From positions 124,001 through 188,000 of the forward strand of contig NZ_JALJVY010000005.1 of NCBI RefSeq assembly GCF_024168485.1: a DNA stretch of 64,000 bases, written 5' to 3'. Each line of letters begins with the position of its first letter. Within the stretch, counting starts at the first letter, position 1. The notes beneath the pieces are model-generated. The model was not told where the DNA came from. It was given only the letters and a program-made list of their open reading frames with translations, and made no database searches. Both the position numbers and the translations under genes were made by a program. This DNA comes from Sphingobium sp. OAS761. GTDB lineage: Bacteria > Pseudomonadota > Alphaproteobacteria > Sphingomonadales > Sphingomonadaceae. Of the stretch, positions 1 to 64,000 are shown piece by piece.

Positions 1-414
1 CAGGACGTCGCCAATTTCAAGGCGCTGACCGACAAGCTGGTCAAGCAATATGACGCCTATGAACCCTTCCCCGGTGCGCATGTGAAGGGCGCCTTCACGC
101 TGGGCGAGAATATCGGCGACCTGGGGGGGCTCGCGGTCGCGCTTGACGCCTATCATGCCTCGCTCGGCGGCAAGAAGGCACCGGTGATCGACGGAACGAC
201 CGGCGACCAGCGATTCTTTTTGGGATGGGCGCAGGTGTGGCGGCGCAATTATCGCGAGGCCAATCTGCGCCAGCGACTGGTCACCGACCCGCATGCCCCG
301 TCGCAATATCGCGCCGACATCGTCCGTAACTTCGACAACTGGTATGATGCATTCAAGCCCGCGCCCGGCGGCAAGATCTACCTTGCACCCAAGGACCGGG
401 TCAAAATCTGGTGA
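1..414 (+). CDS. M13 family zinc metallopeptidase, C-terminal part
   Basis: This is the last 137 codons of a neprilysin/PepO-type M13 endopeptidase; the frame is open from the first base, so the start and the HExxH motif lie left of the window. The visible part has the family block GENIGDLGG, whose Glu is the third zinc ligand and whose Asp supports catalysis, then the conserved tail with RADIVRNFDNWYDAF. M13 proteins usually end in a short Cys-x-x-Trp-like tail; this one ends in VKIW without the cysteine. Family members are normally exported or periplasmic and cleave short peptides. The family assignment is firm; substrate and localisation cannot be judged from this fragment. Confidence 0.93.
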   Translation, partial: QDVANFKALTDKLVKQYDAYEPFPGAHVKGAFTLGENIGDLGGLAVALDAYHASLGGKKAPVIDGTTGDQRFFLGWAQVWRRNYREANLRQRLVTDPHAPSQYRADIVRNFDNWYDAFKPAPGGKIYLAPKDRVKIW

Positions 415-423
415 CGAACGAAC

Positions 424-448
424 GGGGCCGGCGTGAATTGCCGGCCCC
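424..448 (+). terminator. GC-rich hairpin after the M13 peptidase gene
   Basis: A perfect 9-bp stem (GGGGCCGGC / GCCGGCCCC) with a 7-nt loop begins 10 bases after the stop codon. The bases after it (tatactt) are not a real T-run, so it is a weak intrinsic terminator or an mRNA 3'-end stabiliser. Confidence 0.55.
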
Positions 449-606
449 TATACTTGCCGCGTCGCTGACAGACTGTGCCGGGAAACGGACAGGCCGAACG
501 GAACCTTGCCGTCGTCCCTTTAATAGCCCGTTTCGTCGGACATCCTCTTCCGTTGTTCGATCATTCTTCTCAGCTTGGGGGTCACATTACGCCAAGGAGA
601 AGATAG

Positions 607-1050
607 ATGACGGGTCTGAACCATCGACTGTTTCTGAAAACCGGCCTTGCCGTGGCCGCCACGCTAGCTGCCATGCCGCTGGCGGCGCAGACGGCGGCAA
701 CGCCGGCCGATCCTGCCACGGCGGCCACGCCCTCCACGCCCGCTGCGCCTGCCGCCGACGCGGGCAGCTTCAGCGAAGGCGAAATCAAGCAGTTTGCCGC
801 CGCCGCCGTCGAGGTGACGAAGATCCAGCAGGATGCGAGCATCCCGGCGGCGGACAAGCAGCCCAAGATGCTGGCCGCAGTCCAGTCGTCCGGCCTGCCG
901 CCGGAAAAGTTCAACCAGATCGGCCAAGCCGCGGCCGCCGACCCGGCGTTGCAGCAGCGCATTCAGGCTGCGGCGCCTGCGGCGGCCCCGGCCGAGCCGG
1001 CCACTCCCGCAGAGCCCGCAGCGCCTGCTGCGCCGATGCAGCCGCAATGA
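607..1050 (+). CDS. DUF4168 domain exported protein
   Basis: A 147-residue protein with an N-terminal signal peptide (about residues 1-28, ending LAAQ-TA). Residues about 50-117 fit DUF4168: it opens with FSEGEIKQFAAAAVEV, continues through a GLPPEKFNQI segment and closes with DPALQQRI. The C-terminal 30 residues are a low-complexity Ala/Pro/Glu tail. The start is supported by AAGGAGA eight bases upstream. DUF4168 proteins are small periplasmic proteins without an established function. It stands alone between two hairpins and is probably monocistronic. Confidence 0.88.
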   Translation: MTGLNHRLFLKTGLAVAATLAAMPLAAQTAATPADPATAATPSTPAAPAADAGSFSEGEIKQFAAAAVEVTKIQQDASIPAADKQPKMLAAVQSSGLPPEKFNQIGQAAAADPALQQRIQAAAPAAAPAEPATPAEPAAPAAPMQPQ

Positions 1051-1092
1051 TGCAGTCGCAATAAGGCATTTCCCATGTCCCTTAGGGGCGAA

Positions 1093-1126
1093 GGGCGGTC
1101 GCCGGTGCGACCGCCCTTTTCTTTTT
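1093..1126 (+). terminator. intrinsic terminator of the DUF4168 gene
   Basis: A 10-bp perfect stem (GGGCGGTCGC / GCGACCGCCC) with a CGGT loop is followed by TTTTCTTTTT. This is a textbook rho-independent terminator, 42 bases past the stop codon. Confidence 0.92.
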
Positions 1127-1191
1127 GTTCCCCGCGCGGAGCAAAATATCCATGGTGACGTTGCGCCCCGGGCCTGCTTATTCTGGACGCC

Positions 1192-3003
1192 ATGCAGGAA
1201 CAGGCCCTTGTCATCGCGCTGATCGGGCTATTGGGCATCGGCGCGCAATGGATCGCGTGGCGCACGGGCTGGCCCGCAATCGCGCTGATGCTGGGGGCGG
1301 GCGTCATCGCCGGCCCGGTTCTGGGACTGATCGATCCCGAGCATGTGTTCGGCGAACTGCTGGAACCCATGGTGTCGATCGCCGTCGCCCTGATCCTGTT
1401 CGAAGGCGGCCTGAGCCTCAACTTTCGCGAACTGCGCAAGACCGACGGTGCGGTGACCCGGCTGGTCCTGCTGGGCGCGCCGATCGGTTGGGCGCTGGGC
1501 GCGGTCGCCTGCTATTATGCGGCCGGGCTGGTATGGCCCGTCGCCATCCTGTTCGCCGGCATCCTGGTCGTGACCGGGCCGACCGTCGTGCTGCCGCTGC
1601 TGCGTCAGTCCAATGTCGCGGCGCGGCCGCGCGCGATCCTGAAATGGGAAGCGATCGTGAACGACCCGGTCGGCGCGCTGCTGGGCGTCGTCACATACGA
1701 ATATCTGCGGCGATCCGCGGAAGGCGGGTCGCTGGCGTCGGTCATCGTCGCGCTGGTTGCCGCCGCGATCGTCGCGGGACTGATCGGCTTCGCCGCTGCG
1801 CGTGCAGTGGGATGGACTTTTCCGCGCGGCCATGTCCCCGAATATCTGAAGGCCCCCATCCTGCTGGTCGCAGTGATCGGCGTGTTCGTGCTGTCGAACA
1901 TGATCCAGCAGGAAACCGGACTGCTGGCCGTCACTGTGATGGGCGTGGCGCTGGCCAACATGCGGCTCGATTCGCTGCGCGACATCCAGCCGTTCAAGGA
2001 GAATGTCACCGTCCTCCTGATTTCGGGCGTGTTCGTCCTCCTGTCCGCCTCTCTCGACCTGGAGGTGTTGCGCCAGTTCGAATGGCGCTTCCTGGCCTTC
2101 CTGTTCGTGCTGCTGTTCCTGGTGCGACCGGCGACGGTGCTGCTCAGCCTGGCCTTTACCCCGGTGCCGTGGAACGAGCGGCTGCTGATCGCGTGGATCG
2201 CCCCGCGCGGCATCGTCGCGGTCGCGATTTCCGGCCTGTTCGCGTTGCGGCTGGACCGGCTGGGGTTCAGCGACGGATCGATTCTGGTGACGCTGTCCTT
2301 CGCGGTGGTGATCGCCACGATCGTCGCCCACGGTTTTTCGATCAAGCCCGTGGCCCGGCTGCTCAAGGTAACCGGCGCGTCCGACAGCGGCCTGCTGATC
2401 GTCGGCGCCACGCCCTTCACGCTGGAGCTGGCGGGACAGCTTCGGCAGCTGTCGGTGCCCGTTACCATCGCCGACAATAGCTGGCAGCGGCTGTCGGCCG
2501 CGCGTCACGCCGGTATTCCGACCTATCATGGCGAGATATTGTCGGAGGCGACCGAGGAACGGCTGGACCTGGCCCAGTTTCAGGTTCTGGCCGCCGCGAC
2601 CGACAATGAGGCCTATAATGCGCTGGTGTGCAGCGAGTTCGCACCGGAAGTCGGCCGCGACAATGTCTATCAGCTTGGCGACGCGAGCGACGACGACGAT
2701 CCGCGCGCGCTGCCCGAATCGCTGCGCGGCCGGGCGCTGTTCGCGTCGGGGCTGGGCGTCGAGGGGATCATGCAGCGCGAGGAACAGGGGTGGACGTTCC
2801 GCAAGACGCGGATCAGCGACCAGTTCGACTTTGACGCCGCGCGCGCTTCGCTGCCCGAAGGAGGCGACATGCTGCTACTGCTGCGCAAGTCCGGCGCGAT
2901 CCGCTTCTTCACCCACGCGTCGCGCCCGACGCCGCAGCCGGGCGACACGATTTTATCCTATGTGCCACCCATGCCGCCCAAGCCCAAAGGAGAGGAAGAA
3001 TGA
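1192..3003 (+). CDS. CPA1-type Na+/H+ antiporter with C-terminal RCK/TrkA-N-like domain
   Basis: 603 residues. Residues 1-390 form about 12 hydrophobic helices of the cation:proton antiporter CPA1 (NhaP) fold, with LILFEGGLSL near residue 65 and the ion-binding signature EAIVNDPVGAL near residue 155. Residues about 398-520 resemble a TrkA-N/RCK nucleotide-binding domain, followed by a further cytosolic region. The Rossmann loop reads LLIVGATPFT, so the usual GxGxxG glycines are largely missing and nucleotide binding may be lost. The expected role is exchange of Na+ or K+ for H+ across the inner membrane. The stop overlaps the start of the next lipoprotein gene by 4 bases (ATGA), suggesting translational coupling. 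Confidence 0.9.
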   Translation: MQEQALVIALIGLLGIGAQWIAWRTGWPAIALMLGAGVIAGPVLGLIDPEHVFGELLEPMVSIAVALILFEGGLSLNFRELRKTDGAVTRLVLLGAPIGWALGAVACYYAAGLVWPVAILFAGILVVTGPTVVLPLLRQSNVAARPRAILKWEAIVNDPVGALLGVVTYEYLRRSAEGGSLASVIVALVAAAIVAGLIGFAAARAVGWTFPRGHVPEYLKAPILLVAVIGVFVLSNMIQQETGLLAVTVMGVALANMRLDSLRDIQPFKENVTVLLISGVFVLLSASLDLEVLRQFEWRFLAFLFVLLFLVRPATVLLSLAFTPVPWNERLLIAWIAPRGIVAVAISGLFALRLDRLGFSDGSILVTLSFAVVIATIVAHGFSIKPVARLLKVTGASDSGLLIVGATPFTLELAGQLRQLSVPVTIADNSWQRLSAARHAGIPTYHGEILSEATEERLDLAQFQVLAAATDNEAYNALVCSEFAPEVGRDNVYQLGDASDDDDPRALPESLRGRALFASGLGVEGIMQREEQGWTFRKTRISDQFDFDAARASLPEGGDMLLLLRKSGAIRFFTHASRPTPQPGDTILSYVPPMPPKPKGEEE

Positions 3004-3620
3004 CCCGCCCCCTCACCCCGGCCGCCCTGATCCTGAGCGCCCTGCTTGCCGGTTGCGACCGGCCGGCCGGCGAAGGCGATGGCGCCCCGGCCAACATGGC
3101 GTCAGGCGCCGATAACGGCACGGTCATGGCGAACATGGCGGAAAATGCCGCCGAACCCGCGCGGTCGATCCTGCGGCCCGATGTGGTGGAGGAACCCGAG
3201 CCGCCGAAAATCGAACCGGCGCACGCGGTGGTGGGATTCGGCGCGAACCCGATGGCCCTGGACGATACGGCGAAGGCGGCGCTGGACATGCTGATGGAAA
3301 CCCCGGCCCTGCGCGGCGGCGGGCAGATCGTCCTGCGGGGGCACAGCGATTCGCGCGGCAGCGACGGCGACAATCGCGTCGCGTCGCGCATCCGCGCGGA
3401 GATGGTGCGCGACTATCTGGTCAGCCATGGCGTGGCGGAGGGACGCGTCACCGTGATCGCCCTGGGCGAAACACGACCGGTCGCGCCCAACGCGAAGGAG
3501 GACGGCAGCGACGATCCCGAAGGACGCGCCCGCAACCGAAGGGTCGATGTCGAGGTCGCCGCGCCGCCGGAGCCCGCAACACCCCCGCCGGTCGTCCCCA
3601 CCCTGCCCAAGGAGGACTGA
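3000..3620 (+). CDS. OmpA-family outer-membrane lipoprotein
   Basis: 206 residues. The N-terminus is a lipoprotein signal peptide with lipobox LLAGC (Cys18). A disordered Ala/Pro/Glu-rich linker of about 60 residues precedes an OmpA-C peptidoglycan-binding domain (about 75-190) with LRGHSDSRG, then NRVASRIRAEMVRDYL, and RARNRRVDVEV at its end. It is expected to be tethered to the envelope and to bind meso-DAP peptidoglycan, like Pal. The start overlaps the antiporter stop. The two genes look like one unit, which is unusual, but no functional tie can be read from the sequence. Confidence 0.88.
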   Translation: MTRPLTPAALILSALLAGCDRPAGEGDGAPANMASGADNGTVMANMAENAAEPARSILRPDVVEEPEPPKIEPAHAVVGFGANPMALDDTAKAALDMLMETPALRGGGQIVLRGHSDSRGSDGDNRVASRIRAEMVRDYLVSHGVAEGRVTVIALGETRPVAPNAKEDGSDDPEGRARNRRVDVEVAAPPEPATPPPVVPTLPKED

Positions 3621-3659
3621 TCCGGAAGGAGCCGGGCAGAAGGAGGACGGGTGGGGCCG

Positions 3660-4817
3660 TCAGGCCCAGAATTGCGCGAGCTGGCGCACGGATGCCTCCG
3701 CTGCGGCGCGATCCGGTTCCTCATTGGCGTCGCCATAGCCGAACCATTCGTCGCTTCCCACTTCCTGCACCACAATGCCGTCGCGACGGGCCAGCATGGA
3801 AAGCGACCCGTAAAAGACGCCGAACGTCAGGCCCGGTTGCGGGATCAGCCAGGCGATCTGCCCCCGCACCGGCACGATGCTTTCATCGCGCCACAGGCTG
3901 CGCGCGCCATAGCCGGTGCAGTTGATGATCGATTTCTGCGGCAACCGGGTCACATCCGAAGGCGCGTTGAAGGTCATCGGGACGATCTTGCCCCCGGCGA
4001 TCAGGAAATCGTTGGTCAGCCGGCGCGACAGGTCGGCGATGTTGAAGGTGAGCGAACTGTTGCGCCGCGCGTAGGTCGGCCGGAAGGGATGCGTGCCCGG
4101 TGCCAGTTCGACGCTGCGCGGCGTGATGTCGTGCAACCGGCTTTCCAGATGCAGGAAATCGTCCGGCCGTTCCACCATGGGCTCGGCCTTCGCGCGCCGC
4201 TGGCCTTCGCCCATGGGCGTGTCCGACAGCATATAGCGGTCGGTCCATTCCACCGGATCGCCGGGCAGGCCCAGCAGGCTCTGGAACTGGGAAAAGGACG
4301 CGCGCGCCATGCCCTCCCATCGGTCGCCGAAGCCGGGGTCGACGGCGTTCTTCATCGCGATGCGGCTGTCGGGCGACCAGGTGCCGGTCGCACGGGCGGA
4401 CCGGACGTAGGGAAATTGCTCCTTTGCGTAGATGGTGACGGTCGCGCCCGCCCGCTGGGCGGTGAGCGCGGCGGCCATGCCGACCGCGCCCGCGCCGATG
4501 ACCGCCACATCCTTCACCCCGTCGGCAAGCGCCAGCGGCACCGCCAGTTCGGCCGAACCCCAGCTCAGCGACCAGCCGCTGCCGCCATGACCGTAATTAT
4601 GGACGACGCGCTTGCGCCCGACCTGCTCCACCTCGATACGGGGGCCGGGGGCGCGGAAGGGGCGCAGACATACCGTCACCCTGAATAGCCGGTCGGGACT
4701 GGCGCGAACCGGCTCGATCCCCGCCAGCGGATCGAACCCGGCGCCGCGCGCCGCCGCCGCGAGCGACAACATGCCCATGCCGCCGGCCGCCGTGCCAAGA
4801 AACGCTCGCCTGTCCAT
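3660..4817 (-). CDS. Tat-exported D-amino-acid-oxidase-like FAD oxidoreductase, apparently circularly permuted
   Basis: 385 residues. The N-terminus DRRAFLGTAAGG is a twin-arginine signal. The block CLRPFRAPGPRIEVE, followed by VVHNYGHGGSGWSLSWGSA, lies at about residues 50-95. In classical D-amino acid/D-aspartate oxidases this substrate and FAD block is at the C-terminus. The FAD Rossmann motif VAVIGAGAVGMAAALTAQ follows at about 100-120, then TGTWSP, and finally NCTGYGARSL with the PVRGQIAWL block near residue 320. All conserved blocks are present, but their order is rotated relative to the classical enzyme. A flavin-dependent oxidase acting on a D-amino acid or secondary amine in the periplasm is the best guess; the substrate is unknown. 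It converges with the lipoprotein gene. Confidence 0.82.
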   Translation of the reverse strand: MDRRAFLGTAAGGMGMLSLAAAARGAGFDPLAGIEPVRASPDRLFRVTVCLRPFRAPGPRIEVEQVGRKRVVHNYGHGGSGWSLSWGSAELAVPLALADGVKDVAVIGAGAVGMAAALTAQRAGATVTIYAKEQFPYVRSARATGTWSPDSRIAMKNAVDPGFGDRWEGMARASFSQFQSLLGLPGDPVEWTDRYMLSDTPMGEGQRRAKAEPMVERPDDFLHLESRLHDITPRSVELAPGTHPFRPTYARRNSSLTFNIADLSRRLTNDFLIAGGKIVPMTFNAPSDVTRLPQKSIINCTGYGARSLWRDESIVPVRGQIAWLIPQPGLTFGVFYGSLSMLARRDGIVVQEVGSDEWFGYGDANEEPDRAAAEASVRQLAQFWA

Positions 4818-4915
4818 CCGCTGCTCCCATGACCGCCCGCGCCCGGTATAACGAATAACGGGCGTGACACCGCAAGGTCTTGCCCTTCGCCCGACATTTA
4901 ATCATGAGAAGCGCC

Positions 4916-6781
4916 ATGCCCGTCATCCGCCCTGAACGGTCCGTCGCATTGTTGCTGCTCGCCATGACGATGGTCATGATCGCCGTCGGCAGCACATATT
5001 GGCTATACCAGGGACAGCAAACCCGCATCGCATGGGTCAATCACACATTACGCGTCGAAAGCCGGCTGTCCGCATTGGCGGCGCGCATCCAGGCCGCCGA
5101 AAGCAGCCAGCGCGGTTTCATGCTGACCGGCCAGTCCGGCTTTCTGCAAAGCTACCGCGACGTGAGCCGCACCTGGCCTCGCGACGTCGACGCCTTGCGC
5201 GATGACGTAAGCGACAATCCGGAACAGGCCGCGGCCGTCGAGACGCTGCGCGGGATGATCGCGCAGCGCATGGAGATGCTCGAAGCGGTGCTGGACTCGC
5301 GCCGGGCCGGCGTGGCCCCCACCGCCGCCACCTTCGCGCCAGGGCTCGTGAAGATGGCACGCGTTCGCGCGCAGGTCGACGATATGAAGGCACGCGAGGA
5401 ACAGTTGCTGCGCGTGCGCAGCCTGGCGGCCGGCCGGTCGAGCGCGCTCGTCTCGCTCGGACTGGCGCTCAGCGCCGCACTCATCATCATCCTGACGCTT
5501 ATCAGCCTGCGCACGGCATATCGCCGCATCCGCGAGACGGAGGAAAACCGGCAGGCGCTGGAACTGGCCAACGACCGGCTGATCGCGGAAGCGCAGGAGC
5601 GCGAGGTCGCGCAGGCGCAACTGCGGCAGGTCCAGAAGATGGAATCGATCGGCCAGCTTACCGGCGGGATCGCGCACGATTTCAACAATATGCTGGCCAT
5701 CGTCATCGGCTCGCTCGACATCGCCCGTCGGCGCATGGGCGCGGACGTCGATCCGCGCGTGATCCGAAGCATCGACAATGCGACCGAAGGCGCACAGCGC
5801 GCCGCGCAGCTTACCACGCGGCTGCTCGCCTTTTCCCGTCAGCAGCCGCTCGATCCGCAGCCGACCGACGTCAACAAGCTGGTCGGCGGCATGTCCGAAC
5901 TGCTGCGCCGCACGATCGGCGAGGATGTCCGGGTGGAATCGGTACTGGCGGGCGGCCTGTGGCGTGCGAGCATCGATGCCAACCAACTGGAAAACGCGCT
6001 GATCAACCTGTGCGTGAACGCCCGCGACGCCATGCCCATGGGCGGCCACCTGACGATCGAGACGGCCAATGGCCATCTGGACGATGCCTATGCCGCGACC
6101 CATAGCGAGGTGGCCGCCGGCCAATATGTGATGGTGTCGGTCACGGATACCGGCACGGGCATGCCGGCCGACGTCGTCGAGCGCGCCTTCGAACCTTTTT
6201 TCACCACGAAAGGCGTCGGCAAGGGAACGGGACTGGGCCTCAGCCAGGTGTTCGGCTTCGTCAAGCAATCGCACGGTCATGTGAAAATCTATTCCGAACC
6301 CGGCGAGGGCACGACCATCAAGATCTACCTTCCCCGCCATTATGGCGAGGAGGTGCACGCCGCATTCCAAGCCCCCCACCCCGGCAGCCTGCCGCGCGCG
6401 AAGGACGACGAGATCATCCTGCTGGTGGAGGATGAGGAACAGGTCCGGCACATGTCGGTCGATTCCCTGCGGGAACTGGGTTACACCGTGGTGCAGGCAT
6501 CGGACGGCGAACAGGCGCTGGAAATGCTGGCGATACAGCCGCGCATCGACCTGCTGTTCACCGACATCGTGATGCCCGGCATCAACGGCCGCATTCTGGC
6601 GGACCGGGCCCGGGAAACGCGGGAGGACCTCAAGGTGCTCTATACCACCGGCTATACCCGCAATGCGATCGTCCACAACGGCATGCTCGACCCCGGCGTC
6701 GCATTCCTGCCCAAGCCCTTCACCTTGGAGCAGCTCGCCCACAAGGTCCGCCAGGTGCTGGACCAGCCGACGAGAAATTGA
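4916..6781 (+). CDS. CHASE3 hybrid sensor histidine kinase / response regulator
   Basis: About 621 residues. A first transmembrane helix (about 8-32), a periplasmic CHASE3 domain (about 40-170, with QRGFMLTG) and a second transmembrane helix (about 180-200) precede a coiled coil. The HisKA box SIGQLTGGIAHDFNNML places the phospho-acceptor at His254. The HATPase domain shows NLCVNARDAM, DTGTGM and GKGTGLGLS. A C-terminal receiver (about 500-620) has acidic EDEE, phospho-acceptor Asp550 in LLFTDIVMP, and the KP lysine in LPKPF. I chose the ATG preceded by GAGAAG at five bases; an in-frame ATG 12 bases upstream is possible. No output regulator gene is adjacent, so the signal and target are unknown. 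Confidence 0.9.
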   Translation: MPVIRPERSVALLLLAMTMVMIAVGSTYWLYQGQQTRIAWVNHTLRVESRLSALAARIQAAESSQRGFMLTGQSGFLQSYRDVSRTWPRDVDALRDDVSDNPEQAAAVETLRGMIAQRMEMLEAVLDSRRAGVAPTAATFAPGLVKMARVRAQVDDMKAREEQLLRVRSLAAGRSSALVSLGLALSAALIIILTLISLRTAYRRIRETEENRQALELANDRLIAEAQEREVAQAQLRQVQKMESIGQLTGGIAHDFNNMLAIVIGSLDIARRRMGADVDPRVIRSIDNATEGAQRAAQLTTRLLAFSRQQPLDPQPTDVNKLVGGMSELLRRTIGEDVRVESVLAGGLWRASIDANQLENALINLCVNARDAMPMGGHLTIETANGHLDDAYAATHSEVAAGQYVMVSVTDTGTGMPADVVERAFEPFFTTKGVGKGTGLGLSQVFGFVKQSHGHVKIYSEPGEGTTIKIYLPRHYGEEVHAAFQAPHPGSLPRAKDDEIILLVEDEEQVRHMSVDSLRELGYTVVQASDGEQALEMLAIQPRIDLLFTDIVMPGINGRILADRARETREDLKVLYTTGYTRNAIVHNGMLDPGVAFLPKPFTLEQLAHKVRQVLDQPTRN

Positions 6782-6860
6782 ATCCCTGGCGCCGCCGCCC
6801 CGGTTCGCGGATTGATCGAGATCATGGACACGGGCCGGCAAAGAACATATCACGAACATC

Positions 6861-8105
6861 ATGGCGCGTCTGACCATCCGTGAAAAGCTCGAAATCCTGG
6901 CCGACGCCGCCAAATATGATGCGTCCTGCGCATCGTCCGGAACAGCGAAAAGGGATTCGCGCGACGGCAAAGGGGTCGGGTCGACCGAGGGGATGGGGAT
7001 CTGCCACGCCTATGCGCCCGACGGCCGATGCATTTCCCTGCTCAAGATCCTGCTGACCAACAGCTGCATCCTCGATTGCCACTACTGCATCAACCGGCAA
7101 TCCAGCAATGTCCGCCGCGCGCGCTTCACCGCGGACGAAGTGGTCGACCTGACCCTGTCCTTCTATCGCCGCAACTATATCGAGGGCCTGTTCCTGTCAT
7201 CCGGCATCATCCGATCCGCCGACTATACGATGGAGCAGCTGGTCGAGGTCGCCCGGTCGCTGCGCGAGGATCATGATTTTCGCGGTTATATCCACCTGAA
7301 GACCATACCAGATGCCGATCCGGGCCTGATCCGGCAGGCCGGGCTGCATGCCGACCGGCTGTCGATCAACATCGAATTGCCCAGCGACGATGGATTGAAG
7401 CGCCTGGCCCCGGACAAGAATGCGGCGCGGATCGAAGGGGCGATGGGCCGGCTGCGCGCGGACATGGACGATCATGGCGACGCCCGGCGGTCCTATCGCC
7501 ACGCGCCGAAATTCGCGCCGGCGGGCCAGTCGACCCAGATGATCGTGGGCGCCGACCAGGCCGACGACCGCGCCATCATCGCGCGGGCGAGCAGCCTGTA
7601 CGACCGCCATCGCCTGCGCCGCGTCTATTACAGCGCCTTTTCCCCCATCCCGTCGCCCAGCACCGTGCTGCCGCTCCGCCGCCCGCCCCTGATGCGCGAG
7701 CACCGGCTGTACCAGTCCGACTGGCTGATGCGGTTCTACGGCTATGATGCAGGCGAAATCGCGTCCGCGACGGACCCGGCGACCGGATGTCTGCCGCTCG
7801 ACATCGATCCCAAGCTGGCCTGGGCGCTGGCGCATCGCGACATATTCCCGATCGACGTCAACCGCGCGCCGCGCGAACGGCTGCTGCGCGTTCCGGGCCT
7901 GGGGGTGAAGGCGGTCGACCACATCCTGCGCAGCCGTCGGCATCGCCAATTGCGGCTGGACGATGTCGCCCGACTGACGGCATCCATCGCCAAAATCCGG
8001 CCCTTCCTGATCGCCGTCGACTGGCGGCCGACGATGCTTACCGACCGGATCGACCTGCGCGCACGCCTCGCACCGCCGCCAAAACAGCTCGAAATGTTCG
8101 TTTGA
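6861..8105 (+). CDS. UdgX-linked radical SAM protein, putative DNA modification/repair
   Basis: 414 residues. The radical SAM cluster motif is SCILDCHYC with cysteines 69, 73 and 76, followed by a TIM-barrel-like core with LFLSSGI and YIHLKTIPDAD. The C-terminal part (about 330-385) has a helix-hairpin-helix (RLLRVPGLGVKAVDHIL) that probably contacts DNA. This matches the family described as a radical SAM protein linked to uracil-DNA-glycosylase-like partners. The partner lies 1 kb downstream on the same strand. The reaction is not known; a radical-based step on damaged or modified DNA is inference. Confidence 0.87.
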   Translation: MARLTIREKLEILADAAKYDASCASSGTAKRDSRDGKGVGSTEGMGICHAYAPDGRCISLLKILLTNSCILDCHYCINRQSSNVRRARFTADEVVDLTLSFYRRNYIEGLFLSSGIIRSADYTMEQLVEVARSLREDHDFRGYIHLKTIPDADPGLIRQAGLHADRLSINIELPSDDGLKRLAPDKNAARIEGAMGRLRADMDDHGDARRSYRHAPKFAPAGQSTQMIVGADQADDRAIIARASSLYDRHRLRRVYYSAFSPIPSPSTVLPLRRPPLMREHRLYQSDWLMRFYGYDAGEIASATDPATGCLPLDIDPKLAWALAHRDIFPIDVNRAPRERLLRVPGLGVKAVDHILRSRRHRQLRLDDVARLTASIAKIRPFLIAVDWRPTMLTDRIDLRARLAPPPKQLEMFV

Positions 8106-8178
8106 TGCCGTTTTGCCGGTTGATTGCTGCGCCGGATCGTGAAATTCTGTTCATCGGGATTGAGGAGGAGGATCGGAC

Positions 8179-8532
8179 TTGGCGACTTTGTCCAATAACA
8201 GCGCACGCGCGCAGCAGACCGGTTTTTGCAAGCGGATCAGCACGCATCTGGCATCGGCCCTCGTCGTGTTCTGCCTGCTCCAGATCTTCATCGTCGCCAG
8301 GATGGGCGGTTCGCTGGTCCTGCATCTGGGCATCATCGTCGCGATCGCGGGCTATGCGCTGGCGGCCCGGGGACTGGAGCGGCGCTGGGAAATGCTGGAG
8401 CAGGGCGGCCTGTCGCAATCCGGCCTCACGCTGCGTTTCCGCCGCGACGTGCTGCAATTGTGGAGCGCCAGCATCATCGGCGCGCTGTTGTGGATTCCGG
8501 TGGCCATTATCTTCCGCGCCGTGTTCGGTTGA
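8179..8532 (+). CDS. small two-helix membrane protein
   Basis: 117 residues, starting at TTG. The start is supported by a strong Shine-Dalgarno run (GAGGAGGAGG) about eight bases upstream, with no better ATG in frame. Hydrophobic helices lie at about 27-47, 50-67 and 95-113, separated by a basic loop (GLTLRFRRDVLQLW). I do not recognise the family. It sits between the radical SAM gene and the hemerythrin gene on the same strand. Confidence 0.65.
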   Translation: MATLSNNSARAQQTGFCKRISTHLASALVVFCLLQIFIVARMGGSLVLHLGIIVAIAGYALAARGLERRWEMLEQGGLSQSGLTLRFRRDVLQLWSASIIGALLWIPVAIIFRAVFG

Positions 8533-8553
8533 CGGCTTTTCGCGCATAGCTTC

Positions 8554-8578
8554 GGACCCAATAGGCCCGTTTGTCGTT
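8554..8578 (+). promoter_or_regulatory. candidate EcfG-type (general stress) promoter before the hemerythrin gene
   Basis: GGACC is followed after 16 bases by CGTT, 28 bases before the hemerythrin ATG. The alphaproteobacterial general stress sigma factor EcfG recognises GGAAC-N16/17-CGTT, so there is one mismatch in the -35 box. Position and spacing are right, but the element is short and this is a guess. Confidence 0.3.
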
Positions 8579-8606
8579 CACATCCTCGTCAAGAGGAGAA
8601 GCGATC

Positions 8607-9068
8607 ATGGCCAGTGCCGATATTTTCGACCGTTTGAAGCAGGATCACGACACGCATCGCCAGTTGTTCAAGAAGATGGCGGACGCGAAGGACGAGGATC
8701 AGCTGCAAAAGCTGTTCGAGCAGTTCAAGGTCGAGGTGACGGCCCATGCCGCCGCCGAGGAAGAAACGCTGTACGCGACGATGCTTGCGCGCCCGGACCT
8801 GCGGGAGGACGCCCAGCACAGCGTGTCGGAGCACAAGGAAATAGACGATTATCTGGAGGAGCTGGCCGAGCTGAAATTCAACGGCGAAGCCTGGCGCAAG
8901 AAATTCGACCAGATGAAGAAGCGCTACCTCCACCATATCGACGAGGAGGAGGAAGAGATGTTCCCGGACGCCGCCAAGGACCTGACGGCCCAAGAGGAGG
9001 AGCGGCTGGGCAAGCTGTTCGCCAAGCGCAAGCCGGCCGAACTGGAGCGCGCCGAATCCGAAAACTGA
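8607..9068 (+). CDS. hemerythrin-like HHE domain protein
   Basis: 153 residues in a four-helix pattern. The histidine/carboxylate positions of a HHE cation-binding domain are visible: QDHDTHRQLF, then HAAAEEETLY, HSVSEHKEIDDYL and RYLHHIDEEEEEMFP. Such domains bind a di-iron centre and sense or store O2, NO or iron. The C-terminal tail is charged and probably disordered. The start follows AAGAGGAGAA by six bases. It ends 10 bases before the UdgX gene, so the two are likely co-transcribed; the iron centre could be linked to the iron-sulfur proteins on either side, but that is inference. Confidence 0.88.
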   Translation: MASADIFDRLKQDHDTHRQLFKKMADAKDEDQLQKLFEQFKVEVTAHAAAEEETLYATMLARPDLREDAQHSVSEHKEIDDYLEELAELKFNGEAWRKKFDQMKKRYLHHIDEEEEEMFPDAAKDLTAQEEERLGKLFAKRKPAELERAESEN

Positions 9069-9078
9069 CGGCCCCGCC

Positions 9079-10485
9079 ATGTATCGCGTCGCCCTGACCG
9101 CGCCGGACGATTTCGACGGCTGGCGCGGGGCGGCGCGGCGACTGGCCGCCCATGATATCGATCCAGCGGACATCGTCTGGCAGATCGGGTCCGATGCATC
9201 CGACCTGTTCGGCGACCGGCCGCCGCCGCCCGAACGCCCCGAGGCAGCCTTCACCGTGCCCCGTGCGTTCGTGGATCTGGCGCAGACGGCGACCCTGCAT
9301 CGTGCCCCGGAACGCTTTGCCTTGTTGTACGAGCAGTTGCGCCGGATACGGTCGCAGCGCGGGGCGATGGACGACAGCGCCAGTCCGCTCTTGCGCCGGA
9401 TCGACATGCTGGCCAAGGCGGTGCGCCGCGACATGCACAAGATGCGCGCCTTCGTCCGCTTCCGCGAAATGCCCGAGAGCGAGGGATCACGCTACGTCGC
9501 TTGGTTCGAGCCGGACCATCATATCGTGCGCGCCAATGCCGGTTTCTTCGTCCGGCGCTTCACCACCATGCGCTGGTCGATCCTGACGCCGGAGCTGAGC
9601 CTGCACTGGGATGGCGACACCCTGAACGAGGGACCGGGAGCATCGCGCGGCGACGCGCCGCAGGACGACCCGGTCGAGGCGATCTGGAAGGGCTATTATG
9701 CCGCGATCTTCAATCCGGCCCGGCTCAAGACCGGAGCCATGCTGTCCGAGATGCCGCGCAAATATTGGCGCAACCTGCCGGAGGCCGCGCTCATTCCCCA
9801 GCTTGTCGCCGGGGCGCAGGCGCGCGAGGCGGCCATGATCGCGGCGACCCCACGATCCCCGGCGGACGATAGTCCCGAGCGGAACAGCGTGCGCGCATGG
9901 CAGCGGCTGCGCGACGAGGCGATGGGATGCACGCGTTGCCCGCTGCACCGCGACGCGACACAAACCATATTCGGCGAAGGGCCGGTCGACGCGCCGCTCG
10001 TTTTCGTGGGCGAACAGCCCGGAGATCAGGAGGATCTGGCCGGGCGGCCCTTCGTCGGCCCGGCGGGGCAGTTGTTCGACCAGGCACTGGATGCAGCCGG
10101 CGTCGACCGCGCGCGCGCCTATGTCACCAACGCGGTCAAGCATTTCAAGCATGAGCGGCGCGGCAAGCGGCGCATCCACCAGACGCCCGACGCGGGCGAG
10201 GTGCAGGCGTGCCGATGGTGGCTGACGCAGGAACTCAGCCTCGTCCGGCCGCGCCTGATCGTCGCCTTGGGCGCCACCGCCGCGCGGGCAGTGCTGGGCA
10301 AGGCGGTGACGATCAGCCGCACGCGCGGCCGGCCCATCGCGCTGGAGGATGGCACGGAGGCCTGGGTAACGGTCCATCCCAGTTATTTGCTGCGCCTGCC
10401 CGACGAAGCGAAAAGGGCAGAGGAGCGCGCGCGCTTCGTCGAGGAGTTGCGGACCATCGGCGACCGGATGAAGGCGGCGACGTAA
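9079..10485 (+). CDS. udgX: UdgX-family uracil-DNA binding protein fused to DUF4130 domain
   Basis: 468 residues. About residues 1-270 match the DUF4130 region found with radical SAM partners (HKMRAFVRFREM, then the segment ending FVRRFTTMRWSILTP). Residues about 275-465 are a family-4-like uracil-DNA glycosylase domain: CTRCPLH (iron-sulfur cysteines), the water-activating loop GEQPGDQED, an NAVKHFKHE strand and VHPSYLLRLPD. The loop GKRRIH is diagnostic of UdgX; in the mycobacterial protein the loop histidine attacks the uracil-bearing sugar and leaves the protein covalently attached to DNA. That residue here is His367. The protein is therefore expected to capture uracil in DNA rather than release it. 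It lies directly after the hemerythrin gene. Confidence 0.9.
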   Translation: MYRVALTAPDDFDGWRGAARRLAAHDIDPADIVWQIGSDASDLFGDRPPPPERPEAAFTVPRAFVDLAQTATLHRAPERFALLYEQLRRIRSQRGAMDDSASPLLRRIDMLAKAVRRDMHKMRAFVRFREMPESEGSRYVAWFEPDHHIVRANAGFFVRRFTTMRWSILTPELSLHWDGDTLNEGPGASRGDAPQDDPVEAIWKGYYAAIFNPARLKTGAMLSEMPRKYWRNLPEAALIPQLVAGAQAREAAMIAATPRSPADDSPERNSVRAWQRLRDEAMGCTRCPLHRDATQTIFGEGPVDAPLVFVGEQPGDQEDLAGRPFVGPAGQLFDQALDAAGVDRARAYVTNAVKHFKHERRGKRRIHQTPDAGEVQACRWWLTQELSLVRPRLIVALGATAARAVLGKAVTISRTRGRPIALEDGTEAWVTVHPSYLLRLPDEAKRAEERARFVEELRTIGDRMKAAT

Positions 10486-10552
10486 GGCGGGTCGCGCCGG
10501 TGGACGCGCTGGCCCCCTTGCGTCGCTCCGTCCGCCGCCTAGGGTGCGTTTC

Positions 10553-12274
10553 ATGACGATCCGCTTCCCGGCCCTGCTGGCCCCGCTCGCCCTCCTGTCC
10601 GCAACCGCCCTGACCGCCGCCGCCGCTACCGCGCCCGCGATGGCCCGCGAACCGATCGCGGCCAATGCCACCGTGTCGGCGGCCGACCCGCGCGCGGCGC
10701 AGGCAGGACAGGAAATATTGCGCAAGGGCGGCAGCGCCACCGACGCAGCGATCGCGATGATGCTGACGCTGGGCGTGGTCGAATCGCACAATAGCGGCAT
10801 CGGCGGCGGCGGCTTCCTGGTCCATCATGACGGCGCTACCGGATTGCTGGAATCGATCGACGGGCGCGAAACGGCCCCGGCAGCCGCCCGGCCCGACCGT
10901 TTCATGGGGCCGGACGGCAAGCCCCTGCCCTTCGTCCAGGCGTGGCCGGGCGGCTATTCGGTCGGCGTGCCGGGCAATGTGCGACTCGCCTGGGACGCGC
11001 ACGAGAAATGGGGCAAGCTGCCCTGGGCCGACCTGTTCCAGCCCGCGATCCGGCTGGCCGAGGACGGCTATGCACTGGGCGAACGCACCGCGACGGCGCT
11101 CGACCGGCTGAAGGACATCTGGAAGGATTTTCCCGAGATCCAGAAATATTTCTGGGTCGACGGCGCGCCGCCGCCGGTCGGCACAAGGCTCAGGAACCCG
11201 GCGCTCGCCGCACTTTACAAGAAGATCGCGGCGGAGGGACCGGATGCATTCTACACCGGAGACAATGCGCAAGCGATCGCGCAGGCGGTCACCGACGCGC
11301 CGAAAAACCCGGTGCCGATGACTATGGCCGACCTTGCCGGTTATCAGGCGAAGGAACGCAAGCCGGTTTGCGGCAAATATCGGGTCTATACCGTGTGCGG
11401 CATGGGCCCGGCGTCGGCGGGCGGCGTCACCGTGCTGGAGATACTGGGCATGGTCGAGCGTTTTCCGCTGGCCAAATGGGGCAAGGACGACCCGCGCAGC
11501 TGGCATGTCATCGGCGAGGCGATGCAGCTGGCCTATGCCGATCGCGACACGTGGCTGGGCGATCCCGATTTCGTGTCGGTGCCGGTCACCGGCATGATCG
11601 ACCCCGCATATCTCCGGCGGCGGTCGGCGACGATCCGGCTGGACCGGTCCCTGCGAACCTACGAACCCGGCACGCCGCCGGGCGCGCAGCCGCGCACCGC
11701 CGCGGGACCGCAGCCCGAGGTCGGCACCAGCCATTTCGTCGCGGTGGACCGGGACGGCGACGTCGCCAGCTGGACATCCACCATCGAAAGTTTCTTCGGC
11801 AGCCAGCTGGTCGCCAACGGCGTGATCCTGAACAACGAACTGACCGATTTCAGCTTCGTGCCGGAAAAAAACGGGGCGCCGGTCGCCAACCGGGTGGAGC
11901 CGGGCAAGCGGCCCCTGTCGTCCATGTCGCCGACCATCGTCTATGACGAAAAGGGCATGCCGATCTTCACCGTAGGCGCGGCGGGCGGCCGCACCATCAT
12001 CATGCAGGTGGCCAAGGCGCTGATCGCGCATTTCGACTGGGGTCTGTCGGCGCAGGATTCCATCGCCATGGGCCTTATCTATTACAACAAGGACGGGCTG
12101 GTGCTGGAAAAGGGCACCGCGCTGGAGGCGATGAAGGCCCCGCTCGAAAAGCTGGGCCACAGCGTGTCGCTCAGCCCGCTCGGCCTGAAGGCCAATGCGG
12201 CGGAACGCACGGCCGACGGCCACTGGGTCGGCGCGGCGGACCCGCGCAGCCCCGGCGTGTCTTTGCAGGAATGA
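10553..12274 (+). CDS. ggt: gamma-glutamyltransferase
   Basis: 573 residues with an N-terminal signal peptide (about 1-32, ending AMA). The protein is the Ntn-type gamma-glutamyltranspeptidase that cleaves glutathione and other gamma-glutamyl peptides in the periplasm. Visible motifs are SGIGGGGFLV, the segment DGRETAP, and the autoprocessing site at Thr392 in EVGTSHFVAVD, which becomes the N-terminal nucleophile of the small subunit. Further support is NGVILNNELTDFS and RPLSSMSPTIV. A GTG nine bases earlier is an alternative start. It probably supplies cysteinylglycine and glutamate from glutathione. Confidence 0.93.
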   Translation: MTIRFPALLAPLALLSATALTAAAATAPAMAREPIAANATVSAADPRAAQAGQEILRKGGSATDAAIAMMLTLGVVESHNSGIGGGGFLVHHDGATGLLESIDGRETAPAAARPDRFMGPDGKPLPFVQAWPGGYSVGVPGNVRLAWDAHEKWGKLPWADLFQPAIRLAEDGYALGERTATALDRLKDIWKDFPEIQKYFWVDGAPPPVGTRLRNPALAALYKKIAAEGPDAFYTGDNAQAIAQAVTDAPKNPVPMTMADLAGYQAKERKPVCGKYRVYTVCGMGPASAGGVTVLEILGMVERFPLAKWGKDDPRSWHVIGEAMQLAYADRDTWLGDPDFVSVPVTGMIDPAYLRRRSATIRLDRSLRTYEPGTPPGAQPRTAAGPQPEVGTSHFVAVDRDGDVASWTSTIESFFGSQLVANGVILNNELTDFSFVPEKNGAPVANRVEPGKRPLSSMSPTIVYDEKGMPIFTVGAAGGRTIIMQVAKALIAHFDWGLSAQDSIAMGLIYYNKDGLVLEKGTALEAMKAPLEKLGHSVSLSPLGLKANAAERTADGHWVGAADPRSPGVSLQE

Positions 12275-12337
12275 CCGCAGCCCGGCTTGCGGGTGTCGTG
12301 ATGGTTGGACGCGGCCCCGTTGCGGACGTCGCTACCC

Positions 12338-12429
12338 CGTCATCCCGGGCTTGACCCGGGACCCGGCCTTTCGTCTTGAACCTTTAGGTGAGACAGGCAG
12401 CGGGATCCCGGATCAGGTCCGGGGTGACG
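12338..12429 (+). repeat. REP-like dispersed palindromic repeat
   Basis: Two arms, CGTCATCCCGGGCTTGACCC at the left end and an imperfect inverted copy ending GGTCCGGGGTGACG at the right, flank a 35-base centre. Each arm is also internally palindromic (CCCGGG...CCCGGG). This is the form of extragenic palindromes common in sphingomonad genomes. It lies between convergent genes, as is typical. I saw only one copy in this window. Confidence 0.72.
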
Positions 12430-12501
12430 AAAACGGAAATGACCGGGACCCATCCCGATGTTGCCGCCATCGGGCAGCCTTTTAGAGCTACAAGAGGAGA
12501 T

Positions 12502-12530
12502 GAAAGGGCGGCCCTTGTTGCCGCCCTTTC
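12502..12530. terminator. bidirectional hairpin terminator between ggt and the M1 peptidase gene
   Basis: A perfect 11-bp stem (GAAAGGGCGGC / GCCGCCCTTTC) with a 7-nt loop lies 9 bases past the end of the peptidase gene and 228 bases past ggt. A T-rich stretch follows on the plus strand; the minus-strand side is less T-rich. It likely stops transcription from both convergent genes. Confidence 0.75.
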
Positions 12531-12539
12531 CGTTTCCGC

Positions 12540-15191
12540 TTATTTTTTCGCGGCGAACCATGCGGCCAGCGGCGCCTTCACCCTGGCGCGCGTGGCGACA
12601 CGGGTGCGGATCGCGGCGATGGCGCGATCGGTCACCTTGCGCGATTCCGGCGTCAGATACCGGGTCGCATAGGCATCCAGCTTGTCGGCCATGGCCGGGT
12701 CCGCCGATCCGCCGCCCAGCCGCGCGAGCGCCTGACTGCGCGCCGACACGTCGATCAGCGATTCATACTGCGCGCGATGCGCCAGCACATAATCGACCGC
12801 CAGCATCGGATGCTCGTAGCCGACCGCGCCGATGATCGCCGCGCTGGTGGTCTTGCCCGGTTCATCGGTCAGGGCGAGGTCGAGCGCCTGCTGCGCCAGC
12901 TTTTCGTCCTTCGCGCTGCCCAGCAGCGTATAGCCGGTGCTCTTTTCCAGATCGGAACTGGCGTTCTTCGCCAGAACGCGCAGCCGGTCCCAGGTCGCCT
13001 GGTCGGCATTCTTGGCGATGATGGCGAGCCAGGTGGTGCGCAGCGGCCCGTCGAGCGCCGTCGGATCCTGGGCGAGCGCGGCGAAACGGCGATTGGCCTC
13101 CGCCACCACGCCCTTGTCCCCCATATCGCCCAGCGTCGACACCAGCGCCGAGCGCAGGACCGGCACCTGCGGCCCTTCGCCCGCCTTGGCGTCGTAGCCG
13201 ATCCGCGCAAGCACCGGGGTCAGTTTGGCGGAGCTGTAGGCAAGCACCCGCGCCTGCGCCGCCGGATCGCTTTCGAGCATGTCGTAGGCGCTGCCCAGAT
13301 AGCCGGGCACTTCGGCCAGGACGGCGGGGCTGGCGCCGGCAGGCACCGAGTCCACCAGGTCGAACGCCAGGTCGATCGGCTGGTAACCGCCGAGCGCCAA
13401 CTGGAAATTATCGGCGAGCAGGCCGGTCTGGTCGATGCTGGCGAGCTTCGTGAAATCCCTTGCCAGCGCCTTCACATTGGCGGCCGGATAGAGCGAGCGA
13501 TAATAGCCGGTCTGGCCCGCGTTGACGATATAGGCGCCGCAGCCCGGCAGCGTGACGGTGCCGTTGCCCTGAAGAATGAGGCGCTGCGCATCGCCGCCCA
13601 CCGTCTGCGCCTTTACCGGCACGTTCCATTTGAGCGGCGTCTTGTCCTGATGATCGCGGCTATATTCGCCCTGGCTGAGCGTCACGACGGTGTTGCCGCC
13701 ACGGCACTGCGCGCTTTCCACCTTCACCAGCGGAATGCCCGGCTGGCTGGTGAAGTCGTGCGCGATCGACACCAGTCCCTGCGCGCCCGCGCCCTCCACC
13801 GCCTTCCACAGATCGTCGGTCACGGTATTTCCGTAGGCATGGGCCTTCATATAGGATTGCAGGCCGGTCTTCCACGCATCCTCGCCGGCATAGCCTTCCA
13901 GCATGGTGATGACCGCTTCGCCCTTCTGGTAGGTGATCGCGTCGAACGCCTGGTTCACCTGATCCACCGTGGTGATCTTCTGCACGACGGGATGGGTGGT
14001 GGCGAGCGAGTCGAGGCTCATCGCCGCCTCGCGCCCGTCGACGCGGGTCAGCAGCATTTCCCAGTCGGGTTGCAGCTTGTCGGTGACCTTGGTCGCCATC
14101 CAGCTGGCGAAGCCTTCGTTCAGCCACAGATCGTCCCACCAGGCCATGGTCACGAGGTCGCCGAACCACTGGTGCGCCATTTCATGCGCGACGGTTTCGT
14201 AGATGCGGCGCTTGGTGGCTTCGGAGGTGAAGCGCGGATCGACCAGCAGGGCGCGTTCGAAGGTGAAGATCGCGCCCCAATTCTCCATCGCGCTGAAGAA
14301 CTGGCTCTGGCCGGGGCCGGCGACATTGTCGAGCTTTGGCAGCGGGAAAGGCGTGCCGAAATAGTCGTTATACCAGGGCAGGATGGCCGCCGACGCATCG
14401 AGCGCCAGCTGGGCCTTGCCGGTGTTGCCCTTGCCGGTGACAACGCCGACTTCGGTATTGCCCACCATCTTGGTCGCGCGATCCAGGTCGCCCAGACCGA
14501 AGAAGAGCAGATAGGACGACATTTTCGGCGAAGTGCCGAACGTCACGCGCTTGGTGCCGTTGCCCAGATCCTTCGAATCCTTCACCGGCATGTTGCCCAC
14601 GGCCATTTCGCCGGCAGGCACGACGGCGCTCAGGTCGAAGGTCGCCTTGTAGCTGGGCTCGTCCCAGCTCGGCACGAAGCGACGGGCGTCGGGCGCCTCG
14701 AACTGGGTGAAGAGCGCGCGCTTCGCCGCGCCCGCATTGTCGGTATAGTCAAGCGCGAACAGCCCGTTCGCCTGCGTATTGATGATCCCCGCATAATCGA
14801 CGGCAAGCGTGTAGCGGCCCGGCTGAAGCGGCGTGCCGAAATCGAAGGTCACGGTCTGCGCGTCGGCGTCGACCGTGGCCTTGCCTTTCATCGCCTTTCC
14901 CTTCGCCGGGGTCAGCGTGACCGTGCCGAAGCTGAGGTCCGCCGCATTCAGGACCAGCGCGGGCATCGCCTCGCTCACGCTGAGGTCGATCGAAGCCTTG
15001 CCGGTGAATGTGAGCTTGGGCGCGTCGGGCGTCACCTCGATACTGTAATGGCTGGGCGCGGCACCGCGGGGTAGCTGGGTGGTTATGCCCGCGGCAGGCC
15101 CGGCGGGCGCGCTGCCCTGGGCAAATGCGGGGGTCGCCAGGGCGACCGGGGCGGCCGCGATCAGCAGCGGCAGGATTTTTGCAAGGTTCAT
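12540..15191 (-). CDS. M1 family zinc aminopeptidase, exported
   Basis: 883 residues with a signal peptide (about 1-24, ending AFA-Q). The N-terminal beta domain leads to the substrate motif FSAMENWGAIF (GxMEN class) and the catalytic zinc site HEMAH at residues 336-340 with the third ligand Glu359 in WLNEGFASW. The remainder is the ERAP1-like helical C-terminal domain that encloses the active site. Members remove N-terminal amino acids from peptides. The signal peptide indicates a periplasmic or secreted enzyme, unlike cytosolic PepN. Length is typical. It is probably monocistronic. Confidence 0.94.
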   Translation of the reverse strand: MNLAKILPLLIAAAPVALATPAFAQGSAPAGPAAGITTQLPRGAAPSHYSIEVTPDAPKLTFTGKASIDLSVSEAMPALVLNAADLSFGTVTLTPAKGKAMKGKATVDADAQTVTFDFGTPLQPGRYTLAVDYAGIINTQANGLFALDYTDNAGAAKRALFTQFEAPDARRFVPSWDEPSYKATFDLSAVVPAGEMAVGNMPVKDSKDLGNGTKRVTFGTSPKMSSYLLFFGLGDLDRATKMVGNTEVGVVTGKGNTGKAQLALDASAAILPWYNDYFGTPFPLPKLDNVAGPGQSQFFSAMENWGAIFTFERALLVDPRFTSEATKRRIYETVAHEMAHQWFGDLVTMAWWDDLWLNEGFASWMATKVTDKLQPDWEMLLTRVDGREAAMSLDSLATTHPVVQKITTVDQVNQAFDAITYQKGEAVITMLEGYAGEDAWKTGLQSYMKAHAYGNTVTDDLWKAVEGAGAQGLVSIAHDFTSQPGIPLVKVESAQCRGGNTVVTLSQGEYSRDHQDKTPLKWNVPVKAQTVGGDAQRLILQGNGTVTLPGCGAYIVNAGQTGYYRSLYPAANVKALARDFTKLASIDQTGLLADNFQLALGGYQPIDLAFDLVDSVPAGASPAVLAEVPGYLGSAYDMLESDPAAQARVLAYSSAKLTPVLARIGYDAKAGEGPQVPVLRSALVSTLGDMGDKGVVAEANRRFAALAQDPTALDGPLRTTWLAIIAKNADQATWDRLRVLAKNASSDLEKSTGYTLLGSAKDEKLAQQALDLALTDEPGKTTSAAIIGAVGYEHPMLAVDYVLAHRAQYESLIDVSARSQALARLGGGSADPAMADKLDAYATRYLTPESRKVTDRAIAAIRTRVATRARVKAPLAAWFAAKK

Positions 15192-15357
15192 GGGATGACA
15201 GACTCCGACACGTCTTGAGGGGGCGGCATGAGATTATATCTCTGGCCCAATGAACGCGGGATCAACCGTTTCGCTGCATCGGTCAAGCGATCAGGCGGCA
15301 CGGCAATGTCGTTGGTCGAAGCCTGTTGGGCGTTTGTCAAACTGTCGGCGGCGCGCG

Positions 15358-15819
15358 TCAGCCCCGGCCGCGATAACCCGGCACGTCCTGCGGCGGCAGC
15401 CACAGGCCCGCCGGCGGATCACCCGATTGCCAGAAGACGTCGATGGGAATGCCGCCGCGCGGATACCAGTAGCCGCCGATGCGCAGCCAGAGCGGCTTCA
15501 TTTCGGCAAACAGTCGCTCGCCAATGCCCACGGTGCAATCTTCGTGAAAGGCGGCGTGATTGCGGAAGGCGCCCAGAAACAGCTTGAGCGACTTGGATTC
15601 GACGATGGTGTCGGCGGGCGCATAGTCGATCACCAGATGGGCGAAGTCGGGCTGGCCGGTGACGGGGCAGAGCGAGGTGAATTCGGGCGCGGTGAAGCGC
15701 ACCAGATAGGGCTTGCCGGGACGCGGATTGGGCACATAGTCCAGCACGGCCTGTTCCGGCGATGCCGGCAGTGCGCTCGTCTGCCCCAGATGCAGCGGAG
15801 TCGTGGGAAGGTCGGTCAT
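15358..15819 (-). CDS. queF: NADPH-dependent 7-cyano-7-deazaguanine reductase (preQ1 synthase)
   Basis: 153 residues, the short single-domain QueF type. The catalytic cysteine is Cys51 in [12 protein letters not shown] with the proton-donor Asp at 58; the substrate-binding Glu lies in [20 protein letters not shown], and HEDC follows. It reduces preQ0 to preQ1 for queuosine in tRNA. The start (MTDLPTT) was chosen because upstream in-frame codons read into a basic, non-conserved stretch. No other queuosine genes are adjacent. Confidence 0.95.
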
Positions 15820-15909
15820 GCCGTGCCCATAGGCGATCGGGCGAAGCCTGTCATCGTCCCGTCTCCGTCCCCTTGCAGTCCGGGGCATCTTGTGTCTTTG
15901 GCCTTTGCC

Positions 15910-17166
15910 ATGGGGTCCCGCCTTTTCCTGTCATCCTGCATCGCCGCCTGGCTGCTGTCCGCAACGGCGCCCGTGCTGGCGCAGCAGACCGAGCCGACGC
16001 AGAGTTCGCCGCCGGTCTTTTCGCTGCCACCGGGCAATTCTTCGCAGCCCGCGGCGCCGCAGCGCCAGGGGCCGGAACTGGACATATTCCGCAACGACAC
16101 CGTTCCGGCGACGCCGCCGCCCGCGATCACGCCGACCGCGCCTGCCCGGACCGCTCCGACGCCGGTGCCGACGCCGACGCGTCCCGAGCGCGCGACACGG
16201 ACCACGCCGCGCGCGGCGCCGGTCGCGCCCCCATCAACCCGCCCGGAACCAGAACCCGCGTCGGAACCCGCGCCGAACCCCGAACCGGCCGACCGCATCC
16301 CCGCACCCGACCCGGTCGATGTCGGCAATGGCGCCGGATCGGCCGAGGCCGTCAACGAAAGCGCGCCGCCGGTCGCACCCGCGCCGGAGGCAGCGCCTGT
16401 CGAACCGGCGTCGCCGGACAGGCCCTGGCTGTGGATCGCCGGCGCGCTCGCCGCACTCGCGCTGGCTGGCCTTGCCGTCATTCGGCGGCGCGGGAAGGCA
16501 GCCCCCGTTGCCCGGGGGACAACAACGCCTGCCGTCACGCCGCCACCACCGCCGCCTTCCCGGCCGCCTTCACCCCCGGCCCGACCCGCCACTCCAGCGC
16601 CGCGCGCGCCCGACCTGGCACCGGCCGCGCCGCCGACGACCCCCGGCCGCCCCTGGATCGACCTGCACATGACGGTGACGCAGGCGCGTCTTTCGGTGAT
16701 GGGCCTGACCGTCGCCTATCGCCTGATCCTGCATAATCGTGGCGATGTACCGGCCGGTGACCTGCTGGTGCGCGGCGCGATCGGCAATGCGGGCGCGCGA
16801 CAACAGGTCATGCTCGATGGATTCTTCAGCGGGCAGGACGGCCTGCCGCTGCATTCGCTGGTTGCCCTTGATGCAGGCGGGACCATCGCTCTCGAAGGGG
16901 AACTGCGCCTGCCCCACGACAGGATCGAGCCGGTCGCCATGGGCGAACGCGCCCTGATCGTGCCGCTGGCAGCCTTCGATGTCGCCTATCGCTGGGGCGC
17001 CGACGACGCGAAGCCCAATGGCCAGGGTCGCACCGCCCGTGCCTTCATCGTCGGGCAGGAGCAACAGCCTCCCGCCGACCGGCTCTCGCCTTTCCGGCTG
17101 GACCAGGGGCTGCGCCAATATCCCCGCCCGGCCGCGCGCGCCGCGACGGAACTGACCCCCTCCTGA
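15910..17166 (+). CDS. proline-rich single-pass membrane protein, unknown function
   Basis: 418 residues. It has a signal peptide (about 1-25, ending VLAQ), a long disordered Pro/Ala/Thr/Glu-rich segment (about 30-165), a transmembrane helix near residues 178-196 ([20 protein letters not shown]) with RRRGK after it, a second Pro-rich linker, and a folded C-terminal domain of about 170 residues ([20 protein letters not shown] to the end). The topology predicts an exported N-terminal half and a cytosolic C-terminal domain. I do not recognise the C-terminal domain; it is beta-rich in appearance. The start ATG is the first before the signal peptide. Confidence 0.7.
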
Positions 17167-17247
17167 CCCCCTTTCCAGCGCCGCCGCCCCGTCCTAGAAG
17201 ACAGGGAAGGGCGGGTCGCCGACAGGACAGGCTGGAAAAGGACGAGC

Positions 17248-18093
17248 ATGGACATTCTGGTATCCACCGACTGGCTGGCCGATGAGCTGGACGCGCCCGA
17301 CCTCGTCATCCTGGATGCCAGCCTGTTCCTGCCGGGTTCGCCGCGCGACGCGCGCGAGGAGTTCGAGACGGCCCATATTCCCGGCGCCGCCTTCCTGGAC
17401 CTTTCGAACCTGGCCGATCAGGACGACCCGACGCCCGGCATGTTGCCGCCCGACGCGATGATGACGCAGCGGATGCAGGCCCTGGGCGTCAACGCCGACA
17501 GCCGGATCGTCGTCTATGACAACAGCCCGACGCACAGCGCCGCGCGCGGCTGGTGGATGATGCGGGTCTATGGTCTGGGCGCGTCGACCGCGATCCTGGA
17601 CGGCGGATTGCCCAAATGGATCGCGGAAGGCCGTCCGGTAGAGGCCGGGGCAGCGACGCCCGCGCCGGGCAGCGCGATCGCCCGGCTTGACCGGGCCAGC
17701 GTGCGGACCAAGGCCGACCTGCTTGCCAATGTCGAAAGCGGCGCGGCGCAGGTGCTGGACGCGCGCGGCGCCGGCCGCTTCACGGGCGCGGAGGCCGAAC
17801 CCCGCCCCAGCATGGCGTCGGGCCACATCCCCGGCAGCCGCAACATCCCCTCCTCCGCCTTCTTCCGTGCGGACAACAGCATGAAGCAGGACGACGAATT
17901 GCGACGTCTGTTCGAAGAGGCGGGTGCCGATTTCGACCGTCCGTTCATCACGACCTGCGGCAGCGGCGTTACGGCCGCGATCATCCTCGCGGGGCTGGAA
18001 TTGCTCGGCAAGACCGATGTCGGCCTCTATGACGGCAGCTGGTCCGAATGGGGCTTCGACCCTGCCACGCCCAAGGCGACGGGGACGGCATGA
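17248..18093 (+). CDS. sseA: 3-mercaptopyruvate sulfurtransferase
   Basis: 281 residues with two rhodanese domains. The N-terminal domain has HIPGAAFLDL and VVYDNSP; the C-terminal domain has HIPGSRNIP and the active-site loop TTCGSGVTAA with nucleophile Cys237. The loop CGSGVTA is typical of mercaptopyruvate sulfurtransferases rather than thiosulfate sulfurtransferases. It transfers sulfur from 3-mercaptopyruvate to thiol or cyanide acceptors. The stop overlaps the metC start by four bases, making a sulfur-amino-acid unit. Confidence 0.93.
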   Translation: MDILVSTDWLADELDAPDLVILDASLFLPGSPRDAREEFETAHIPGAAFLDLSNLADQDDPTPGMLPPDAMMTQRMQALGVNADSRIVVYDNSPTHSAARGWWMMRVYGLGASTAILDGGLPKWIAEGRPVEAGAATPAPGSAIARLDRASVRTKADLLANVESGAAQVLDARGAGRFTGAEAEPRPSMASGHIPGSRNIPSSAFFRADNSMKQDDELRRLFEEAGADFDRPFITTCGSGVTAAIILAGLELLGKTDVGLYDGSWSEWGFDPATPKATGTA

Positions 18094-19298
18094 CGAAGGA
18101 TGCGCGCAGGCCGCTGACCAGGCTGGCCCAGGCCGGACGACGGGCGGAATGGACCGGCATGCCGGGGCAGCCCGGCGGCATCGTCAACCCGCCGGTGTGG
18201 CGCGCGTCGACGATCCTGTACGAAAACGTCGCCCATCTGCGGAAGGCGGCGGCCAGCAGCACGCACGAACGCCTGTTCTACGGACGCAAGGGCACGCCCA
18301 CCGCCTGGTCGCTGGCCGACGCGCTGACCGAGATGGAACCGGGCGCGCAGGGCACGATGCTCTTTCCCTCCGGCGTCGCGGCGATCGCCTGTTCGCTGAT
18401 GGCGGTGCTCCGGCCCGGGGACCGGCTGCTGATGGTCGACAGCGCCTATGATCCCACGCGCGCCTTTTGCGAACAGCATCTGAAACCCATGGGGATCGAG
18501 ACCGCCTATTATGATCCGCTCGATACCGCCGGACTCGACGCCCATCTGGCCGCCGGGCCGGTCCGCGCCATCTTTCTGGAAAGTCCCGGCAGCCTGACTT
18601 TCGAGGTGCAGGATGTTCCGGCCATCGCCCGCTGGGCCAGGGCGAACGGTGTCGTCACGCTGATGGACAACACCTGGGCGACGCCGCTGTTCTTCCCCGC
18701 ACTGGCCCATGGCGTCGACATAGCGATCCTGGCCTGCACCAAATATATAGTCGGCCATTCCGACGTGATGCTGGGTTCCGCCACCGCCAATGCGGACTGG
18801 TTCGCGCGACTGCGCCAGACCGCCTATCTGTTCGGACAGATGGTCAGCCCCGACGATGCCTGGCTGGCGACGCGCGGCCTGCGGACGCTGGGCGTCCGCC
18901 TGCGCCAGCATGAGGAAGGCGCGCTGGCGGTCGCCCGATGGCTGGACAACAGGCCGGAGGTTGCCCATGTGCTGCATCCCGCCCTGCCCGGCTGCCCCGG
19001 ACACGCGCATTGGGCGCGCGACTTTTCCGGATCGACCGGGCTGTTCTCCTTCATCCTGAACGGCGGCGACGACGCCGCCCGCGCCGCCTTGATCGACGGA
19101 CTCGCCCATTTCGGCATCGGCTATAGCTGGGGCGGCTTCGAAAGCCTGGCCCTGCCGGTCGACCCGGCCCGATACCGCACCGCGACCCTGTGGCAGGCCG
19201 CCGGGCCGGTGATACGGTTGCAGATCGGCCTGGAGGACCCGGCCGACCTGATTGCCGACCTGGACGCGGGGCTTGCCCGGTTCCGGGCAGCGTCATGA
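18090..19298 (+). CDS. metC: cystathionine beta-lyase (PLP-dependent)
   Basis: 402 residues of the Cys/Met metabolism PLP family. Visible are the tyrosine-containing FYGRKGTPT segment that binds the cofactor phosphate, VTLMDNTWATP with the pyridine-binding Asp, and the Schiff-base lysine Lys218 in CTKYIVGHSDVMLGS. It converts cystathionine to homocysteine, pyruvate and ammonia, and related enzymes also desulfurate cysteine. The ATG overlaps the upstream sseA stop, and its own stop overlaps the next gene, so all three should be translationally coupled. Confidence 0.92.
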   Translation: MTKDARRPLTRLAQAGRRAEWTGMPGQPGGIVNPPVWRASTILYENVAHLRKAAASSTHERLFYGRKGTPTAWSLADALTEMEPGAQGTMLFPSGVAAIACSLMAVLRPGDRLLMVDSAYDPTRAFCEQHLKPMGIETAYYDPLDTAGLDAHLAAGPVRAIFLESPGSLTFEVQDVPAIARWARANGVVTLMDNTWATPLFFPALAHGVDIAILACTKYIVGHSDVMLGSATANADWFARLRQTAYLFGQMVSPDDAWLATRGLRTLGVRLRQHEEGALAVARWLDNRPEVAHVLHPALPGCPGHAHWARDFSGSTGLFSFILNGGDDAARAALIDGLAHFGIGYSWGGFESLALPVDPARYRTATLWQAAGPVIRLQIGLEDPADLIADLDAGLARFRAAS

Positions 19299-20560
19299 AC
19301 GGGGTGGTCCCGCCCGAACTGATCGCGCGGCTGGAACGAAGCGCGGACTGGATCGAAGGCGGGATCGCTCTGGGCGTTGCGGTCGGCCTCTACGTGCTGG
19401 CGGCCGCGCTCTCGCGCATCATCGCGAAGCGGATCGCGCCGCATTGCGTCCATCTTGGCCCGGCATTCGCACCCCACGTCCGGCCGCTGGTCCGCCATGG
19501 CCTGGCCACCCTGTTCGTCGGGATCGCGACCGCCGTGTGGCCGACCGGCACGACCGCCAACATCGTGCTGGCCTGCGTCATGGGCTTGGCGCTGGCGATG
19601 GTCGCCGCGCATCTGTTGCGCGGTGTTTCCATACCCCTGTGGGCGACGGTGCCGCTGGCCATACTGATTTTCGTCATGCTGCTGTCGGGCAGCACAGGCG
19701 GCCTCACGCCCCTGGCCCAGATGCTGGACAGCGTGGGCCTGCAACTGGGCAAAAGCCGCATCTCGCTGCTGAACGTCATTTCGGTGGCGGCCATCGGCGT
19801 CGGCCTGTTCGGCGCGGTCCGTCTTGCCAACCGGCTGCTGACACGCAGCATAGCCAATGCGCGCGGCATGGACCCGACGCAGAAGCTGCTCGCCGAAAAG
19901 CTGGCGGGCATCACCATCATCGCCGTCGCCTTCTTCTTCGGGGTCGACATATTGGGCATCGACCTGACCGCCTTCGCCGTGTTTTCCGGGGCGCTGGGGC
20001 TGGCGGTCGGCTTTGGCCTGCAAAAGACGGTCGGCAACCTGATCGCCGGCATCATCCTGCTGCTCGACCGGTCGATCAAGCCCGGTGACGTCATCGTCGT
20101 CGGCGAGAGCGTGGGATGGGTCAGCAAGATCGGCGTGCGCGCCGTCAGCGTCATCACCCGGGACGGCAAGGAACATCTGATCCCGAACGAAAACCTAATG
20201 ACCCAGGAAGTCGAAAACTGGTCCTATTCCAATCGCAACGTGCGCATTCATATTCCCGTCGGCGTCGCCTATGAAAGCGACCTGCCGCTGGCGCAGAAAC
20301 TGATGCTCCAGGCCGCGAACGAAAGCCCTCGCGTGCTGAAGGACCCCAAGCCAAATGTCTGGCTGACCGGATTTGGCGACAGCAGCGTCGACCATGAGAT
20401 CCTGGCCTGGATTTCCGACCCGGAGGCAGGGGTGGGCAATGTGCGATCGGACGTGCTGGGCCGACTGTGGCACCTGTTCCGCGACAACGGCATCACCATT
20501 CCCTTCCCGCAACGCGTCATCCACATGGCGCCGCCGGACGAGGCGGGGAACGCGGACTGA
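19295..20560 (+). CDS. MscS-family mechanosensitive ion channel
   Basis: 421 residues. Five to six hydrophobic helices (about 20-230) precede the pore helix ALGLAVGFGLQKTVGNLIAG, the Gly/Ala-rich TM3 of MscS channels, and then a beta domain (SIKPGDVIVV, IPNENLMTQEVENWSYS) and an alpha/beta domain ending near residue 405. It opens under membrane tension to release solutes during hypo-osmotic shock. It has an extended N-terminus compared with E. coli MscS. The start overlaps the metC stop by four bases, an unexpected partner. Confidence 0.9.
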   Translation: MNGVVPPELIARLERSADWIEGGIALGVAVGLYVLAAALSRIIAKRIAPHCVHLGPAFAPHVRPLVRHGLATLFVGIATAVWPTGTTANIVLACVMGLALAMVAAHLLRGVSIPLWATVPLAILIFVMLLSGSTGGLTPLAQMLDSVGLQLGKSRISLLNVISVAAIGVGLFGAVRLANRLLTRSIANARGMDPTQKLLAEKLAGITIIAVAFFFGVDILGIDLTAFAVFSGALGLAVGFGLQKTVGNLIAGIILLLDRSIKPGDVIVVGESVGWVSKIGVRAVSVITRDGKEHLIPNENLMTQEVENWSYSNRNVRIHIPVGVAYESDLPLAQKLMLQAANESPRVLKDPKPNVWLTGFGDSSVDHEILAWISDPEAGVGNVRSDVLGRLWHLFRDNGITIPFPQRVIHMAPPDEAGNAD

Positions 20561-20626
20561 GCTTTCCACCCGGCGGGAACCCGCAGAAGCGCTACGGCGT
20601 CCGTGGGAAATGAACGTCTCGTGCTT

Positions 20627-20644
20627 TGTTGCAGTCTAGCAACA
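20627..20644. promoter_or_regulatory. inverted repeat TGTTGC-N6-GCAACA upstream of the porin gene
   Basis: A 6-bp perfect inverted repeat with a 6-nt spacer lies 165 bases before the porin start. The same arms and spacer occur just upstream of clpB. It may be an operator or a hairpin near the 5' end of the transcript. Between it and the porin gene there is no other gene, so the porin mRNA may have a long leader. Confidence 0.35.
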
Positions 20645-20808
20645 TAAGGGAAGTAAAAGACATGATAGAGCAATAATTCCTTGTGCGCCGCAGCGAGGAA
20701 AGGCATGGGCATAGGTGTTGAGGCAGCCGGCCCATCCCGAGCGGGGGTATCAGAGAGGCAGGCGCCTGACGCAGGCGGGACGATCGCAGAACCACCAAGG
20801 GGAAAAAC

Positions 20809-21540
20809 ATGCGTAAGTCCATTCTCGGCCTCTCGGCCATTGCTCTTGCCGCGATGTCGGCTCCGGCATTCGCCCAGGACGAGTCCAGCGATGGCATCAC
20901 CATCACCGGTTCGGCCACTGTCACCTCGGACTATCGTTTCCGCGGCGTCACGCAGAATCAGGAAAATTTCGCGATTCAGGGCGGCTTCACGGTCAGCCAT
21001 GAAAGCGGTTTCTATGTCAGCACCTGGGGTTCGAACATCGATTTCGGCCATGTGGGCGAAGGCAGCGCGGAAATCGACCTGATCGCGGGCTATTCGACCG
21101 AAGTCGCGTCGGGCGTGACCGTCGACGGCGGCGTTACCTACTACTGGTATCCCGGCAACGACAAGGGCACCGATTTCGACATCGTCGAGCCTTATATCTC
21201 GGTGTCGGGCGCGCTGGGCCCGGTAAATTCCAAGCTTGGCCTGGCCTATGCGCCCGACCAGGATTCGCTGGGCGGCAACAGCGCCGTCTACGTCTACAAC
21301 GACAACAACATGGCGATCCCGAACACGCCCTTCACGGTCAAGACCCATCTCGGCTACGCCAAGAGCGACGGCTTCCTGGGCGGCCCGGACGGCGATCTGG
21401 TCGACTGGATGGTCGGCGTCGACACCAGCTGGAAGGCGCTGACCTTCGGTGTCGCTTATGTGAACACCGACTGGGAAGGCACGAAGAACGCCGCCGGTGC
21501 CGACGGCACGGTGGTCTTCTCGCTCACCGCGGCCTTCTGA
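20809..21540 (+). CDS. TorF-family putative outer-membrane porin
   Basis: 243 residues with a signal peptide (about 1-23, ending AFAQ). The rest alternates beta strands and ends with an aromatic residue (LTAAF), as outer-membrane barrels do. TVTSDYRFRGVTQNQENFAIQGG is split over the first strands and is the hallmark of the TorF/TIGR02001 family. Family members are presumed to be small porins of unknown substrate. The start is preceded by AAGGGGAAAAAC. It is followed by a strong terminator, so it is monocistronic. Confidence 0.88.
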   Translation: MRKSILGLSAIALAAMSAPAFAQDESSDGITITGSATVTSDYRFRGVTQNQENFAIQGGFTVSHESGFYVSTWGSNIDFGHVGEGSAEIDLIAGYSTEVASGVTVDGGVTYYWYPGNDKGTDFDIVEPYISVSGALGPVNSKLGLAYAPDQDSLGGNSAVYVYNDNNMAIPNTPFTVKTHLGYAKSDGFLGGPDGDLVDWMVGVDTSWKALTFGVAYVNTDWEGTKNAAGADGTVVFSLTAAF

Positions 21541-21563
21541 TCGAACGCCACCTCGACAAAAGG

Positions 21564-21601
21564 AAGGGGGCGTCGCGGCGACAAGCCGCGGCGCCCCCTT
21601 T
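21564..21601 (+). terminator. terminator of the porin gene
   Basis: A 16-bp stem (arms at 21564-21579 and 21585-21600, one G-U pair) with a 5-nt loop ends in CTTT. Its length and position 24 bases after the stop support a terminator, although the T-run is short. Confidence 0.75.
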
Positions 21602-21657
21602 GCAATAGGGGCTTTTCCGGCGTTACATTCCGTATCGGCGGGCTTATAGCGGCAACC

Positions 21658-22164
21658 ATGTATCCGCTGGCGCTTCTGCTGCTGTTCATCGCTACCGTCG
21701 CCGCGATGGAAGGCTTTGCCTATGTCATGCATCGCTGGGTGATGCACGGTCCGGGCTGGTTCCTGCACGCGAGCCATCATCGCCCGCGCACCGGCCGGTG
21801 GGAAGCCAACGACCTGTATTTCGTGATCTTCGCGCTGCCGTCCATCCTGCTGCTGCTTGGCGGCGTGCAGTGGGGCTGGGGCAACTGGGCTACCGCCGCA
21901 GGTGCCGGCATCGCCGCCTATGGCGCCATATATCTGGGCTTTCACGACATCATCGTGCACCAGCGCGTACGCCATCGCTACGTCGCCCGGTCGCGCTACA
22001 TGAAACGCATCGTGCAGGCCCATCGGCTGCACCACGCGGTAGAGACCAAGGCGGGTACGGTCAGCTTCGGTTTCCTTGTGGCACCCCGGCCGGACGCGTT
22101 GAAGCAAGAACTGGCGCGGCGGGGCAGGACCGGCGTTCGCGCGCCCGTCACCCTTTCAGACTGA
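21658..22164 (+). CDS. crtZ: beta-carotene 3-hydroxylase
   Basis: 168 residues with four hydrophobic helices. The di-iron histidine clusters of the fatty-acid-hydroxylase/CrtZ family are all present: HRWVMH, HASHHRPR, HDIIVHQRVRHRY and AHRLHHAVE. The end FGFLVAPRPDALKQEL matches CrtZ. It hydroxylates beta-carotene to zeaxanthin, the route to nostoxanthin-type pigments in sphingomonads. No other carotenoid gene is nearby. Its last 17 bases overlap the end of the convergent lipoprotein gene. Confidence 0.95.
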   Translation: MYPLALLLLFIATVAAMEGFAYVMHRWVMHGPGWFLHASHHRPRTGRWEANDLYFVIFALPSILLLLGGVQWGWGNWATAAGAGIAAYGAIYLGFHDIIVHQRVRHRYVARSRYMKRIVQAHRLHHAVETKAGTVSFGFLVAPRPDALKQELARRGRTGVRAPVTLSD

Positions 22165-22642
22165 GGCCCGCCACGTTGAAGCGGAAGGGCGCGGTCGCGT
22201 CCTTGGGGCCGACCATCAGGTCGACCTTCACCATCCTGGCGCCGGCAATGGTCTCGTAGGCCTTTTGCGAGGGCAGTATCTCGATCCCGTCCCTGGCGTC
22301 GGTCATGCGCCCCTGCCAGCGATGGGTCGCGCCGACGTCATCGGTCGCCGTCACGGCACAGGCGGACAGGTCGCACTGGAACGGCGCACCGACCAGCTTC
22401 ACGGTGACGACCTTCTCCCCATTGTCCATCGGCTGCACCAGCAACACGGAAAATGTGTCGGGCGCGGTCATCGTCCGGACGCTGTTGGCGCTGCCGATAT
22501 AGGCGAGCTTCGCCTTGGCGCCGGACCCGCCCTCATATTTCCAGTTCTGGCCGATTTCCTGCCGCTGCGTCGGCTGGTCCTTGCCGGCCGATCCGCATGC
22601 GGCCATGAGGCCGAGCGTTGCCAGGGTGATGATATGGCGCAT
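22148..22642 (-). CDS. small lipoprotein, unknown function
   Basis: 164 residues starting with a lipoprotein signal (LGLMAACGSAG, lipobox Cys near 16). The mature part is about 148 residues, with PFQCDLSACAV holding two cysteines that may pair. No family is recognised. The start is chosen by the strong AAGGAGGAC seven bases upstream. It is the last gene of the strand after sufE and may belong to the long psp-sufE transcription unit. Confidence 0.72.
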   Translation of the reverse strand: MRHIITLATLGLMAACGSAGKDQPTQRQEIGQNWKYEGGSGAKAKLAYIGSANSVRTMTAPDTFSVLLVQPMDNGEKVVTVKLVGAPFQCDLSACAVTATDDVGATHRWQGRMTDARDGIEILPSQKAYETIAGARMVKVDLMVGPKDATAPFRFNVAGLSLKG

Positions 22643-22704
22643 GATCCTGTCCTCCTTGCGGAGGAAACAACGCGGATTGCCCCGCCGCGGTTGCGCGGCA
22701 CGGA

Positions 22705-23112
22705 TCACGCGTAGCGGGCGGCGGTGTCCCGAATGAGCGCGATCATGTTGGGTATGCCCTGGGTCCGGTTGGAACTGAGCTGATTCCGGAGATCGAAGGG
22801 GGCCAGTGCCGATTCCACGTCCGTGTCGCCGACCTGCGCCGGGCTGCGATCCTGCACCGTCATGAGCACCAGCGCGATGATGCCCTTGGTAATGGCGGCG
22901 TTGCTGTCCGCAAGGAAGTGCAGGCGTCCGTCATCCAGCATCGTGGGATAGATCCAGACCGCCGCCGAACAGCCCCGGACCAGTGTCGCGTCGGTCTTGA
23001 GCGCATCCGGCATGGGCTCCAGCGTGCGGCCAAGGTCGATCAGCAGGCGATAGCGGTCATCCGCATCAAGAAATTCATATTCGTCCCGAAGGTCGGCAAG
23101 GGCGTCGGTCAT
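22705..23112 (-). CDS. sufE: SufE-family cysteine desulfuration protein
   Basis: 135 residues. The segment LVRGCSAAVWIYP carries the catalytic cysteine that accepts persulfide from a SufS-type desulfurase. Other family signs are YRLLIDLGR near the start, and ALVLMTVQDRSPAQV with the C-terminal LSSNRTQGIPNMI. It helps iron-sulfur cluster assembly. No suf operon is adjacent; it lies downstream of the psp-related genes on the same strand, 52 bases past the last one. The chosen start gives the usual SufE length. Confidence 0.93.
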   Translation of the reverse strand: MTDALADLRDEYEFLDADDRYRLLIDLGRTLEPMPDALKTDATLVRGCSAAVWIYPTMLDDGRLHFLADSNAAITKGIIALVLMTVQDRSPAQVGDTDVESALAPFDLRNQLSSNRTQGIPNMIALIRDTAARYA

Positions 23113-23164
23113 GGACGCCCATATAGATGGAAAAGCGCGCGCGGAAACCCGCCTTTCCGTCTTT

Positions 23165-23398
23165 TCAAAGGTCGACGCCGGCGGCGATCGCTTCCAGCTT
23201 GCGGATTCTTTCCTTGAGATCCGCGACCTCGATCCGCGCCGCAGCCGAAGGCGGCGCACTGTCCTCGCCGCGACGACCGAGTTCGGCGCGTTTGAGATCG
23301 AGCCAGCCGTCCCAGGCACGCAACGTCGCGGCGGTCAGCATCGCCAGCCCGACAAGGGCCGTTATCGCAAGGGTCAGGTAAAGATAGGGGTCCTGCAT
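23165..23398 (-). CDS. Psp-associated small membrane/coiled-coil protein, fifth in the array
   Basis: 77 residues. One transmembrane helix (about 6-27, LYLTLAITALVGLAMLTAAT) is followed by a basic linker and a short coiled coil ending in LKERIRKLEAIAAG. It is the shortest and most divergent member: the ERI-x-TD tail shared by its neighbours is reduced to EAIAAG. A good ribosome site (AGGGAGG) supports translation. It resembles PspB in layout but not closely in sequence. Confidence 0.75.
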   Translation of the reverse strand: MQDPYLYLTLAITALVGLAMLTAATLRAWDGWLDLKRAELGRRGEDSAPPSAAARIEVADLKERIRKLEAIAAGVDL

Positions 23399-23426
23399 AT
23401 AAGCCTCCCTGTCGCAGGAACCGCGA

Positions 23427-23678
23427 TCAGTCGCGGTCCCGAAGTTTTTCGAATTCCCGCTCCAGCGCGGTGGAGCCGTCCGTCGCCAGCCGTTCCAGCA
23501 CGGCGACCCGGTCCTTGAGCGCCTTCACCTCGGCGCGCAGCCTTTCCGTATCCGGGTCCGGACCGCGCTGAATGACATCCTCGCCCTTGTGGCGGCGAAC
23601 CACACCATATTTGGCGCGGACGACGCTGGCGATGGCGGTGATCGCGACGATGGCGACGACCATTTCAAACGGATTCAT
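23427..23678 (-). CDS. Psp-associated small membrane/coiled-coil protein, fourth in the array
   Basis: 83 residues. A transmembrane helix (about 5-20) leads into a charged linker and a coiled coil ending with VAVLERLATDGSTALEREFE. The block ERLATD and the LxxEF-x2-LR end match the other array members. It starts after AGGGAG at a good distance and lies 33 bases after the preceding gene. Function is unknown; PspB/PspC-like interaction with PspA is inference from position and shape. Confidence 0.78.
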   Translation of the reverse strand: MNPFEMVVAIVAITAIASVVRAKYGVVRRHKGEDVIQRGPDPDTERLRAEVKALKDRVAVLERLATDGSTALEREFEKLRDRD

Positions 23679-23711
23679 AAGCTCTACTCCCTGTTCGATC
23701 CGGCAACGGCG

Positions 23712-23975
23712 CTAGTTGAGGGGCGCGTCGCGCAGACTGTCGATTTCATCGGCAAGGTCATGGCCGCGATCGGTGGCGATGCGTTCCAGCACGCGGATGC
23801 GCTGTTCCATGCGTTCAATCCCGGCGGCATATTGGGCCGCCTTTTCCGCGCCCAGGCTGGTCTGCGCCTCGATCTGGCGCTCCTTCATGCGGATCCACCT
23901 GACGGCAACCCGCGACAGGATCGCGACGATGGGGATCGCCATGCCCATGATAGGAAAAAAAATTCCGGCGTTCAT
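23712..23975 (-). CDS. Psp-associated small membrane/coiled-coil protein, third in the array
   Basis: 87 residues. The N-terminal hydrophobic helix (about 4-25) is followed by RWIRMKERQ, as in PspB, and a coiled coil ending in RVLERIATDRGHDLADEIDS. This end is nearly the same as the C-terminus of PspC (LADEIESLR) encoded upstream. The ribosome site is AGGAGAA. Probably a cytosolic-facing single-pass protein. Confidence 0.8.
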   Translation of the reverse strand: MNAGIFFPIMGMAIPIVAILSRVAVRWIRMKERQIEAQTSLGAEKAAQYAAGIERMEQRIRVLERIATDRGHDLADEIDSLRDAPLN

Positions 23976-23999
23976 CCGTTTTCTCCTGAAAATCGACGG

Positions 24000-24344
24000 T
24001 CAGTTTGCGGGGCCGCGCAGCCGTTCGATCTCGCGATTGAGCTGATGGCCTTCATCGGTGACGATGCGTTCGATCACCGCCATGCGGTCCTTCACCGAAC
24101 CCAGCTCGGCGCGCAGTTGCGCATTTTCCTGATTGAGCAGCCGGATGCGCTCGACCATTTCGCCATTTTTCTGCGGATAGACCGCCTGGCCCCAGGCGCC
24201 GTCCAGCGGATAGCCGTGGCGCACGCGCAGCCAGGTGGTGAATATCCAGCCGCCGATCGCAATCAGGCCGAGCAACAGCCCGCCGCCGATGATCCACGGC
24301 AGGTTCGGAATGATCACCGCGTCGGCAATGTCGACGTTGTTCAT
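24000..24344 (-). CDS. Psp-associated membrane/coiled-coil protein with RHGYP motif, second in the array
   Basis: 114 residues. A transmembrane helix (about 15-38) ends in the motif FTTWLRVRHGYP, followed by a tryptophan and a long coiled coil (about 60-110) closing with RMAVIERIVTDEGHQLNREI. The RHGYP block is shared with the neighbouring first member, so the two are recent paralogues. AGGGGA precedes the start. Confidence 0.8.
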   Translation of the reverse strand: MNNVDIADAVIIPNLPWIIGGGLLLGLIAIGGWIFTTWLRVRHGYPLDGAWGQAVYPQKNGEMVERIRLLNQENAQLRAELGSVKDRMAVIERIVTDEGHQLNREIERLRGPAN

Positions 24345-24368
24345 GACAGGTCCCCTTGCTTGCCGAGA

Positions 24369-24659
24369 TCAGCGCAGCGCGTCGATGTCGCGCGCGGTGC
24401 GGGCTGCGGGATCGGTGACGATCCGCTCCAGCACGGCGATGCGCTCCTCGAGGCGGCTGATCCGGCCGGTCAGCTTTTCGTTTTCGCTTGAAAGAAGGTC
24501 GATTTTTCGACCGGCGTCGGGATCGTTTCGATGAGCGACGCCCGACCATTCATTTTCCACCGGATAGCCATGACGGGCCCGGATCCAGGTGGTGAACATC
24601 CAGCCCAGCGTCGACATGGCGACGATGGCAATGACGAAGGAGGGGCCACCCAAATTCAT
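24369..24659 (-). CDS. Psp-associated membrane/coiled-coil protein with RHGYP motif, first in the array
   Basis: 96 residues. A transmembrane helix (about 6-24) ends in FTTWIRARHGYP, then a tryptophan and a coiled coil with RISRLEERIAVLERIVTD and a final RDIDALR. It is a close relative of the following gene. It lies 36 bases after pspC and has a good ribosome site (GGGAGAAG). Confidence 0.8.
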   Translation of the reverse strand: MNLGGPSFVIAIVAMSTLGWMFTTWIRARHGYPVENEWSGVAHRNDPDAGRKIDLLSSENEKLTGRISRLEERIAVLERIVTDPAARTARDIDALR

Positions 24660-24695
24660 GACTGCTTCTCCCTGTTATCCGCCCCGGCGCCGCTG

Positions 24696-25070
24696 TCAGC
24701 GCAGGCTTTCGATTTCGTCGGCCAGACGGGTGTTGCGGCTGGTATAATAGACCTCGATGTCAGCCAGGCGGCGATCGATGTCGCGGAACTTTGCCCGGAC
24801 GTCGCGGGTCGAGCGTGCCGGATTGGCGCGCACGCCCTGCCAGAATTTCTCGTCGTCGCGGTCGCTGTAAAGTCCGGCAGGCTTGCTGTCGGCGATCACC
24901 CCGATCGCGAAATAGCCGAGCACCGTCCAGCCGATGATGAAGAAGGACAGGAACATGGCGACCCGGACCCAGACGACATCGATGCCGGTATAGTCCGCGA
25001 TTCCTGCGCACACGCCCAGAAACTTGCCGTTCTGCTTGTCGAGGTAGAATTTGGTGCGGCGGGCGGTCAT
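24696..25070 (-). CDS. pspC: phage shock protein C-like envelope stress protein
   Basis: 124 residues. The N-terminal PspC domain is clear: FYLDKQNGKFLGVCAGIADY, then VWVRVAMFLSFFIIGWTVLG with the transmembrane helix. A cytosolic or periplasmic coiled coil of about 60 residues follows, ending in TRLADEIESLR, the motif repeated in downstream small genes. In enterobacteria PspB and PspC sense inner-membrane damage and recruit PspA away from PspF. The start lies one base after the pspB stop. Confidence 0.93.
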   Translation of the reverse strand: MTARRTKFYLDKQNGKFLGVCAGIADYTGIDVVWVRVAMFLSFFIIGWTVLGYFAIGVIADSKPAGLYSDRDDEKFWQGVRANPARSTRDVRAKFRDIDRRLADIEVYYTSRNTRLADEIESLR

Positions 25071-25071
25071 C

Positions 25072-25338
25072 TCAGTTCCTCCGGTCGAAATCATAATTGT
25101 CGTCTTGGGCGGGACGGGCGGGGCGGAAATCCGGGTTATCGGCGGCGACGATCCGTTCGACCGTCTGCAACCGATCCTCCAGCCGACGGGCGAGAAGGTG
25201 GAGTTCGTCCAGCAGCTTCTCATCCTCGTCGGTGATCTTGGGGGCCTGTTTCCACTTGGTGACATAGTGGAAGATCAGCCAGGGCATGCCGATGAACAGC
25301 ATGCCGCAGATCATGATGGGAACCAGCACGTCTTCCAT
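25072..25338 (-). CDS. pspB: phage shock protein B-like membrane protein
   Basis: 88 residues with a transmembrane helix (about 5-25, ending LIFHYVTKWK) and an amphipathic coiled coil (LARRLEDRLQTVERIVAADN). This matches PspB in length, topology and position. The segment VERIVA is shared with the C-termini of the other small psp-linked proteins. It partners PspC in sensing. Four bases separate it from pspA. Confidence 0.9.
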   Translation of the reverse strand: MEDVLVPIMICGMLFIGMPWLIFHYVTKWKQAPKITDEDEKLLDELHLLARRLEDRLQTVERIVAADNPDFRPARPAQDDNYDFDRRN

Positions 25339-25342
25339 GGGA

Positions 25343-26011
25343 TCACGCTCCCCTGTTCATGTTGGCCTTGAGCGCGGCGAGTTCGGCATCGACCTTGTCG
25401 GATGTCTTCAGCTCGGCAATCTCTTCCTCCAGCGTCTTGGGCTGCTGGCCCATGGACATCGCGTCGGCGCGGCCTTCGGCAATGTCGACGCGGCGTTCCA
25501 GCATGTCGAAGCGGGCAAAGGCCTCGTTCACCTTCTCGCCGGCATAGGCTTCGCGCACGCGCAGCCGGCTCTCGGCGCTCTGCATCCGGGTAACCAGGCT
25601 GTTCTGGCGGGCGCGGGCCTCGCGCAGCTTGGCCTGAAGCTTGGCGATGTCGGCCTCCGACGCGGCCAGCGCCTCGTCCAGCACCTCGATCTCATGGCTC
25701 AGCTGCTCGGCCATGTCGGCCGCCTTCTGCTTTTCGACCAGCGCGGCCTTTGCCAGGTCCTCGCGGTCCTTGCTCAGCGCGAGCTGCGCCTTTTCGGTCC
25801 AGCTGTCCTGCAACGCGCTCAGCTTCGCGATATGGCGGCGCATTTCCTTCTGATCGGCGATCGTCCGGGCCGCGGAGGCACGCACCTCGACCAGCGTCTC
25901 TTCCATTTCGAGGATGATCATGCGGATCATCTTCGCCGGATCTTCCGCCTTGTCGAGCAGGTCGGTGACGTTGGCGGCGATGATGTCGCGGGTGCGGGAG
26001 AAAATACCCAT
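25343..26011 (-). CDS. pspA: phage shock protein A
   Basis: 222 residues, nearly all coiled coil, of the PspA/IM30 family. It opens with the amphipathic membrane-binding helix MGIFSRTRDIIAANVTDLLD, followed by EDPAKMIRMIILEMEETLVE, the conserved region that contacts PspF. It stabilises the inner membrane under stress and represses PspF when bound to it. It is preceded by AGGAGTAGTCAC. It is the first recognised psp gene, but a 57-codon gene lies upstream. Confidence 0.96.
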   Translation of the reverse strand: MGIFSRTRDIIAANVTDLLDKAEDPAKMIRMIILEMEETLVEVRASAARTIADQKEMRRHIAKLSALQDSWTEKAQLALSKDREDLAKAALVEKQKAADMAEQLSHEIEVLDEALAASEADIAKLQAKLREARARQNSLVTRMQSAESRLRVREAYAGEKVNEAFARFDMLERRVDIAEGRADAMSMGQQPKTLEEEIAELKTSDKVDAELAALKANMNRGA

Positions 26012-26044
26012 GTGACTACTCCTGGTCTTTCTGTCTTGTTGGAT

Positions 26045-26079
26045 GCCGGGGCGGGCAAGAGGGGGCGGCCCGCCCCGGC
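26045..26079. other. strong intercistronic hairpin upstream of pspA
   Basis: A perfect 12-bp, all but entirely G+C stem (GCCGGGGCGGGC / GCCCGCCCCGGC) with an 11-nt loop lies between the 57-codon gene and pspA. No T-run follows on the transcribed strand, so it is unlikely to be a full terminator. It could attenuate, protect the pspA message or mark a processing site. Confidence 0.6.
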
Positions 26080-26095
26080 CGGGGGTTCGCGGACC

Positions 26096-26269
26096 CTACG
26101 CCAGATAGCGCATGGCCGCGGGGCTGTCTTTCGCCGCGAGTATCGGGGCTTCGCTGGCGCGGGCCGGTCCGACCGCCGAAAGGATCATGGTCGATCCGAA
26201 CAGCACGGCGGCGATGGCAACCGACATCAGCTGGCCCGCTTCGCGCACGTTGCTGGTCTGCTTTTCCAT
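26096..26269 (-). CDS. 57-residue exported or membrane protein at the head of the psp operon
   Basis: Short reading frame starting MEKQTSNVREAG, with a hydrophobic segment at about 14-33 (LMSVAIAAVLFGSTMILSAV), then ARASEAP and a C-terminal SPAAMRYLA. The pattern resembles a signal peptide or a single membrane anchor. GGGAG lies 7-8 bases before its ATG. It is the first gene after the sigma-54 promoter and precedes pspA by 84 bases. I do not recognise a family. It is a credible stress-induced small protein. Confidence 0.72.
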   Translation of the reverse strand: MEKQTSNVREAGQLMSVAIAAVLFGSTMILSAVGPARASEAPILAAKDSPAAMRYLA

Positions 26270-26330
26270 GGTCTAACTCCCTGAATTCTGGCCTTCGAAA
26301 CTTCCGCTGTGGCGCGGATTGCCCGTAGCT

Positions 26331-26347
26331 TTGCAGGGGGCGTGCCA
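26331..26347 (-). promoter_or_regulatory. sigma-54 promoter of the psp operon
   Basis: Read on the minus strand, TTGGCACGCCCCCTGCAA fits the sigma-54 consensus TGGCACG-N4-TTGC with one mismatch and an exact GG-N10-GC spacing (-24/-12). It lies about 60 bases before the 57-codon gene. PspF, a sigma-54 activator, is encoded divergently on the other side, so its upstream binding sites should lie between here and pspF. An inverted repeat CCAATTT-CTA-AAATTGG (26345-26361) overlaps the -24 side. Confidence 0.85.
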
Positions 26348-26449
26348 ATTTCTAAAATTGGCGGATTTCCGTCATTTTTCTTTCAGCTGAGAGCCGTGTG
26401 CCGATATTTCCGTTGCCAAAGGGTGGGAAATTTCACCATAAGTTGGCGC

Positions 26450-27484
26450 ATGGAGAAAAACACCCAATTTGTCGGGCAGTCGTTCGCCTTTCTCGACGCG
26501 GTCGAACAGGCCGGGCGTGCCGCCGAACTCAACCGGCCGGTGCTGGTGATCGGCGAAAGGGGCACTGGCAAGGAACTGATCGCCGAGCGGCTCCATCACC
26601 TGTCCCCGCGATGGGGCGAGCCCCTGATCGTCATGAATTGCGCCGCGCTGCCCGAAACGCTGATCGAGGCGGAACTGTTCGGTCATGAACAGGGCGCCTT
26701 CACTGGCGCTACCAAGACGCGCCCGGGCCGGTTCGAGGAGGCGGACGGCGGCACATTGTTCCTGGACGAGCTGGGCACCCTGTCGATGGCGGCGCAGGAA
26801 AGGCTGTTGCGCGTGATCGAGTATGGCGAAGTGACGCGGATCGGCGCCTCGCGGCCGCTGCGTGTCGACGTGCGCATCGTCGCGGCCACCAACGAGGATC
26901 TGCCCGCCGCCGCCGAAACCGGCCGCTTTCGCCCTGACCTGCTGGACAGGCTGAGCTTCGAGGTCATCACCCTGCCCCCGCTGCGCGCGCGCGAAGGCGA
27001 TGTCGCCGTGCTGGCCGATCATTTCGGGCGGCGCATGGCGGCGGAGATCAACTGGCCGCAATGGCCCGGTTTCACCGCCGCCTGCGCGGCCGAACTGGAA
27101 GGCCATAGCTGGCCCGGCAATGTCCGCGAGTTGCGCAATGTGGTGGAACGGGCGGTCTACCGCTGGGACGAACCGGGCCGTCCGATCAGCCGCATCACCT
27201 TCGACCCCTTTGCCTCTCCCTGGAAACCGCGCCCGTTGATGCAAATGGCCACGGCGAGAGAAGCCGGAGCAGCCGCCTCCCCCCCGCCTCCTTCACCGCA
27301 GGCGCCGGCAGGTCAGGAGGCGGTCACCGACCTCAAGTCCGCGGTCGACGCTTATGAGGCCGCGATCGTGGGCAGCGCGCTGGAGCGGTATCGCTACAAC
27401 CAGCGTGCCACGGCGAAGGGGCTGGGCCTGTCCTATGACCAGTTGCGCCACTGCATGAAGAAACATGGGCTCAGCGCTGGCTGA
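26450..27484 (+). CDS. pspF: sigma-54-dependent activator of the psp operon
   Basis: 344 residues without an N-terminal sensory domain, as in PspF. The AAA+ domain has Walker A GERGTGKE (35-42), the sigma-54 contact loop GAFTGA (82-87), Walker B GGTLFLDELG (about 100-109), and WPGNVRELRNVVERA. A Pro-rich linker leads to a Fis-type helix-turn-helix near the C-terminus (NQRATAKGLGLSYDQLRHCM). The start MEKNTQFVG was chosen because upstream in-frame sequence is non-conserved and overlaps the promoter region. It is divergent from the psp operon and expected to activate it, being inhibited by PspA. Confidence 0.95.
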   Translation: MEKNTQFVGQSFAFLDAVEQAGRAAELNRPVLVIGERGTGKELIAERLHHLSPRWGEPLIVMNCAALPETLIEAELFGHEQGAFTGATKTRPGRFEEADGGTLFLDELGTLSMAAQERLLRVIEYGEVTRIGASRPLRVDVRIVAATNEDLPAAAETGRFRPDLLDRLSFEVITLPPLRAREGDVAVLADHFGRRMAAEINWPQWPGFTAACAAELEGHSWPGNVRELRNVVERAVYRWDEPGRPISRITFDPFASPWKPRPLMQMATAREAGAAASPPPPSPQAPAGQEAVTDLKSAVDAYEAAIVGSALERYRYNQRATAKGLGLSYDQLRHCMKKHGLSAG

Positions 27485-27493
27485 AGCGGACGA

Positions 27494-28372
27494 TCAGCGG
27501 GTCGGCACCGGCTGCGGACCCGAATAGTCGTAGAAGCCGCGCCCCGTTTTGCGGCCGTACCAGCCCGCCTCGACATATTTGACGAGCAGCGGAGCCGGGC
27601 GATATTTGGGATCGCCGGTGGTCGTAAGGAACACGTTGAGAATTTCCAGCGCCGTGTCGAGACCGACGAAATCGAGCAGGGCCAGCGGCCCCATCGGATG
27701 GTTCAGGCCCAGCATGCATCCCTGGTCGATGTCGGTCACGCTGCCCACGCCCTCGCCCAGCACGAACACCGCCTCGTTCAGCATCGGCAGCAGGATGCGG
27801 TTGACGACGAAGCCCGGCGCATCGAACGCATGGACCACCGTCTTGCCGATCTTCTGCGCATAGGCTTCCATCGCGGCGACGGTTTCCGGCGTGGTCGCCA
27901 GGCCGCGAATGATTTCCACCAGCACCATGAGCGGCACCGGGTTGAAGAAGTGAATGCCGATGAAGCGGCCGGCATCGGGCGCCGCCTGCGCCAGGCGGGT
28001 GATCGGGATCGAGGACGTGTTGGTGGCCAGGATCGCATCGGCGGCAAGCACTGTGCCGAGGTTGGTGAAGATCGCGCGCTTGACCTCCTCGCGCTCGGTC
28101 GCTGCCTCGATCACCAGTTGCGCCGCGGCCAGCGGAGCGACCTCCCCCACGGAGGTGATGCGGCCCAGTACAGCATCGGCGTCGGCCTGCGTCATCTTTT
28201 CCTTCTCGACCGCGCGTGCCAGCAATTTTGCGATGCCGGCCTTGCCCTTTTCCGCACGCGGCAGGTCGATGTCGGACAGGATGACGTCATAGCCGGCCTG
28301 GGCCGAGACTTGCGCGATGCCGATGCCCATCTGCCCCGCGCCGATCACGCCAACTGTGCGAATGTCCGTCAT
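27494..28372 (-). CDS. 3-hydroxybutyryl-CoA dehydrogenase
   Basis: 292 residues of the short stand-alone 3-hydroxyacyl-CoA dehydrogenase family. The NAD-binding motif is [18 protein letters not shown] at the N-terminus. The catalytic signature is [17 protein letters not shown] with the active-site His, and the C-terminal domain has [17 protein letters not shown] and [16 protein letters not shown]. It oxidises (S)-3-hydroxybutyryl-CoA to acetoacetyl-CoA with NAD(+), in butyrate/fatty-acid or PHB-related metabolism. It converges on pspF with 9 bases between stops. Confidence 0.93.
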
Positions 28373-28548
28373 CACCTCGTCTCCCTGAAGAATCATCGGC
28401 CGGCCATAGCGCCGCATCCCGCGCCGGGCCAGTACCCCCGCCCGCCAAACGGCGCGGGCGCCGAACCGAGCCGTTCACCGGGGCGGTTCGCCGGGATCGC
28501 GCAATTTCCCGCTTTGCGCTCGGCCCGCGCCATGGTTAAAAGCCGCCC

Positions 28549-29019
28549 ATGCCCTCCGCTGATCTGATGCCCGCGCCGGCGACCGGACGCTTCGTCGCCG
28601 CCGTGCATCATTTCCCGCTACGCATCTATTTCGAGGATACCGACCTGTCGGGCCTCGTCTATCACGCCAATTATCTGCGCTACATGGAGCGCGCGCGGTC
28701 GGACATGCTGCGCATCGCCGGCATCGACCAGCGCGCCAGCCACGAAGGCGACGAAGGTGTCTATGCGGTCACCGACGTGGCGATCCGCTACCGCCGCCCC
28801 GCGCGACTGGACGACGACCTGATGGTGGTCAGCCGGGTCACCGGCGTGCGCGCCGCCAGTTGCGCGATTCACCAATCCGTCAGGCGCGACGGCGAGGAAT
28901 TGACCGACGCCACCGTCACCGTCGCCTGGCTGACGCCGCAGGGCCGTCCGCAACGCCAGCCCAAGGCCTGGACCGACATTTTCACCCGCCTTTACCAAGG
29001 GGAAGACATCCACCCATGA
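28549..29019 (+). CDS. ybgC: Tol-Pal-associated acyl-CoA thioesterase YbgC
   Basis: 156 residues with a hot-dog fold. The active-site region YFEDTDLSGLVYHANYLRYME carries the catalytic Asp (split here across a 21-residue stretch beginning IYFEDTD). It is the usual first gene of tol-pal operons and may act on phospholipid-linked acyl thioesters. The stop overlaps the tolQ start by four bases. A second in-frame ATG six codons later is an alternative start. Confidence 0.94.
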   Translation: MPSADLMPAPATGRFVAAVHHFPLRIYFEDTDLSGLVYHANYLRYMERARSDMLRIAGIDQRASHEGDEGVYAVTDVAIRYRRPARLDDDLMVVSRVTGVRAASCAIHQSVRRDGEELTDATVTVAWLTPQGRPQRQPKAWTDIFTRLYQGEDIHP

Positions 29020-29720
29020 CCCTGAACCTGCCGGTCGGCGCGATGACCGACGCCGCGACCATTTCCCCGCTGGCCCTGTTCCTTCAGGCCGACGTTGTCG
29101 TCAAACTGGTGATGATCGGCCTGCTGCTCGCCAGCATCTGGACCTGGGCGATGATCATCGGATTCAGCTTCACCCTGCGCAAGGCCAGCAGGCAGAGCCG
29201 CGTGTTCGAGGCGGATTTTTGGAAGGCGGACGACATCGACCGCTTCTACGAGGCCCGGGGCAAGGCGGATTTTCCGGCCGCGAAGGTGATGGCATCGGGC
29301 GTCACCGAATGGCGCCGGTCGACCGCCCAGCGCGTCGTCGACCGGGAAGGCACGCGCGACCGCCTGTCCACCGCCATGTCGAGCACGATCGCGGGCGAGG
29401 TCGACCGATTGTCCGACCGGCTGAACATATTGGCGACCATCGGGTCGGTCGCGCCCTTCGTCGGCCTGTTCGGAACGGTGTGGGGCATCATGCGCGCCTT
29501 CACCTCCATCGCGGCGGAACAGAATAGCTCGCTCGCCGTCGTGGCGCCGGGCATTGCCGAGGCGCTGTTCGCGACCGCCATAGGCCTGTTCGCCGCCATT
29601 CCCGCCGTGATCGCCTACAATCGCTTCAGCCATGGCATCAATCGGCTGGAATCGGGCCTGTCCCGCTTCGCCGACGGCTTTTACGCGACATTGAGCCGCG
29701 AACTGGAGGCCCAGCGATGA
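29016..29720 (+). CDS. tolQ: Tol-Pal motor subunit TolQ
   Basis: 234 residues of the MotA/TolQ/ExbB family. One transmembrane helix near the N-terminus (about 27-48) and two near the C-terminus flank the conserved TIGSVAPFVGLFGTVWGIM and PGIAEALFATAIGLFAAIPA. With TolR it forms the proton-driven motor that energises TolA and drives outer-membrane constriction at division. The start overlaps the ybgC stop. Confidence 0.96.
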   Translation: MTLNLPVGAMTDAATISPLALFLQADVVVKLVMIGLLLASIWTWAMIIGFSFTLRKASRQSRVFEADFWKADDIDRFYEARGKADFPAAKVMASGVTEWRRSTAQRVVDREGTRDRLSTAMSSTIAGEVDRLSDRLNILATIGSVAPFVGLFGTVWGIMRAFTSIAAEQNSSLAVVAPGIAEALFATAIGLFAAIPAVIAYNRFSHGINRLESGLSRFADGFYATLSRELEAQR

Positions 29721-29755
29721 TCCCGCGCATGGATGCCAGCGGGGGGACGCGCTAG

Positions 29756-30220
29756 ATGGCGATGTCCGGCCCCCCCTCGTCCCGCCGCGGTCGCGGGCGC
29801 GCGCCGATGGCGGACATCAACGTCACGCCGTTGGTCGACGTCATGCTGGTGCTGCTCATCATCTTCATGGTGACGGCCCCGCTGCTGGTAACGGGCGTGC
29901 CGGTGAAGCTGCCGGAAACCCGTGCCAAGGGGCTGGACCAGGATGCCAAGCCGACCATCGTGTCGATCGACCGCGACGGCGGCATCTTTGTCGACGACGA
30001 TCAGGTAAGCGACGCCGACCTGCCCGACCGGCTGGCGGAAATCGTTTCCGCCAATGCGGGCAAGGACGAACCGCCGCAAATCTTCCTGCGGGCCGATACC
30101 GCGCTGGATTATGGCCGGGTGATGCGGGTGATGGGCGAACTCAACCGGGCCGGGCTGAACCGCGTGTCGCTGGTCAGCACGGGCCAGGGCGACGGGCCAG
30201 ACAGCGACGGTTCAGAATAG
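29756..30220 (+). CDS. tolR: Tol-Pal motor subunit TolR
   Basis: 154 residues of the ExbD/TolR family. The single transmembrane helix has the proton-carrying Asp in INVTPLVDVMLVLLIIF (about residues 21-37), followed by a periplasmic domain. It works with TolQ. A 12-codon in-frame micro-ORF begins on the tolQ stop (ATGA) and ends in TAG directly before the tolR ATG, which could keep ribosomes coupled. Confidence 0.95.
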   Translation: MAMSGPPSSRRGRGRAPMADINVTPLVDVMLVLLIIFMVTAPLLVTGVPVKLPETRAKGLDQDAKPTIVSIDRDGGIFVDDDQVSDADLPDRLAEIVSANAGKDEPPQIFLRADTALDYGRVMRVMGELNRAGLNRVSLVSTGQGDGPDSDGSE

Positions 30221-30238
30221 GGGCCATAGGTCGACCAT

Positions 30239-31189
30239 ATGGAGCGCGCGGAAAAGATAGGCCTGGGCGTCGCCACGGCAGGGCATGTCCTGCTGTTCGG
30301 CCTGCTGTCGGCCGGATTTCTGGCGACGCCGAACCCGCTGAAACTCAATTCGCCGCCGATGGAAGTCAACCTGGTCGACGAGGTGGCGCTGAAATCCATG
30401 GCGCCGCGCATTTCCACCCAGCCGCCCCCGCCCAGCGTCGCGCCGGAGCGCGGGCCGACGGAAGATGCCGCGCCTGCCCCCGAACCCGCGCCGCAGCCGG
30501 AACCCACGCCCGCACCGCCCGAGCCGGTTCCTGTGCCCGAACCGGCCCGCAAGCCTGTGCCCGACAAGCCGAAGGAAAAGCCGGCGCCCGCCAGGAAAGA
30601 GGCGGCGAAGAAGCCCGCCAAGGCCAAACCCGCTCCGGAAAAGCCGGCCGCCAAGGCAAAGCCGGCACCGGAAAAGCCGAAGGCCAGCGCCGCCAAATCG
30701 AGCCAATCGACGGCGAAGGCCAAGCCCGCCGCGCCCGCCAAGGCATCCGGCGCCGGCAAGGCAGACAAGCCCAAGGGATCCTTGCTGGGCAAGGATTTCC
30801 TGAAGGGCATCGACACCAGCGCGGACGCCCCGCGCAAGGCCGCGCCGCCGCCGGCCGCCGCAATGGGACCAGCGCAAAAATCCGCGCTCGATGCCGAGAT
30901 ACGCCGCCAGCTCAAACCCCATTGGCGACCGCCTTCGGGAGCCGACGCCGACCAGCTCGTGACCCTGCTGGAGGTGCGGCTGGACAAGAATGGCGCGCTG
31001 GTGGGCACGCCCCAGGTGATCGACCAGCTCGGCGTCACGGCCAGCAACCGTCCGCAGGCCAAGCTCCACGCGGAACGCGCGATCCAGGCGGTGAAGCTGG
31101 CCGCACCGTTCCGCAATCTGCCGCCCGAATATTATGACCAATGGAAATGGCTCCGGCCACTCCGCTTTGACGCGAGGCTGAACCGATGA
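30239..31189 (+). CDS. tolA: TolA-like envelope-spanning protein
   Basis: 316 residues. A transmembrane helix near residues 9-29 is followed by a long Pro/Lys/Ala/Glu-rich region (about 60-200) that should span the periplasm, and a C-terminal TonB/TolA-type domain (about 210-316) with LDAEIRRQLKPHWRPPSGAD and AERAIQAVKLAAPF. It links the inner-membrane TolQR motor to TolB and Pal. The repeat region is proline-rich rather than the Ala/Lys helix of E. coli TolA, as in other alphaproteobacteria. Its stop overlaps the tolB start. Confidence 0.9.
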   Translation: MERAEKIGLGVATAGHVLLFGLLSAGFLATPNPLKLNSPPMEVNLVDEVALKSMAPRISTQPPPPSVAPERGPTEDAAPAPEPAPQPEPTPAPPEPVPVPEPARKPVPDKPKEKPAPARKEAAKKPAKAKPAPEKPAAKAKPAPEKPKASAAKSSQSTAKAKPAAPAKASGAGKADKPKGSLLGKDFLKGIDTSADAPRKAAPPPAAAMGPAQKSALDAEIRRQLKPHWRPPSGADADQLVTLLEVRLDKNGALVGTPQVIDQLGVTASNRPQAKLHAERAIQAVKLAAPFRNLPPEYYDQWKWLRPLRFDARLNR

Positions 31190-32520
31190 AGACCACATTC
31201 CTGCGCCGCTTGTCCCTGGCGACCGCCGCGCTTGCCACTTTCCTGTCCGCGCCCGCCATGGCCCAGCTGTCGGTGGACGTGACCGGCGAGATCGACAGCA
31301 ACCTGAAGATCGCCGTGCCCCCGATGCCCGCGCAGCAGGAGGTGAACACACCCGCTGGCGGCGCGACCGAACTGGGGCGCAAGATCGCCGAGGTGATCGC
31401 CGCCGACCTAAAGGGTTCGGGCCTGTTCGATCCGTCCGGACCCGGCGGCCTGCCTGCCATTCCCTTTCCCGAGGTCACCTTTCCCCAGTTCGACAAATGG
31501 GGCGCCTATCAGGCGCTGGTGCAGGGGTTCGTGCGCACGACCGGGGGAGAGGCGGACATCACCGTGGGCTGCTATCTCTACGACGTCGCGCTGAAACAGG
31601 AACTGACGCGGCAGGGCTATGTGGTCGCCCCGCGCGACTGGCGCCGCGCCGCGCATAAATGCGCCGATGCCATCTACGCGCGCCTGTCGGGCGAAAGCCC
31701 CTTCTTCGACAGCCGCATCGCCTATATCGCCGAAAGCGGCCCCAAGGGGAACCGGACCAAGCGGCTGGCCATCATGGATTCGGACGGTGCCAACCACCGT
31801 TTCATCACCAACGGCCAGTCGCTCGCGCTCACTCCGCGCTTCTCGCCCGATTATAAATCGATCGTCTATGTGAGCTATCTGGGCAGCCGGGTGCGCATCT
31901 ATGTGTATGATATCGGCACCGGGCAGCAAAGGCTGGTGACGGAAAGCAACAACCCGACCTTTGCCCCGCGCTGGTCGCCCGATGGACGCACCATCCTGTT
32001 TTCCATGGCGGTGGCGGGCAATACCGACATTTATCGCGTGGCCGTGGGCGGTGGACAGCCGGTCCGGCTCACCACGTCGCCGGGGATCGACGTGGGCGGC
32101 AGCTATTCGCCCGACGGCCGCCAGATCGTGTTCGAAAGCGACCGGTCGGGCGGGCAGCAGATCTACGTCATGAACGCCGACGGTTCCGGCCAGCGCCGCA
32201 TCAGCCATGGCGGCGGACGCTATGCCACGCCCGAATGGAGCCCGCGCGGCGACCTGATCGCCTTCACCAAATTGTCGGGCGACTTCAAGATCGCCGTGAT
32301 GACGCCCAATGGCGACAATGAACGCATCCTGACCAACGGATGGCAGGATGAGCAGCCGACCTGGTCCCCCAACGGCCGCGTGCTGCAATTCTTCCGCACC
32401 TCGCCGGGCAAACAGGGCAGCAGCCAAGTGTGGCAGGTCGACCTGACCGGCGTCAACGAACGCCGTATCCCGACGCCGCTCAGCGGTTCAGACCCCGCGT
32501 GGGGACCCCTTCTGCCGTAA
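31186..32520 (+). CDS. tolB: Tol-Pal translocation protein TolB
   Basis: 444 residues with a signal peptide (about 1-26, ending AMAQ). An N-terminal domain (about 27-150) precedes a six-bladed WD40-like propeller with repeated SPDG-type turns, such as LTPRFSPDYKSIVYVSY, APRWSPDGRTILFS and SYSPDGRQIVFES. It is periplasmic and binds Pal and TolA. The start ATG overlaps the tolA stop. Confidence 0.96.
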   Translation: MKTTFLRRLSLATAALATFLSAPAMAQLSVDVTGEIDSNLKIAVPPMPAQQEVNTPAGGATELGRKIAEVIAADLKGSGLFDPSGPGGLPAIPFPEVTFPQFDKWGAYQALVQGFVRTTGGEADITVGCYLYDVALKQELTRQGYVVAPRDWRRAAHKCADAIYARLSGESPFFDSRIAYIAESGPKGNRTKRLAIMDSDGANHRFITNGQSLALTPRFSPDYKSIVYVSYLGSRVRIYVYDIGTGQQRLVTESNNPTFAPRWSPDGRTILFSMAVAGNTDIYRVAVGGGQPVRLTTSPGIDVGGSYSPDGRQIVFESDRSGGQQIYVMNADGSGQRRISHGGGRYATPEWSPRGDLIAFTKLSGDFKIAVMTPNGDNERILTNGWQDEQPTWSPNGRVLQFFRTSPGKQGSSQVWQVDLTGVNERRIPTPLSGSDPAWGPLLP

Positions 32521-32522
32521 GT

Positions 32523-32550
32523 TTCCGCGCGATCGTCGGATCGCGCGGAA
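32523..32550 (+). terminator. 12-bp hairpin between tolB and pal
   Basis: A perfect 12-bp stem (TTCCGCGCGATC / GATCGCGCGGAA) with a GTCG loop starts two bases after the tolB stop. No T-run follows. It may cause partial termination or protect the upstream mRNA so that pal is expressed at a different level. Confidence 0.55.
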
Positions 32551-32560
32551 CCCTATCGTC

Positions 32561-32589
32561 TTGACAGCGTAACGAACTTCACGAACCAT
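32561..32589 (+). promoter_or_regulatory. candidate internal promoter for pal
   Basis: A consensus -35 box TTGACA lies just after the tolB hairpin. With a 17-base spacer the -10 position is AACCAT, a poor match. Pal is an abundant lipoprotein that often has its own promoter, so this is plausible but weak. Confidence 0.35.
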
Positions 32590-32641
32590 GCCCGTGCAAA
32601 GATACGGGCCGCCGTCGATACCCCTTCAAGGAGACCTTGCG

Positions 32642-33154
32642 ATGAAATTGTCCCGGACTCTGATCGTGGCCACCGCCGTCGTCGCGCTTGCCGCCTGCTC
32701 GAAGAAGCCGCCGGCCGAGCTGCCCCCCGCGCCCGGCCCGTCGACCTCGACCGGCACGACCGGCCCCGTCACATCGAGCGGCCCGATAAAGGGCAGCCAG
32801 GAGGATTTCCTGGCGTCCGTGTCGTCGGACCGGATCTTCTTCGATCTCGACCAATATGACATCGATGCGCAGGATCAGCAGACCTTGCAGAGCCAGGCCG
32901 CCTGGCTGCAGCAGAACCCGTCTGTCCGCGTGACGATCGAGGGCCATGCGGACGAGCGCGGCACCCGCGACTATAATATCGCGCTGGGCGAGCGCCGCGC
33001 CAATGCTGCCAAAAACTATCTGGCGTCGCTGGGTATCGACCCCGGCCGCATCACCACCGTCAGCTACGGCAAGGAACGCCCCGCCGCTCTTGGCTCGGAC
33101 GAGGCGGCCTGGGCCCAGAACCGCCGCGCGGTGACCGTCACCATCCAGTATTGA
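32642..33154 (+). CDS. pal: peptidoglycan-associated lipoprotein Pal
   Basis: 170 residues. The lipoprotein signal ends in ALAACSKK (Cys near residue 20). After a Pro/Ser/Thr linker the OmpA-like domain (about 60-170) has RIFFDLDQYDID, TIEGHADERGTRDYNIALGE and the final RRAVTVTIQY. It anchors the outer membrane to peptidoglycan and partners TolB and TolA. The start follows AAGGAGACCTTGCG and gives a normal signal peptide. Confidence 0.97.
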   Translation: MKLSRTLIVATAVVALAACSKKPPAELPPAPGPSTSTGTTGPVTSSGPIKGSQEDFLASVSSDRIFFDLDQYDIDAQDQQTLQSQAAWLQQNPSVRVTIEGHADERGTRDYNIALGERRANAAKNYLASLGIDPGRITTVSYGKERPAALGSDEAAWAQNRRAVTVTIQY

Positions 33155-33176
33155 TCCGCGTCGATCCTGTGAAAAA

Positions 33177-33210
33177 GCCCGCCGGCAAGGATACCGGCGG
33201 GCCTTTTTTT
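33177..33210 (+). terminator. terminator of the tol-pal operon
   Basis: A 9-bp stem (GCCCGCCGG / CCGGCGGGC) with an 8-nt loop is followed by CTTTTTTT. A clear intrinsic terminator 22 bases after the pal stop. Confidence 0.93.
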
Positions 33211-33252
33211 GATCGTCCGGGGCCGGCGCGCGCTCGGCGCCAGCGCCGCAGG

Positions 33253-33555
33253 TCAGGCGCGCCGCGTACCCGAGAATGCCGAAGCGCCGAACGCGCCGAG
33301 CTGCATCGTCCCGGTGATCGAATCGCCCGCTACACTCGCCTCGCATTCCAGCGTCATCGGCATGGGCATGGTCATTTCCATCTTCCACGTCAGCGTGTCG
33401 CCGGCGACCTTGCCGTCGACCACGTCAAGCGACCCCATCATGCCGGCGAAGGTGCCGTTGAAGCGATCGCCGCTGCTGACGACCGTGAACACGCCCTTCT
33501 GGTCGCCCATCGGCGTCTTGGCCACGCAATCATAAGCGCCATCCACTGAAGCCAT
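33253..33555 (-). CDS. small beta-rich protein of unknown function
   Basis: 100 residues, MASVDGAYDCVAKTP at the start. The sequence alternates short strands with many Gly and Thr (VFTVVSSGDRF, GDTLTWKMEMTMPMPM, LECEASVAGDSITGTM), suggesting a small beta-barrel or lipocalin-like fold. No signal peptide. The start used has AGGAG at seven bases; an ATG two codons earlier is too close to that site. No family recognised. Confidence 0.68.
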   Translation of the reverse strand: MASVDGAYDCVAKTPMGDQKGVFTVVSSGDRFNGTFAGMMGSLDVVDGKVAGDTLTWKMEMTMPMPMTLECEASVAGDSITGTMQLGAFGASAFSGTRRA

Positions 33556-33578
33556 ATCCATTCTCCTTTACGTGTCCG

Positions 33579-36458
33579 TCAATCAGCGAGTGTGCCCATT
33601 TCCACGGGCAGCCCCACCGCGTCAAGCTGCGGCCGCACCAGCTTCGCGTCGCCCACCACGACCCAGATCAGCCGGTCGGGGTTGATCGCTTCGCGCGCAG
33701 CCTTGTCGAAATCCGCCGCAGTCATCGCCCGATAGACGTTGGGCAACGTCTCGTAATAATCGTCGGGCCGGCCGATCAGGCTGTTGCGCATCATCGCGCC
33801 GAGCAGTTCCGAGGAGGTTTCGAAGCTGCCGGGAAGCGACAGGATCTGGCTGTTGATGGTCTGGTCGCGCTCGGCCTGTGTGGTGCCCTTGCTCGTCAGG
33901 TAATCGCGAATGTCCTGCCGCGCCGCGATGATCGATTCACCCGTCTTGTCGGTCTGGACCGGCGCGTACACCAGCAGGGGAATGGTTTCCCGCACGCCGG
34001 GCAATGCGGTGCCCGCGCCATAGGCCCATCCCTTGGTTTCGCGCAGGTCCATCGTCAGGCGCGAGGTCGTGCTGCCGCCCAGCACTTCGTTGGCGGTGAG
34101 CAGCGTGACGGGATTGTCGGTTCCTGCCTTCGTCGTCAGCAAGCCGCCCAGGATCAGCGATTGCGGACTTTGCGGCTTGTCGATCAGGATGATCCGCGAC
34201 GGGCGCATCATCCGGTCCATGCGGAAGACCTTGGCACCCTTGGCGATCGCCGGCGCCTTCCAGTCGCCGAAGCGCTTTTCGAGCAGCGGGAGCAACTCGG
34301 CCAAGCTGGTATCGCCGGTGACGAAGATGGTGGCATTGTCGGGCCGCAGCCATGTGTCGTGGAACCGGACGAGATCGGCGCGCGTGACCGCCTTCACCCC
34401 CGTTTCGCTGCCCGACCCGGTGAAGGGGATGCCATAGGGATGCGCCTGACCATAAAGGAGCGGCGGCAGCATGCGCTGCGCGATCGCCATCGGTTCGGTC
34501 TTTTCGGCGGCGATGCGGGTCAGCACCTGTCCGCGCAGGCGCTCTACCTCGGCCGGCGCGAAGGCGGGATTGCGGATCACGTCCGCCATCAGCCCGAGCG
34601 AGGCGTCGAGATTGGGCTTGAGCGCGAACAGGCCCACGGTGGTGCGGTCCATGCTGTTGCCGGCGCTGATCGACGCGCCCAGCCTTTCCTGTTCCTCCGC
34701 GATCTGCACCGACGACCGGGTGGTCGTCCCTTCATCCAGCAACGCGGCGGCAAGGCCGGCGGTGCCCAGCTTCGCCTTGTCGTCGGCGGCGTTGCCCGCG
34801 TCGAAGGCGACGGAGATGCGCACGGTCGGCACAGCATCGCGATGCGCCAGGACGACGGGTATCCCGTTCTTCAGGGTCGCATGTTCGACGTCGGGGAAAT
34901 CCAGGTCCTTGACCGGCTCGATCGGCGGCTCGGCGATCTTGGCCGGCGTCGCCGCCGCAGGCGCGGGCGCGTCCGGGTTGCGGAAGAATGCGGGCCGGTG
35001 CGCGGCCCCGCCCGCCGTCGCATTGCCCGCCAGCGCATTGTCCGCCGCGGACCGCTCGCCCGGCGCGACGGTCAGGCGCAATACCGGGCGGCCAAGCCAT
35101 TTGCGCGCCGCCGCAGCCACGCTGTCGGGGGTCGCACTGGCATATACCGCCAGGTCCTTCTTATATTTGCCCGGATCGTCCGAATAGACCGCGCCTTCGG
35201 CCAGGGTCACGGCCTTGCCCGAAAAGCCGCCGACCTTTTCCAGCCCCGAAATCGTGCCCGATGCCTGCCGGGTGGCGGCGCGCAGCACTTCGTCGGCCGT
35301 CGGCCCCTTCGCAAGGAAGTCGGCGAGCAGGGCATCGAGCCGCTTGCCCACGGCCACGGGATCTGCGCCGGGCTTCACATCGACGGTGATTTCCGCGATC
35401 GACAGCTTTTCGAACGGCTGGATACTGGCCTTTACCCCCACAGCGACTTTTTCGTTGCGCACCAGCGCGTTATCGAGCCGGGATGAACCGAGGCCGCCGA
35501 ACACCGTCAGCGCAAGGTCGAGTTGCTGCAAATCCGCCGAATTGACCCCCGGCACGATCCAGTTGCGATAGAGGCGCGTGGCGGCGACATTGTCGTGCAT
35601 CGTCACGTCCGCGTCCCCGGGCAGCGTCGGGACGGTGGCGTCGACATCTTGCGGGGCCGGACCGGCGGGAATGTTGCCGAACCATTTTTCGACCTTCGCC
35701 TTTGCCGTCGGCACGTCGATGTCGCCCGCAAGCACCAGCACGGCGTTGTTCGGGCCATAATGCGTCTTGAACCAGGTCTGGACGTCGGCCAGGCTGGCGC
35801 CGTTCAGATCCGCCATCGATCCGATGGTGGAATGGCGATAGGGATGGCCTTCGGGCAACAGCGCGGCAAGCTGCGCATATTCGACCAGCCCATAGGGCTC
35901 ATTCTCGCCCATGCGCTTTTCATTCTGCACGACGCCCCGCTGGGTATCGAGCTTCACCTGGGTCACAGCACCCAGCAGATGGCCCATGCGGTCCGATTCC
36001 AGAAACAGCGCGCGGTCGAGCGCCCCGGTGGGCACGGTTTCGAAATAATTGGTGCGGTCGAACCAGGTCGTCCCGTTCCAGTCGGTCGCGCCGATGTCCT
36101 CCAGCCGCCCGAAAAAGGGTCCGTCGGCATTTTCCGACCCGTAGAACATCAGATGTTCGAACAGATGGGCAAAACCCGTCTTGCCCGCCGGTTCGAACCG
36201 GGACCCGACATGATACCAGACGGACACGGCCACGACCGGCGCCTTGCGATCCGTGTGGACAATCACGCGCAGGCCGTTGGGCAACCGGAATTCCTCATAG
36301 GGAATGTCGACCTTCGCCACGAGGCTGGACAAGGGCGCGGGCGCGACATCCGCGACGGGGGCGACGGTTCTGGCCATCGCCTGCGCCATCGGCGTCAGCG
36401 CGAGTGCGGACAGGCCGACGAGCAGGGACAGGCGGCGGGACATCGGGGAAAGGGTCAT
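33579..36458 (-). CDS. M16 family zinc metallopeptidase, two fused domains, exported
   Basis: About 959 residues with a signal peptide (about 6-28, ending AQAMA). The N-terminal M16 unit has the inverted zinc motif HLFEH (residues 98-102) in GFAHLFEHLMFYGS and the distal glutamate in QNEKRM. A second M16 unit (from about residue 470) lacks the zinc motif and is the usual inactive partner, as in PqqL-like proteins. Such enzymes degrade peptides in the periplasm. The exact start is uncertain (an ATG five codons later is possible). It is divergent from the M28 peptidase gene. Confidence 0.92.
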   Translation of the reverse strand: MTLSPMSRRLSLLVGLSALALTPMAQAMARTVAPVADVAPAPLSSLVAKVDIPYEEFRLPNGLRVIVHTDRKAPVVAVSVWYHVGSRFEPAGKTGFAHLFEHLMFYGSENADGPFFGRLEDIGATDWNGTTWFDRTNYFETVPTGALDRALFLESDRMGHLLGAVTQVKLDTQRGVVQNEKRMGENEPYGLVEYAQLAALLPEGHPYRHSTIGSMADLNGASLADVQTWFKTHYGPNNAVLVLAGDIDVPTAKAKVEKWFGNIPAGPAPQDVDATVPTLPGDADVTMHDNVAATRLYRNWIVPGVNSADLQQLDLALTVFGGLGSSRLDNALVRNEKVAVGVKASIQPFEKLSIAEITVDVKPGADPVAVGKRLDALLADFLAKGPTADEVLRAATRQASGTISGLEKVGGFSGKAVTLAEGAVYSDDPGKYKKDLAVYASATPDSVAAAARKWLGRPVLRLTVAPGERSAADNALAGNATAGGAAHRPAFFRNPDAPAPAAATPAKIAEPPIEPVKDLDFPDVEHATLKNGIPVVLAHRDAVPTVRISVAFDAGNAADDKAKLGTAGLAAALLDEGTTTRSSVQIAEEQERLGASISAGNSMDRTTVGLFALKPNLDASLGLMADVIRNPAFAPAEVERLRGQVLTRIAAEKTEPMAIAQRMLPPLLYGQAHPYGIPFTGSGSETGVKAVTRADLVRFHDTWLRPDNATIFVTGDTSLAELLPLLEKRFGDWKAPAIAKGAKVFRMDRMMRPSRIILIDKPQSPQSLILGGLLTTKAGTDNPVTLLTANEVLGGSTTSRLTMDLRETKGWAYGAGTALPGVRETIPLLVYAPVQTDKTGESIIAARQDIRDYLTSKGTTQAERDQTINSQILSLPGSFETSSELLGAMMRNSLIGRPDDYYETLPNVYRAMTAADFDKAAREAINPDRLIWVVVGDAKLVRPQLDAVGLPVEMGTLAD

Positions 36459-36626
36459 GCGGGAGCCTCGGGGCAGGAGCGGGTGGACCAAGCGGCAGAG
36501 GGGGACGGCCGCGATCGCCATACCATAGCGGGGCGTGATAGCGGCGCAATACGCTTAGTGCTGGACAGGGCCGGGGGCGCGCGGCAATTCTGGCTTCATC
36601 CTCCTCAGTCGGAAAGCATCCCGCCC

Positions 36627-38279
36627 ATGAAAAGCCTGTTGCCGCTGGCCGCCACGCTCTTCCTTTCCGTGCCGGGCGCGCTGAATGCACAGGCCGTGCC
36701 CGCCGAACCGGTCTTTTCCGCCGCCGCCGTGCGCGCCCATGTCGAATTTCTGGCCGACGACCTGCTCAAGGGCCGCGATACAGGCAGCGAGGGCCATGAA
36801 ATCGCGGCGCGCTATGTCGCCAGCCAGTTCGACGGGCTGGGACTGACACCCGCTGGTGACGCCGGCGGCTGGCTGCAACGCGTCACTTTTCAGAAAACCG
36901 ACCCCGCGCCGGAACGCGCCACCCTGACCGTCACCGGCCCCGGCGGCACCAGAAGCTTCAGCCACGGCGGCGACGTGCTGATCGGCCTTAGCGCCGCAGA
37001 GCCGCATCTTGACGTCGCGGCACCGCTGGTTTTCGTCGGCTATGGTCTGGAAAACCGGCGACTTGGCCTCGATGATTATGCCGGCCTCGATGTCAGGGGG
37101 AAAATCGTCGTCACGCTGCGTGGCTATCCCAAGGGGATGCCGAGCGAGGAAGGCGCGCACCTGTCCGCGACCAAGGCGATGGTAGCCCAAAGCCATGGCG
37201 CGATAGGGATGCTGTCGCTGGGCACGATCCAGTCGATGAAGGCGCGGCCCTGGGCACGCATGGTGCAGTTCGCGGATGCGTCCGATTTCACCTGGGTTTC
37301 GCCCGATGGCACGCCCTTCGACCAGGCGCCCGGTATCCGCGCCGGCGCGTCGCTGAACGATCCGGCGGCCGAGGCGATATTCGCAGGCGCGCCGCAGGGC
37401 ATCGCCGCGATCCGCAAGCAAGCCGACCGCAAGGGCGGCAAACCGAGGGGGTTTGCGCTCAGGACCAGCATTCGGATCAGGGCCGAAAGCGTCAGCCAGC
37501 GGGTCACCAGCCCCAATGTCGTCGCCATATTGCCCGGCAGCGACACGACGTTGAAGGACCAGTATGTCGTCCTGTCCGCCCATCTCGACCATATCGGCAT
37601 CAGTCCGGCCAAGCCGGGCGACCCGGCCGACAAGGACCGGATCAACAACGGCGCGCTCGACAATGGCGCGGGTGTCGCCACCATGCTGGAGGTCGCGCGC
37701 GCGATGGCCATGTCGCCGCGCAAGCCACGCCGGTCGATCATCTTCCTGGCGTCGACCGGGGAGGAGAAGGGGCTGCTGGGCGCCGACTATTTCGCCCGCC
37801 ACCCCGCAGTTCCGATCGGGAAGATCGTGGGCAATGTGGATCTCGACATGCCGCTGCTGCTCTATCCCTTCACCGACATCGTCGCCTTCGGCGCCGATCA
37901 TTCGACGCTGGGACCGATCGTCGCGAAGGCCGTCGCCCCGATGGGCGTCACACTGTCGCCCGACCCGATGCCGCAGGAAAGCATCTTCGTCCGGTCCGAC
38001 CATTATATGTTCGTGAAGCAGGGCGTGCCCGCCGTCTTCCTGGCGACCGGCTTCGCCAATGGCGGCGAACAGGCATGGGGCGCATTCCTGTCGGGGAATT
38101 ATCACCACCCGGGCGACGACATGAACCAGAAGATCGACTGGGACGCCGGCGCGCGCTTTGCGGAGGCAAACTACCGCATCACCCGCGCCATGGCGGACGG
38201 CGATACACCGCCGATGTGGAACCGGGGCGACTTTTTCGGCGATCTGTTCGCGCCGAACGCAGCGAAGGCAAACAAATAA
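36627..38279 (+). CDS. M28 family aminopeptidase with PA domain, exported
   Basis: 550 residues with a signal peptide (about 1-22, ending LNAQ). A protease-associated domain insertion (about 120-250) precedes the two-zinc catalytic domain: VLSAHLDHIG, DNGAGVATMLE, STGEEKGLLGADYF and the last ligand in NYHHPGDD. Members cleave N-terminal residues or dipeptides. It is divergent from the M16 gene, so both may be expressed together for peptide breakdown in the periplasm. Confidence 0.92.
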   Translation: MKSLLPLAATLFLSVPGALNAQAVPAEPVFSAAAVRAHVEFLADDLLKGRDTGSEGHEIAARYVASQFDGLGLTPAGDAGGWLQRVTFQKTDPAPERATLTVTGPGGTRSFSHGGDVLIGLSAAEPHLDVAAPLVFVGYGLENRRLGLDDYAGLDVRGKIVVTLRGYPKGMPSEEGAHLSATKAMVAQSHGAIGMLSLGTIQSMKARPWARMVQFADASDFTWVSPDGTPFDQAPGIRAGASLNDPAAEAIFAGAPQGIAAIRKQADRKGGKPRGFALRTSIRIRAESVSQRVTSPNVVAILPGSDTTLKDQYVVLSAHLDHIGISPAKPGDPADKDRINNGALDNGAGVATMLEVARAMAMSPRKPRRSIIFLASTGEEKGLLGADYFARHPAVPIGKIVGNVDLDMPLLLYPFTDIVAFGADHSTLGPIVAKAVAPMGVTLSPDPMPQESIFVRSDHYMFVKQGVPAVFLATGFANGGEQAWGAFLSGNYHHPGDDMNQKIDWDAGARFAEANYRITRAMADGDTPPMWNRGDFFGDLFAPNAAKANK

Positions 38280-38298
38280 GGATATTCGCGTATCGCCC

Positions 38299-38328
38299 CT
38301 TGTGTTGCTTTTGGGCAACACTACATCC
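38299..38328 (+). promoter_or_regulatory. candidate heat-shock-type promoter of clpB with inverted repeat
   Basis: CCCCTTGTGT is followed by a 17-base spacer and TACATC, 27 bases before the clpB ATG. CTTG is the -35 core of alphaproteobacterial sigma-32 promoters; the -10 is a poor match to that class. The spacer holds a perfect inverted repeat GTGTTGC-N6-GCAACAC (38302-38321). The same TGTTGC-N6-GCAACA arms occur upstream of the porin gene. Confidence 0.45.
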
Positions 38329-38354
38329 CGCATAGGCTGTTCCAAAGGGATGTC

Positions 38355-40934
<2,580 letters not shown>

Positions 40935-40945
40935 AGCGTGATGTA

Positions 40946-40975
40946 AAGGTCGGCCGCTTCCGCGCGGCCGGCCTT
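40946..40975. terminator. hairpin between clpB and the convergent small gene
   Basis: Arms AAGGTCGGCCGC and GCGGCCGGCCTT form a 12-bp stem with one G-U pair and a 6-nt loop. It begins 12 bases after clpB and its right arm reaches the stop codon of the convergent gene. No T-run; likely a shared weak terminator. Confidence 0.55.
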
Positions 40976-41231
40976 ATCCGTTGGGATTCATGCCCGCCCG
41001 ACTGCGCGTGATCAGGTCATCGGCATCGCGATTCTGTTGTTCGCTAATCGATCGCCATTCGGCATTTGTCTTGCATATCCGTTCCTTGCGCACCAGCGAT
41101 CCGGTAACGTCCAGCCGCTTGCACCGAACCGCGTTGGGATCGTTCCGGTCCAATTTCGGCTTGTCCTCCGCCAGCGCTGGCATCGCCATCGCGAACAGTC
41201 CGGACACAATTACAGCCTTGAGAACGCGCAC
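40974..41231 (-). CDS. small secreted protein with two conserved cysteines, unknown function
   Basis: 85 residues, GTG start with GGGAG seven bases upstream. The signal peptide (VLKAVIVSGLFAMAMPALAE) is followed by a short mature part with VRCKRLDVTGSLVRKERICK and TNAEWRSISEQ. The pair of cysteines around TGSLVRKERIC and the following AEW occur in many small exported sphingomonad proteins of unknown role. It lies 44 bases after the hydroxylase gene on the same strand and may share its transcript. Confidence 0.75.
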   Translation of the reverse strand: MRVLKAVIVSGLFAMAMPALAEDKPKLDRNDPNAVRCKRLDVTGSLVRKERICKTNAEWRSISEQQNRDADDLITRSRAGMNPNG

Positions 41232-41275
41232 ACCTAATCTCCCGGATCCGACGCATGCCTTATGCGCCAATCATG

Positions 41276-42571
41276 TCATCTGCCGATCACGGAATCGCGT
41301 GGTCGGCTGGCGTCAGCCATGCCGTAAAATTGCTTCAGAAGTTCCTGCTCTTCAAGTGACAAATGTGGATTCCATACGTCAAAGATCAATATGACACGCA
41401 AATGGTCACTGTCGTTCCAGGCTTCATGATCGATGGTATCGTCGAAGGCGAATGCTACGCCTTCTTGCCATGATCGGGTTTCGCCGCCCACGCGGAAGCC
41501 GCATCCGGGTGGTACGATCAACGGGAGATGAATGATCGCGCGCGTGTTGGTAACCCCGGTATGTGCCGGTATCCGGCTTTTCGCCTTCAACAGCGAGAAA
41601 AAGGCCGAGGGCGCGCGACCGGGGATATGCATGCCAGGCAGAGTTTCCAGTGCGGCGGCCGTAGCCGGACACGCGGCACACACTGTTTCGTTTCGTTCGC
41701 CATATTCCCACAGAAAGGCCGCACCCCAGTCAAGCGTCCCGTCGAGCGCCGTCCATTTATTTTGCGGCGTTCCCGCGTCCTGCTGTACGTAGGGCCGAAC
41801 CGACGCACCGGCCTTTTCCAGCATTGCGAGGCATTCGGCGCGGATCACGTCGGTCTGCGCCTCCAGATCGGCCATCCATGGAAAATGAGACCGGTCGAAA
41901 AATTCGTCGGCGGGCAGAAAGGGATAGTGCAGCCCCGAGCAATGATTTTGATAAATCTCGCGACGTCCGAATTCATGATCCAGACAGGCCTGAAAGCGCC
42001 TGCGCACCAGTGGCTGTGCATTGCCCAGATGATCGGCGACACCAGCTTCAATGAAATCGGCAAAGGCTGCCTTGTGGGCACTGACGAAACGGCGCGCCTC
42101 GTCCAGCGTGGCCGCCAGTTGCGGCGGTATGTCTGGCATGGCGCTTGTCAGCGCCAAGACCTTGCCCCAGCTGTCCGCTGCGGCCTGATCTTCCTTCATC
42201 CTTTGCTGGAGCTGCGCCATGCGTATCTGCGCCATCAGGTTCCGCTGGTCTATCGCGATAGCGCGATTCAAAGCGGCGCGTTCCCCATCCGCATTCACGA
42301 GCCCGCGTTCGGCCGACGCGAGGTTCATCCAAAGGGCCGGTTCGCCGGGATCAACCTGCGCGGCAGCCGTAAAATGCATCCGTGCCGAGGAAAAATCGCC
42401 TTGCTCCAGCGCGATCAGGCCCAACAGGTTCAACGCTTGCGGCTCGGCTGGATGTCGCGCAAGTACGCTCTCCAATATTTTTTTCGCTTCGGCCGATCGG
42501 CCGGTTCTTCTGGCTTCCACCGCCTGCTGCAATGACCGACCGATAGCTGCGTCCATAAATTCCTCGCTCAT
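41276..42571 (-). CDS. TPR-containing aspartyl/asparaginyl beta-hydroxylase-like protein
   Basis: 431 residues. TPR-like helices cover about 8-140 (LNLLGLIALEQGDFSSARMHF). The C-terminal Asp/Asn beta-hydroxylase domain (about 260-405) has the two iron-ligand histidines His337 in RIPAHTGVTNTR and His382 in FDDTIDHEAWN, with HLPLIVPPGCGFRVGGE between them and FDDTI, as in the 2-oxoglutarate/Fe(II) AspH family. It could hydroxylate aspartyl or asparaginyl residues of a protein substrate. It is divergent from a sulfotransferase-like gene and near a TonB-dependent receptor; the substrate is unknown. Confidence 0.88.
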   Translation of the reverse strand: MSEEFMDAAIGRSLQQAVEARRTGRSAEAKKILESVLARHPAEPQALNLLGLIALEQGDFSSARMHFTAAAQVDPGEPALWMNLASAERGLVNADGERAALNRAIAIDQRNLMAQIRMAQLQQRMKEDQAAADSWGKVLALTSAMPDIPPQLAATLDEARRFVSAHKAAFADFIEAGVADHLGNAQPLVRRRFQACLDHEFGRREIYQNHCSGLHYPFLPADEFFDRSHFPWMADLEAQTDVIRAECLAMLEKAGASVRPYVQQDAGTPQNKWTALDGTLDWGAAFLWEYGERNETVCAACPATAAALETLPGMHIPGRAPSAFFSLLKAKSRIPAHTGVTNTRAIIHLPLIVPPGCGFRVGGETRSWQEGVAFAFDDTIDHEAWNDSDHLRVILIFDVWNPHLSLEEQELLKQFYGMADASRPRDSVIGR

Positions 42572-42659
42572 CCACTCTGGCTACCAAAAGCGGGGTTGCT
42601 GACAAACAGGATAAATCCGTGCCTTGTGCGGGACATATCGCCATGTTTAGGCTGACGCC

Positions 42660-43691
42660 ATGAGCAGCCGGCCCTCCTCCGTCCGAGACATTGTCCGCAA
42701 TCCCGAATGGCTGGCGCATCGCTACGATCCCGGGCACGACGCCGTTCACTTTCGCCAACTCTCACGCAGCGGCCGCAAGGACATACCGTTTTTCACGGAC
42801 GAGCATCTCGGAGCCGCACCGCAGCTGGTCCTGCGCCGCGCCGATGTCATGGAACAAGCACCGGCCGCGGCACCGCTGCATTTCCTGTTTCACTCAGCCT
42901 ATTGTTGCTCCACCTTACTCGTATCCGCTTTCGATATCGTGGGCGTCGCGACCGGGTTGAAGGAACCCGTGCTGCTCAACGATCTGATCGGCTGGCGTCA
43001 CAGGGGGGCGAAGGGCCGGGATGTGGCGCAGCTTCTCGACGATAGTCTGACGCTGCTTGCTCGACCATTCAATGCGGGCGAGGCGGTCATCGTCAAGCCA
43101 TCCAACATCGTCAATCCGCTGATTCCAGCGATCATGGCGATGCGCCCCAATGCCCGAGCGGTGCTTCTCCATGCGCCCCTGGATGCATATCTGGCATCCA
43201 TTGCGCGCAAGGGTATGTGGGGGCGGATCTGGGTCCGTGATCTTTTCGTCAAATTGATTCGCGAAGGCATGCTTACGACGCTGGGCATTCCATCCGACGA
43301 TTATCTGGGCTTGACCGATATTCAGGTCGCCGCCGCCGGATGGCTGGCCCAGCAGGCCCAATTCCATATGCTCGTCAAACAGCTTGGACCGCGGGTCGCG
43401 ACGCTGGACAGCGAAAGACTGGTGGCGATGCCGAGAGACAGCATGCGCGCCATGGGCAGCCTGATGGACCTTGGACTGACCACGGACATGATCGATGTCG
43501 CCGTTTCCGGCCCGGTCTTTGCAAAGGACGCCAAAAGCGGACAGGATTTCAAACCTGGTTCACGCGCGCAAGCGGCCCGGCAAGGGATGGAAATCCACGC
43601 CGACGAAATCGAGAAGGTTTCCCAATGGACCCGCATGGTCGCTTCCAACGCAGCCATTCCACTCACGCTGGAACGTTCGTTGCTCGGCTAG
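42660..43691 (+). CDS. sulfotransferase-like protein with PAPS-binding P-loop
   Basis: 343 residues. The segment LHFLFHSAYCCSTLLVSAF (about 73-91) resembles the 5'-phosphosulfate-binding loop of sulfotransferases, and VIVKPSNIVNPL and LERSLLG occur later. The rest is weakly conserved. The protein could transfer sulfate, or be a P-loop kinase of similar fold. No signal peptide, so it is cytosolic. It is divergent from the hydroxylase and converges with a TonB-dependent receptor. Confidence 0.6.
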   Translation: MSSRPSSVRDIVRNPEWLAHRYDPGHDAVHFRQLSRSGRKDIPFFTDEHLGAAPQLVLRRADVMEQAPAAAPLHFLFHSAYCCSTLLVSAFDIVGVATGLKEPVLLNDLIGWRHRGAKGRDVAQLLDDSLTLLARPFNAGEAVIVKPSNIVNPLIPAIMAMRPNARAVLLHAPLDAYLASIARKGMWGRIWVRDLFVKLIREGMLTTLGIPSDDYLGLTDIQVAAAGWLAQQAQFHMLVKQLGPRVATLDSERLVAMPRDSMRAMGSLMDLGLTTDMIDVAVSGPVFAKDAKSGQDFKPGSRAQAARQGMEIHADEIEKVSQWTRMVASNAAIPLTLERSLLG

Positions 43692-43725
43692 GCGCTCGCT
43701 CGCCGGCAAGGTTTGCGCACGAATA

Positions 43726-43761
43726 AAAAGGGCCGGTCTTTCGACCGGCCCTCCTTTTTTA
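43726..43761. terminator. bidirectional terminator between the sulfotransferase-like gene and the TonB receptor
   Basis: A perfect 9-bp stem (GGGCCGGTC / GACCGGCCC) with a TTTC loop. A T-run follows on the plus strand (TCCTTTTTT) and five As precede the stem, giving a T-run on the minus strand. It can stop both convergent transcripts. Confidence 0.9.
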
Positions 43762-43776
43762 TCACTGGTCCGAAGA

Positions 43777-46700
43777 TCAGAAGCTGAATTTCACCGCCGC
43801 AGCGTAACGACGGCCCAGCGCGTCGTAGGTCGACGGGTAGACGTTGCCGCTGTTGTAGCTGGTCGATCCCAGCGTGTTGCCGACCACCTTGGGCTTGTTG
43901 TTCAGCATGTTCTGAACGGTCAGCGTCAGGGTGATGTTGTCGGACACGTGGAAACGGCCAGTCAGGTCGAAATAATGTTCGGCCGGGATCTTGCGGAATT
44001 CCGGATCCACCACGCAACCGCCTTCATCCGTCGTCGTCGGATTCGGACAGTCGTCGGGGAAGTCCAGCGCCGTGTCGATATCATCAGCAAGCTGCTGAGG
44101 CTCGAACTTGACGGCGTCGATGTAGCGCCACAGCAGCGACACGTCCACGATATCGAACGACAAAGTCGTGCGCTGCGAGAACTGCCACTTCGGTTGGATC
44201 GACGCGCAGTTGACCGAATAATAGCCAACGCATTCGCGATCAATCGAGGTCGGCGTCGCCTGGAACTTCGAGCTGTTGGTCCAGTTGCCGGTCAGCGCCA
44301 GCGACAGCTTGGCGAAACCGATATCCTTCGCATAGTTCAGCGAGAAATCCACACCATCGGTCTTGAGCGTGCCCAGGTTCGACAGACCCAGATACAGGCC
44401 CGGCGTCGTCGCAGCTTCACCGAACAGGTTACCGGTCAGCGGGTTACGACGAATGATGGTGCATGCCGGATCGGTGGCGCTGGAAGCGGTCACGTTACCG
44501 AAGCAAGCTGCGATGGCGTCGCCCGGAGTGGGCGAGGTGATCGCGTCCTTCACCTTGATGTTGTAATAGTCGACCGTCGCCGAGAAGCCCGGGAAGAAGG
44601 TCGGCTGGAACACAGCACCAAGGGTCCAGCTGTCGGACTTTTCAGGGCCGACATTGAGGTTGCCGCCACCGGTGTAGTTGACCTGACCCGCCGGATCATT
44701 TTCGATCAGACCGATCTGGCCACCCGGAGCGCCCTGCGCAAGGCAGACCGCCGCGAGATTGGCGTTGCCAACCGGAGCAGCGCCGGCGCAGGGGTCAATC
44801 GTCAGGTTGGTCAGCAGAGTGTTGTTCGGGGTGAACAGTTCCGCGATGTTCGGCGCGCGAACCGCACGGGCGTAGTTGCCGCGGATCTTGAAGCCGTCGA
44901 CCGGAGTCCAGCTACCGCCAGCCTTCCACGTGGTGGTCTTGTAGCTCGGGTTGCCCGGCGCATCGACGCTATACTTGGAATAGCGAATGCCGGTTTCGAG
45001 TGTCAGATCCTGGAAGAAGGGCTTGTCCTGAACCAGCGGCAGAACGAGTTCGCCGAAGGCTTCATAGACATCGTAGCCACCATCGATGTTCGGTGCGGCA
45101 CCACCGGCGCCACCCAAATCACCCGACTGCGACAGCAGGTCCGATTCTTGCGACGCGGTATATTTGCGATATTCGCCACCGATCGCGAAAGCCACCGCTT
45201 CGCTGGCCCACGGGACGGTCCAACCGAAGTCACCGTTGATCTGTCCGCGCGCCTGAGCCAGCGAGGTCTTGGTCACGACCTGGCTGTCCGCCGTCAGGAA
45301 CGCGTTCATCGGGTCCGTGATCGAACCGTTCGCGCCAAAGGCGTTGAGCGGAACGCAGCCATTGGTATCGCTGAGGCAGGTAGCCGTGTTGGTCGCCAGC
45401 AGAGCCTGGCGAACGCGGCTGTTGAGCCAGTAACCCGACTGCGTCTGCGTCTGATCGCTCTCGCCATAGGCGCCCGACACGTCCCAGCTGATCGTGTCGG
45501 TGATGCCGCCACGGAAGCCGAGCTTGTAATCGAAGAAGGTGGTCGTGAATTCCGAGATGCGCGGCCCGAGTTCGACAGCACGACGCGAGAACGCGGTCGT
45601 GACTTCGCGGTAGTTCGGGTCGGTCGGGTCGGTCGCAAGCGCGGCCGCGTCGCATTCCGCCTGGGAATAGAGCGGCTGGTAGACGCCAGCGGCCGAGTTC
45701 ATGTCGCGAGCGCAGAAGGCGTTACGCTGAGCGGTCGACAGATAGGGATTGCTCAGCGGGACCTGCACGGCGATGCCGAACGAACCCGACGGCGCGATGA
45801 TGGTCTTGACCGTGTTCTTCGAGAAGATGCCACGGGTGTAGACTTCGACCGCGTCGCTCACTTCGTAACGCGCCGCACCGAACATGTTGAAGCGTTCGAA
45901 CGGGGTCTGGAAGATGTTATAGGGGTTGAAGTTGAACGGATCGAACGCGCTGGTGGTGCGGAACGCCGTACCGTCAGGCGTGATCTGGCGCGTGCCGTTG
46001 CCGTTGTCGACGCCAAGGGCGTTGACGTTGGAGAAACGCGACGGAGTCGAGGTGCCCGATCCGCCGACCGAACCGCTGTAGGAGTCGACCTGGTCGATCG
46101 AGAAGCTCCGCTGGCCCTGATAAACGGGATCCGACTGCTGGTAGCCGATGGCGAAGACGGCGTTGCCGCGGCCGTCGTCGAAATTCGCACCGACGGTGAC
46201 GTCAGCGCGGAAATAATTGCCGTCGCCTTCATCCGTGATCTGGTTGGAGATATTCGCTTCCAGGCCAGCAAAGTCGCTCTTCGTGACGAAGTTCACAACG
46301 CCCGAGATAGCATCTGCACCATAGGTCGTCGAAGCACCGCCGGTCAGCACGTCGACGCGCTCAACAAGCGCGACAGGCACGTTGTTAAGGTCGAAACGAC
46401 CGTTCAGTTCGGCCGGAACCAGGCGATCGCCGTTCAGGAGCACAATGTTGCGGTTCGAACCCAGGCCACGCAGGTTGACGAAGGAAGCGCCGCCGTTGCC
46501 GTTATTGACCGCGGAACCGATGCTCGGAACGATGCCGGGAATTTCACGCAGAATATCTTCGGCGGTATTGTTCTGCTTCAGCTCGATCTGATCGGCCGTG
46601 GTGGCCAGAACCGGCGTGGCGCGTTCCAGGTTCGGATTGCGGATAAGCGACCCGGTAACGATGATGGTGTCGCCTTCAGCGGGCGCATCCGCCGCCTGCG

Positions 46701-46800
46701 GCGCGTTCTGCGCGAACGCCGCCGTCGCGATCAGCGACGCGCCGAGGATCGCCGGTGCGGCGCTGGCACGCAAAAGTGCCCTTTTCGAAAATGTTTTCAC
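43777..46800 (-). CDS. TonB-dependent outer-membrane receptor
   Basis: 1007 residues, starting at GTG with AAGGGA seven bases upstream. The signal peptide (about 1-30) ends ATAAFAQ. The plug domain (about 40-175) has TIIVTGSLIRNPN, NTAEDILREIPGIV, VNLRGLGSNRNIVLLNGDR and VERVDVLTGGASTTYGADA. About 22 strands follow, and the end is aromatic (AAVKFSF). Such receptors import siderophores, oligosaccharides, peptides or vitamins across the outer membrane with TonB energy. The cargo is not evident. It is one of the OAR-like large receptors common in sphingomonads and Caulobacter. Confidence 0.96.
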   Translation of the reverse strand: MKTFSKRALLRASAAPAILGASLIATAAFAQNAPQAADAPAEGDTIIVTGSLIRNPNLERATPVLATTADQIELKQNNTAEDILREIPGIVPSIGSAVNNGNGGASFVNLRGLGSNRNIVLLNGDRLVPAELNGRFDLNNVPVALVERVDVLTGGASTTYGADAISGVVNFVTKSDFAGLEANISNQITDEGDGNYFRADVTVGANFDDGRGNAVFAIGYQQSDPVYQGQRSFSIDQVDSYSGSVGGSGTSTPSRFSNVNALGVDNGNGTRQITPDGTAFRTTSAFDPFNFNPYNIFQTPFERFNMFGAARYEVSDAVEVYTRGIFSKNTVKTIIAPSGSFGIAVQVPLSNPYLSTAQRNAFCARDMNSAAGVYQPLYSQAECDAAALATDPTDPNYREVTTAFSRRAVELGPRISEFTTTFFDYKLGFRGGITDTISWDVSGAYGESDQTQTQSGYWLNSRVRQALLATNTATCLSDTNGCVPLNAFGANGSITDPMNAFLTADSQVVTKTSLAQARGQINGDFGWTVPWASEAVAFAIGGEYRKYTASQESDLLSQSGDLGGAGGAAPNIDGGYDVYEAFGELVLPLVQDKPFFQDLTLETGIRYSKYSVDAPGNPSYKTTTWKAGGSWTPVDGFKIRGNYARAVRAPNIAELFTPNNTLLTNLTIDPCAGAAPVGNANLAAVCLAQGAPGGQIGLIENDPAGQVNYTGGGNLNVGPEKSDSWTLGAVFQPTFFPGFSATVDYYNIKVKDAITSPTPGDAIAACFGNVTASSATDPACTIIRRNPLTGNLFGEAATTPGLYLGLSNLGTLKTDGVDFSLNYAKDIGFAKLSLALTGNWTNSSKFQATPTSIDRECVGYYSVNCASIQPKWQFSQRTTLSFDIVDVSLLWRYIDAVKFEPQQLADDIDTALDFPDDCPNPTTTDEGGCVVDPEFRKIPAEHYFDLTGRFHVSDNITLTLTVQNMLNNKPKVVGNTLGSTSYNSGNVYPSTYDALGRRYAAAVKFSF

Positions 46801-47193
46801 GGTCCAGTCCCTTGCTCTGGAGTATGGCAGAATGATTTGCCTCTGAATGGCCCGTATGGAAGGAGATAGGTGCCCGACAGCGATCCCCCCATATGGATCG
46901 TCCGAAATTGCGCGGGGTTCACTCCGCTGTAAAGCAGGTGAAGGTGACATGAACCGCTTTTGAGCGCAGTTGTATCATAATTGCAACACGCGGCGGCCGC
47001 GGATGTTTAACGTTCGTTTTGCAAGAAAATTATGTGCTGGACCAATCGTTTGAAGGAATGCTGCCAGACGGACGGTCACGAGACGTTCAATGTGACACGC
47101 GATGGCGCTCATCGTATCACCGGGATGATATTGACCTGCCCGCGGTGCAGTGCGAGCAGAAGCCATTATGACGGAATGAAAGAGGAACGCTCC
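46801..47193. other. intergenic region between the TonB receptor and a periplasmic protein gene
   Basis: About 390 bases with the upstream signals of two divergent genes. The left part is the receptor leader. An AT-rich stretch near 46960-47040, lower in G+C than its surroundings, is the likely promoter region. I see no gene, repeat or convincing promoter boxes here; a longer in-frame extension of the rightward gene is open but reads cysteine-rich, non-conserved sequence. Confidence 0.5.
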
Positions 47194-47742
47194 ATGAAAC
47201 GCACGCATGGCTGGACGCTGGCCGTTTCCCTGGCGCTCGCAGCGAGTGTCGTTCAGGCAGCGCCGAAGACGCAGCAGCCGCGACCTGAAATCTTCACGAA
47301 TCTGCTCCAGTGCCGTGGCGTCTCCGATGATGCTCAGCGGCTCGCCTGTTTCGACAGGCAGGTCGCGGAAATGGATGCAGCGGCGCAGCGCGATGAAGTG
47401 GTCGTGCTCGACAAGAGCGAGCTGAAAAAGACACGCAAGACGCTTTTCGGTTTTTCCTTCCCGAAACTGCCCTTCCTTGGCGGGGGCGACGATGCGGACG
47501 AGCGGGAAAAGGACGAAGAAGGCTTCAGCCATATTGAGGCAAAGATCGCCTCGCTTCGTAGCCTCGGCTACGGCAAGTGGCAGATCGGGCTGGACGACGG
47601 CGCGCTGTGGATGACCACGGAGGCGATCACCGGGCGCGACCCCAAGGTGGGACAATCGATCACGATCGAGCGCGCGGCGATGGGCAGCTTCATGGGGAAG
47701 GTCGTTGGCGGACGCGCGGTGCGGATGAAGCGGGTAAGCTGA
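47194..47742 (+). CDS. exported protein, unknown function
   Basis: 182 residues with a signal peptide (about 1-24, ending VVQAA). Shortly after comes CRGVSDDAQRLACFDRQVAEM, in two parts CRGVSDD and RLACFD, a cysteine-pair pattern seen at the start of many periplasmic proteins of unknown function. The C-terminal part (about 110-180) is a small beta-rich segment (KWQIGLDDGALWMTT, GQSITIERAAMGSFM). The start was chosen for AGAGGAA upstream and a normal signal peptide. Confidence 0.72.
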   Translation: MKRTHGWTLAVSLALAASVVQAAPKTQQPRPEIFTNLLQCRGVSDDAQRLACFDRQVAEMDAAAQRDEVVVLDKSELKKTRKTLFGFSFPKLPFLGGGDDADEREKDEEGFSHIEAKIASLRSLGYGKWQIGLDDGALWMTTEAITGRDPKVGQSITIERAAMGSFMGKVVGGRAVRMKRVS

Positions 47743-47749
47743 CCCCCCG

Positions 47750-48601
47750 TCATCCCGGCGGCATCGGCCCGGCGATCAGAAGCGGGTCGATGCGGGCGTC
47801 GTTCCATTTCATGCCCCAGTGCAGGTGCGGACCGGTTGCGCGACCGGTAGCGCCGACCGCGCCGATTCGCTGCCCCTGGCGGACATGATCGCCCATCCTC
47901 ACGTCGATGCGCGACAGATGGAGGAAGGCGCTGTTGAGGCCATGGCCATGGTCGATCATCAGGAGATGGCCCTCCAGCGTGAAAGGCGCGTCACTTGCGG
48001 CCAGGATGACGACACCGTCGGCGGGCGCCACAACCGGTTCTCCGGTTGCGCCGGCAATGTCGACGCCGCCATGATAGGACCCGGGCTGCCCCTGATAGAT
48101 GCGCTGCGCGCCGAACAGGCCGGAAATGCGGCCAGTGCGCGGCCAGATGAATTTTTGCCGCCATCCCTGCGCGTCGGTCACCATGGCCCGGGCCGCCGCG
48201 ATCCGTTCCAGTTCGGGGCGGCGCAGCGCCAGAAACGCCTCGCTGTTCCTGGTGGGGCGCAACGGCGCGTTGACCCGTTCCAGTCGCCAGGCGCGCGGTG
48301 CCACGGTCAGCGCCTTGCGCACGACGGTACCGTCGGCCAGCCGGGCGGTGAGTTCGGCCGTCGGCGCGGCGTCGCGATCGAACGCGATCAGGAAACGGCC
48401 GTCGGCATCGACCGGCACGGGCTGATCGCCCAGCTTCACCGCCACGGCACCGGCCGGCGCGGTCCCGATCTGGGCACCGCCCTGCACCGGGTCGCCGGAC
48501 AGGGAAAAGCCGCGCGTCCCGGCCGGCGATGGTGCCTGCGCCGCGACCGCGCCGGCAATCGCCAGGGCCAGGGCAGCGGCAACGACGATCCTGACCGTCA
48601 C
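47750..48601 (-). CDS. M23 family (LytM) peptidoglycan endopeptidase, exported
   Basis: 283 residues, GTG start overlapping the upstream stop (GTGA). A signal peptide (about 1-23, ending AVAAQ) and a beta-rich N-terminal region precede the M23 domain (about 175-280) with YHGGVDIAG (first His and Asp), HLSRIDVRMGDHVRQGQRIG, and the HLHWGMKW zinc ligands. All catalytic residues (His, Asp, His-x-His) are present. It should cut peptide cross-bridges in the wall. It is coupled to the DUF2093 gene. Confidence 0.93.
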   Translation of the reverse strand: MTVRIVVAAALALAIAGAVAAQAPSPAGTRGFSLSGDPVQGGAQIGTAPAGAVAVKLGDQPVPVDADGRFLIAFDRDAAPTAELTARLADGTVVRKALTVAPRAWRLERVNAPLRPTRNSEAFLALRRPELERIAAARAMVTDAQGWRQKFIWPRTGRISGLFGAQRIYQGQPGSYHGGVDIAGATGEPVVAPADGVVILAASDAPFTLEGHLLMIDHGHGLNSAFLHLSRIDVRMGDHVRQGQRIGAVGATGRATGPHLHWGMKWNDARIDPLLIAGPMPPG

Positions 48602-48810
48602 GCCGCTCCGCCCGGCTTCAACTCTGCCTGCGCCGAAGCCCGCGCATCGGCATAGGCCTCCTGCCGCGCGACACTCCAGTAGCGCAATTCGTCGAGCGCG
48701 ATCTTCCGGCGGGTGACCGCGCACAGCACATGGTCACCCGCCTGCAGGACGCGGAAACTGTAAGGCAGATAATGCAACCGGGCGATCCGGTCGCGGTTGG
48801 ACATCAACAT
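48598..48810 (-). CDS. DUF2093 protein
   Basis: 70 residues matching the DUF2093 pattern: ARLHYLPYSFRVLQAGDHVL, then CAVTRRKIALDELRYWSV and RQEAYADARA. Conserved Cys and Trp are present. The function is unknown; the family is common in alphaproteobacteria. The first in-frame ATG has AAGGG seven bases upstream. It overlaps the M23 gene by four bases and sits 25 bases after xseA on the same strand. Confidence 0.92.
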   Translation of the reverse strand: MLMSNRDRIARLHYLPYSFRVLQAGDHVLCAVTRRKIALDELRYWSVARQEAYADARASAQAELKPGGAA

Positions 48811-48835
48811 GGGGCGCCCTTTCCAAATGGCGGCT

Positions 48836-50335
48836 TCATTGCGAAAACAGGTCCTGCTGGCGTGTCGCGTCCGGCGCGGCGGACTTGCGCGGCGAGCGCG
48901 GTGACGCGGACGGCACCGGATCCGCGCCGCCGTCCGCCTGATCAGCGGTCTGCCCGACCGTCGCGTCGACCGTTCCGTCGCGAAAGTGCATCACGACCTG
49001 CCCCGCCGCGCGCGCCGCGCCGACCGACTCTATCAGCCGTCCCTGCGCCATGATCCGCGCATAGCCGCGTTGCAGCGGCAGGTCCGGGTCAAGCGAAGCG
49101 AAATGGCGCGACACCCGGTCGAAGCCAGTCACCCTGTCGGACAGGGCGCGCGTCAAATAGTCCGGCCGCATCGCCAGCCTGTCGAGCCGCTCACGCGCCC
49201 GCACGACGTGCTGGCGCAGCAGGGCCGGCCGCAGCGCACCTCCCGCCTGCCCCAGATGCGCGCGAGCATCCGCGATGCGATGGCGCAGGCCGCCGACGAG
49301 CCCGTCCGCAAGCTGATCGAGCCGTTGCCGCTGTGGACTGAGCAGCATGTCCGGGGTCGGCATCAGCCGCGCCTGCATGTCGAGCCGCTCGCGCGCCTGG
49401 CCGACGCCGCGCCGCGCCGCCCGCCCCATGCGCAGCCCCATTTCGGAGAGGCCCGCCAGAAGTTCCGCGCGCACCGGAACGGCCATTTCCGCCGCGGCGG
49501 TGGGCGTGGGCGCGCGTCTGTCGGCGGCATAATCACAAAGCGTCGTGTCGGTTTCATGCCCGACCGCCGAGATGATCGGGATCGTGCAATCGGCCACGGC
49601 GCGCACGACGACCTCTTCGTTGAAGCTCCACAGATCCTCGATCGATCCGCCGCCCCGCGCCACGATCACCAGATCCGGACGGGGCAAGGGACCGCTGCCG
49701 TCCATCGCGGAAAAGCCGCGCACCGCACGCGCGACCTGTTCGGCCGCGCCCTGCCCCTGCACCAGCACCGGCCACAGCAGGACCTGCGTCGGGCAGCGGT
49801 CGGCAAGCCGGTGCAATATGTCGCGGATCACCGCGCCGGTGGGCGATGTCACCACACCGATCGTGCGCGGCAGAAAGGGCAGCGGCTTCTTGCGTTCGGG
49901 CGCGAACAGACCTTCGCCCGCCAGCTTCGCCTTCAGCTTTTCCAGCAACGCCATCAACGCGCCTTCGCCGGCCAGTTCCATCCGGTCGATCACGATCTGA
50001 TATTTGGACCGTCCGGGATAGGTGGTAAGCTTGCCCGTGGCGATCACCTCCACGCCGTCCTGCGGCGCGAAGGCCAGGCGCTGCGCCCCGCCTTTCCACA
50101 TCACACCGTCCAGCACGGCATTGTCGTCCTTGAGCGCGAGATAGAGATGCCCCGACGCCGCCCGCTTGAAGCCGGAAATCTCGCCGCGCAGCCGGACATG
50201 GCCGAAACGGTCCTCCACCGTGCGCTTGAGCATCCCCGACAATTCGCTGACGCTGAGCGGCGGCGCGTTGTCGCCCGCCCTTTCCTCCGCTAACAGGCGG
50301 CCCGAACTGTCATGGGCATCATATTCCGGGGACAT
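48836..50335 (-). CDS. xseA: exodeoxyribonuclease VII large subunit
   Basis: 499 residues. The N-terminal OB-fold ([31 protein letters not shown]) precedes the catalytic domain ([59 protein letters not shown]) and a helical C-terminal region. With XseB it degrades single-stranded DNA in both directions. The start leaves only seven bases to purD on the other strand, so its promoter must lie inside purD or overlap it. It forms a unit with DUF2093 and the M23 gene. Confidence 0.95.
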
Positions 50336-50342
50336 GGGCGAG

Positions 50343-51620
<1,278 letters not shown>

Positions 51621-51688
51621 CGCCCTTGCCCCGGCCACATAACCGCCCTTAAATAGCGGAACAGGAAGAAACAGGGAGGCGAGGCACG

Positions 51689-52213
51689 ATGCAGGAATTC
51701 TTCATGGACTATGGCCTCTGGCTGCTGATCGCGCTGCTGGTCGTGATCGGCCTGGTCTTCCTGTTGTCGGGCAAGGGGAAGGCCGAGGAACCAGTCGCCC
51801 CACCTGCGCCGCCTGTCGCCGAAACGACGCCCCCCATCGCCGGCGCGGCGCCGGAACCCGAACCCGCACCCATTCCGGCCTCTCCTGCGGTAATCGAACG
51901 CAAGCCGGTGGAGGAACCCGCCCCCGCGCCCCAGCCCACGGCCATATCCCCGGCCGCGACGGTGCCGCCCGCCGAAACGGACGATCTTCTGAAGCTGAAG
52001 GGCGTCGGCCCCAAGCTGGGTGCGCTGCTGCTTGACCTGGGCGTGACCCGGTTCGCCCAGATCGCCGCCTGGACCGACGCCGACATCGCCGCGATCGATG
52101 CGAGACTGGGCAATTTCAGGGGTCGCCCGGTCCGCGACCAATGGGTCGACCAGGCGAAATATCTGGCATCGGGCGATATTGCCGGATTCGAAGCCAAATA
52201 TGGCAAGCTCTGA
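51689..52213 (+). CDS. membrane-anchored helix-hairpin-helix protein
   Basis: 174 residues. A transmembrane helix (about 9-28) is followed by a Pro/Ala/Glu-rich linker (about 35-92) and a helix-hairpin-helix-like domain (about 97-165) with DDLLKLKGVGPKLGALLLDL and ARLGNFRGRPVRDQWVDQA. The GVGPKLG turn is the DNA-contacting type of HhH. Related proteins are annotated as predicted flap-endonuclease-like or ribosomal L21-like; the domain alone has no nuclease residues that I can see. A role in bringing DNA to the inner membrane is possible but not shown. Start: GGGAGGCGAGG upstream. Confidence 0.75.
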   Translation: MQEFFMDYGLWLLIALLVVIGLVFLLSGKGKAEEPVAPPAPPVAETTPPIAGAAPEPEPAPIPASPAVIERKPVEEPAPAPQPTAISPAATVPPAETDDLLKLKGVGPKLGALLLDLGVTRFAQIAAWTDADIAAIDARLGNFRGRPVRDQWVDQAKYLASGDIAGFEAKYGKL

Positions 52214-52228
52214 CGCGCATCGGCGCGA

Positions 52229-53005
52229 TTAGCCCAGTATCTCCCGCGCGCGCGGCGCCAGCCGCTCCACCGCCGCGTCATGGATGCCCGGCGCGGTGCA
52301 CAGAACGCCGAACGCGGTGGGCCTGGGCCGGTTGAAACGCAGCCCCGCGCCCAGCGCGTCGGTCACCGTAGCGCCCGCCTCCTGCGCGATCAGGGCAGCC
52401 GCCGCTATGTCCCATTCATTGCCCCAGCGTACCGTCGCAACCAGATCGGCCTCGTCGGCGGCGACCATCGCCATGCGCAGGGCGATGCTGTTCGGCTTGC
52501 CGACCGCGGTCAGGTCAGCGTCAGCGCGCGGCAACTGGTCGGCCGGAACCCGCGCGCCCGACAGGGACGTGCGGTCGCCCGCGCGCAGCGGCCGTCCGTT
52601 ACGCGTCGCCCCGCCACCCGCGCGCGCCAGCCACAATTCGTTGCGGGCCGGTGCCGCCAATATGCCGATCCGCACCGCGCCATCCTCCACCAGGGCGACC
52701 GAAACGGCCCATCCCGCGCGCCCGCGCAGATAGTCGCGTGTCCCGTCGATCGGGTCTACTACCCATATGCGCGGCGCGGACAGTCGATCGGCGGTGTCCG
52801 CCGTTTCCTCCGAAAGCCATCCAGCCGACGGGTCGATTCTGGACAGCCGTTCGCGCAGCATCGCGTCAACCGCCAGATCGGCTTCGCAAACCGGCTGGCC
52901 GGGCGTTTTTTCCCATTGTTTGACGCGGGTCTGCCCGCCGGCCCACAGGGCAAGCGCATGGTCGGCCGCATCGGCCACGGCCGACACCAGCGCCCGTTCG
53001 TCCAT
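52229..53005 (-). CDS. inositol-monophosphatase family phosphatase, CysQ-like
   Basis: 258 residues. The metal-binding signature WVVDPIDGTRDYLRGRAGWA (about 84-103), the acidic cluster WLSEETAD upstream, and WDIAAAALIAQEAGA (about 206-220) define the Li+-sensitive phosphatase family. The closest role is 3'(2'),5'-bisphosphate nucleotidase (PAP removal) but inositol or other phosphomonoester substrates are possible. The start is one base after the stop of the pmbA-like gene, so the two are co-transcribed. Confidence 0.88.
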   Translation of the reverse strand: MDERALVSAVADAADHALALWAGGQTRVKQWEKTPGQPVCEADLAVDAMLRERLSRIDPSAGWLSEETADTADRLSAPRIWVVDPIDGTRDYLRGRAGWAVSVALVEDGAVRIGILAAPARNELWLARAGGGATRNGRPLRAGDRTSLSGARVPADQLPRADADLTAVGKPNSIALRMAMVAADEADLVATVRWGNEWDIAAAALIAQEAGATVTDALGAGLRFNRPRPTAFGVLCTAPGIHDAAVERLAPRAREILG

Positions 53006-53006
53006 A

Positions 53007-54353
53007 TCAGCCGCCAGCGACGGTCATTCCGTCGATCCGCAGCGTGGGGACGTTCATGGCATAGCGGAAATGCAGATCCTTGGCGGGCATGAGCGCGCGG
53101 AACATCTCATTGAGATTGCCGGCAATGGTGATTTCCGACACCGCATGGGCAACCCCGCCATTCTCGATCAGGAAACCCGCGGCACCGCGGCTGTAATCGC
53201 CGGTCACCCCGTTGACCCCCATGCCGATCAGTTCAGTGACATAGAGGCCGCGCGTCACGTCCGCCATCAGATCCCCCGGCGAAACCGTGCCCGGTTCCAT
53301 ATGCACATTGGTAATCCCTGCACCGGGGGCGCCCCCGCCGCCGCGGCTGGCATGACCGGTCGGTTCCATGCCGAGTTGCCGCGCCGAGGCGCTGTCGAGC
53401 AGCCAGCCGGTCAGCACCCCCGCGTCGATCAGCGCGCGACGCTCCACCGGCAGACCTTCGCCGTCGAAGGGACGCGACCGCAGGCCCCGCGCGCGGAGCG
53501 GATCGTCGATGATGGTTACGCCGGCGTCGAATATGGCCTCGCCCAGCCGGTCCAGCAGAAAGCTGGAGCGGCGCGTGATCGCCGGTCCGACCATGCCGCT
53601 CACGAGATGGCCGACCAGACTGGAGCCGATGCGCGGATCGAAGATGATCGGCATCACCCCGCTTTCGATCTTCACGGGGTTGAGCCGCGCCACGGCCCGC
53701 TGCCCCGCCCGCACGCCGACCGCCTCGGGATGGTCCAGATCCTCCACATGGCGCGCCGAATGGCTGGCATGGTCGCGCTGCATCGCCGCGCCGGTGCCGG
53801 CGAGCACGCTGGCCCAGGTCGAATGGCTGGTGCCGGCATAGCTGCCCGCGAAACCGTGACTGGTCGCGAGCGCCACCTGGCTGCGGCCACTCGCCGCGCC
53901 GCCGCCCTCGCTGTTGGTAACGCCGGGCACCGATCGCGCCGCTTCCTCGACGATCAGCGCCCGGTCGCGCAGCGCGGCGGGCTCGGGCTCCTCCTCGTCG
54001 GTCAGGTCCAGCGACGGCAGACGCTTTCTGAGCAGCCGGTCTTCGGGCGCCAGTCCGGCATAGGGGTCCTCCGGCGCCTCGCGCGCCATCGCGATGCAGC
54101 GATCGACCAGCGTCGCGAGCGTTTCGCGGTTCATGTCCGACGCCGAAATGCTCGCCGAACGCTGGCCGATGAAGACGCGCAAGCCGATCTCCTCTCCCTC
54201 CGAGCGTTCGACATCCTCCAGCGCGCCGAGCCGAACCGACACATTGGTCGACGCGTTGCAGGCATAGACGGCGTCGGCCGCGTCGGCCCCCGCCCGGCGC
54301 GCGGCATCCACCAAATCCTGCGCGCGGGTCTGGGCTTCTTCTAGGCTGAGCAT
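53007..54353 (-). CDS. pmbA: TldD/PmbA family protease subunit (TldE type)
   Basis: 448 residues of the TldD/PmbA family. Early ALEDVERSEGEEIGLRVFIG, central SRPFDGEGLPVERRALIDAG and VLTGWLLDSASARQLG, and the C-terminal GAAGFLIENGGVAHAVSEIT are the PmbA blocks. The zinc-binding HExxxH of TldD is not present, as expected for the partner subunit. With TldD it removes leader peptides and degrades unfolded peptides. No tldD is in the window. It precedes the phosphatase by one base. Confidence 0.93.
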   Translation of the reverse strand: MLSLEEAQTRAQDLVDAARRAGADAADAVYACNASTNVSVRLGALEDVERSEGEEIGLRVFIGQRSASISASDMNRETLATLVDRCIAMAREAPEDPYAGLAPEDRLLRKRLPSLDLTDEEEPEPAALRDRALIVEEAARSVPGVTNSEGGGAASGRSQVALATSHGFAGSYAGTSHSTWASVLAGTGAAMQRDHASHSARHVEDLDHPEAVGVRAGQRAVARLNPVKIESGVMPIIFDPRIGSSLVGHLVSGMVGPAITRRSSFLLDRLGEAIFDAGVTIIDDPLRARGLRSRPFDGEGLPVERRALIDAGVLTGWLLDSASARQLGMEPTGHASRGGGGAPGAGITNVHMEPGTVSPGDLMADVTRGLYVTELIGMGVNGVTGDYSRGAAGFLIENGGVAHAVSEITIAGNLNEMFRALMPAKDLHFRYAMNVPTLRIDGMTVAGG

Positions 54354-54395
54354 GGAGCGGGGATTGTCCTGGATCGAAAAAGGGAGTGTCGGGCC

Positions 54396-55313
54396 TTACG
54401 CGCTTGCGTCGGCAGGGGCAACGTCCGCCAGCCAATGCGCCAGCAGATGGCGCGCGACAGCCATCGGGGGCGGGGCGATGAAGGGCGCGCCCTCCTCTTC
54501 GGCCAGCGCGGCGCGGACGCCCTGCGCGTCGCACCAGAAGGCGTGGTCGATCTCGGTCGCGTCGAGCGTCAGTGTGTCATCGTCCGCCTGCGCGATGCAG
54601 GCGATCATCAGCGAGGAAGGAAAGGGCCAGGGCTGGCTCATCACATAGCGGACGGAATGGACCAGCACGCCCGCTTCCTCGAACATCTCGCGCGCCACCG
54701 CTTCCTCGATCGTCTCGCCCGGCTCGACGAAACCGGCCAGTGCCGAATAGCGGCCTTCGGGCCAGCCATGCTGACGCCCCATCAGCACCCGGCCCCGATG
54801 TTCCGCCAGCATGATCACGACCGGGTCGGTGCGGGGGAAATGTTCGGCGCCACAATCGCCGCATTTGCGGGACCACCCGGCCTTGACCGGCACCGTGCCC
54901 GCGCCGCAGACCGAACAGAAGCGATGCCGGGCGTGCCAGTGGACCAGGCTGCGCGCGGTGCCGTACAGCGCGACTTCGTCGGCCGGAACCAGATCGGCAA
55001 TGGAACGGCTGCGCGCCGTCGGTAAGAGGCCGGGGCCAAGGTCGGTCACCAGCCGGGCGAAGATCGGCCGCTCCGCCGGATCGATGCCCAGCAGGACATG
55101 ATCGTCGACCCGCGCGTCTGGCGCCAGCGGCTCCAATACCAGATGCCCGTCCCGCTCGACCGGCTCCAGCCCGTCCAGCAGCAGCAGGCGTGCGGCCGGA
55201 TCGGCAAAGCTTGCCGCCAGCAGATCGGGATTGGTGCGGACATGATCGACCCGGTCGATCCGGCTTCCGGCGAAAGCGGGGATCGCCTCCGGGCGTCTGT
55301 CAGTTCCGTGCAT
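54396..55313 (-). CDS. nudC: NAD(+) diphosphatase / RNA decapping Nudix hydrolase
   Basis: 305 residues. The N-terminal NUDIX-like domain precedes a zinc ribbon (CSVCGAGT and CGDCGAE) and the Nudix box GFVEPGETIEEAVAREMFEE, which keeps the catalytic REXXEE residues. The NADH-pyrophosphatase signature SQPWPFPSSLM follows. It splits NAD(H) to NMN(H) and AMP, and removes NAD caps from RNA. It overlaps the 3' end of mutY by 14 bases. Confidence 0.94.
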   Translation of the reverse strand: MHGTDRRPEAIPAFAGSRIDRVDHVRTNPDLLAASFADPAARLLLLDGLEPVERDGHLVLEPLAPDARVDDHVLLGIDPAERPIFARLVTDLGPGLLPTARSRSIADLVPADEVALYGTARSLVHWHARHRFCSVCGAGTVPVKAGWSRKCGDCGAEHFPRTDPVVIMLAEHRGRVLMGRQHGWPEGRYSALAGFVEPGETIEEAVAREMFEEAGVLVHSVRYVMSQPWPFPSSLMIACIAQADDDTLTLDATEIDHAFWCDAQGVRAALAEEEGAPFIAPPPMAVARHLLAHWLADVAPADASA

Positions 55314-56361
55314 CCTGTTCTCTCCTTACCGCCTGCGCCGCGCGCGCGAAAAGCGTCGGCAGCCCTGCATCGCCGATCCGCGCCACGGGCCACCACTCGC
55401 CGGCGCCATCCGGCGTCACGTCGTCGCCTACATGGGCATGGTGCATGGTTAGCGACAGCGAGAAATGGGTGAAGACATGGCGGACCGGGTCCGCCAGCGT
55501 CCGCCAGTCGGCAGCGACAGGAGGCGTGGCATCCGGCGCGTCGCCCCAGTCGGAACTGGGCAGGCCCCGCATGCCGCCCAGCAACCCGGTGTCGGGCCGG
55601 CGGACGAGCCACACATGTCCGTCCCGCTCGATCCACCAGCCATGTCCCGTTCTGTGCGGCTTCGCCCTTTTCGCGGGCCTGACGGGGAAGATGGCGGGAT
55701 CGGCCGTCGCGAAGGCGGCACAGTCACTCCGCAGCGGACAGATGCCGCAGGCCGGATTGCGCGGCGTGCAGACGGTCGCACCCAGATCCATCATCGCCTG
55801 GGCGAAATCGCCCGCCCGCGCGTCCGGCGTGATACGATCGGCCGCATCCCGAATGGCCGGGCGGGCGGCAGGCAGAGGCGTCGCGATCGCGAACAGGCGG
55901 GCCACCACCCGCTCTACATTGGCATCCACCACGACCGCGCGGCGGCCAAAGGCGATGGCGGCGACCGCCGCGGCGGTATAGGCGCCCACGCCCGGCAACG
56001 CCCGCAGCCCGGCCTCCGTATCGGGGAATCGCCCGCCATGGTCGCGGGCGACGGCGCGGGCGCACGCCAGAAGATTCCGGGCGCGCGCATAATAGCCAAG
56101 ACCGGCCCAGGCAGCCATCAGGTCCGCATCGTCCGCCGCAGCGAGCGCCGCCACATCGGGCCAGCGTTCGGTAAAGCGCGCGAAATAGGGGCCGACCGCC
56201 GCCACCGTCGTCTGTTGCAGCATCACTTCGGACAACCAAACGCGATAGGGGTCGGCCGCGTTGGTGCCCGGGGGCGCCCGCCACGGCAGACGACGGGCAT
56301 GCACGTCGTAGTGCGCGAGCAGGTCGCGCGCGATTTTCGTTTCTGGACCCTCGACGCGCAT
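55300..56361 (-). CDS. mutY: A/G-specific adenine DNA glycosylase MutY
   Basis: 353 residues. Motifs: PWRAPPGTNAADPYRVWLSE with the catalytic Glu and the following VMLQQTTVAAV, the HhH LPGVGAYTAAAVAAIAFG with the catalytic Asp in VVVDANVERVV, and the iron-sulfur cluster cysteines in CTPRNPACGICPLRSDC (C-x6-C-x2-C-x5-C). A C-terminal NUDIX-type 8-oxoG domain follows (about 230-345). It removes A opposite 8-oxoguanine. It overlaps nudC and is divergent from dciA by 26 bases. Confidence 0.96.
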   Translation of the reverse strand: MRVEGPETKIARDLLAHYDVHARRLPWRAPPGTNAADPYRVWLSEVMLQQTTVAAVGPYFARFTERWPDVAALAAADDADLMAAWAGLGYYARARNLLACARAVARDHGGRFPDTEAGLRALPGVGAYTAAAVAAIAFGRRAVVVDANVERVVARLFAIATPLPAARPAIRDAADRITPDARAGDFAQAMMDLGATVCTPRNPACGICPLRSDCAAFATADPAIFPVRPAKRAKPHRTGHGWWIERDGHVWLVRRPDTGLLGGMRGLPSSDWGDAPDATPPVAADWRTLADPVRHVFTHFSLSLTMHHAHVGDDVTPDGAGEWWPVARIGDAGLPTLFARAAQAVRREQDARN

Positions 56362-56387
56362 GGCGGCCCTATGCCATTAAGCAGGGC

Positions 56388-56930
56388 ATGACGGAACGCC
56401 CCGCAGTGCCGAAAGCCAAAAGCCGCAAGATGCCGGCCGAGGAACGGCCGCGCGTGGGCGCGCCGCGCCGGATCGCCGACCTGATGCCGGACATCGGCCG
56501 CGCGGCATTCCGCAAGTTCGGCTTCGTCCAATCCAGCATTGTCACGCGCTGGGCCGAGATCGTCGGCCCGCATTATGCAGGCTTGACCGCGCCCGAATCG
56601 ATCCGGTTCCCGGTAGGGAAAAAGGCAGGCGGCACCCTGCAACTGACCGTCGCGAGCGGCTATGGCCCGATGATCCAGCATGGGTTGCCCGACATCGTCG
56701 AGCGGGTGAACCGGTTTTTCGGCTATGCGGCCGTGGCCAAGGTGGCGATCCGGCAGGGGGAGATCGCGCCGGCCGCGCCCGAACGCGCGCCCCCGCCCCG
56801 CAACCTGAAACCCATACCGGTCGAGCTTGGCGATTCGCTGCGCGACATCGGCGATCCCGAACTGCGCGCGGTGCTGGAATCTCTGGCGCAGGGGCTTGCC
56901 AACAGCAGCGGACTGCCCAAGATCGGCTGA
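56388..56930 (+). CDS. dciA: DciA/DUF721 family helicase-loader-like protein
   Basis: 180 residues. The core (about 27-115) has RIADLMPDIGRAAFRKFGF, IVTRWAEIVGPHYAGLTAPE and LQLTVASGYGPMIQHGLPDI, the DUF721/DciA pattern of a strand-rich DNA-binding domain with VNRFFGY. DciA loads the replicative helicase in most bacteria lacking DnaC. The C-terminal half is a linker with DSLRDIGDPELRAVLESLA. It lies between mutY and two thiol-oxidoreductase genes ahead of smc. Confidence 0.9.
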   Translation: MTERPAVPKAKSRKMPAEERPRVGAPRRIADLMPDIGRAAFRKFGFVQSSIVTRWAEIVGPHYAGLTAPESIRFPVGKKAGGTLQLTVASGYGPMIQHGLPDIVERVNRFFGYAAVAKVAIRQGEIAPAAPERAPPPRNLKPIPVELGDSLRDIGDPELRAVLESLAQGLANSSGLPKIG

Positions 56931-56973
56931 CATTCGGCTCCGGTTCAGCCGGAGCGCACTACGGACCCGCACC

Positions 56974-57642
56974 ATGAAGAAATTGCTGCTGCCGCTCGCT
57001 CTCCTGTCCATCCCCGCCGCACTTGTCGCCGCTCCTGCCGCCAACTGGGTCAAGCGGGTCGTCCTGTCGCCGATCGGCGGCCATGTCACGGGCAATCCGG
57101 CGGCAGCGACGAAGCTGGTCGAATATGTCAGTTACACCTGTTCGCATTGCGCGCATTTCGTGGCCGAGGCGAGCGAGCCGCTGCGGGCGCAATATATCAG
57201 CACCGGCAAAGTCAGCGCGGAGGTTCGCAACGCCGTCCGCGACAAATATGACCTGACGGCGGCACTGCTGGCGCGCTGCGGCGGCGCGGCCCGTTTCACG
57301 GGCAATCACGAGGCCCTCTTCGCCAACCAGAGCGCGTGGATGGACCGGCTGATCGCGTATGACCGCGACGCGGAAAAGCCGACCGACCAGATCCCCGCGC
57401 TTCAGGACATCGGCCGGAAGACCGGCCTTTACGCGCTGATGAACAAGCGCGGCTTTACCAATGCGCAACTCGACGCCTGCATCGCCAACCCGGCGTCGAT
57501 GAAGCAGATCATGGCGATGACCGACGAAGCCTGGAACAAGATCAAGATCAGCGGCACGCCCGGCTTCACCGTCAACGGCACGCGCGTGGAGGGGGCGACC
57601 TGGGCCGCGGTCCAGGCCGCATTGCCCCCTGCCGCGCGCTGA
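56974..57642 (+). CDS. DsbA-like thiol:disulfide oxidoreductase, exported
   Basis: 222 residues with a signal peptide (about 1-20, ending LVAAP). A thioredoxin-fold DsbA-like domain follows with active site YTCSHCAHF (Cys56 and Cys59), and the cis-proline in SGTPGFTVNG. CSHC is an unusual dipeptide compared with CPHC of DsbA. It likely forms or isomerises disulfides in the periplasm. The following gene is a paralogue. The start was chosen for the signal peptide; no strong SD is visible. Confidence 0.88.
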   Translation: MKKLLLPLALLSIPAALVAAPAANWVKRVVLSPIGGHVTGNPAAATKLVEYVSYTCSHCAHFVAEASEPLRAQYISTGKVSAEVRNAVRDKYDLTAALLARCGGAARFTGNHEALFANQSAWMDRLIAYDRDAEKPTDQIPALQDIGRKTGLYALMNKRGFTNAQLDACIANPASMKQIMAMTDEAWNKIKISGTPGFTVNGTRVEGATWAAVQAALPPAAR

Positions 57643-57687
57643 TCTAGAAGCCTTCCTGAACCGCCCATCATCGGAGCCCAGCCCGTC

Positions 57688-58422
57688 GTGAAATTCCTGC
57701 CCGGACTCGCCCTCGTCGCCCTCAGCCTGACCCTCGCCGCGTGCGGCAAGACCGACGATGGCGCCAAGCCCAGCGGCGATCCGATCGCCGCCGTCGCCCC
57801 GCCGGCGGGGACGAGCTGGTCGGAAACCGTCGCGCAGACGCCGGACGGCTATTATCTGATGGGCAATCCGTCGGCCAAGCTGAAGCTGGTGGAATATGGC
57901 AGCTACACCTGCTCTCACTGCCGCGATTTTTCGACCGAGGCGTCGGCGGAAATCCGAAAGATCGTCGATAGCGGCAAGATGAGCTACGAATTCCGCAGCT
58001 TCGTGCGCGATCCGATCGACATCACCACGTCTCTGCTCGCAGCCTGTGGCGGCAAGGATGTATTCTACCCGCTGACCGAACAGTTTTTCGAGAATCAGGG
58101 CGCGATGTTCGACAAGGCGCAGGCATTGGGCGACGATCGGTACAAGGCACTGATGAGCGCCCCGCCCGCGCAGCGTTTCGGCCAGCTGGCCCAAGCGCTC
58201 GGCCTGGTCGACTTCGCCAAGCAGCGCGGCATTTCGGAGGATCAGGCCAAGCAGTGCCTGGCCGACACCGCTGCTGCCGAAAAGCTGGCCAAGGGCGTCG
58301 AGGATGCGACGACCCAATATCAGATCGAAGGCACGCCGACCTTTATCCTGAACGGATCGGTCGTCCCCGACACGGCGAACTGGGCCAAGCTGCAACCCCA
58401 GCTCAAGGCCGCGGGCATCTGA
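57688..58422 (+). CDS. DsbA-like thiol:disulfide oxidoreductase, lipoprotein
   Basis: 244 residues, GTG start. The signal ends in a lipobox LTLAACGK (Cys19), so the mature protein is likely membrane-anchored. The thioredoxin-like domain has GSYTCSHCRDFSTEA with Cys75 and Cys78, and the cis-proline loop EGTPTFILNG. It is a paralogue of the preceding gene with the same CSHC active site. Together with dciA and smc this forms a conserved-looking run. Confidence 0.88.
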   Translation: MKFLPGLALVALSLTLAACGKTDDGAKPSGDPIAAVAPPAGTSWSETVAQTPDGYYLMGNPSAKLKLVEYGSYTCSHCRDFSTEASAEIRKIVDSGKMSYEFRSFVRDPIDITTSLLAACGGKDVFYPLTEQFFENQGAMFDKAQALGDDRYKALMSAPPAQRFGQLAQALGLVDFAKQRGISEDQAKQCLADTAAAEKLAKGVEDATTQYQIEGTPTFILNGSVVPDTANWAKLQPQLKAAGI

Positions 58423-58496
58423 TTGACCGCCGGGGGGCCGACATCGACGCTCGGGCGTGACGGGACCCGGACGGCATGCCGCTCCGGACATCACGC

Positions 58497-61400
58497 ATGC
58501 AGATAAAGCGGCTCAAGCTTTCCGGCTTCAAGAGCTTCGTCGACGCGACCGAGTTGCGGATCGAGCCGGGGCTGACGGGTATCGTCGGCCCCAATGGCTG
58601 CGGCAAATCGAACCTGCTGGAGGCGATCCGCTGGGTGATGGGCGAATCAAGCGCCAAATCGATGCGCGGCGCCGGCATGGAGGATGTGATCTTCGCCGGC
58701 ACCGCTACCCGGCCGCAACGCGATTTCGCCGAGGTGTCGCTGCTGACGGTGCAGGAACAGGGGGAGCTGTTTCCTTCCGTCGAGGCTGGCGCGGACGGTG
58801 AACTGGAGGTCACGCGGCGCATCGAGCGGGGCGCGGGCAGCGCCTATCGCGCCAACGGGCGGGACGTGCGCGCCAAGGATGTTGCGCTGATTTTCGCCGA
58901 TGCCGCGACCGGCGCGCACAGCCCCGCGCTCGTGAGCCAGGGGCGCATCGCCGCCGTCATCGCCGCCCGGCCGCAGGAACGGCGCGCCATGCTGGAGGAA
59001 GCAGCCGGGATCGCGGGCCTGCATGTCCGGCGCAAGGATGCCGAGCAGAAGCTGCGCGCGGCCGAGGCCAATCTTGCCCGGCTGGACGAGATATTGCTCG
59101 ACATGGACGCACGCGCCAATGCGCTGCGCCGGCAGGCCCGGGCCGCCGAACGCTATATCCGCCTGTCCGACCAGATACGCGTGGCGGAGGGCCGCACCCT
59201 CTTCGCCCGCTGGCGCGAGGCCCATGCCAGCGCCGAAGCCGCCCGTGCCGAAGCACGACAGGCCGAGGCCGGCGTCGCCGCCGCACAGGAGGCGCAACTC
59301 GCCGCCGGCGCCCATGTGCAGGCCGGCGTGGCGATCCTTGCCGAACGCCGTGCCGCCGCGCAGACCGCGCGCGACGCAGCCAGCGAAGCAGGCCACCGCC
59401 TTGGTTCGTTGCGCACCGAGCGCGATGCGGTGGTGCGCCGCCTTGCCGATCTTGTGCAACAGGCGGTCAGGCTGGAGGAGGATCGCACCCGCGAAGGCAC
59501 GCTGGCCAACGACGCTGCGGACGCCATCGCTCGTCTGACGGCCGAAACCGCGACGCTGAAGTCGCGGATCGCGGAGACCGAGACATTACGCCCGAACTTC
59601 GCCGCGCGCATCGCCGCCGCCGAGGACGGCGCGCGCGATGCCGAACTGGATCTGGCGAAGGCCATGGCCCGCCAGGCGGCGGAACAGGCCGAATTGCGCG
59701 TCGCGGAGGCAGCGCTGGCCGCCGCGCGCACCCGGCTGGACCGCACCACGCGGGATGTTGCGCGGCTGGAGGCCGAGGCGGCCGCCCTGCCCGACGCTGC
59801 ACCGCTGGAGGCGCGCCGTGCGGAGGCCCAGGCCGCGCAGGCCCAGGCCAGCGCCGATCGCCAGGATGCAGAGACGATCATCGCCGCGGCCGAAAACGAC
59901 CGCCAGGCAGCGGCGGAAGCCCGCGCCGCGGCCGAATCGGCGCTGGCGGCCGCACGCGCGGCGCTCGCCGCGCTCGACAGCGAAGCTTCGGCCCTCCGGC
60001 GCGCGGTGGACAGCGGCAGCGGCAAGCAGGCGCGCGCGCTCGACCGGCTCAAGGCCGCGCCGGGATATGAGCGCGCGCTGGCCGCCGCTCTGGGCGACGA
60101 TCTGGAAGCGCCGGTGGGTGCAGAGGGCGCGCGCCGCTGGGGCGGTGCCGACGTCCTGGCCCAGGACCCCGCGCTGCCCGGCGGCACGACCCCGCTGGCC
60201 GATCATGTCACCGCCCCGCCCGAACTCGCGCGGCGCCTGTCCCAGATCGCCGTGGCCGACAGTGATCTGGGACAGGCGCTCGCCGTGGGTCAGCGGCTGG
60301 TGACGCGCGACGGCCTCCTCCGCCGATGGGACGGCTATGTCGCGCTCGAGGGTGGCGCCGCAGCCGCGGAACGGCTCATTCGCCTCAACCGGCTGGATGC
60401 CATTGCCGCCGCGCGCCCGTCGGCTGAGGCGGCAGTCGCCGCAGCCATCGACGCGCAGGACGAATCGCGCGCCCGCGAGCAGGCCGCCACGCAGGCGCTG
60501 GCGTCCGGCCGGGCTGGACTGTCCGACGCCGACCACAGGCTGCGTTCCGCGTTGCGCGCCGCCGACGAAGCCACCACGGCGATCGAGCGGCTGGCGGGAA
60601 GACGCGAAGGCATCGAGGAAAGACTGGCCGAGGCGCTCCGGGACAGCCAGGGCGCCCGGATCGATGCCGACAAGGCGCAAGCGGCCCGCGCGAGCCTGTC
60701 CGACGGCGGGGAAACCGGCACGGTCGTCGCTGCCCTGACCCAGGCGAGCGAAAAGGCCCGCGCCGCCGTCAGCCAGTTGCAGGCCGATCAGGCACTGGCC
60801 GATCGCGCACTGGCCAGCGACCGCGAACGCCAGACCGCAGCCGATGCGGAGATCAAAGGGTGGCGCGCGCGTGCGGGCGAAGCGGCGAAGCGCATCGCCG
60901 CCATGGTAACCCGTGCGGACGAAATCGCGACCGAACGCCAGGCCATGGAGGCGCAGCCCGACGCCCTTGCCGGGGCGATCGCCGACCTTGCCGACCGGGG
61001 TTCCGGCCTAGCAGAGGCTGCGGATCAGGCCCGTCATGCCGAACAGGAAGCGGAATCCCTGCTACGCGCGGCGGAAGCGCGCGCGACCCAGGCCGGCGAG
61101 GCGCTGGCAACGGCCCGGGAAGCCCGCGCCACTGCCGTCGCCCGGGCCGAGGCCGCCGACGAACGGCGGATCGAAACAAATCGCCTGTCGGGCGAAAGGT
61201 TCGAATGCCCGCCGCCGCTGCTGCCGGAGAAACTGGGCTTTGCGAGCGCCGACATCCGCATCGCCCAGACCGAGCAGGCCGCGCATGACCAATTCGTGAC
61301 GGAGCGGGAGCGGATCGGTCCCGTCAACCTGGTCGCGGCGCAGGAACTGGAGGAACTGGAGGCGACGCAAGCCACCAGCCGCGCCGAGAGCGAGGAACTG

Positions 61401-61940
61401 ACGCAGGCCATCAATCGGCTGCGCGGGTCGATCGGCAGCCTGAACCGCGAGGGCCGGCAGCGGCTGCTGGCGGCGTTCGAAGCGGTGGACGGCCATTTCC
61501 GTCGCCTCTTCACGACCCTGTTCAATGGCGGGCAGGCACATCTGGAACTGATCGACAGCGACGATCCGCTGGAGGCGGGGCTTGAGATCATGGCCCAGCC
61601 GCCCGGCAAGAAGCTGGCCGCGCTGACATTGCTTTCGGGCGGGGAGCAGGCTTTGACCGCCGTGGCACTCATCTTCGGCCTCTTCCTGACGAACCCCGCG
61701 CCGATCTGCGTACTGGACGAGGTCGACGCCCCGCTGGACGATGCGAATGTCGAGCGCTTCTGCGACCTGCTCGACGCGATGGTGGCGCAGACCCGGACGC
61801 GCTACCTGATCGTCACCCACAATGCGGTCAGCATGGCGCGCATGCACCGCCTGTTCGGCGTCACGATGGTGGAACGCGGCGTCAGCCGGCTGGTGTCGGT
61901 CAACCTGGAAAGCGCGGAAGCGATGCTGGCGGCGGAATAG
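58497..61940 (+). CDS. smc: chromosome segregation protein SMC
   Basis: 1147 residues. The N-terminal head starts MQIKRLKLSGFKSFVDATEL with Walker A GPNGCGKSN (about 33-41). Two long Ala/Glu/Arg-rich coiled coils flank a hinge (about 510-640). The C-terminal head has the ABC signature LLSGGEQALTAVAL and Walker B ICVLDEVDAPLDDANVERF. It compacts and segregates the chromosome with ScpAB. The start used is the one that gives the standard N-terminus; an ATG seven codons upstream adds a non-conserved stretch. Confidence 0.97.
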   Translation: MQIKRLKLSGFKSFVDATELRIEPGLTGIVGPNGCGKSNLLEAIRWVMGESSAKSMRGAGMEDVIFAGTATRPQRDFAEVSLLTVQEQGELFPSVEAGADGELEVTRRIERGAGSAYRANGRDVRAKDVALIFADAATGAHSPALVSQGRIAAVIAARPQERRAMLEEAAGIAGLHVRRKDAEQKLRAAEANLARLDEILLDMDARANALRRQARAAERYIRLSDQIRVAEGRTLFARWREAHASAEAARAEARQAEAGVAAAQEAQLAAGAHVQAGVAILAERRAAAQTARDAASEAGHRLGSLRTERDAVVRRLADLVQQAVRLEEDRTREGTLANDAADAIARLTAETATLKSRIAETETLRPNFAARIAAAEDGARDAELDLAKAMARQAAEQAELRVAEAALAAARTRLDRTTRDVARLEAEAAALPDAAPLEARRAEAQAAQAQASADRQDAETIIAAAENDRQAAAEARAAAESALAAARAALAALDSEASALRRAVDSGSGKQARALDRLKAAPGYERALAAALGDDLEAPVGAEGARRWGGADVLAQDPALPGGTTPLADHVTAPPELARRLSQIAVADSDLGQALAVGQRLVTRDGLLRRWDGYVALEGGAAAAERLIRLNRLDAIAAARPSAEAAVAAAIDAQDESRAREQAATQALASGRAGLSDADHRLRSALRAADEATTAIERLAGRREGIEERLAEALRDSQGARIDADKAQAARASLSDGGETGTVVAALTQASEKARAAVSQLQADQALADRALASDRERQTAADAEIKGWRARAGEAAKRIAAMVTRADEIATERQAMEAQPDALAGAIADLADRGSGLAEAADQARHAEQEAESLLRAAEARATQAGEALATAREARATAVARAEAADERRIETNRLSGERFECPPPLLPEKLGFASADIRIAQTEQAAHDQFVTERERIGPVNLVAAQELEELEATQATSRAESEELTQAINRLRGSIGSLNREGRQRLLAAFEAVDGHFRRLFTTLFNGGQAHLELIDSDDPLEAGLEIMAQPPGKKLAALTLLSGGEQALTAVALIFGLFLTNPAPICVLDEVDAPLDDANVERFCDLLDAMVAQTRTRYLIVTHNAVSMARMHRLFGVTMVERGVSRLVSVNLESAEAMLAAE

Positions 61941-61946
61941 GCGCCA

Positions 61947-63407
61947 TCATTCCAGCGCCGCCGCTATTTCGTCCCGGTGCATCCGCACGCTGAGCTGGCC
62001 CAGTTGCCACAGCGTCGTGAAGAGATCTGCATCGAACTTGTAGCTGGTCTTGGCGGCATTGCCCACGCGGTAGAAATTATTGGCGACGCAATCGGACCCC
62101 AAGGTGCGCAGGTGGGCAAAGCTGGCGGCCCAGTCCGGCAAAGCACCCCGCGGGCGCGATCCGCCTGTGTCCAGCCGGTTTCCTGGCTGAAAACATCGGA
62201 CGTCATAGGCCGCGGCGGCGGCCAGATGATCCAGCCCCTTGAGCAGGTCTTGCGCCTTCGCCTCGGGGAAATGTGCCGTGCTGTAGAAGTCCAGCAGCAC
62301 GGGGCTGTCGACGCCGACGGCCCGGAACATCGGGCGATACAGCCGTTCGAAACTGGAATCCTGCACCGCGAAGATGCCGTTGCTCGCGGTGGTCATCAGG
62401 AAACTGGCATTGGTCTTCTTCCTGGCGATGCTTTTCTGATCCATCGACGCGGCCGAGTTGATCAGGATCATCGCACGTCTGGTGCCAATGGTGGCCGGCT
62501 GAGATTCCATGACTTCAAAGGCGGTCTTGTAGCCGATATTGTCGTAGAGTCCGCCGTCCGCCAGCCGCAGATAGGACAGGCGCCGGCCCTTGCGCTTCCC
62601 ATGGCAGAAGGACGCTGCGGGGATCGGACCATCGTCGTCGCACAGGGCAGTGCGGGCGAAGCTGGCATAAAAGCCGGGGACGGCCCCGCTCGACGCCGCT
62701 GCATAGGCGATCGGCAGGTCCGCCAGCCTGGTGCCGGCGACGGTCAGGCGCGCCTTGCATGCGCCGAATTGCCTGACTGCATAGTGACGCAGAAAAGCAT
62801 CGGTGAAGACGAAGGGCGCATGGGCCGGCAACAGCGAGGCATTGAAGAATACGCGCGGAAGGGGCTCGGTCCGTTCCGGCGCATAAATCTGTCCGAAGGT
62901 GGCCGCGCCCGGTATCCCGGCCTGCATCGCCTGGGCCCAGCATGGCACGCGGCCTTCGCTCATGGCCACGAAACGGGCGCGCAGCGCGGGCATGTTCGCG
63001 GCCAGGCTGTATCCGGCGCCCCGATGGTCCGCGCGGTCGACCAGATAGGCAGCCACGGCCCAACTGCCGCCGGAATTGGTCGACAGGAAATCGATTCGGT
63101 CGAGCGCCGTCCGATGGTCTGCAAAGCCAATCGTCTGCAATTCGGCCAGAATGCCCAGGGTGAAGGCCGTGGCGCGCGCGCCGCCGCCGGACACCGAAAG
63201 GCCGATAAGGCGGGAATCGTCGAGCATCGGCTTTGCCGCCAGCCCTTTCCCCAGTTCGTCGTCGACCTTCTGCACGGTACGGAGGAAATCAGCGGCAGTG
63301 CTGTCGTATATCGGGCTGTAGGTCGGCCAGGGCAGCGACTTTATCCCCAGTTCCGCGCACCCCTGCAACAAGAGAAGGCAGGCGAACAGGATTGATACAT
63401 GCTTCAT
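61947..63407 (-). CDS. patatin/cPLA2-like lipoprotein
   Basis: 486 residues. A lipobox LLLLQGCAEL (Cys17) marks it as a lipoprotein. The acyl-hydrolase core has the oxyanion SVSGGGAR (71-78), nucleophile Ser112 in STNSGGSW, and the dyad Asp284 in LADGGLYDN. The nucleophile elbow lacks the leading Gly of GxSxG and resembles cytosolic PLA2 sequences more than patatins. It is expected to hydrolyse acyl esters at the envelope. The start has GAGGGGGGATCG upstream. Confidence 0.85.
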   Translation of the reverse strand: MKHVSILFACLLLLQGCAELGIKSLPWPTYSPIYDSTAADFLRTVQKVDDELGKGLAAKPMLDDSRLIGLSVSGGGARATAFTLGILAELQTIGFADHRTALDRIDFLSTNSGGSWAVAAYLVDRADHRGAGYSLAANMPALRARFVAMSEGRVPCWAQAMQAGIPGAATFGQIYAPERTEPLPRVFFNASLLPAHAPFVFTDAFLRHYAVRQFGACKARLTVAGTRLADLPIAYAAASSGAVPGFYASFARTALCDDDGPIPAASFCHGKRKGRRLSYLRLADGGLYDNIGYKTAFEVMESQPATIGTRRAMILINSAASMDQKSIARKKTNASFLMTTASNGIFAVQDSSFERLYRPMFRAVGVDSPVLLDFYSTAHFPEAKAQDLLKGLDHLAAAAAYDVRCFQPGNRLDTGGSRPRGALPDWAASFAHLRTLGSDCVANNFYRVGNAAKTSYKFDADLFTTLWQLGQLSVRMHRDEIAAALE

Positions 63408-63545
63408 CGATCCCCCCTCAGGCATGATTTGGCCGTCGGGCATGGTACGCGCTCGCCACTCTAATTCAAATCAACTACCGCATGAATGGAACGGTTATGG
63501 TTCTATTCGTCCATGACTGGATGAAGGGCCGGGAAGAGTGGCCGA

Positions 63546-64000
63546 TCAGTTCCGGCCAAACCACCCCTTCATCCGGCGAAACAGGCCACGCTCGCTGATC
63601 GGCTCGAACATCTCTTCGGGTCCTTCCGGATCCAGCACTTCATGATCGGCGATATATTGCTGTACCGCGTTGAGTTCTGGGGTCTCGTATGGCCTGAGCG
63701 TTCGACCTGATTTTCGGCGCAGTTCCTCGACTGCCGCCACCAGTCCGCGCTCCCCTATGACCGCGGCCACGCGCTCCTCGGGAAGGTTGAGATGTTCGGC
63801 GATCAGGCCGTCGCGAATGGCCAGGATATGTTTGCCCTGCCCGTCATTGGCCGGCAGGGCGATGTCGATCGTCACGTCGCATTCCGTATCCAGGCGCAGC
63901 GATCGATTGTTCATGTTGGACGAGCCGACGCGGATGATCCGGTCGTCCACGATCATCACCTTCGCATGGACGTAGATCGGCGTGCCACGCTGGGTGAAGG
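63546..64000 (-). CDS. phospholipase D-family protein, C-terminal part
   Basis: 151 codons remain, reading in from the right edge. The HKD motif is present (IYVHAKVMIVDDRIIRVGSS, then NMNNRS), and the tail has LRLDTECDVTIDI. This is the second HKD of a PLD/cardiolipin-synthase-type protein. The first HKD and the N-terminus lie outside the window. Cardiolipin synthase or a general PLD-like hydrolase cannot be told apart from this part. Confidence 0.88.
   Translation of the reverse strand, partial: FTQRGTPIYVHAKVMIVDDRIIRVGSSNMNNRSLRLDTECDVTIDIALPANDGQGKHILAIRDGLIAEHLNLPEERVAAVIGERGLVAAVEELRRKSGRTLRPYETPELNAVQQYIADHEVLDPEGPEEMFEPISERGLFRRMKGWFGRN

Follow-up and report, generated by a model that had tools for sequence, protein, structure and literature searches.

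The window, by which we mean the whole stretch of 64,000 nucleotides of Sphingobium sp. OAS761 DNA that was analysed, carries a psp operon on the minus strand with a divergent pspF gene. The genes and features of the locus are as follows:

26450..27484, plus strand: pspF, divergent sigma-54 activator (TIGR02974, 473.5 bits vs cut-off 443.55; the start is an inner ATG picked by eye)
26332..26347, minus strand: sigma-54-type promoter pattern TGGCACGCCCCCTGCA (-24/-12), 10/11 consensus positions
26096..26269, minus strand: gene for a small leader membrane protein of 57 aa before pspA (ORF with ribosome site)
25343..26011, minus strand: pspA (TIGR02977, 284.7 bits vs cut-off 242.95)
25072..25338, minus strand: pspB (TIGR02976, 78.6 bits vs cut-off 51.7)
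24696..25070, minus strand: pspC (TIGR02978, 118.9 bits vs cut-off 104)
24369..24659, minus strand: Q1, with a single N-terminal helix, the juxtamembrane motif FTTWIRARHGYP, a coil and a PspC-type tail
24000..24344, minus strand: Q2, a Q1 paralogue carrying FTTWLRVRHGYP
23712..23975, minus strand: Q3, whose PspB-like anchor and coil are followed by a PspC-type tail (TIGR02976 at E 1.8e-5, under the cut-off; structure model)
23427..23678, minus strand: Q4, array type whose start resembles single members of the sister family
23165..23398, minus strand: Q5, closing gene with a coil lacking the PspC-type end; last array gene in 118/118 loci having Q5

PspA, PspB, PspC and the divergent PspF all exceeded their NCBIfam cut-offs. 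A first-pass annotation of this DNA had pointed to five extra same-strand genes after pspA-pspB-pspC, each with a ribosome site, and the coordinates and starts agree: Q1 to Q5 each begin with ATG behind a purine-rich ribosome site, and the gaps from pspC through Q1, Q2, Q3 and Q4 to Q5 are 36, 24, 24, 33 and 28 nt. No minus-strand terminator-like site was found between the Q genes; one weak site lies within Q1 (24512-24497). The -24/-12 site required by sigma-54 is present upstream of the window operon as a pattern match, that is, as a predicted promoter. When 80 loci were compared (the window and 79 of 80 related loci), 78 had a pattern with at least 9/11 matching positions in the 450 nt before pspA, versus 8/317 intra-operon stretches. 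In the family sample, where all 44 loci have enough sequence, only 33 carried the pattern no more than 450 nt from pspA, a point against the reading of Q1-Q4 favoured below. A putative single transcript of the psp genes and Q1-Q5 would be in keeping with the promoter pattern and the short gaps. The leader protein (26096-26269) had no match in Pfam or NCBIfam at E<=1, and a small ORF with a ribosome site and a hydrophobic stretch precedes pspA in 73/80 loci by loose criteria and with no control.

Each of the Q1-Q5 window proteins has a single N-terminal hydrophobic stretch, with a best 19-residue mean hydropathy of 1.8-2.1. Lysine and arginine within 15 residues were more numerous on the C side of this stretch than on the N side in 89/89 Q1, 60/63 Q2, 61/62 Q3, 77/77 Q4 and 78/78 Q5 proteins from 81 loci, and the coil is therefore predicted to be cytoplasmic. 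One N-terminal helix followed by a coil had been proposed for all five proteins, and the hydropathy and charge profiles agree with this PspB-like arrangement, the topology being predicted. Single-chain AlphaFold models, made for Q1 and Q3, are also in line with it: in the Q1 model a first helix precedes the coil helix (pLDDT 77), and Q3 was modelled as one long helix (pLDDT 86). The Q3 model gave no PDB match at E<=10 in a fold search, which is uninformative because the query is a single helix.

A six-frame search of the 64-kb window finds the pattern [LIVM]E[RK][ILV][ILVA]TD four times, with one occurrence each in Q1, Q2, Q3 and Q4; its mean in 200 codon shuffles was 0.01 and its maximum 1. 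The longer closing block assigned earlier to four proteins, ERI-x-TD...L-x2-EI-x2-LR, is exact in Q2 and Q3 and departs from that form in Q1 (RTARDIDALR) and Q4 (ERLATD...EREFEKLR), and the end block is absent from Q5, to which a reduced version had been assigned. As described in the first-pass annotation, LADEIESLR is the end of PspC, VERIVA is present in PspB, and FTTW-x-R-x-RHGYP is common to two members, namely Q1 and Q2.

The array proteins were compared by hhalign with PspC and PspB from a set of 7 loci outside the sphingomonads. The coil-plus-tail of Q1/2, Q3 and Q4 matched PspC tails with probabilities of 93%, 79% and 62%, respectively, and all three alignments extend to the last PspC column. 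In no case did any of 60 heptad-preserving column shuffles reach the score against the outside PspC tails, and chance coiled-coil likeness was rejected on such shuffles as the source of the Q1-Q4 matches. The C-terminal coil and end block of PspC are present in Q1-Q4 and not in Q5. Full-length Q3 and Q4 matched PspB of the same 7 loci at 88-89% over 61-64 columns. The NCBIfam model matched by most members was that of PspB or PspC: 15/21 Q4 matched the PspB model (best 7e-5) and 12/29 Q1/Q2 the PspC model (best 3.8e-5). Pfam PspB was matched by 15/18 Q3 at E<=0.1, one of the 18 (L021, 28.2 vs 25.6 bits) lying above the gathering score. With that Pfam exception, the PspB/PspC scores seen for array members lie below the curated cut-offs, which speaks against reading them as PspC tails, as do similarly weak matches to other coiled-coil models (Npun_F5560 for 10/29 Q1/Q2, FtsL for 4/21 Q4). 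In the window, Q3 reached 24.9 vs 51.7 bits for TIGR02976 and 16.7 vs 25.6 for PF06667, and the other Q proteins scored lower against PspB or had no match. No PF04024 match was found for Q1-Q5 at E<=1, so the N-terminal half of the PspC domain is absent. The coils of PspB and PspC compared with each other within sphingomonads gave no significant score (4/50 shuffles reached it). Q1-Q4 each carry the PspC C-terminal block on a PspB-like anchor, with both links supported by profiles, also against proteins from outside the sphingomonads. The PspB/PspC-type module proposed earlier is in this respect borne out, and assignment to unrelated known families, one of the outcomes named as its refutation, did not occur.

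In common with PspC (TIGR02978, PF04024), Q1-Q4 have a membrane helix, a coil and an end block of the form V-T-S/D ... L-x2-E-I/F-x2-L, but their tails are encoded separately, by several genes in an operon, and sit on PspB-like anchors. One N-terminal helix, a positive C side and a coil are shared with PspB (TIGR02976, PF06667). However, most of the 7 outside PspB end in a D-A-E-x-P-x-W-R-like sequence, whereas after the coil of Q1-Q4 the PspB-type end is not present and the PspC block stands instead; Q1/Q2 further differ from PspB by their FTTW-x-R-x-RHGYP motif. E. coli PspD, PspE and PspG are likewise further members of a PspF regulon, given as PspA-E and PspG in a passage of PMC9239133, but neither Pfam nor NCBIfam matched Q1-Q5 to these proteins at E<=1.

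Within sphingomonads, Q5 was rejected as a PspB/PspC homologue, 14/50 and 25/50 shuffles reaching its score. Against the outside PspC and PspB only 0/60 and 1/60 shuffles reached the score, but the probabilities were 13 and 18% over 13 and 11 columns (12.8% for PspC, with the end block absent). The Q5 coil is nearest to Q4 (89%, 0/50) and Q1/2 (79%, 0/50), not Q3 (18%, 1/50). Q5 is more distant than Q1-Q4, and a convincing link to PspC or PspB is lacking.

In the paralogue tree, 40/41 Q2 fall into one clade (support 0.999), while Q1 and Q2 form no joint clade at 90% purity. Genes from the same locus pair up in only 1/65 cherries, and a mainly recent origin by tandem duplication was rejected on this count. 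Q1-Q4 are, as judged from this tree, old paralogues whose groups have been kept apart, and the origin by duplication proposed in the first-pass annotation is supported. The shuffling that it had also proposed is, as an ongoing process, not supported, nor is gene conversion of the tail: blocks of different paralogues are scarcely more similar inside one locus than across loci (differences of 0.00-0.03 for protein and 0.01-0.03 for DNA, no significance test), and the cherry count points the same way. Block protein identities within/between loci were 0.402/0.401 for Q1-Q2, 0.531/0.524 for Q1-Q3, 0.472/0.461 for Q1-Q4, 0.422/0.413 for Q2-Q3, 0.407/0.376 for Q2-Q4 and 0.418/0.413 for Q3-Q4. Among same-type pairs, identity within loci was higher for Q1-Q1 (0.847/0.688, n=9) and lower for Q3-Q3 (0.623/0.709, n=18). 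The array genes evolve under purifying selection, with median Ka/Ks of 0.17-0.28 for Q1-Q5 and no pair at 1 or above. At one locus (L084) two Q3 genes have a nearly identical C-terminal extension, the single case favouring recent copying.

Q5 was found in 109/113 genomes of one GTDB family. The order's other families, represented by 83 genomes of which 71 have PspA, gave two weak matches, both to orphan genes; the array marks this one family. Conserved order after pspC, which the first-pass annotation had named as a check, extends well beyond close relatives. Across 44 loci from the sampled genera of the family, the number of Q1-Q4-type members ranged from 0 to 7. Four loci are reduced to pspA-pspC-Q5 with none of Q1-Q4; this speaks against the PspC-tail reading, and tails are therefore dispensable there. 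In genome G433 (locus L196), PspB was not found and PspC is tail-less, yet Q3 and Q4 with intact tails are present. At 10/22 psp loci of the sister family, one ERI-x-TD protein follows a PspC that has no tail; at L270 these two neighbours match TIGR02978 positions 2-66 and 40-121. Some sister-family genomes show a simpler form, in which a tail-less second PspC and one tail protein together span PspC. Against the PspC-tail reading, three sister loci (L285, L294 and L314) have a tail-less PspC with no ERI-x-TD gene. All 10 sister-family loci with neither gene belong to genus g322, and since the pattern tracks genus lines exactly, the split arrangement may be one event. Orphan genes of the array protein type had no PspA, PspB or PspC model match in the fetched 10-14 kb at 15/15 places. 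They were rejected as hidden PspF regulon members, a sigma-54-like site lying upstream of 1/16 versus 13/320 control stretches, with no enrichment. The module is therefore not bound to Psp.

In E. coli, overexpression of the similar fragment PspC40-119, comprising the helix and tail, induced psp without PspB, an effect that required strong overexpression; at basal level the fragment did not support induction by pIV (PMC3068692). Two-hybrid passages report interaction of PspC40-119 with PspA, and passages on E. coli PspC describe two possible topologies. The need for overexpression and the uncertain topology weigh against the PspC-tail reading. The row of PspC-tail-like proteins suggests that one working part of the sensor was split off and multiplied in sphingomonads. 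We favour, with moderate confidence, the reading that Q1-Q4 are PspC C-terminal modules copied into genes of their own, giving PspA additional subunits for membrane docking or regulation. The copies would go back to an ancestral tail gene after pspC, duplicated before one sphingomonad family diversified, and would then have been differently lost or retained among lineages. Upon membrane damage, PspF and sigma-54 would turn on the entire operon, and the tails would provide additional PspA docking sites at the membrane or additional partners of the PspB/PspC switch. Extra tails would take more PspA off PspF and retain it at the membrane, and Q5, lacking the tail end, may close or regulate the complex.

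It is unlikely that the array proteins act on PspB/PspC rather than PspA, setting the threshold of the PspBC switch through mixed oligomers formed by helix and coil, with members tuned to different membrane states. Such oligomers would suit the PspB-like anchor and coil of Q3 and Q4, the variation of helix and juxtamembrane parts among members while the tail is conserved, and the self-association of E. coli PspB and its contact with PspC via putative membrane regions, as given in passages of PMC3068692. Against this, operons L196, L197 and L199 keep 2-3 array members without detected PspB, and PspB is therefore not required as a partner there. PspG and PspD act as effectors by stabilising the inner membrane. 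A similar role for the array proteins, having only promoter and ancestry in common with the switch, seems quite improbable: orphan members away from psp would agree with it, as would Q5 and the RHGYP motif of Q1/Q2, for neither of which a counterpart was found in PspB or PspC, but the conserved part of Q1-Q4 is the PspC end block, within the E. coli PspC region that the two-hybrid passages report to contact PspA. Plain PspB duplicates with a redundant or dosage function and no new mechanism are very improbable despite the PspB matches of Q3 and Q4, one Q3 above the Pfam gathering score, and the PspB duplicates listed in PMC11237479, since the paralogue groups are old, separate and under purifying selection and end in a PspC block absent from PspB.

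In the literature on sphingomonad psp arrays, among the papers listed, only that 2024 survey (PMC11237479) touches the subject. It lists extra PspB-like genes in psp operons (AOL22920.1) in one clause, and its section 17 has no array, PspC tails, family-wide keeping or closing gene. In Zymomonas, ZMO1062-1065 were up in xylose (PMC8645129) and ZMO1063-1065 under ethanol (PMC3495753; repeated in PMC11186258), the array genes being unmentioned in the passages concerned, and the relevant passage of PMC5443232 has PspC in a prophage table and nothing further.

Surveys by curated PspB/PspC cut-offs overlook most of the operon, because 0/5 extra window proteins pass them. We tentatively consider a split Psp sensor in sphingomonads, in which the PspC head is kept in one or few copies and the PspA-binding tail sits on interchangeable anchors with their own membrane parts. 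With Q5 closing such a combinatorial receptor, one PspA pool could then read several kinds of membrane damage. To our knowledge, damage sensing by PspB/PspC and the hand-over of PspA are still unsettled. In this bacterial family, much studied for pollutant breakdown, the PspC tail, which presumably binds PspA, has apparently been moved by evolution to anchors of its own and multiplied, while some relatives pair a PspC consisting of the head with a protein consisting of the tail, or have no PspB. They would offer natural material for asking which part senses, which binds PspA and whether the anchors give specificity.

The psp operon lies on contig 5 of a genome of 4.25 Mb, and pspC is followed by five small genes for one-helix membrane proteins, here Q1 to Q5. 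Q1-Q4 are array types carrying a PspC-type C-terminal end block, and Q5 is the closing gene without that block. The features of the region are:

minus strand, ending at 23165: psp operon, in the order 57-aa leader gene, pspA, pspB, pspC, Q1-Q5
26096-26269, minus strand: gene for the small leader membrane protein, between the sigma-54 site and pspA
26347-26332, minus strand: sigma-54-type site upstream of the leader gene and pspA
divergent from the operon: pspF

The coordinates and motifs of the first-pass annotation were correct, but it had drawn the closing block of the array proteins too strictly. Among named genomes, the best matches of Q1 were mostly in Sphingobium species.

When contigs were searched with Q1, the best 80 loci of at least 171 relatives were kept. 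In all 80 relatives and the window, array genes come after pspA, pspB and pspC, which stand in this order; the array is thus conserved at this place. Since the loci were picked by likeness to Q1, a Q1-type gene is present in them by construction; the neighbourhood played no part in the choice. To avoid this bias, 196 genomes of the order were searched with a Q5 alignment. Matches were found in 111, comprising 109/113 of the same family and 2/83 of other families, whereas PspA was present in 113/113 and 71/83, respectively. The two matches outside the family (E 2.3e-5 and 4.8e-5), L133 and L134, were orphans that do not lie near psp. Among 385 sampled genomes of the class, Q1/Q2 matched the five family members and, weakly, four others: an orphan relative (G183), two that fall in frames 446 aa and 615 aa long, and a fourth containing stop codons.

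A sigma-54 pattern (at least 9/11, up to 450 nt upstream of pspA) was found in 78/80 loci, compared with 8/317 stretches inside the operons. The 80 loci here are the window plus 79 relatives; L057 was left out because its sequence begins too near a contig end. In the family sample described below, 33/44 had the pattern within 450 nt of pspA. By loose criteria, leader-like ORFs were present in 73/80 loci. Zymomonas ZMO1062, which adjoins pspA ZMO1063, is named pspD in PMC8645129 and is hypothetical according to PMC3495753. A perfect inverted repeat in the window, GCCAATTT-CTA-AAATTGGC at 26344-26362, overlaps the psp promoter at its -24 element and is a possible candidate for a regulator site.

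Array size was determined in a family sample of 44 loci (40 of the 109 Q5-positive genomes, with each of the 31 Q5-positive genera represented at least once, and all four Q5-negative ones), counting profile matches at E<=1e-3 as Q1-Q4-type members. The numbers of loci with 0, 1, 2, 3, 4, 5, 6 and 7 members were 4, 1, 2, 10, 16, 7, 3 and 1, respectively. Across the window and the 80 named relatives, the count ranged from 2 to 8 (the sequences of L060 and L063 stop shortly after Q2), and the largest array, in Sphingosinicella terrae (L068), had eight plus Q5. Q5 was the last array gene in 118/118 loci holding it. PspB was not found in 7/44 loci of the family sample; of these seven, L196, L197 and L199 kept 2-3 array genes. 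The other four, L235, L246, L257 and L258, from genomes of 2.2-2.5 Mb, have minimal pspA-pspC-Q5 operons in which neither pspB nor any Q1-Q4 gene was found. The Q3-Q4 distance was 161-209 nt in L014, L017, L018, L019, L027, L029, L040, L045 and L053, which may leave room for a further very small gene.

In profile-profile comparison, Q1/2, Q3 and Q4 matched each other at 98.5-99.4%. In comparison with the PspB and PspC of seven non-sphingomonad loci, the coil-plus-tail part matched the PspC tail (C-terminal coil and end block) at 93% for Q1/2, 79% for Q3 and 62% for Q4, and more weakly the PspB coil at 75%, 51% and 36%, with 0/60 heptad-preserving shuffles reaching the score in each case. At full length, Q3 and Q4 matched PspB best (88 and 89%) and Q1/2 matched PspC best (88%). 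Low-scoring hmmscan matches agreed: Pfam PspB was matched by 15/18 Q3, one of them (L021, 28.2 bits) above the gathering score of 25.6. Q4 matched the PspB model TIGR02976 in 15/21 and the PspC model TIGR02978 in 13/21; for Q1/Q2, TIGR02978 and TIGR02976 were matched in 12/29 and 9/29, but a different coiled-coil model, Npun_F5560, was matched in 10/29 as well. One weak match alone is no proof, because clearly unrelated coiled-coil models match single array members at similar E-values. For Q5, neither PspB nor PspC gave a convincing match; its coil is linked to Q4 and, to a smaller extent, to Q1/2.

In a tree of 214 proteins (98 columns, labels by best-scoring profile, deep branches weak), clades were 40/41 Q2 (support 0.999), 36/37 Q1 (0.62), 58/62 Q3 (0.40) and 22/31 Q4 (0.92), and 1/65 cherries joined proteins of one locus. 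Judged from this tree, Q1-Q4 are old paralogue groups.

Outside the family, where 71 genomes of the order have PspA, the comparison covered 52 psp loci belonging to six families. ERI genes, encoding one-helix proteins with the ERI-x-TD block, were found in sister family f180 only, and in 0/30 loci of the other five (L296 and L313 are truncated at contig ends). The order pspA-pspB-pspC-tail-less pspC-ERI was present in 10/22 f180 loci; two of the remaining 12 had the tail-less pspC without ERI and 10 had neither. These 10 all belong to genus g322, which includes none of the other 12, so the f180 pattern may reflect one or a few events. The L270 pair matched TIGR02978 at positions 2-66 (E 5.6e-13) and 40-121 (E 7e-5) and, by this measure, is one PspC divided over two genes. 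Because the f180 ERI member begins MNPFEMVV, as does Q4, Q4 looks like the oldest array type. Second, tail-less PspC genes lie inside psp operons in L264, L270, L276, L241 and L314. The 30 non-f180 loci had one tail-less PspC (L314, where it precedes pspB and no ERI gene is present) and one second PspB, a PspB-like duplicate with a PspB-type end after pspC in sister family f177 (L274, 2671-2895, minus strand).

The main caution against Psp-only readings comes from orphan ERI-x-TD one-helix genes in other alphaproteobacteria and other classes of the phylum (L132, L133, L134, L184-L195). A search with the Q3/Q4 core found 51 positives among 398 genomes of the phylum, 19 in the same family and 32 in others, some weak. 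No PspA, PspB or PspC model match was found in the 10-14 kb fetched at 15 places outside the family, and sigma-54 sites were not enriched before orphan genes. The module thus also lives outside Psp.

PMC11237479 describes psp operons with duplicated PspB, as well as fusions in which PspC carries a divergent PspB at its C terminus; paralogues of PspA and PspC are described in PMC9239133. Words starting 'sphingomonad' or 'sphingomonas' were absent from both main texts, and no paper on a sphingomonad psp array was among the matches listed in literature searches, which did not extend to supplementary tables.

Median Ka/Ks for near-relative pairs, which are not independent, was 0.17-0.28 for Q1-Q5 versus 0.08-0.11 for PspA, PspB and PspC, and none of these pairs reached 1. 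The array copies are therefore kept as proteins yet vary faster. From the charge pattern, their coil is predicted to lie inside the cell. In E. coli, strongly overexpressed PspC40-119 induced psp without PspB, and this fragment also interacted with PspA; neither effect was seen with PspC1-68. Under basal expression, induction by pIV was supported by full-length PspC only (PMC3068692). Tail-less PspC and the tail-only proteins resemble PspC1-68 and PspC40-119 in extent. Homology and gene order were established here; the best reading is that the array would provide PspC tails in trans, which would bind PspA as docking or regulatory subunits.
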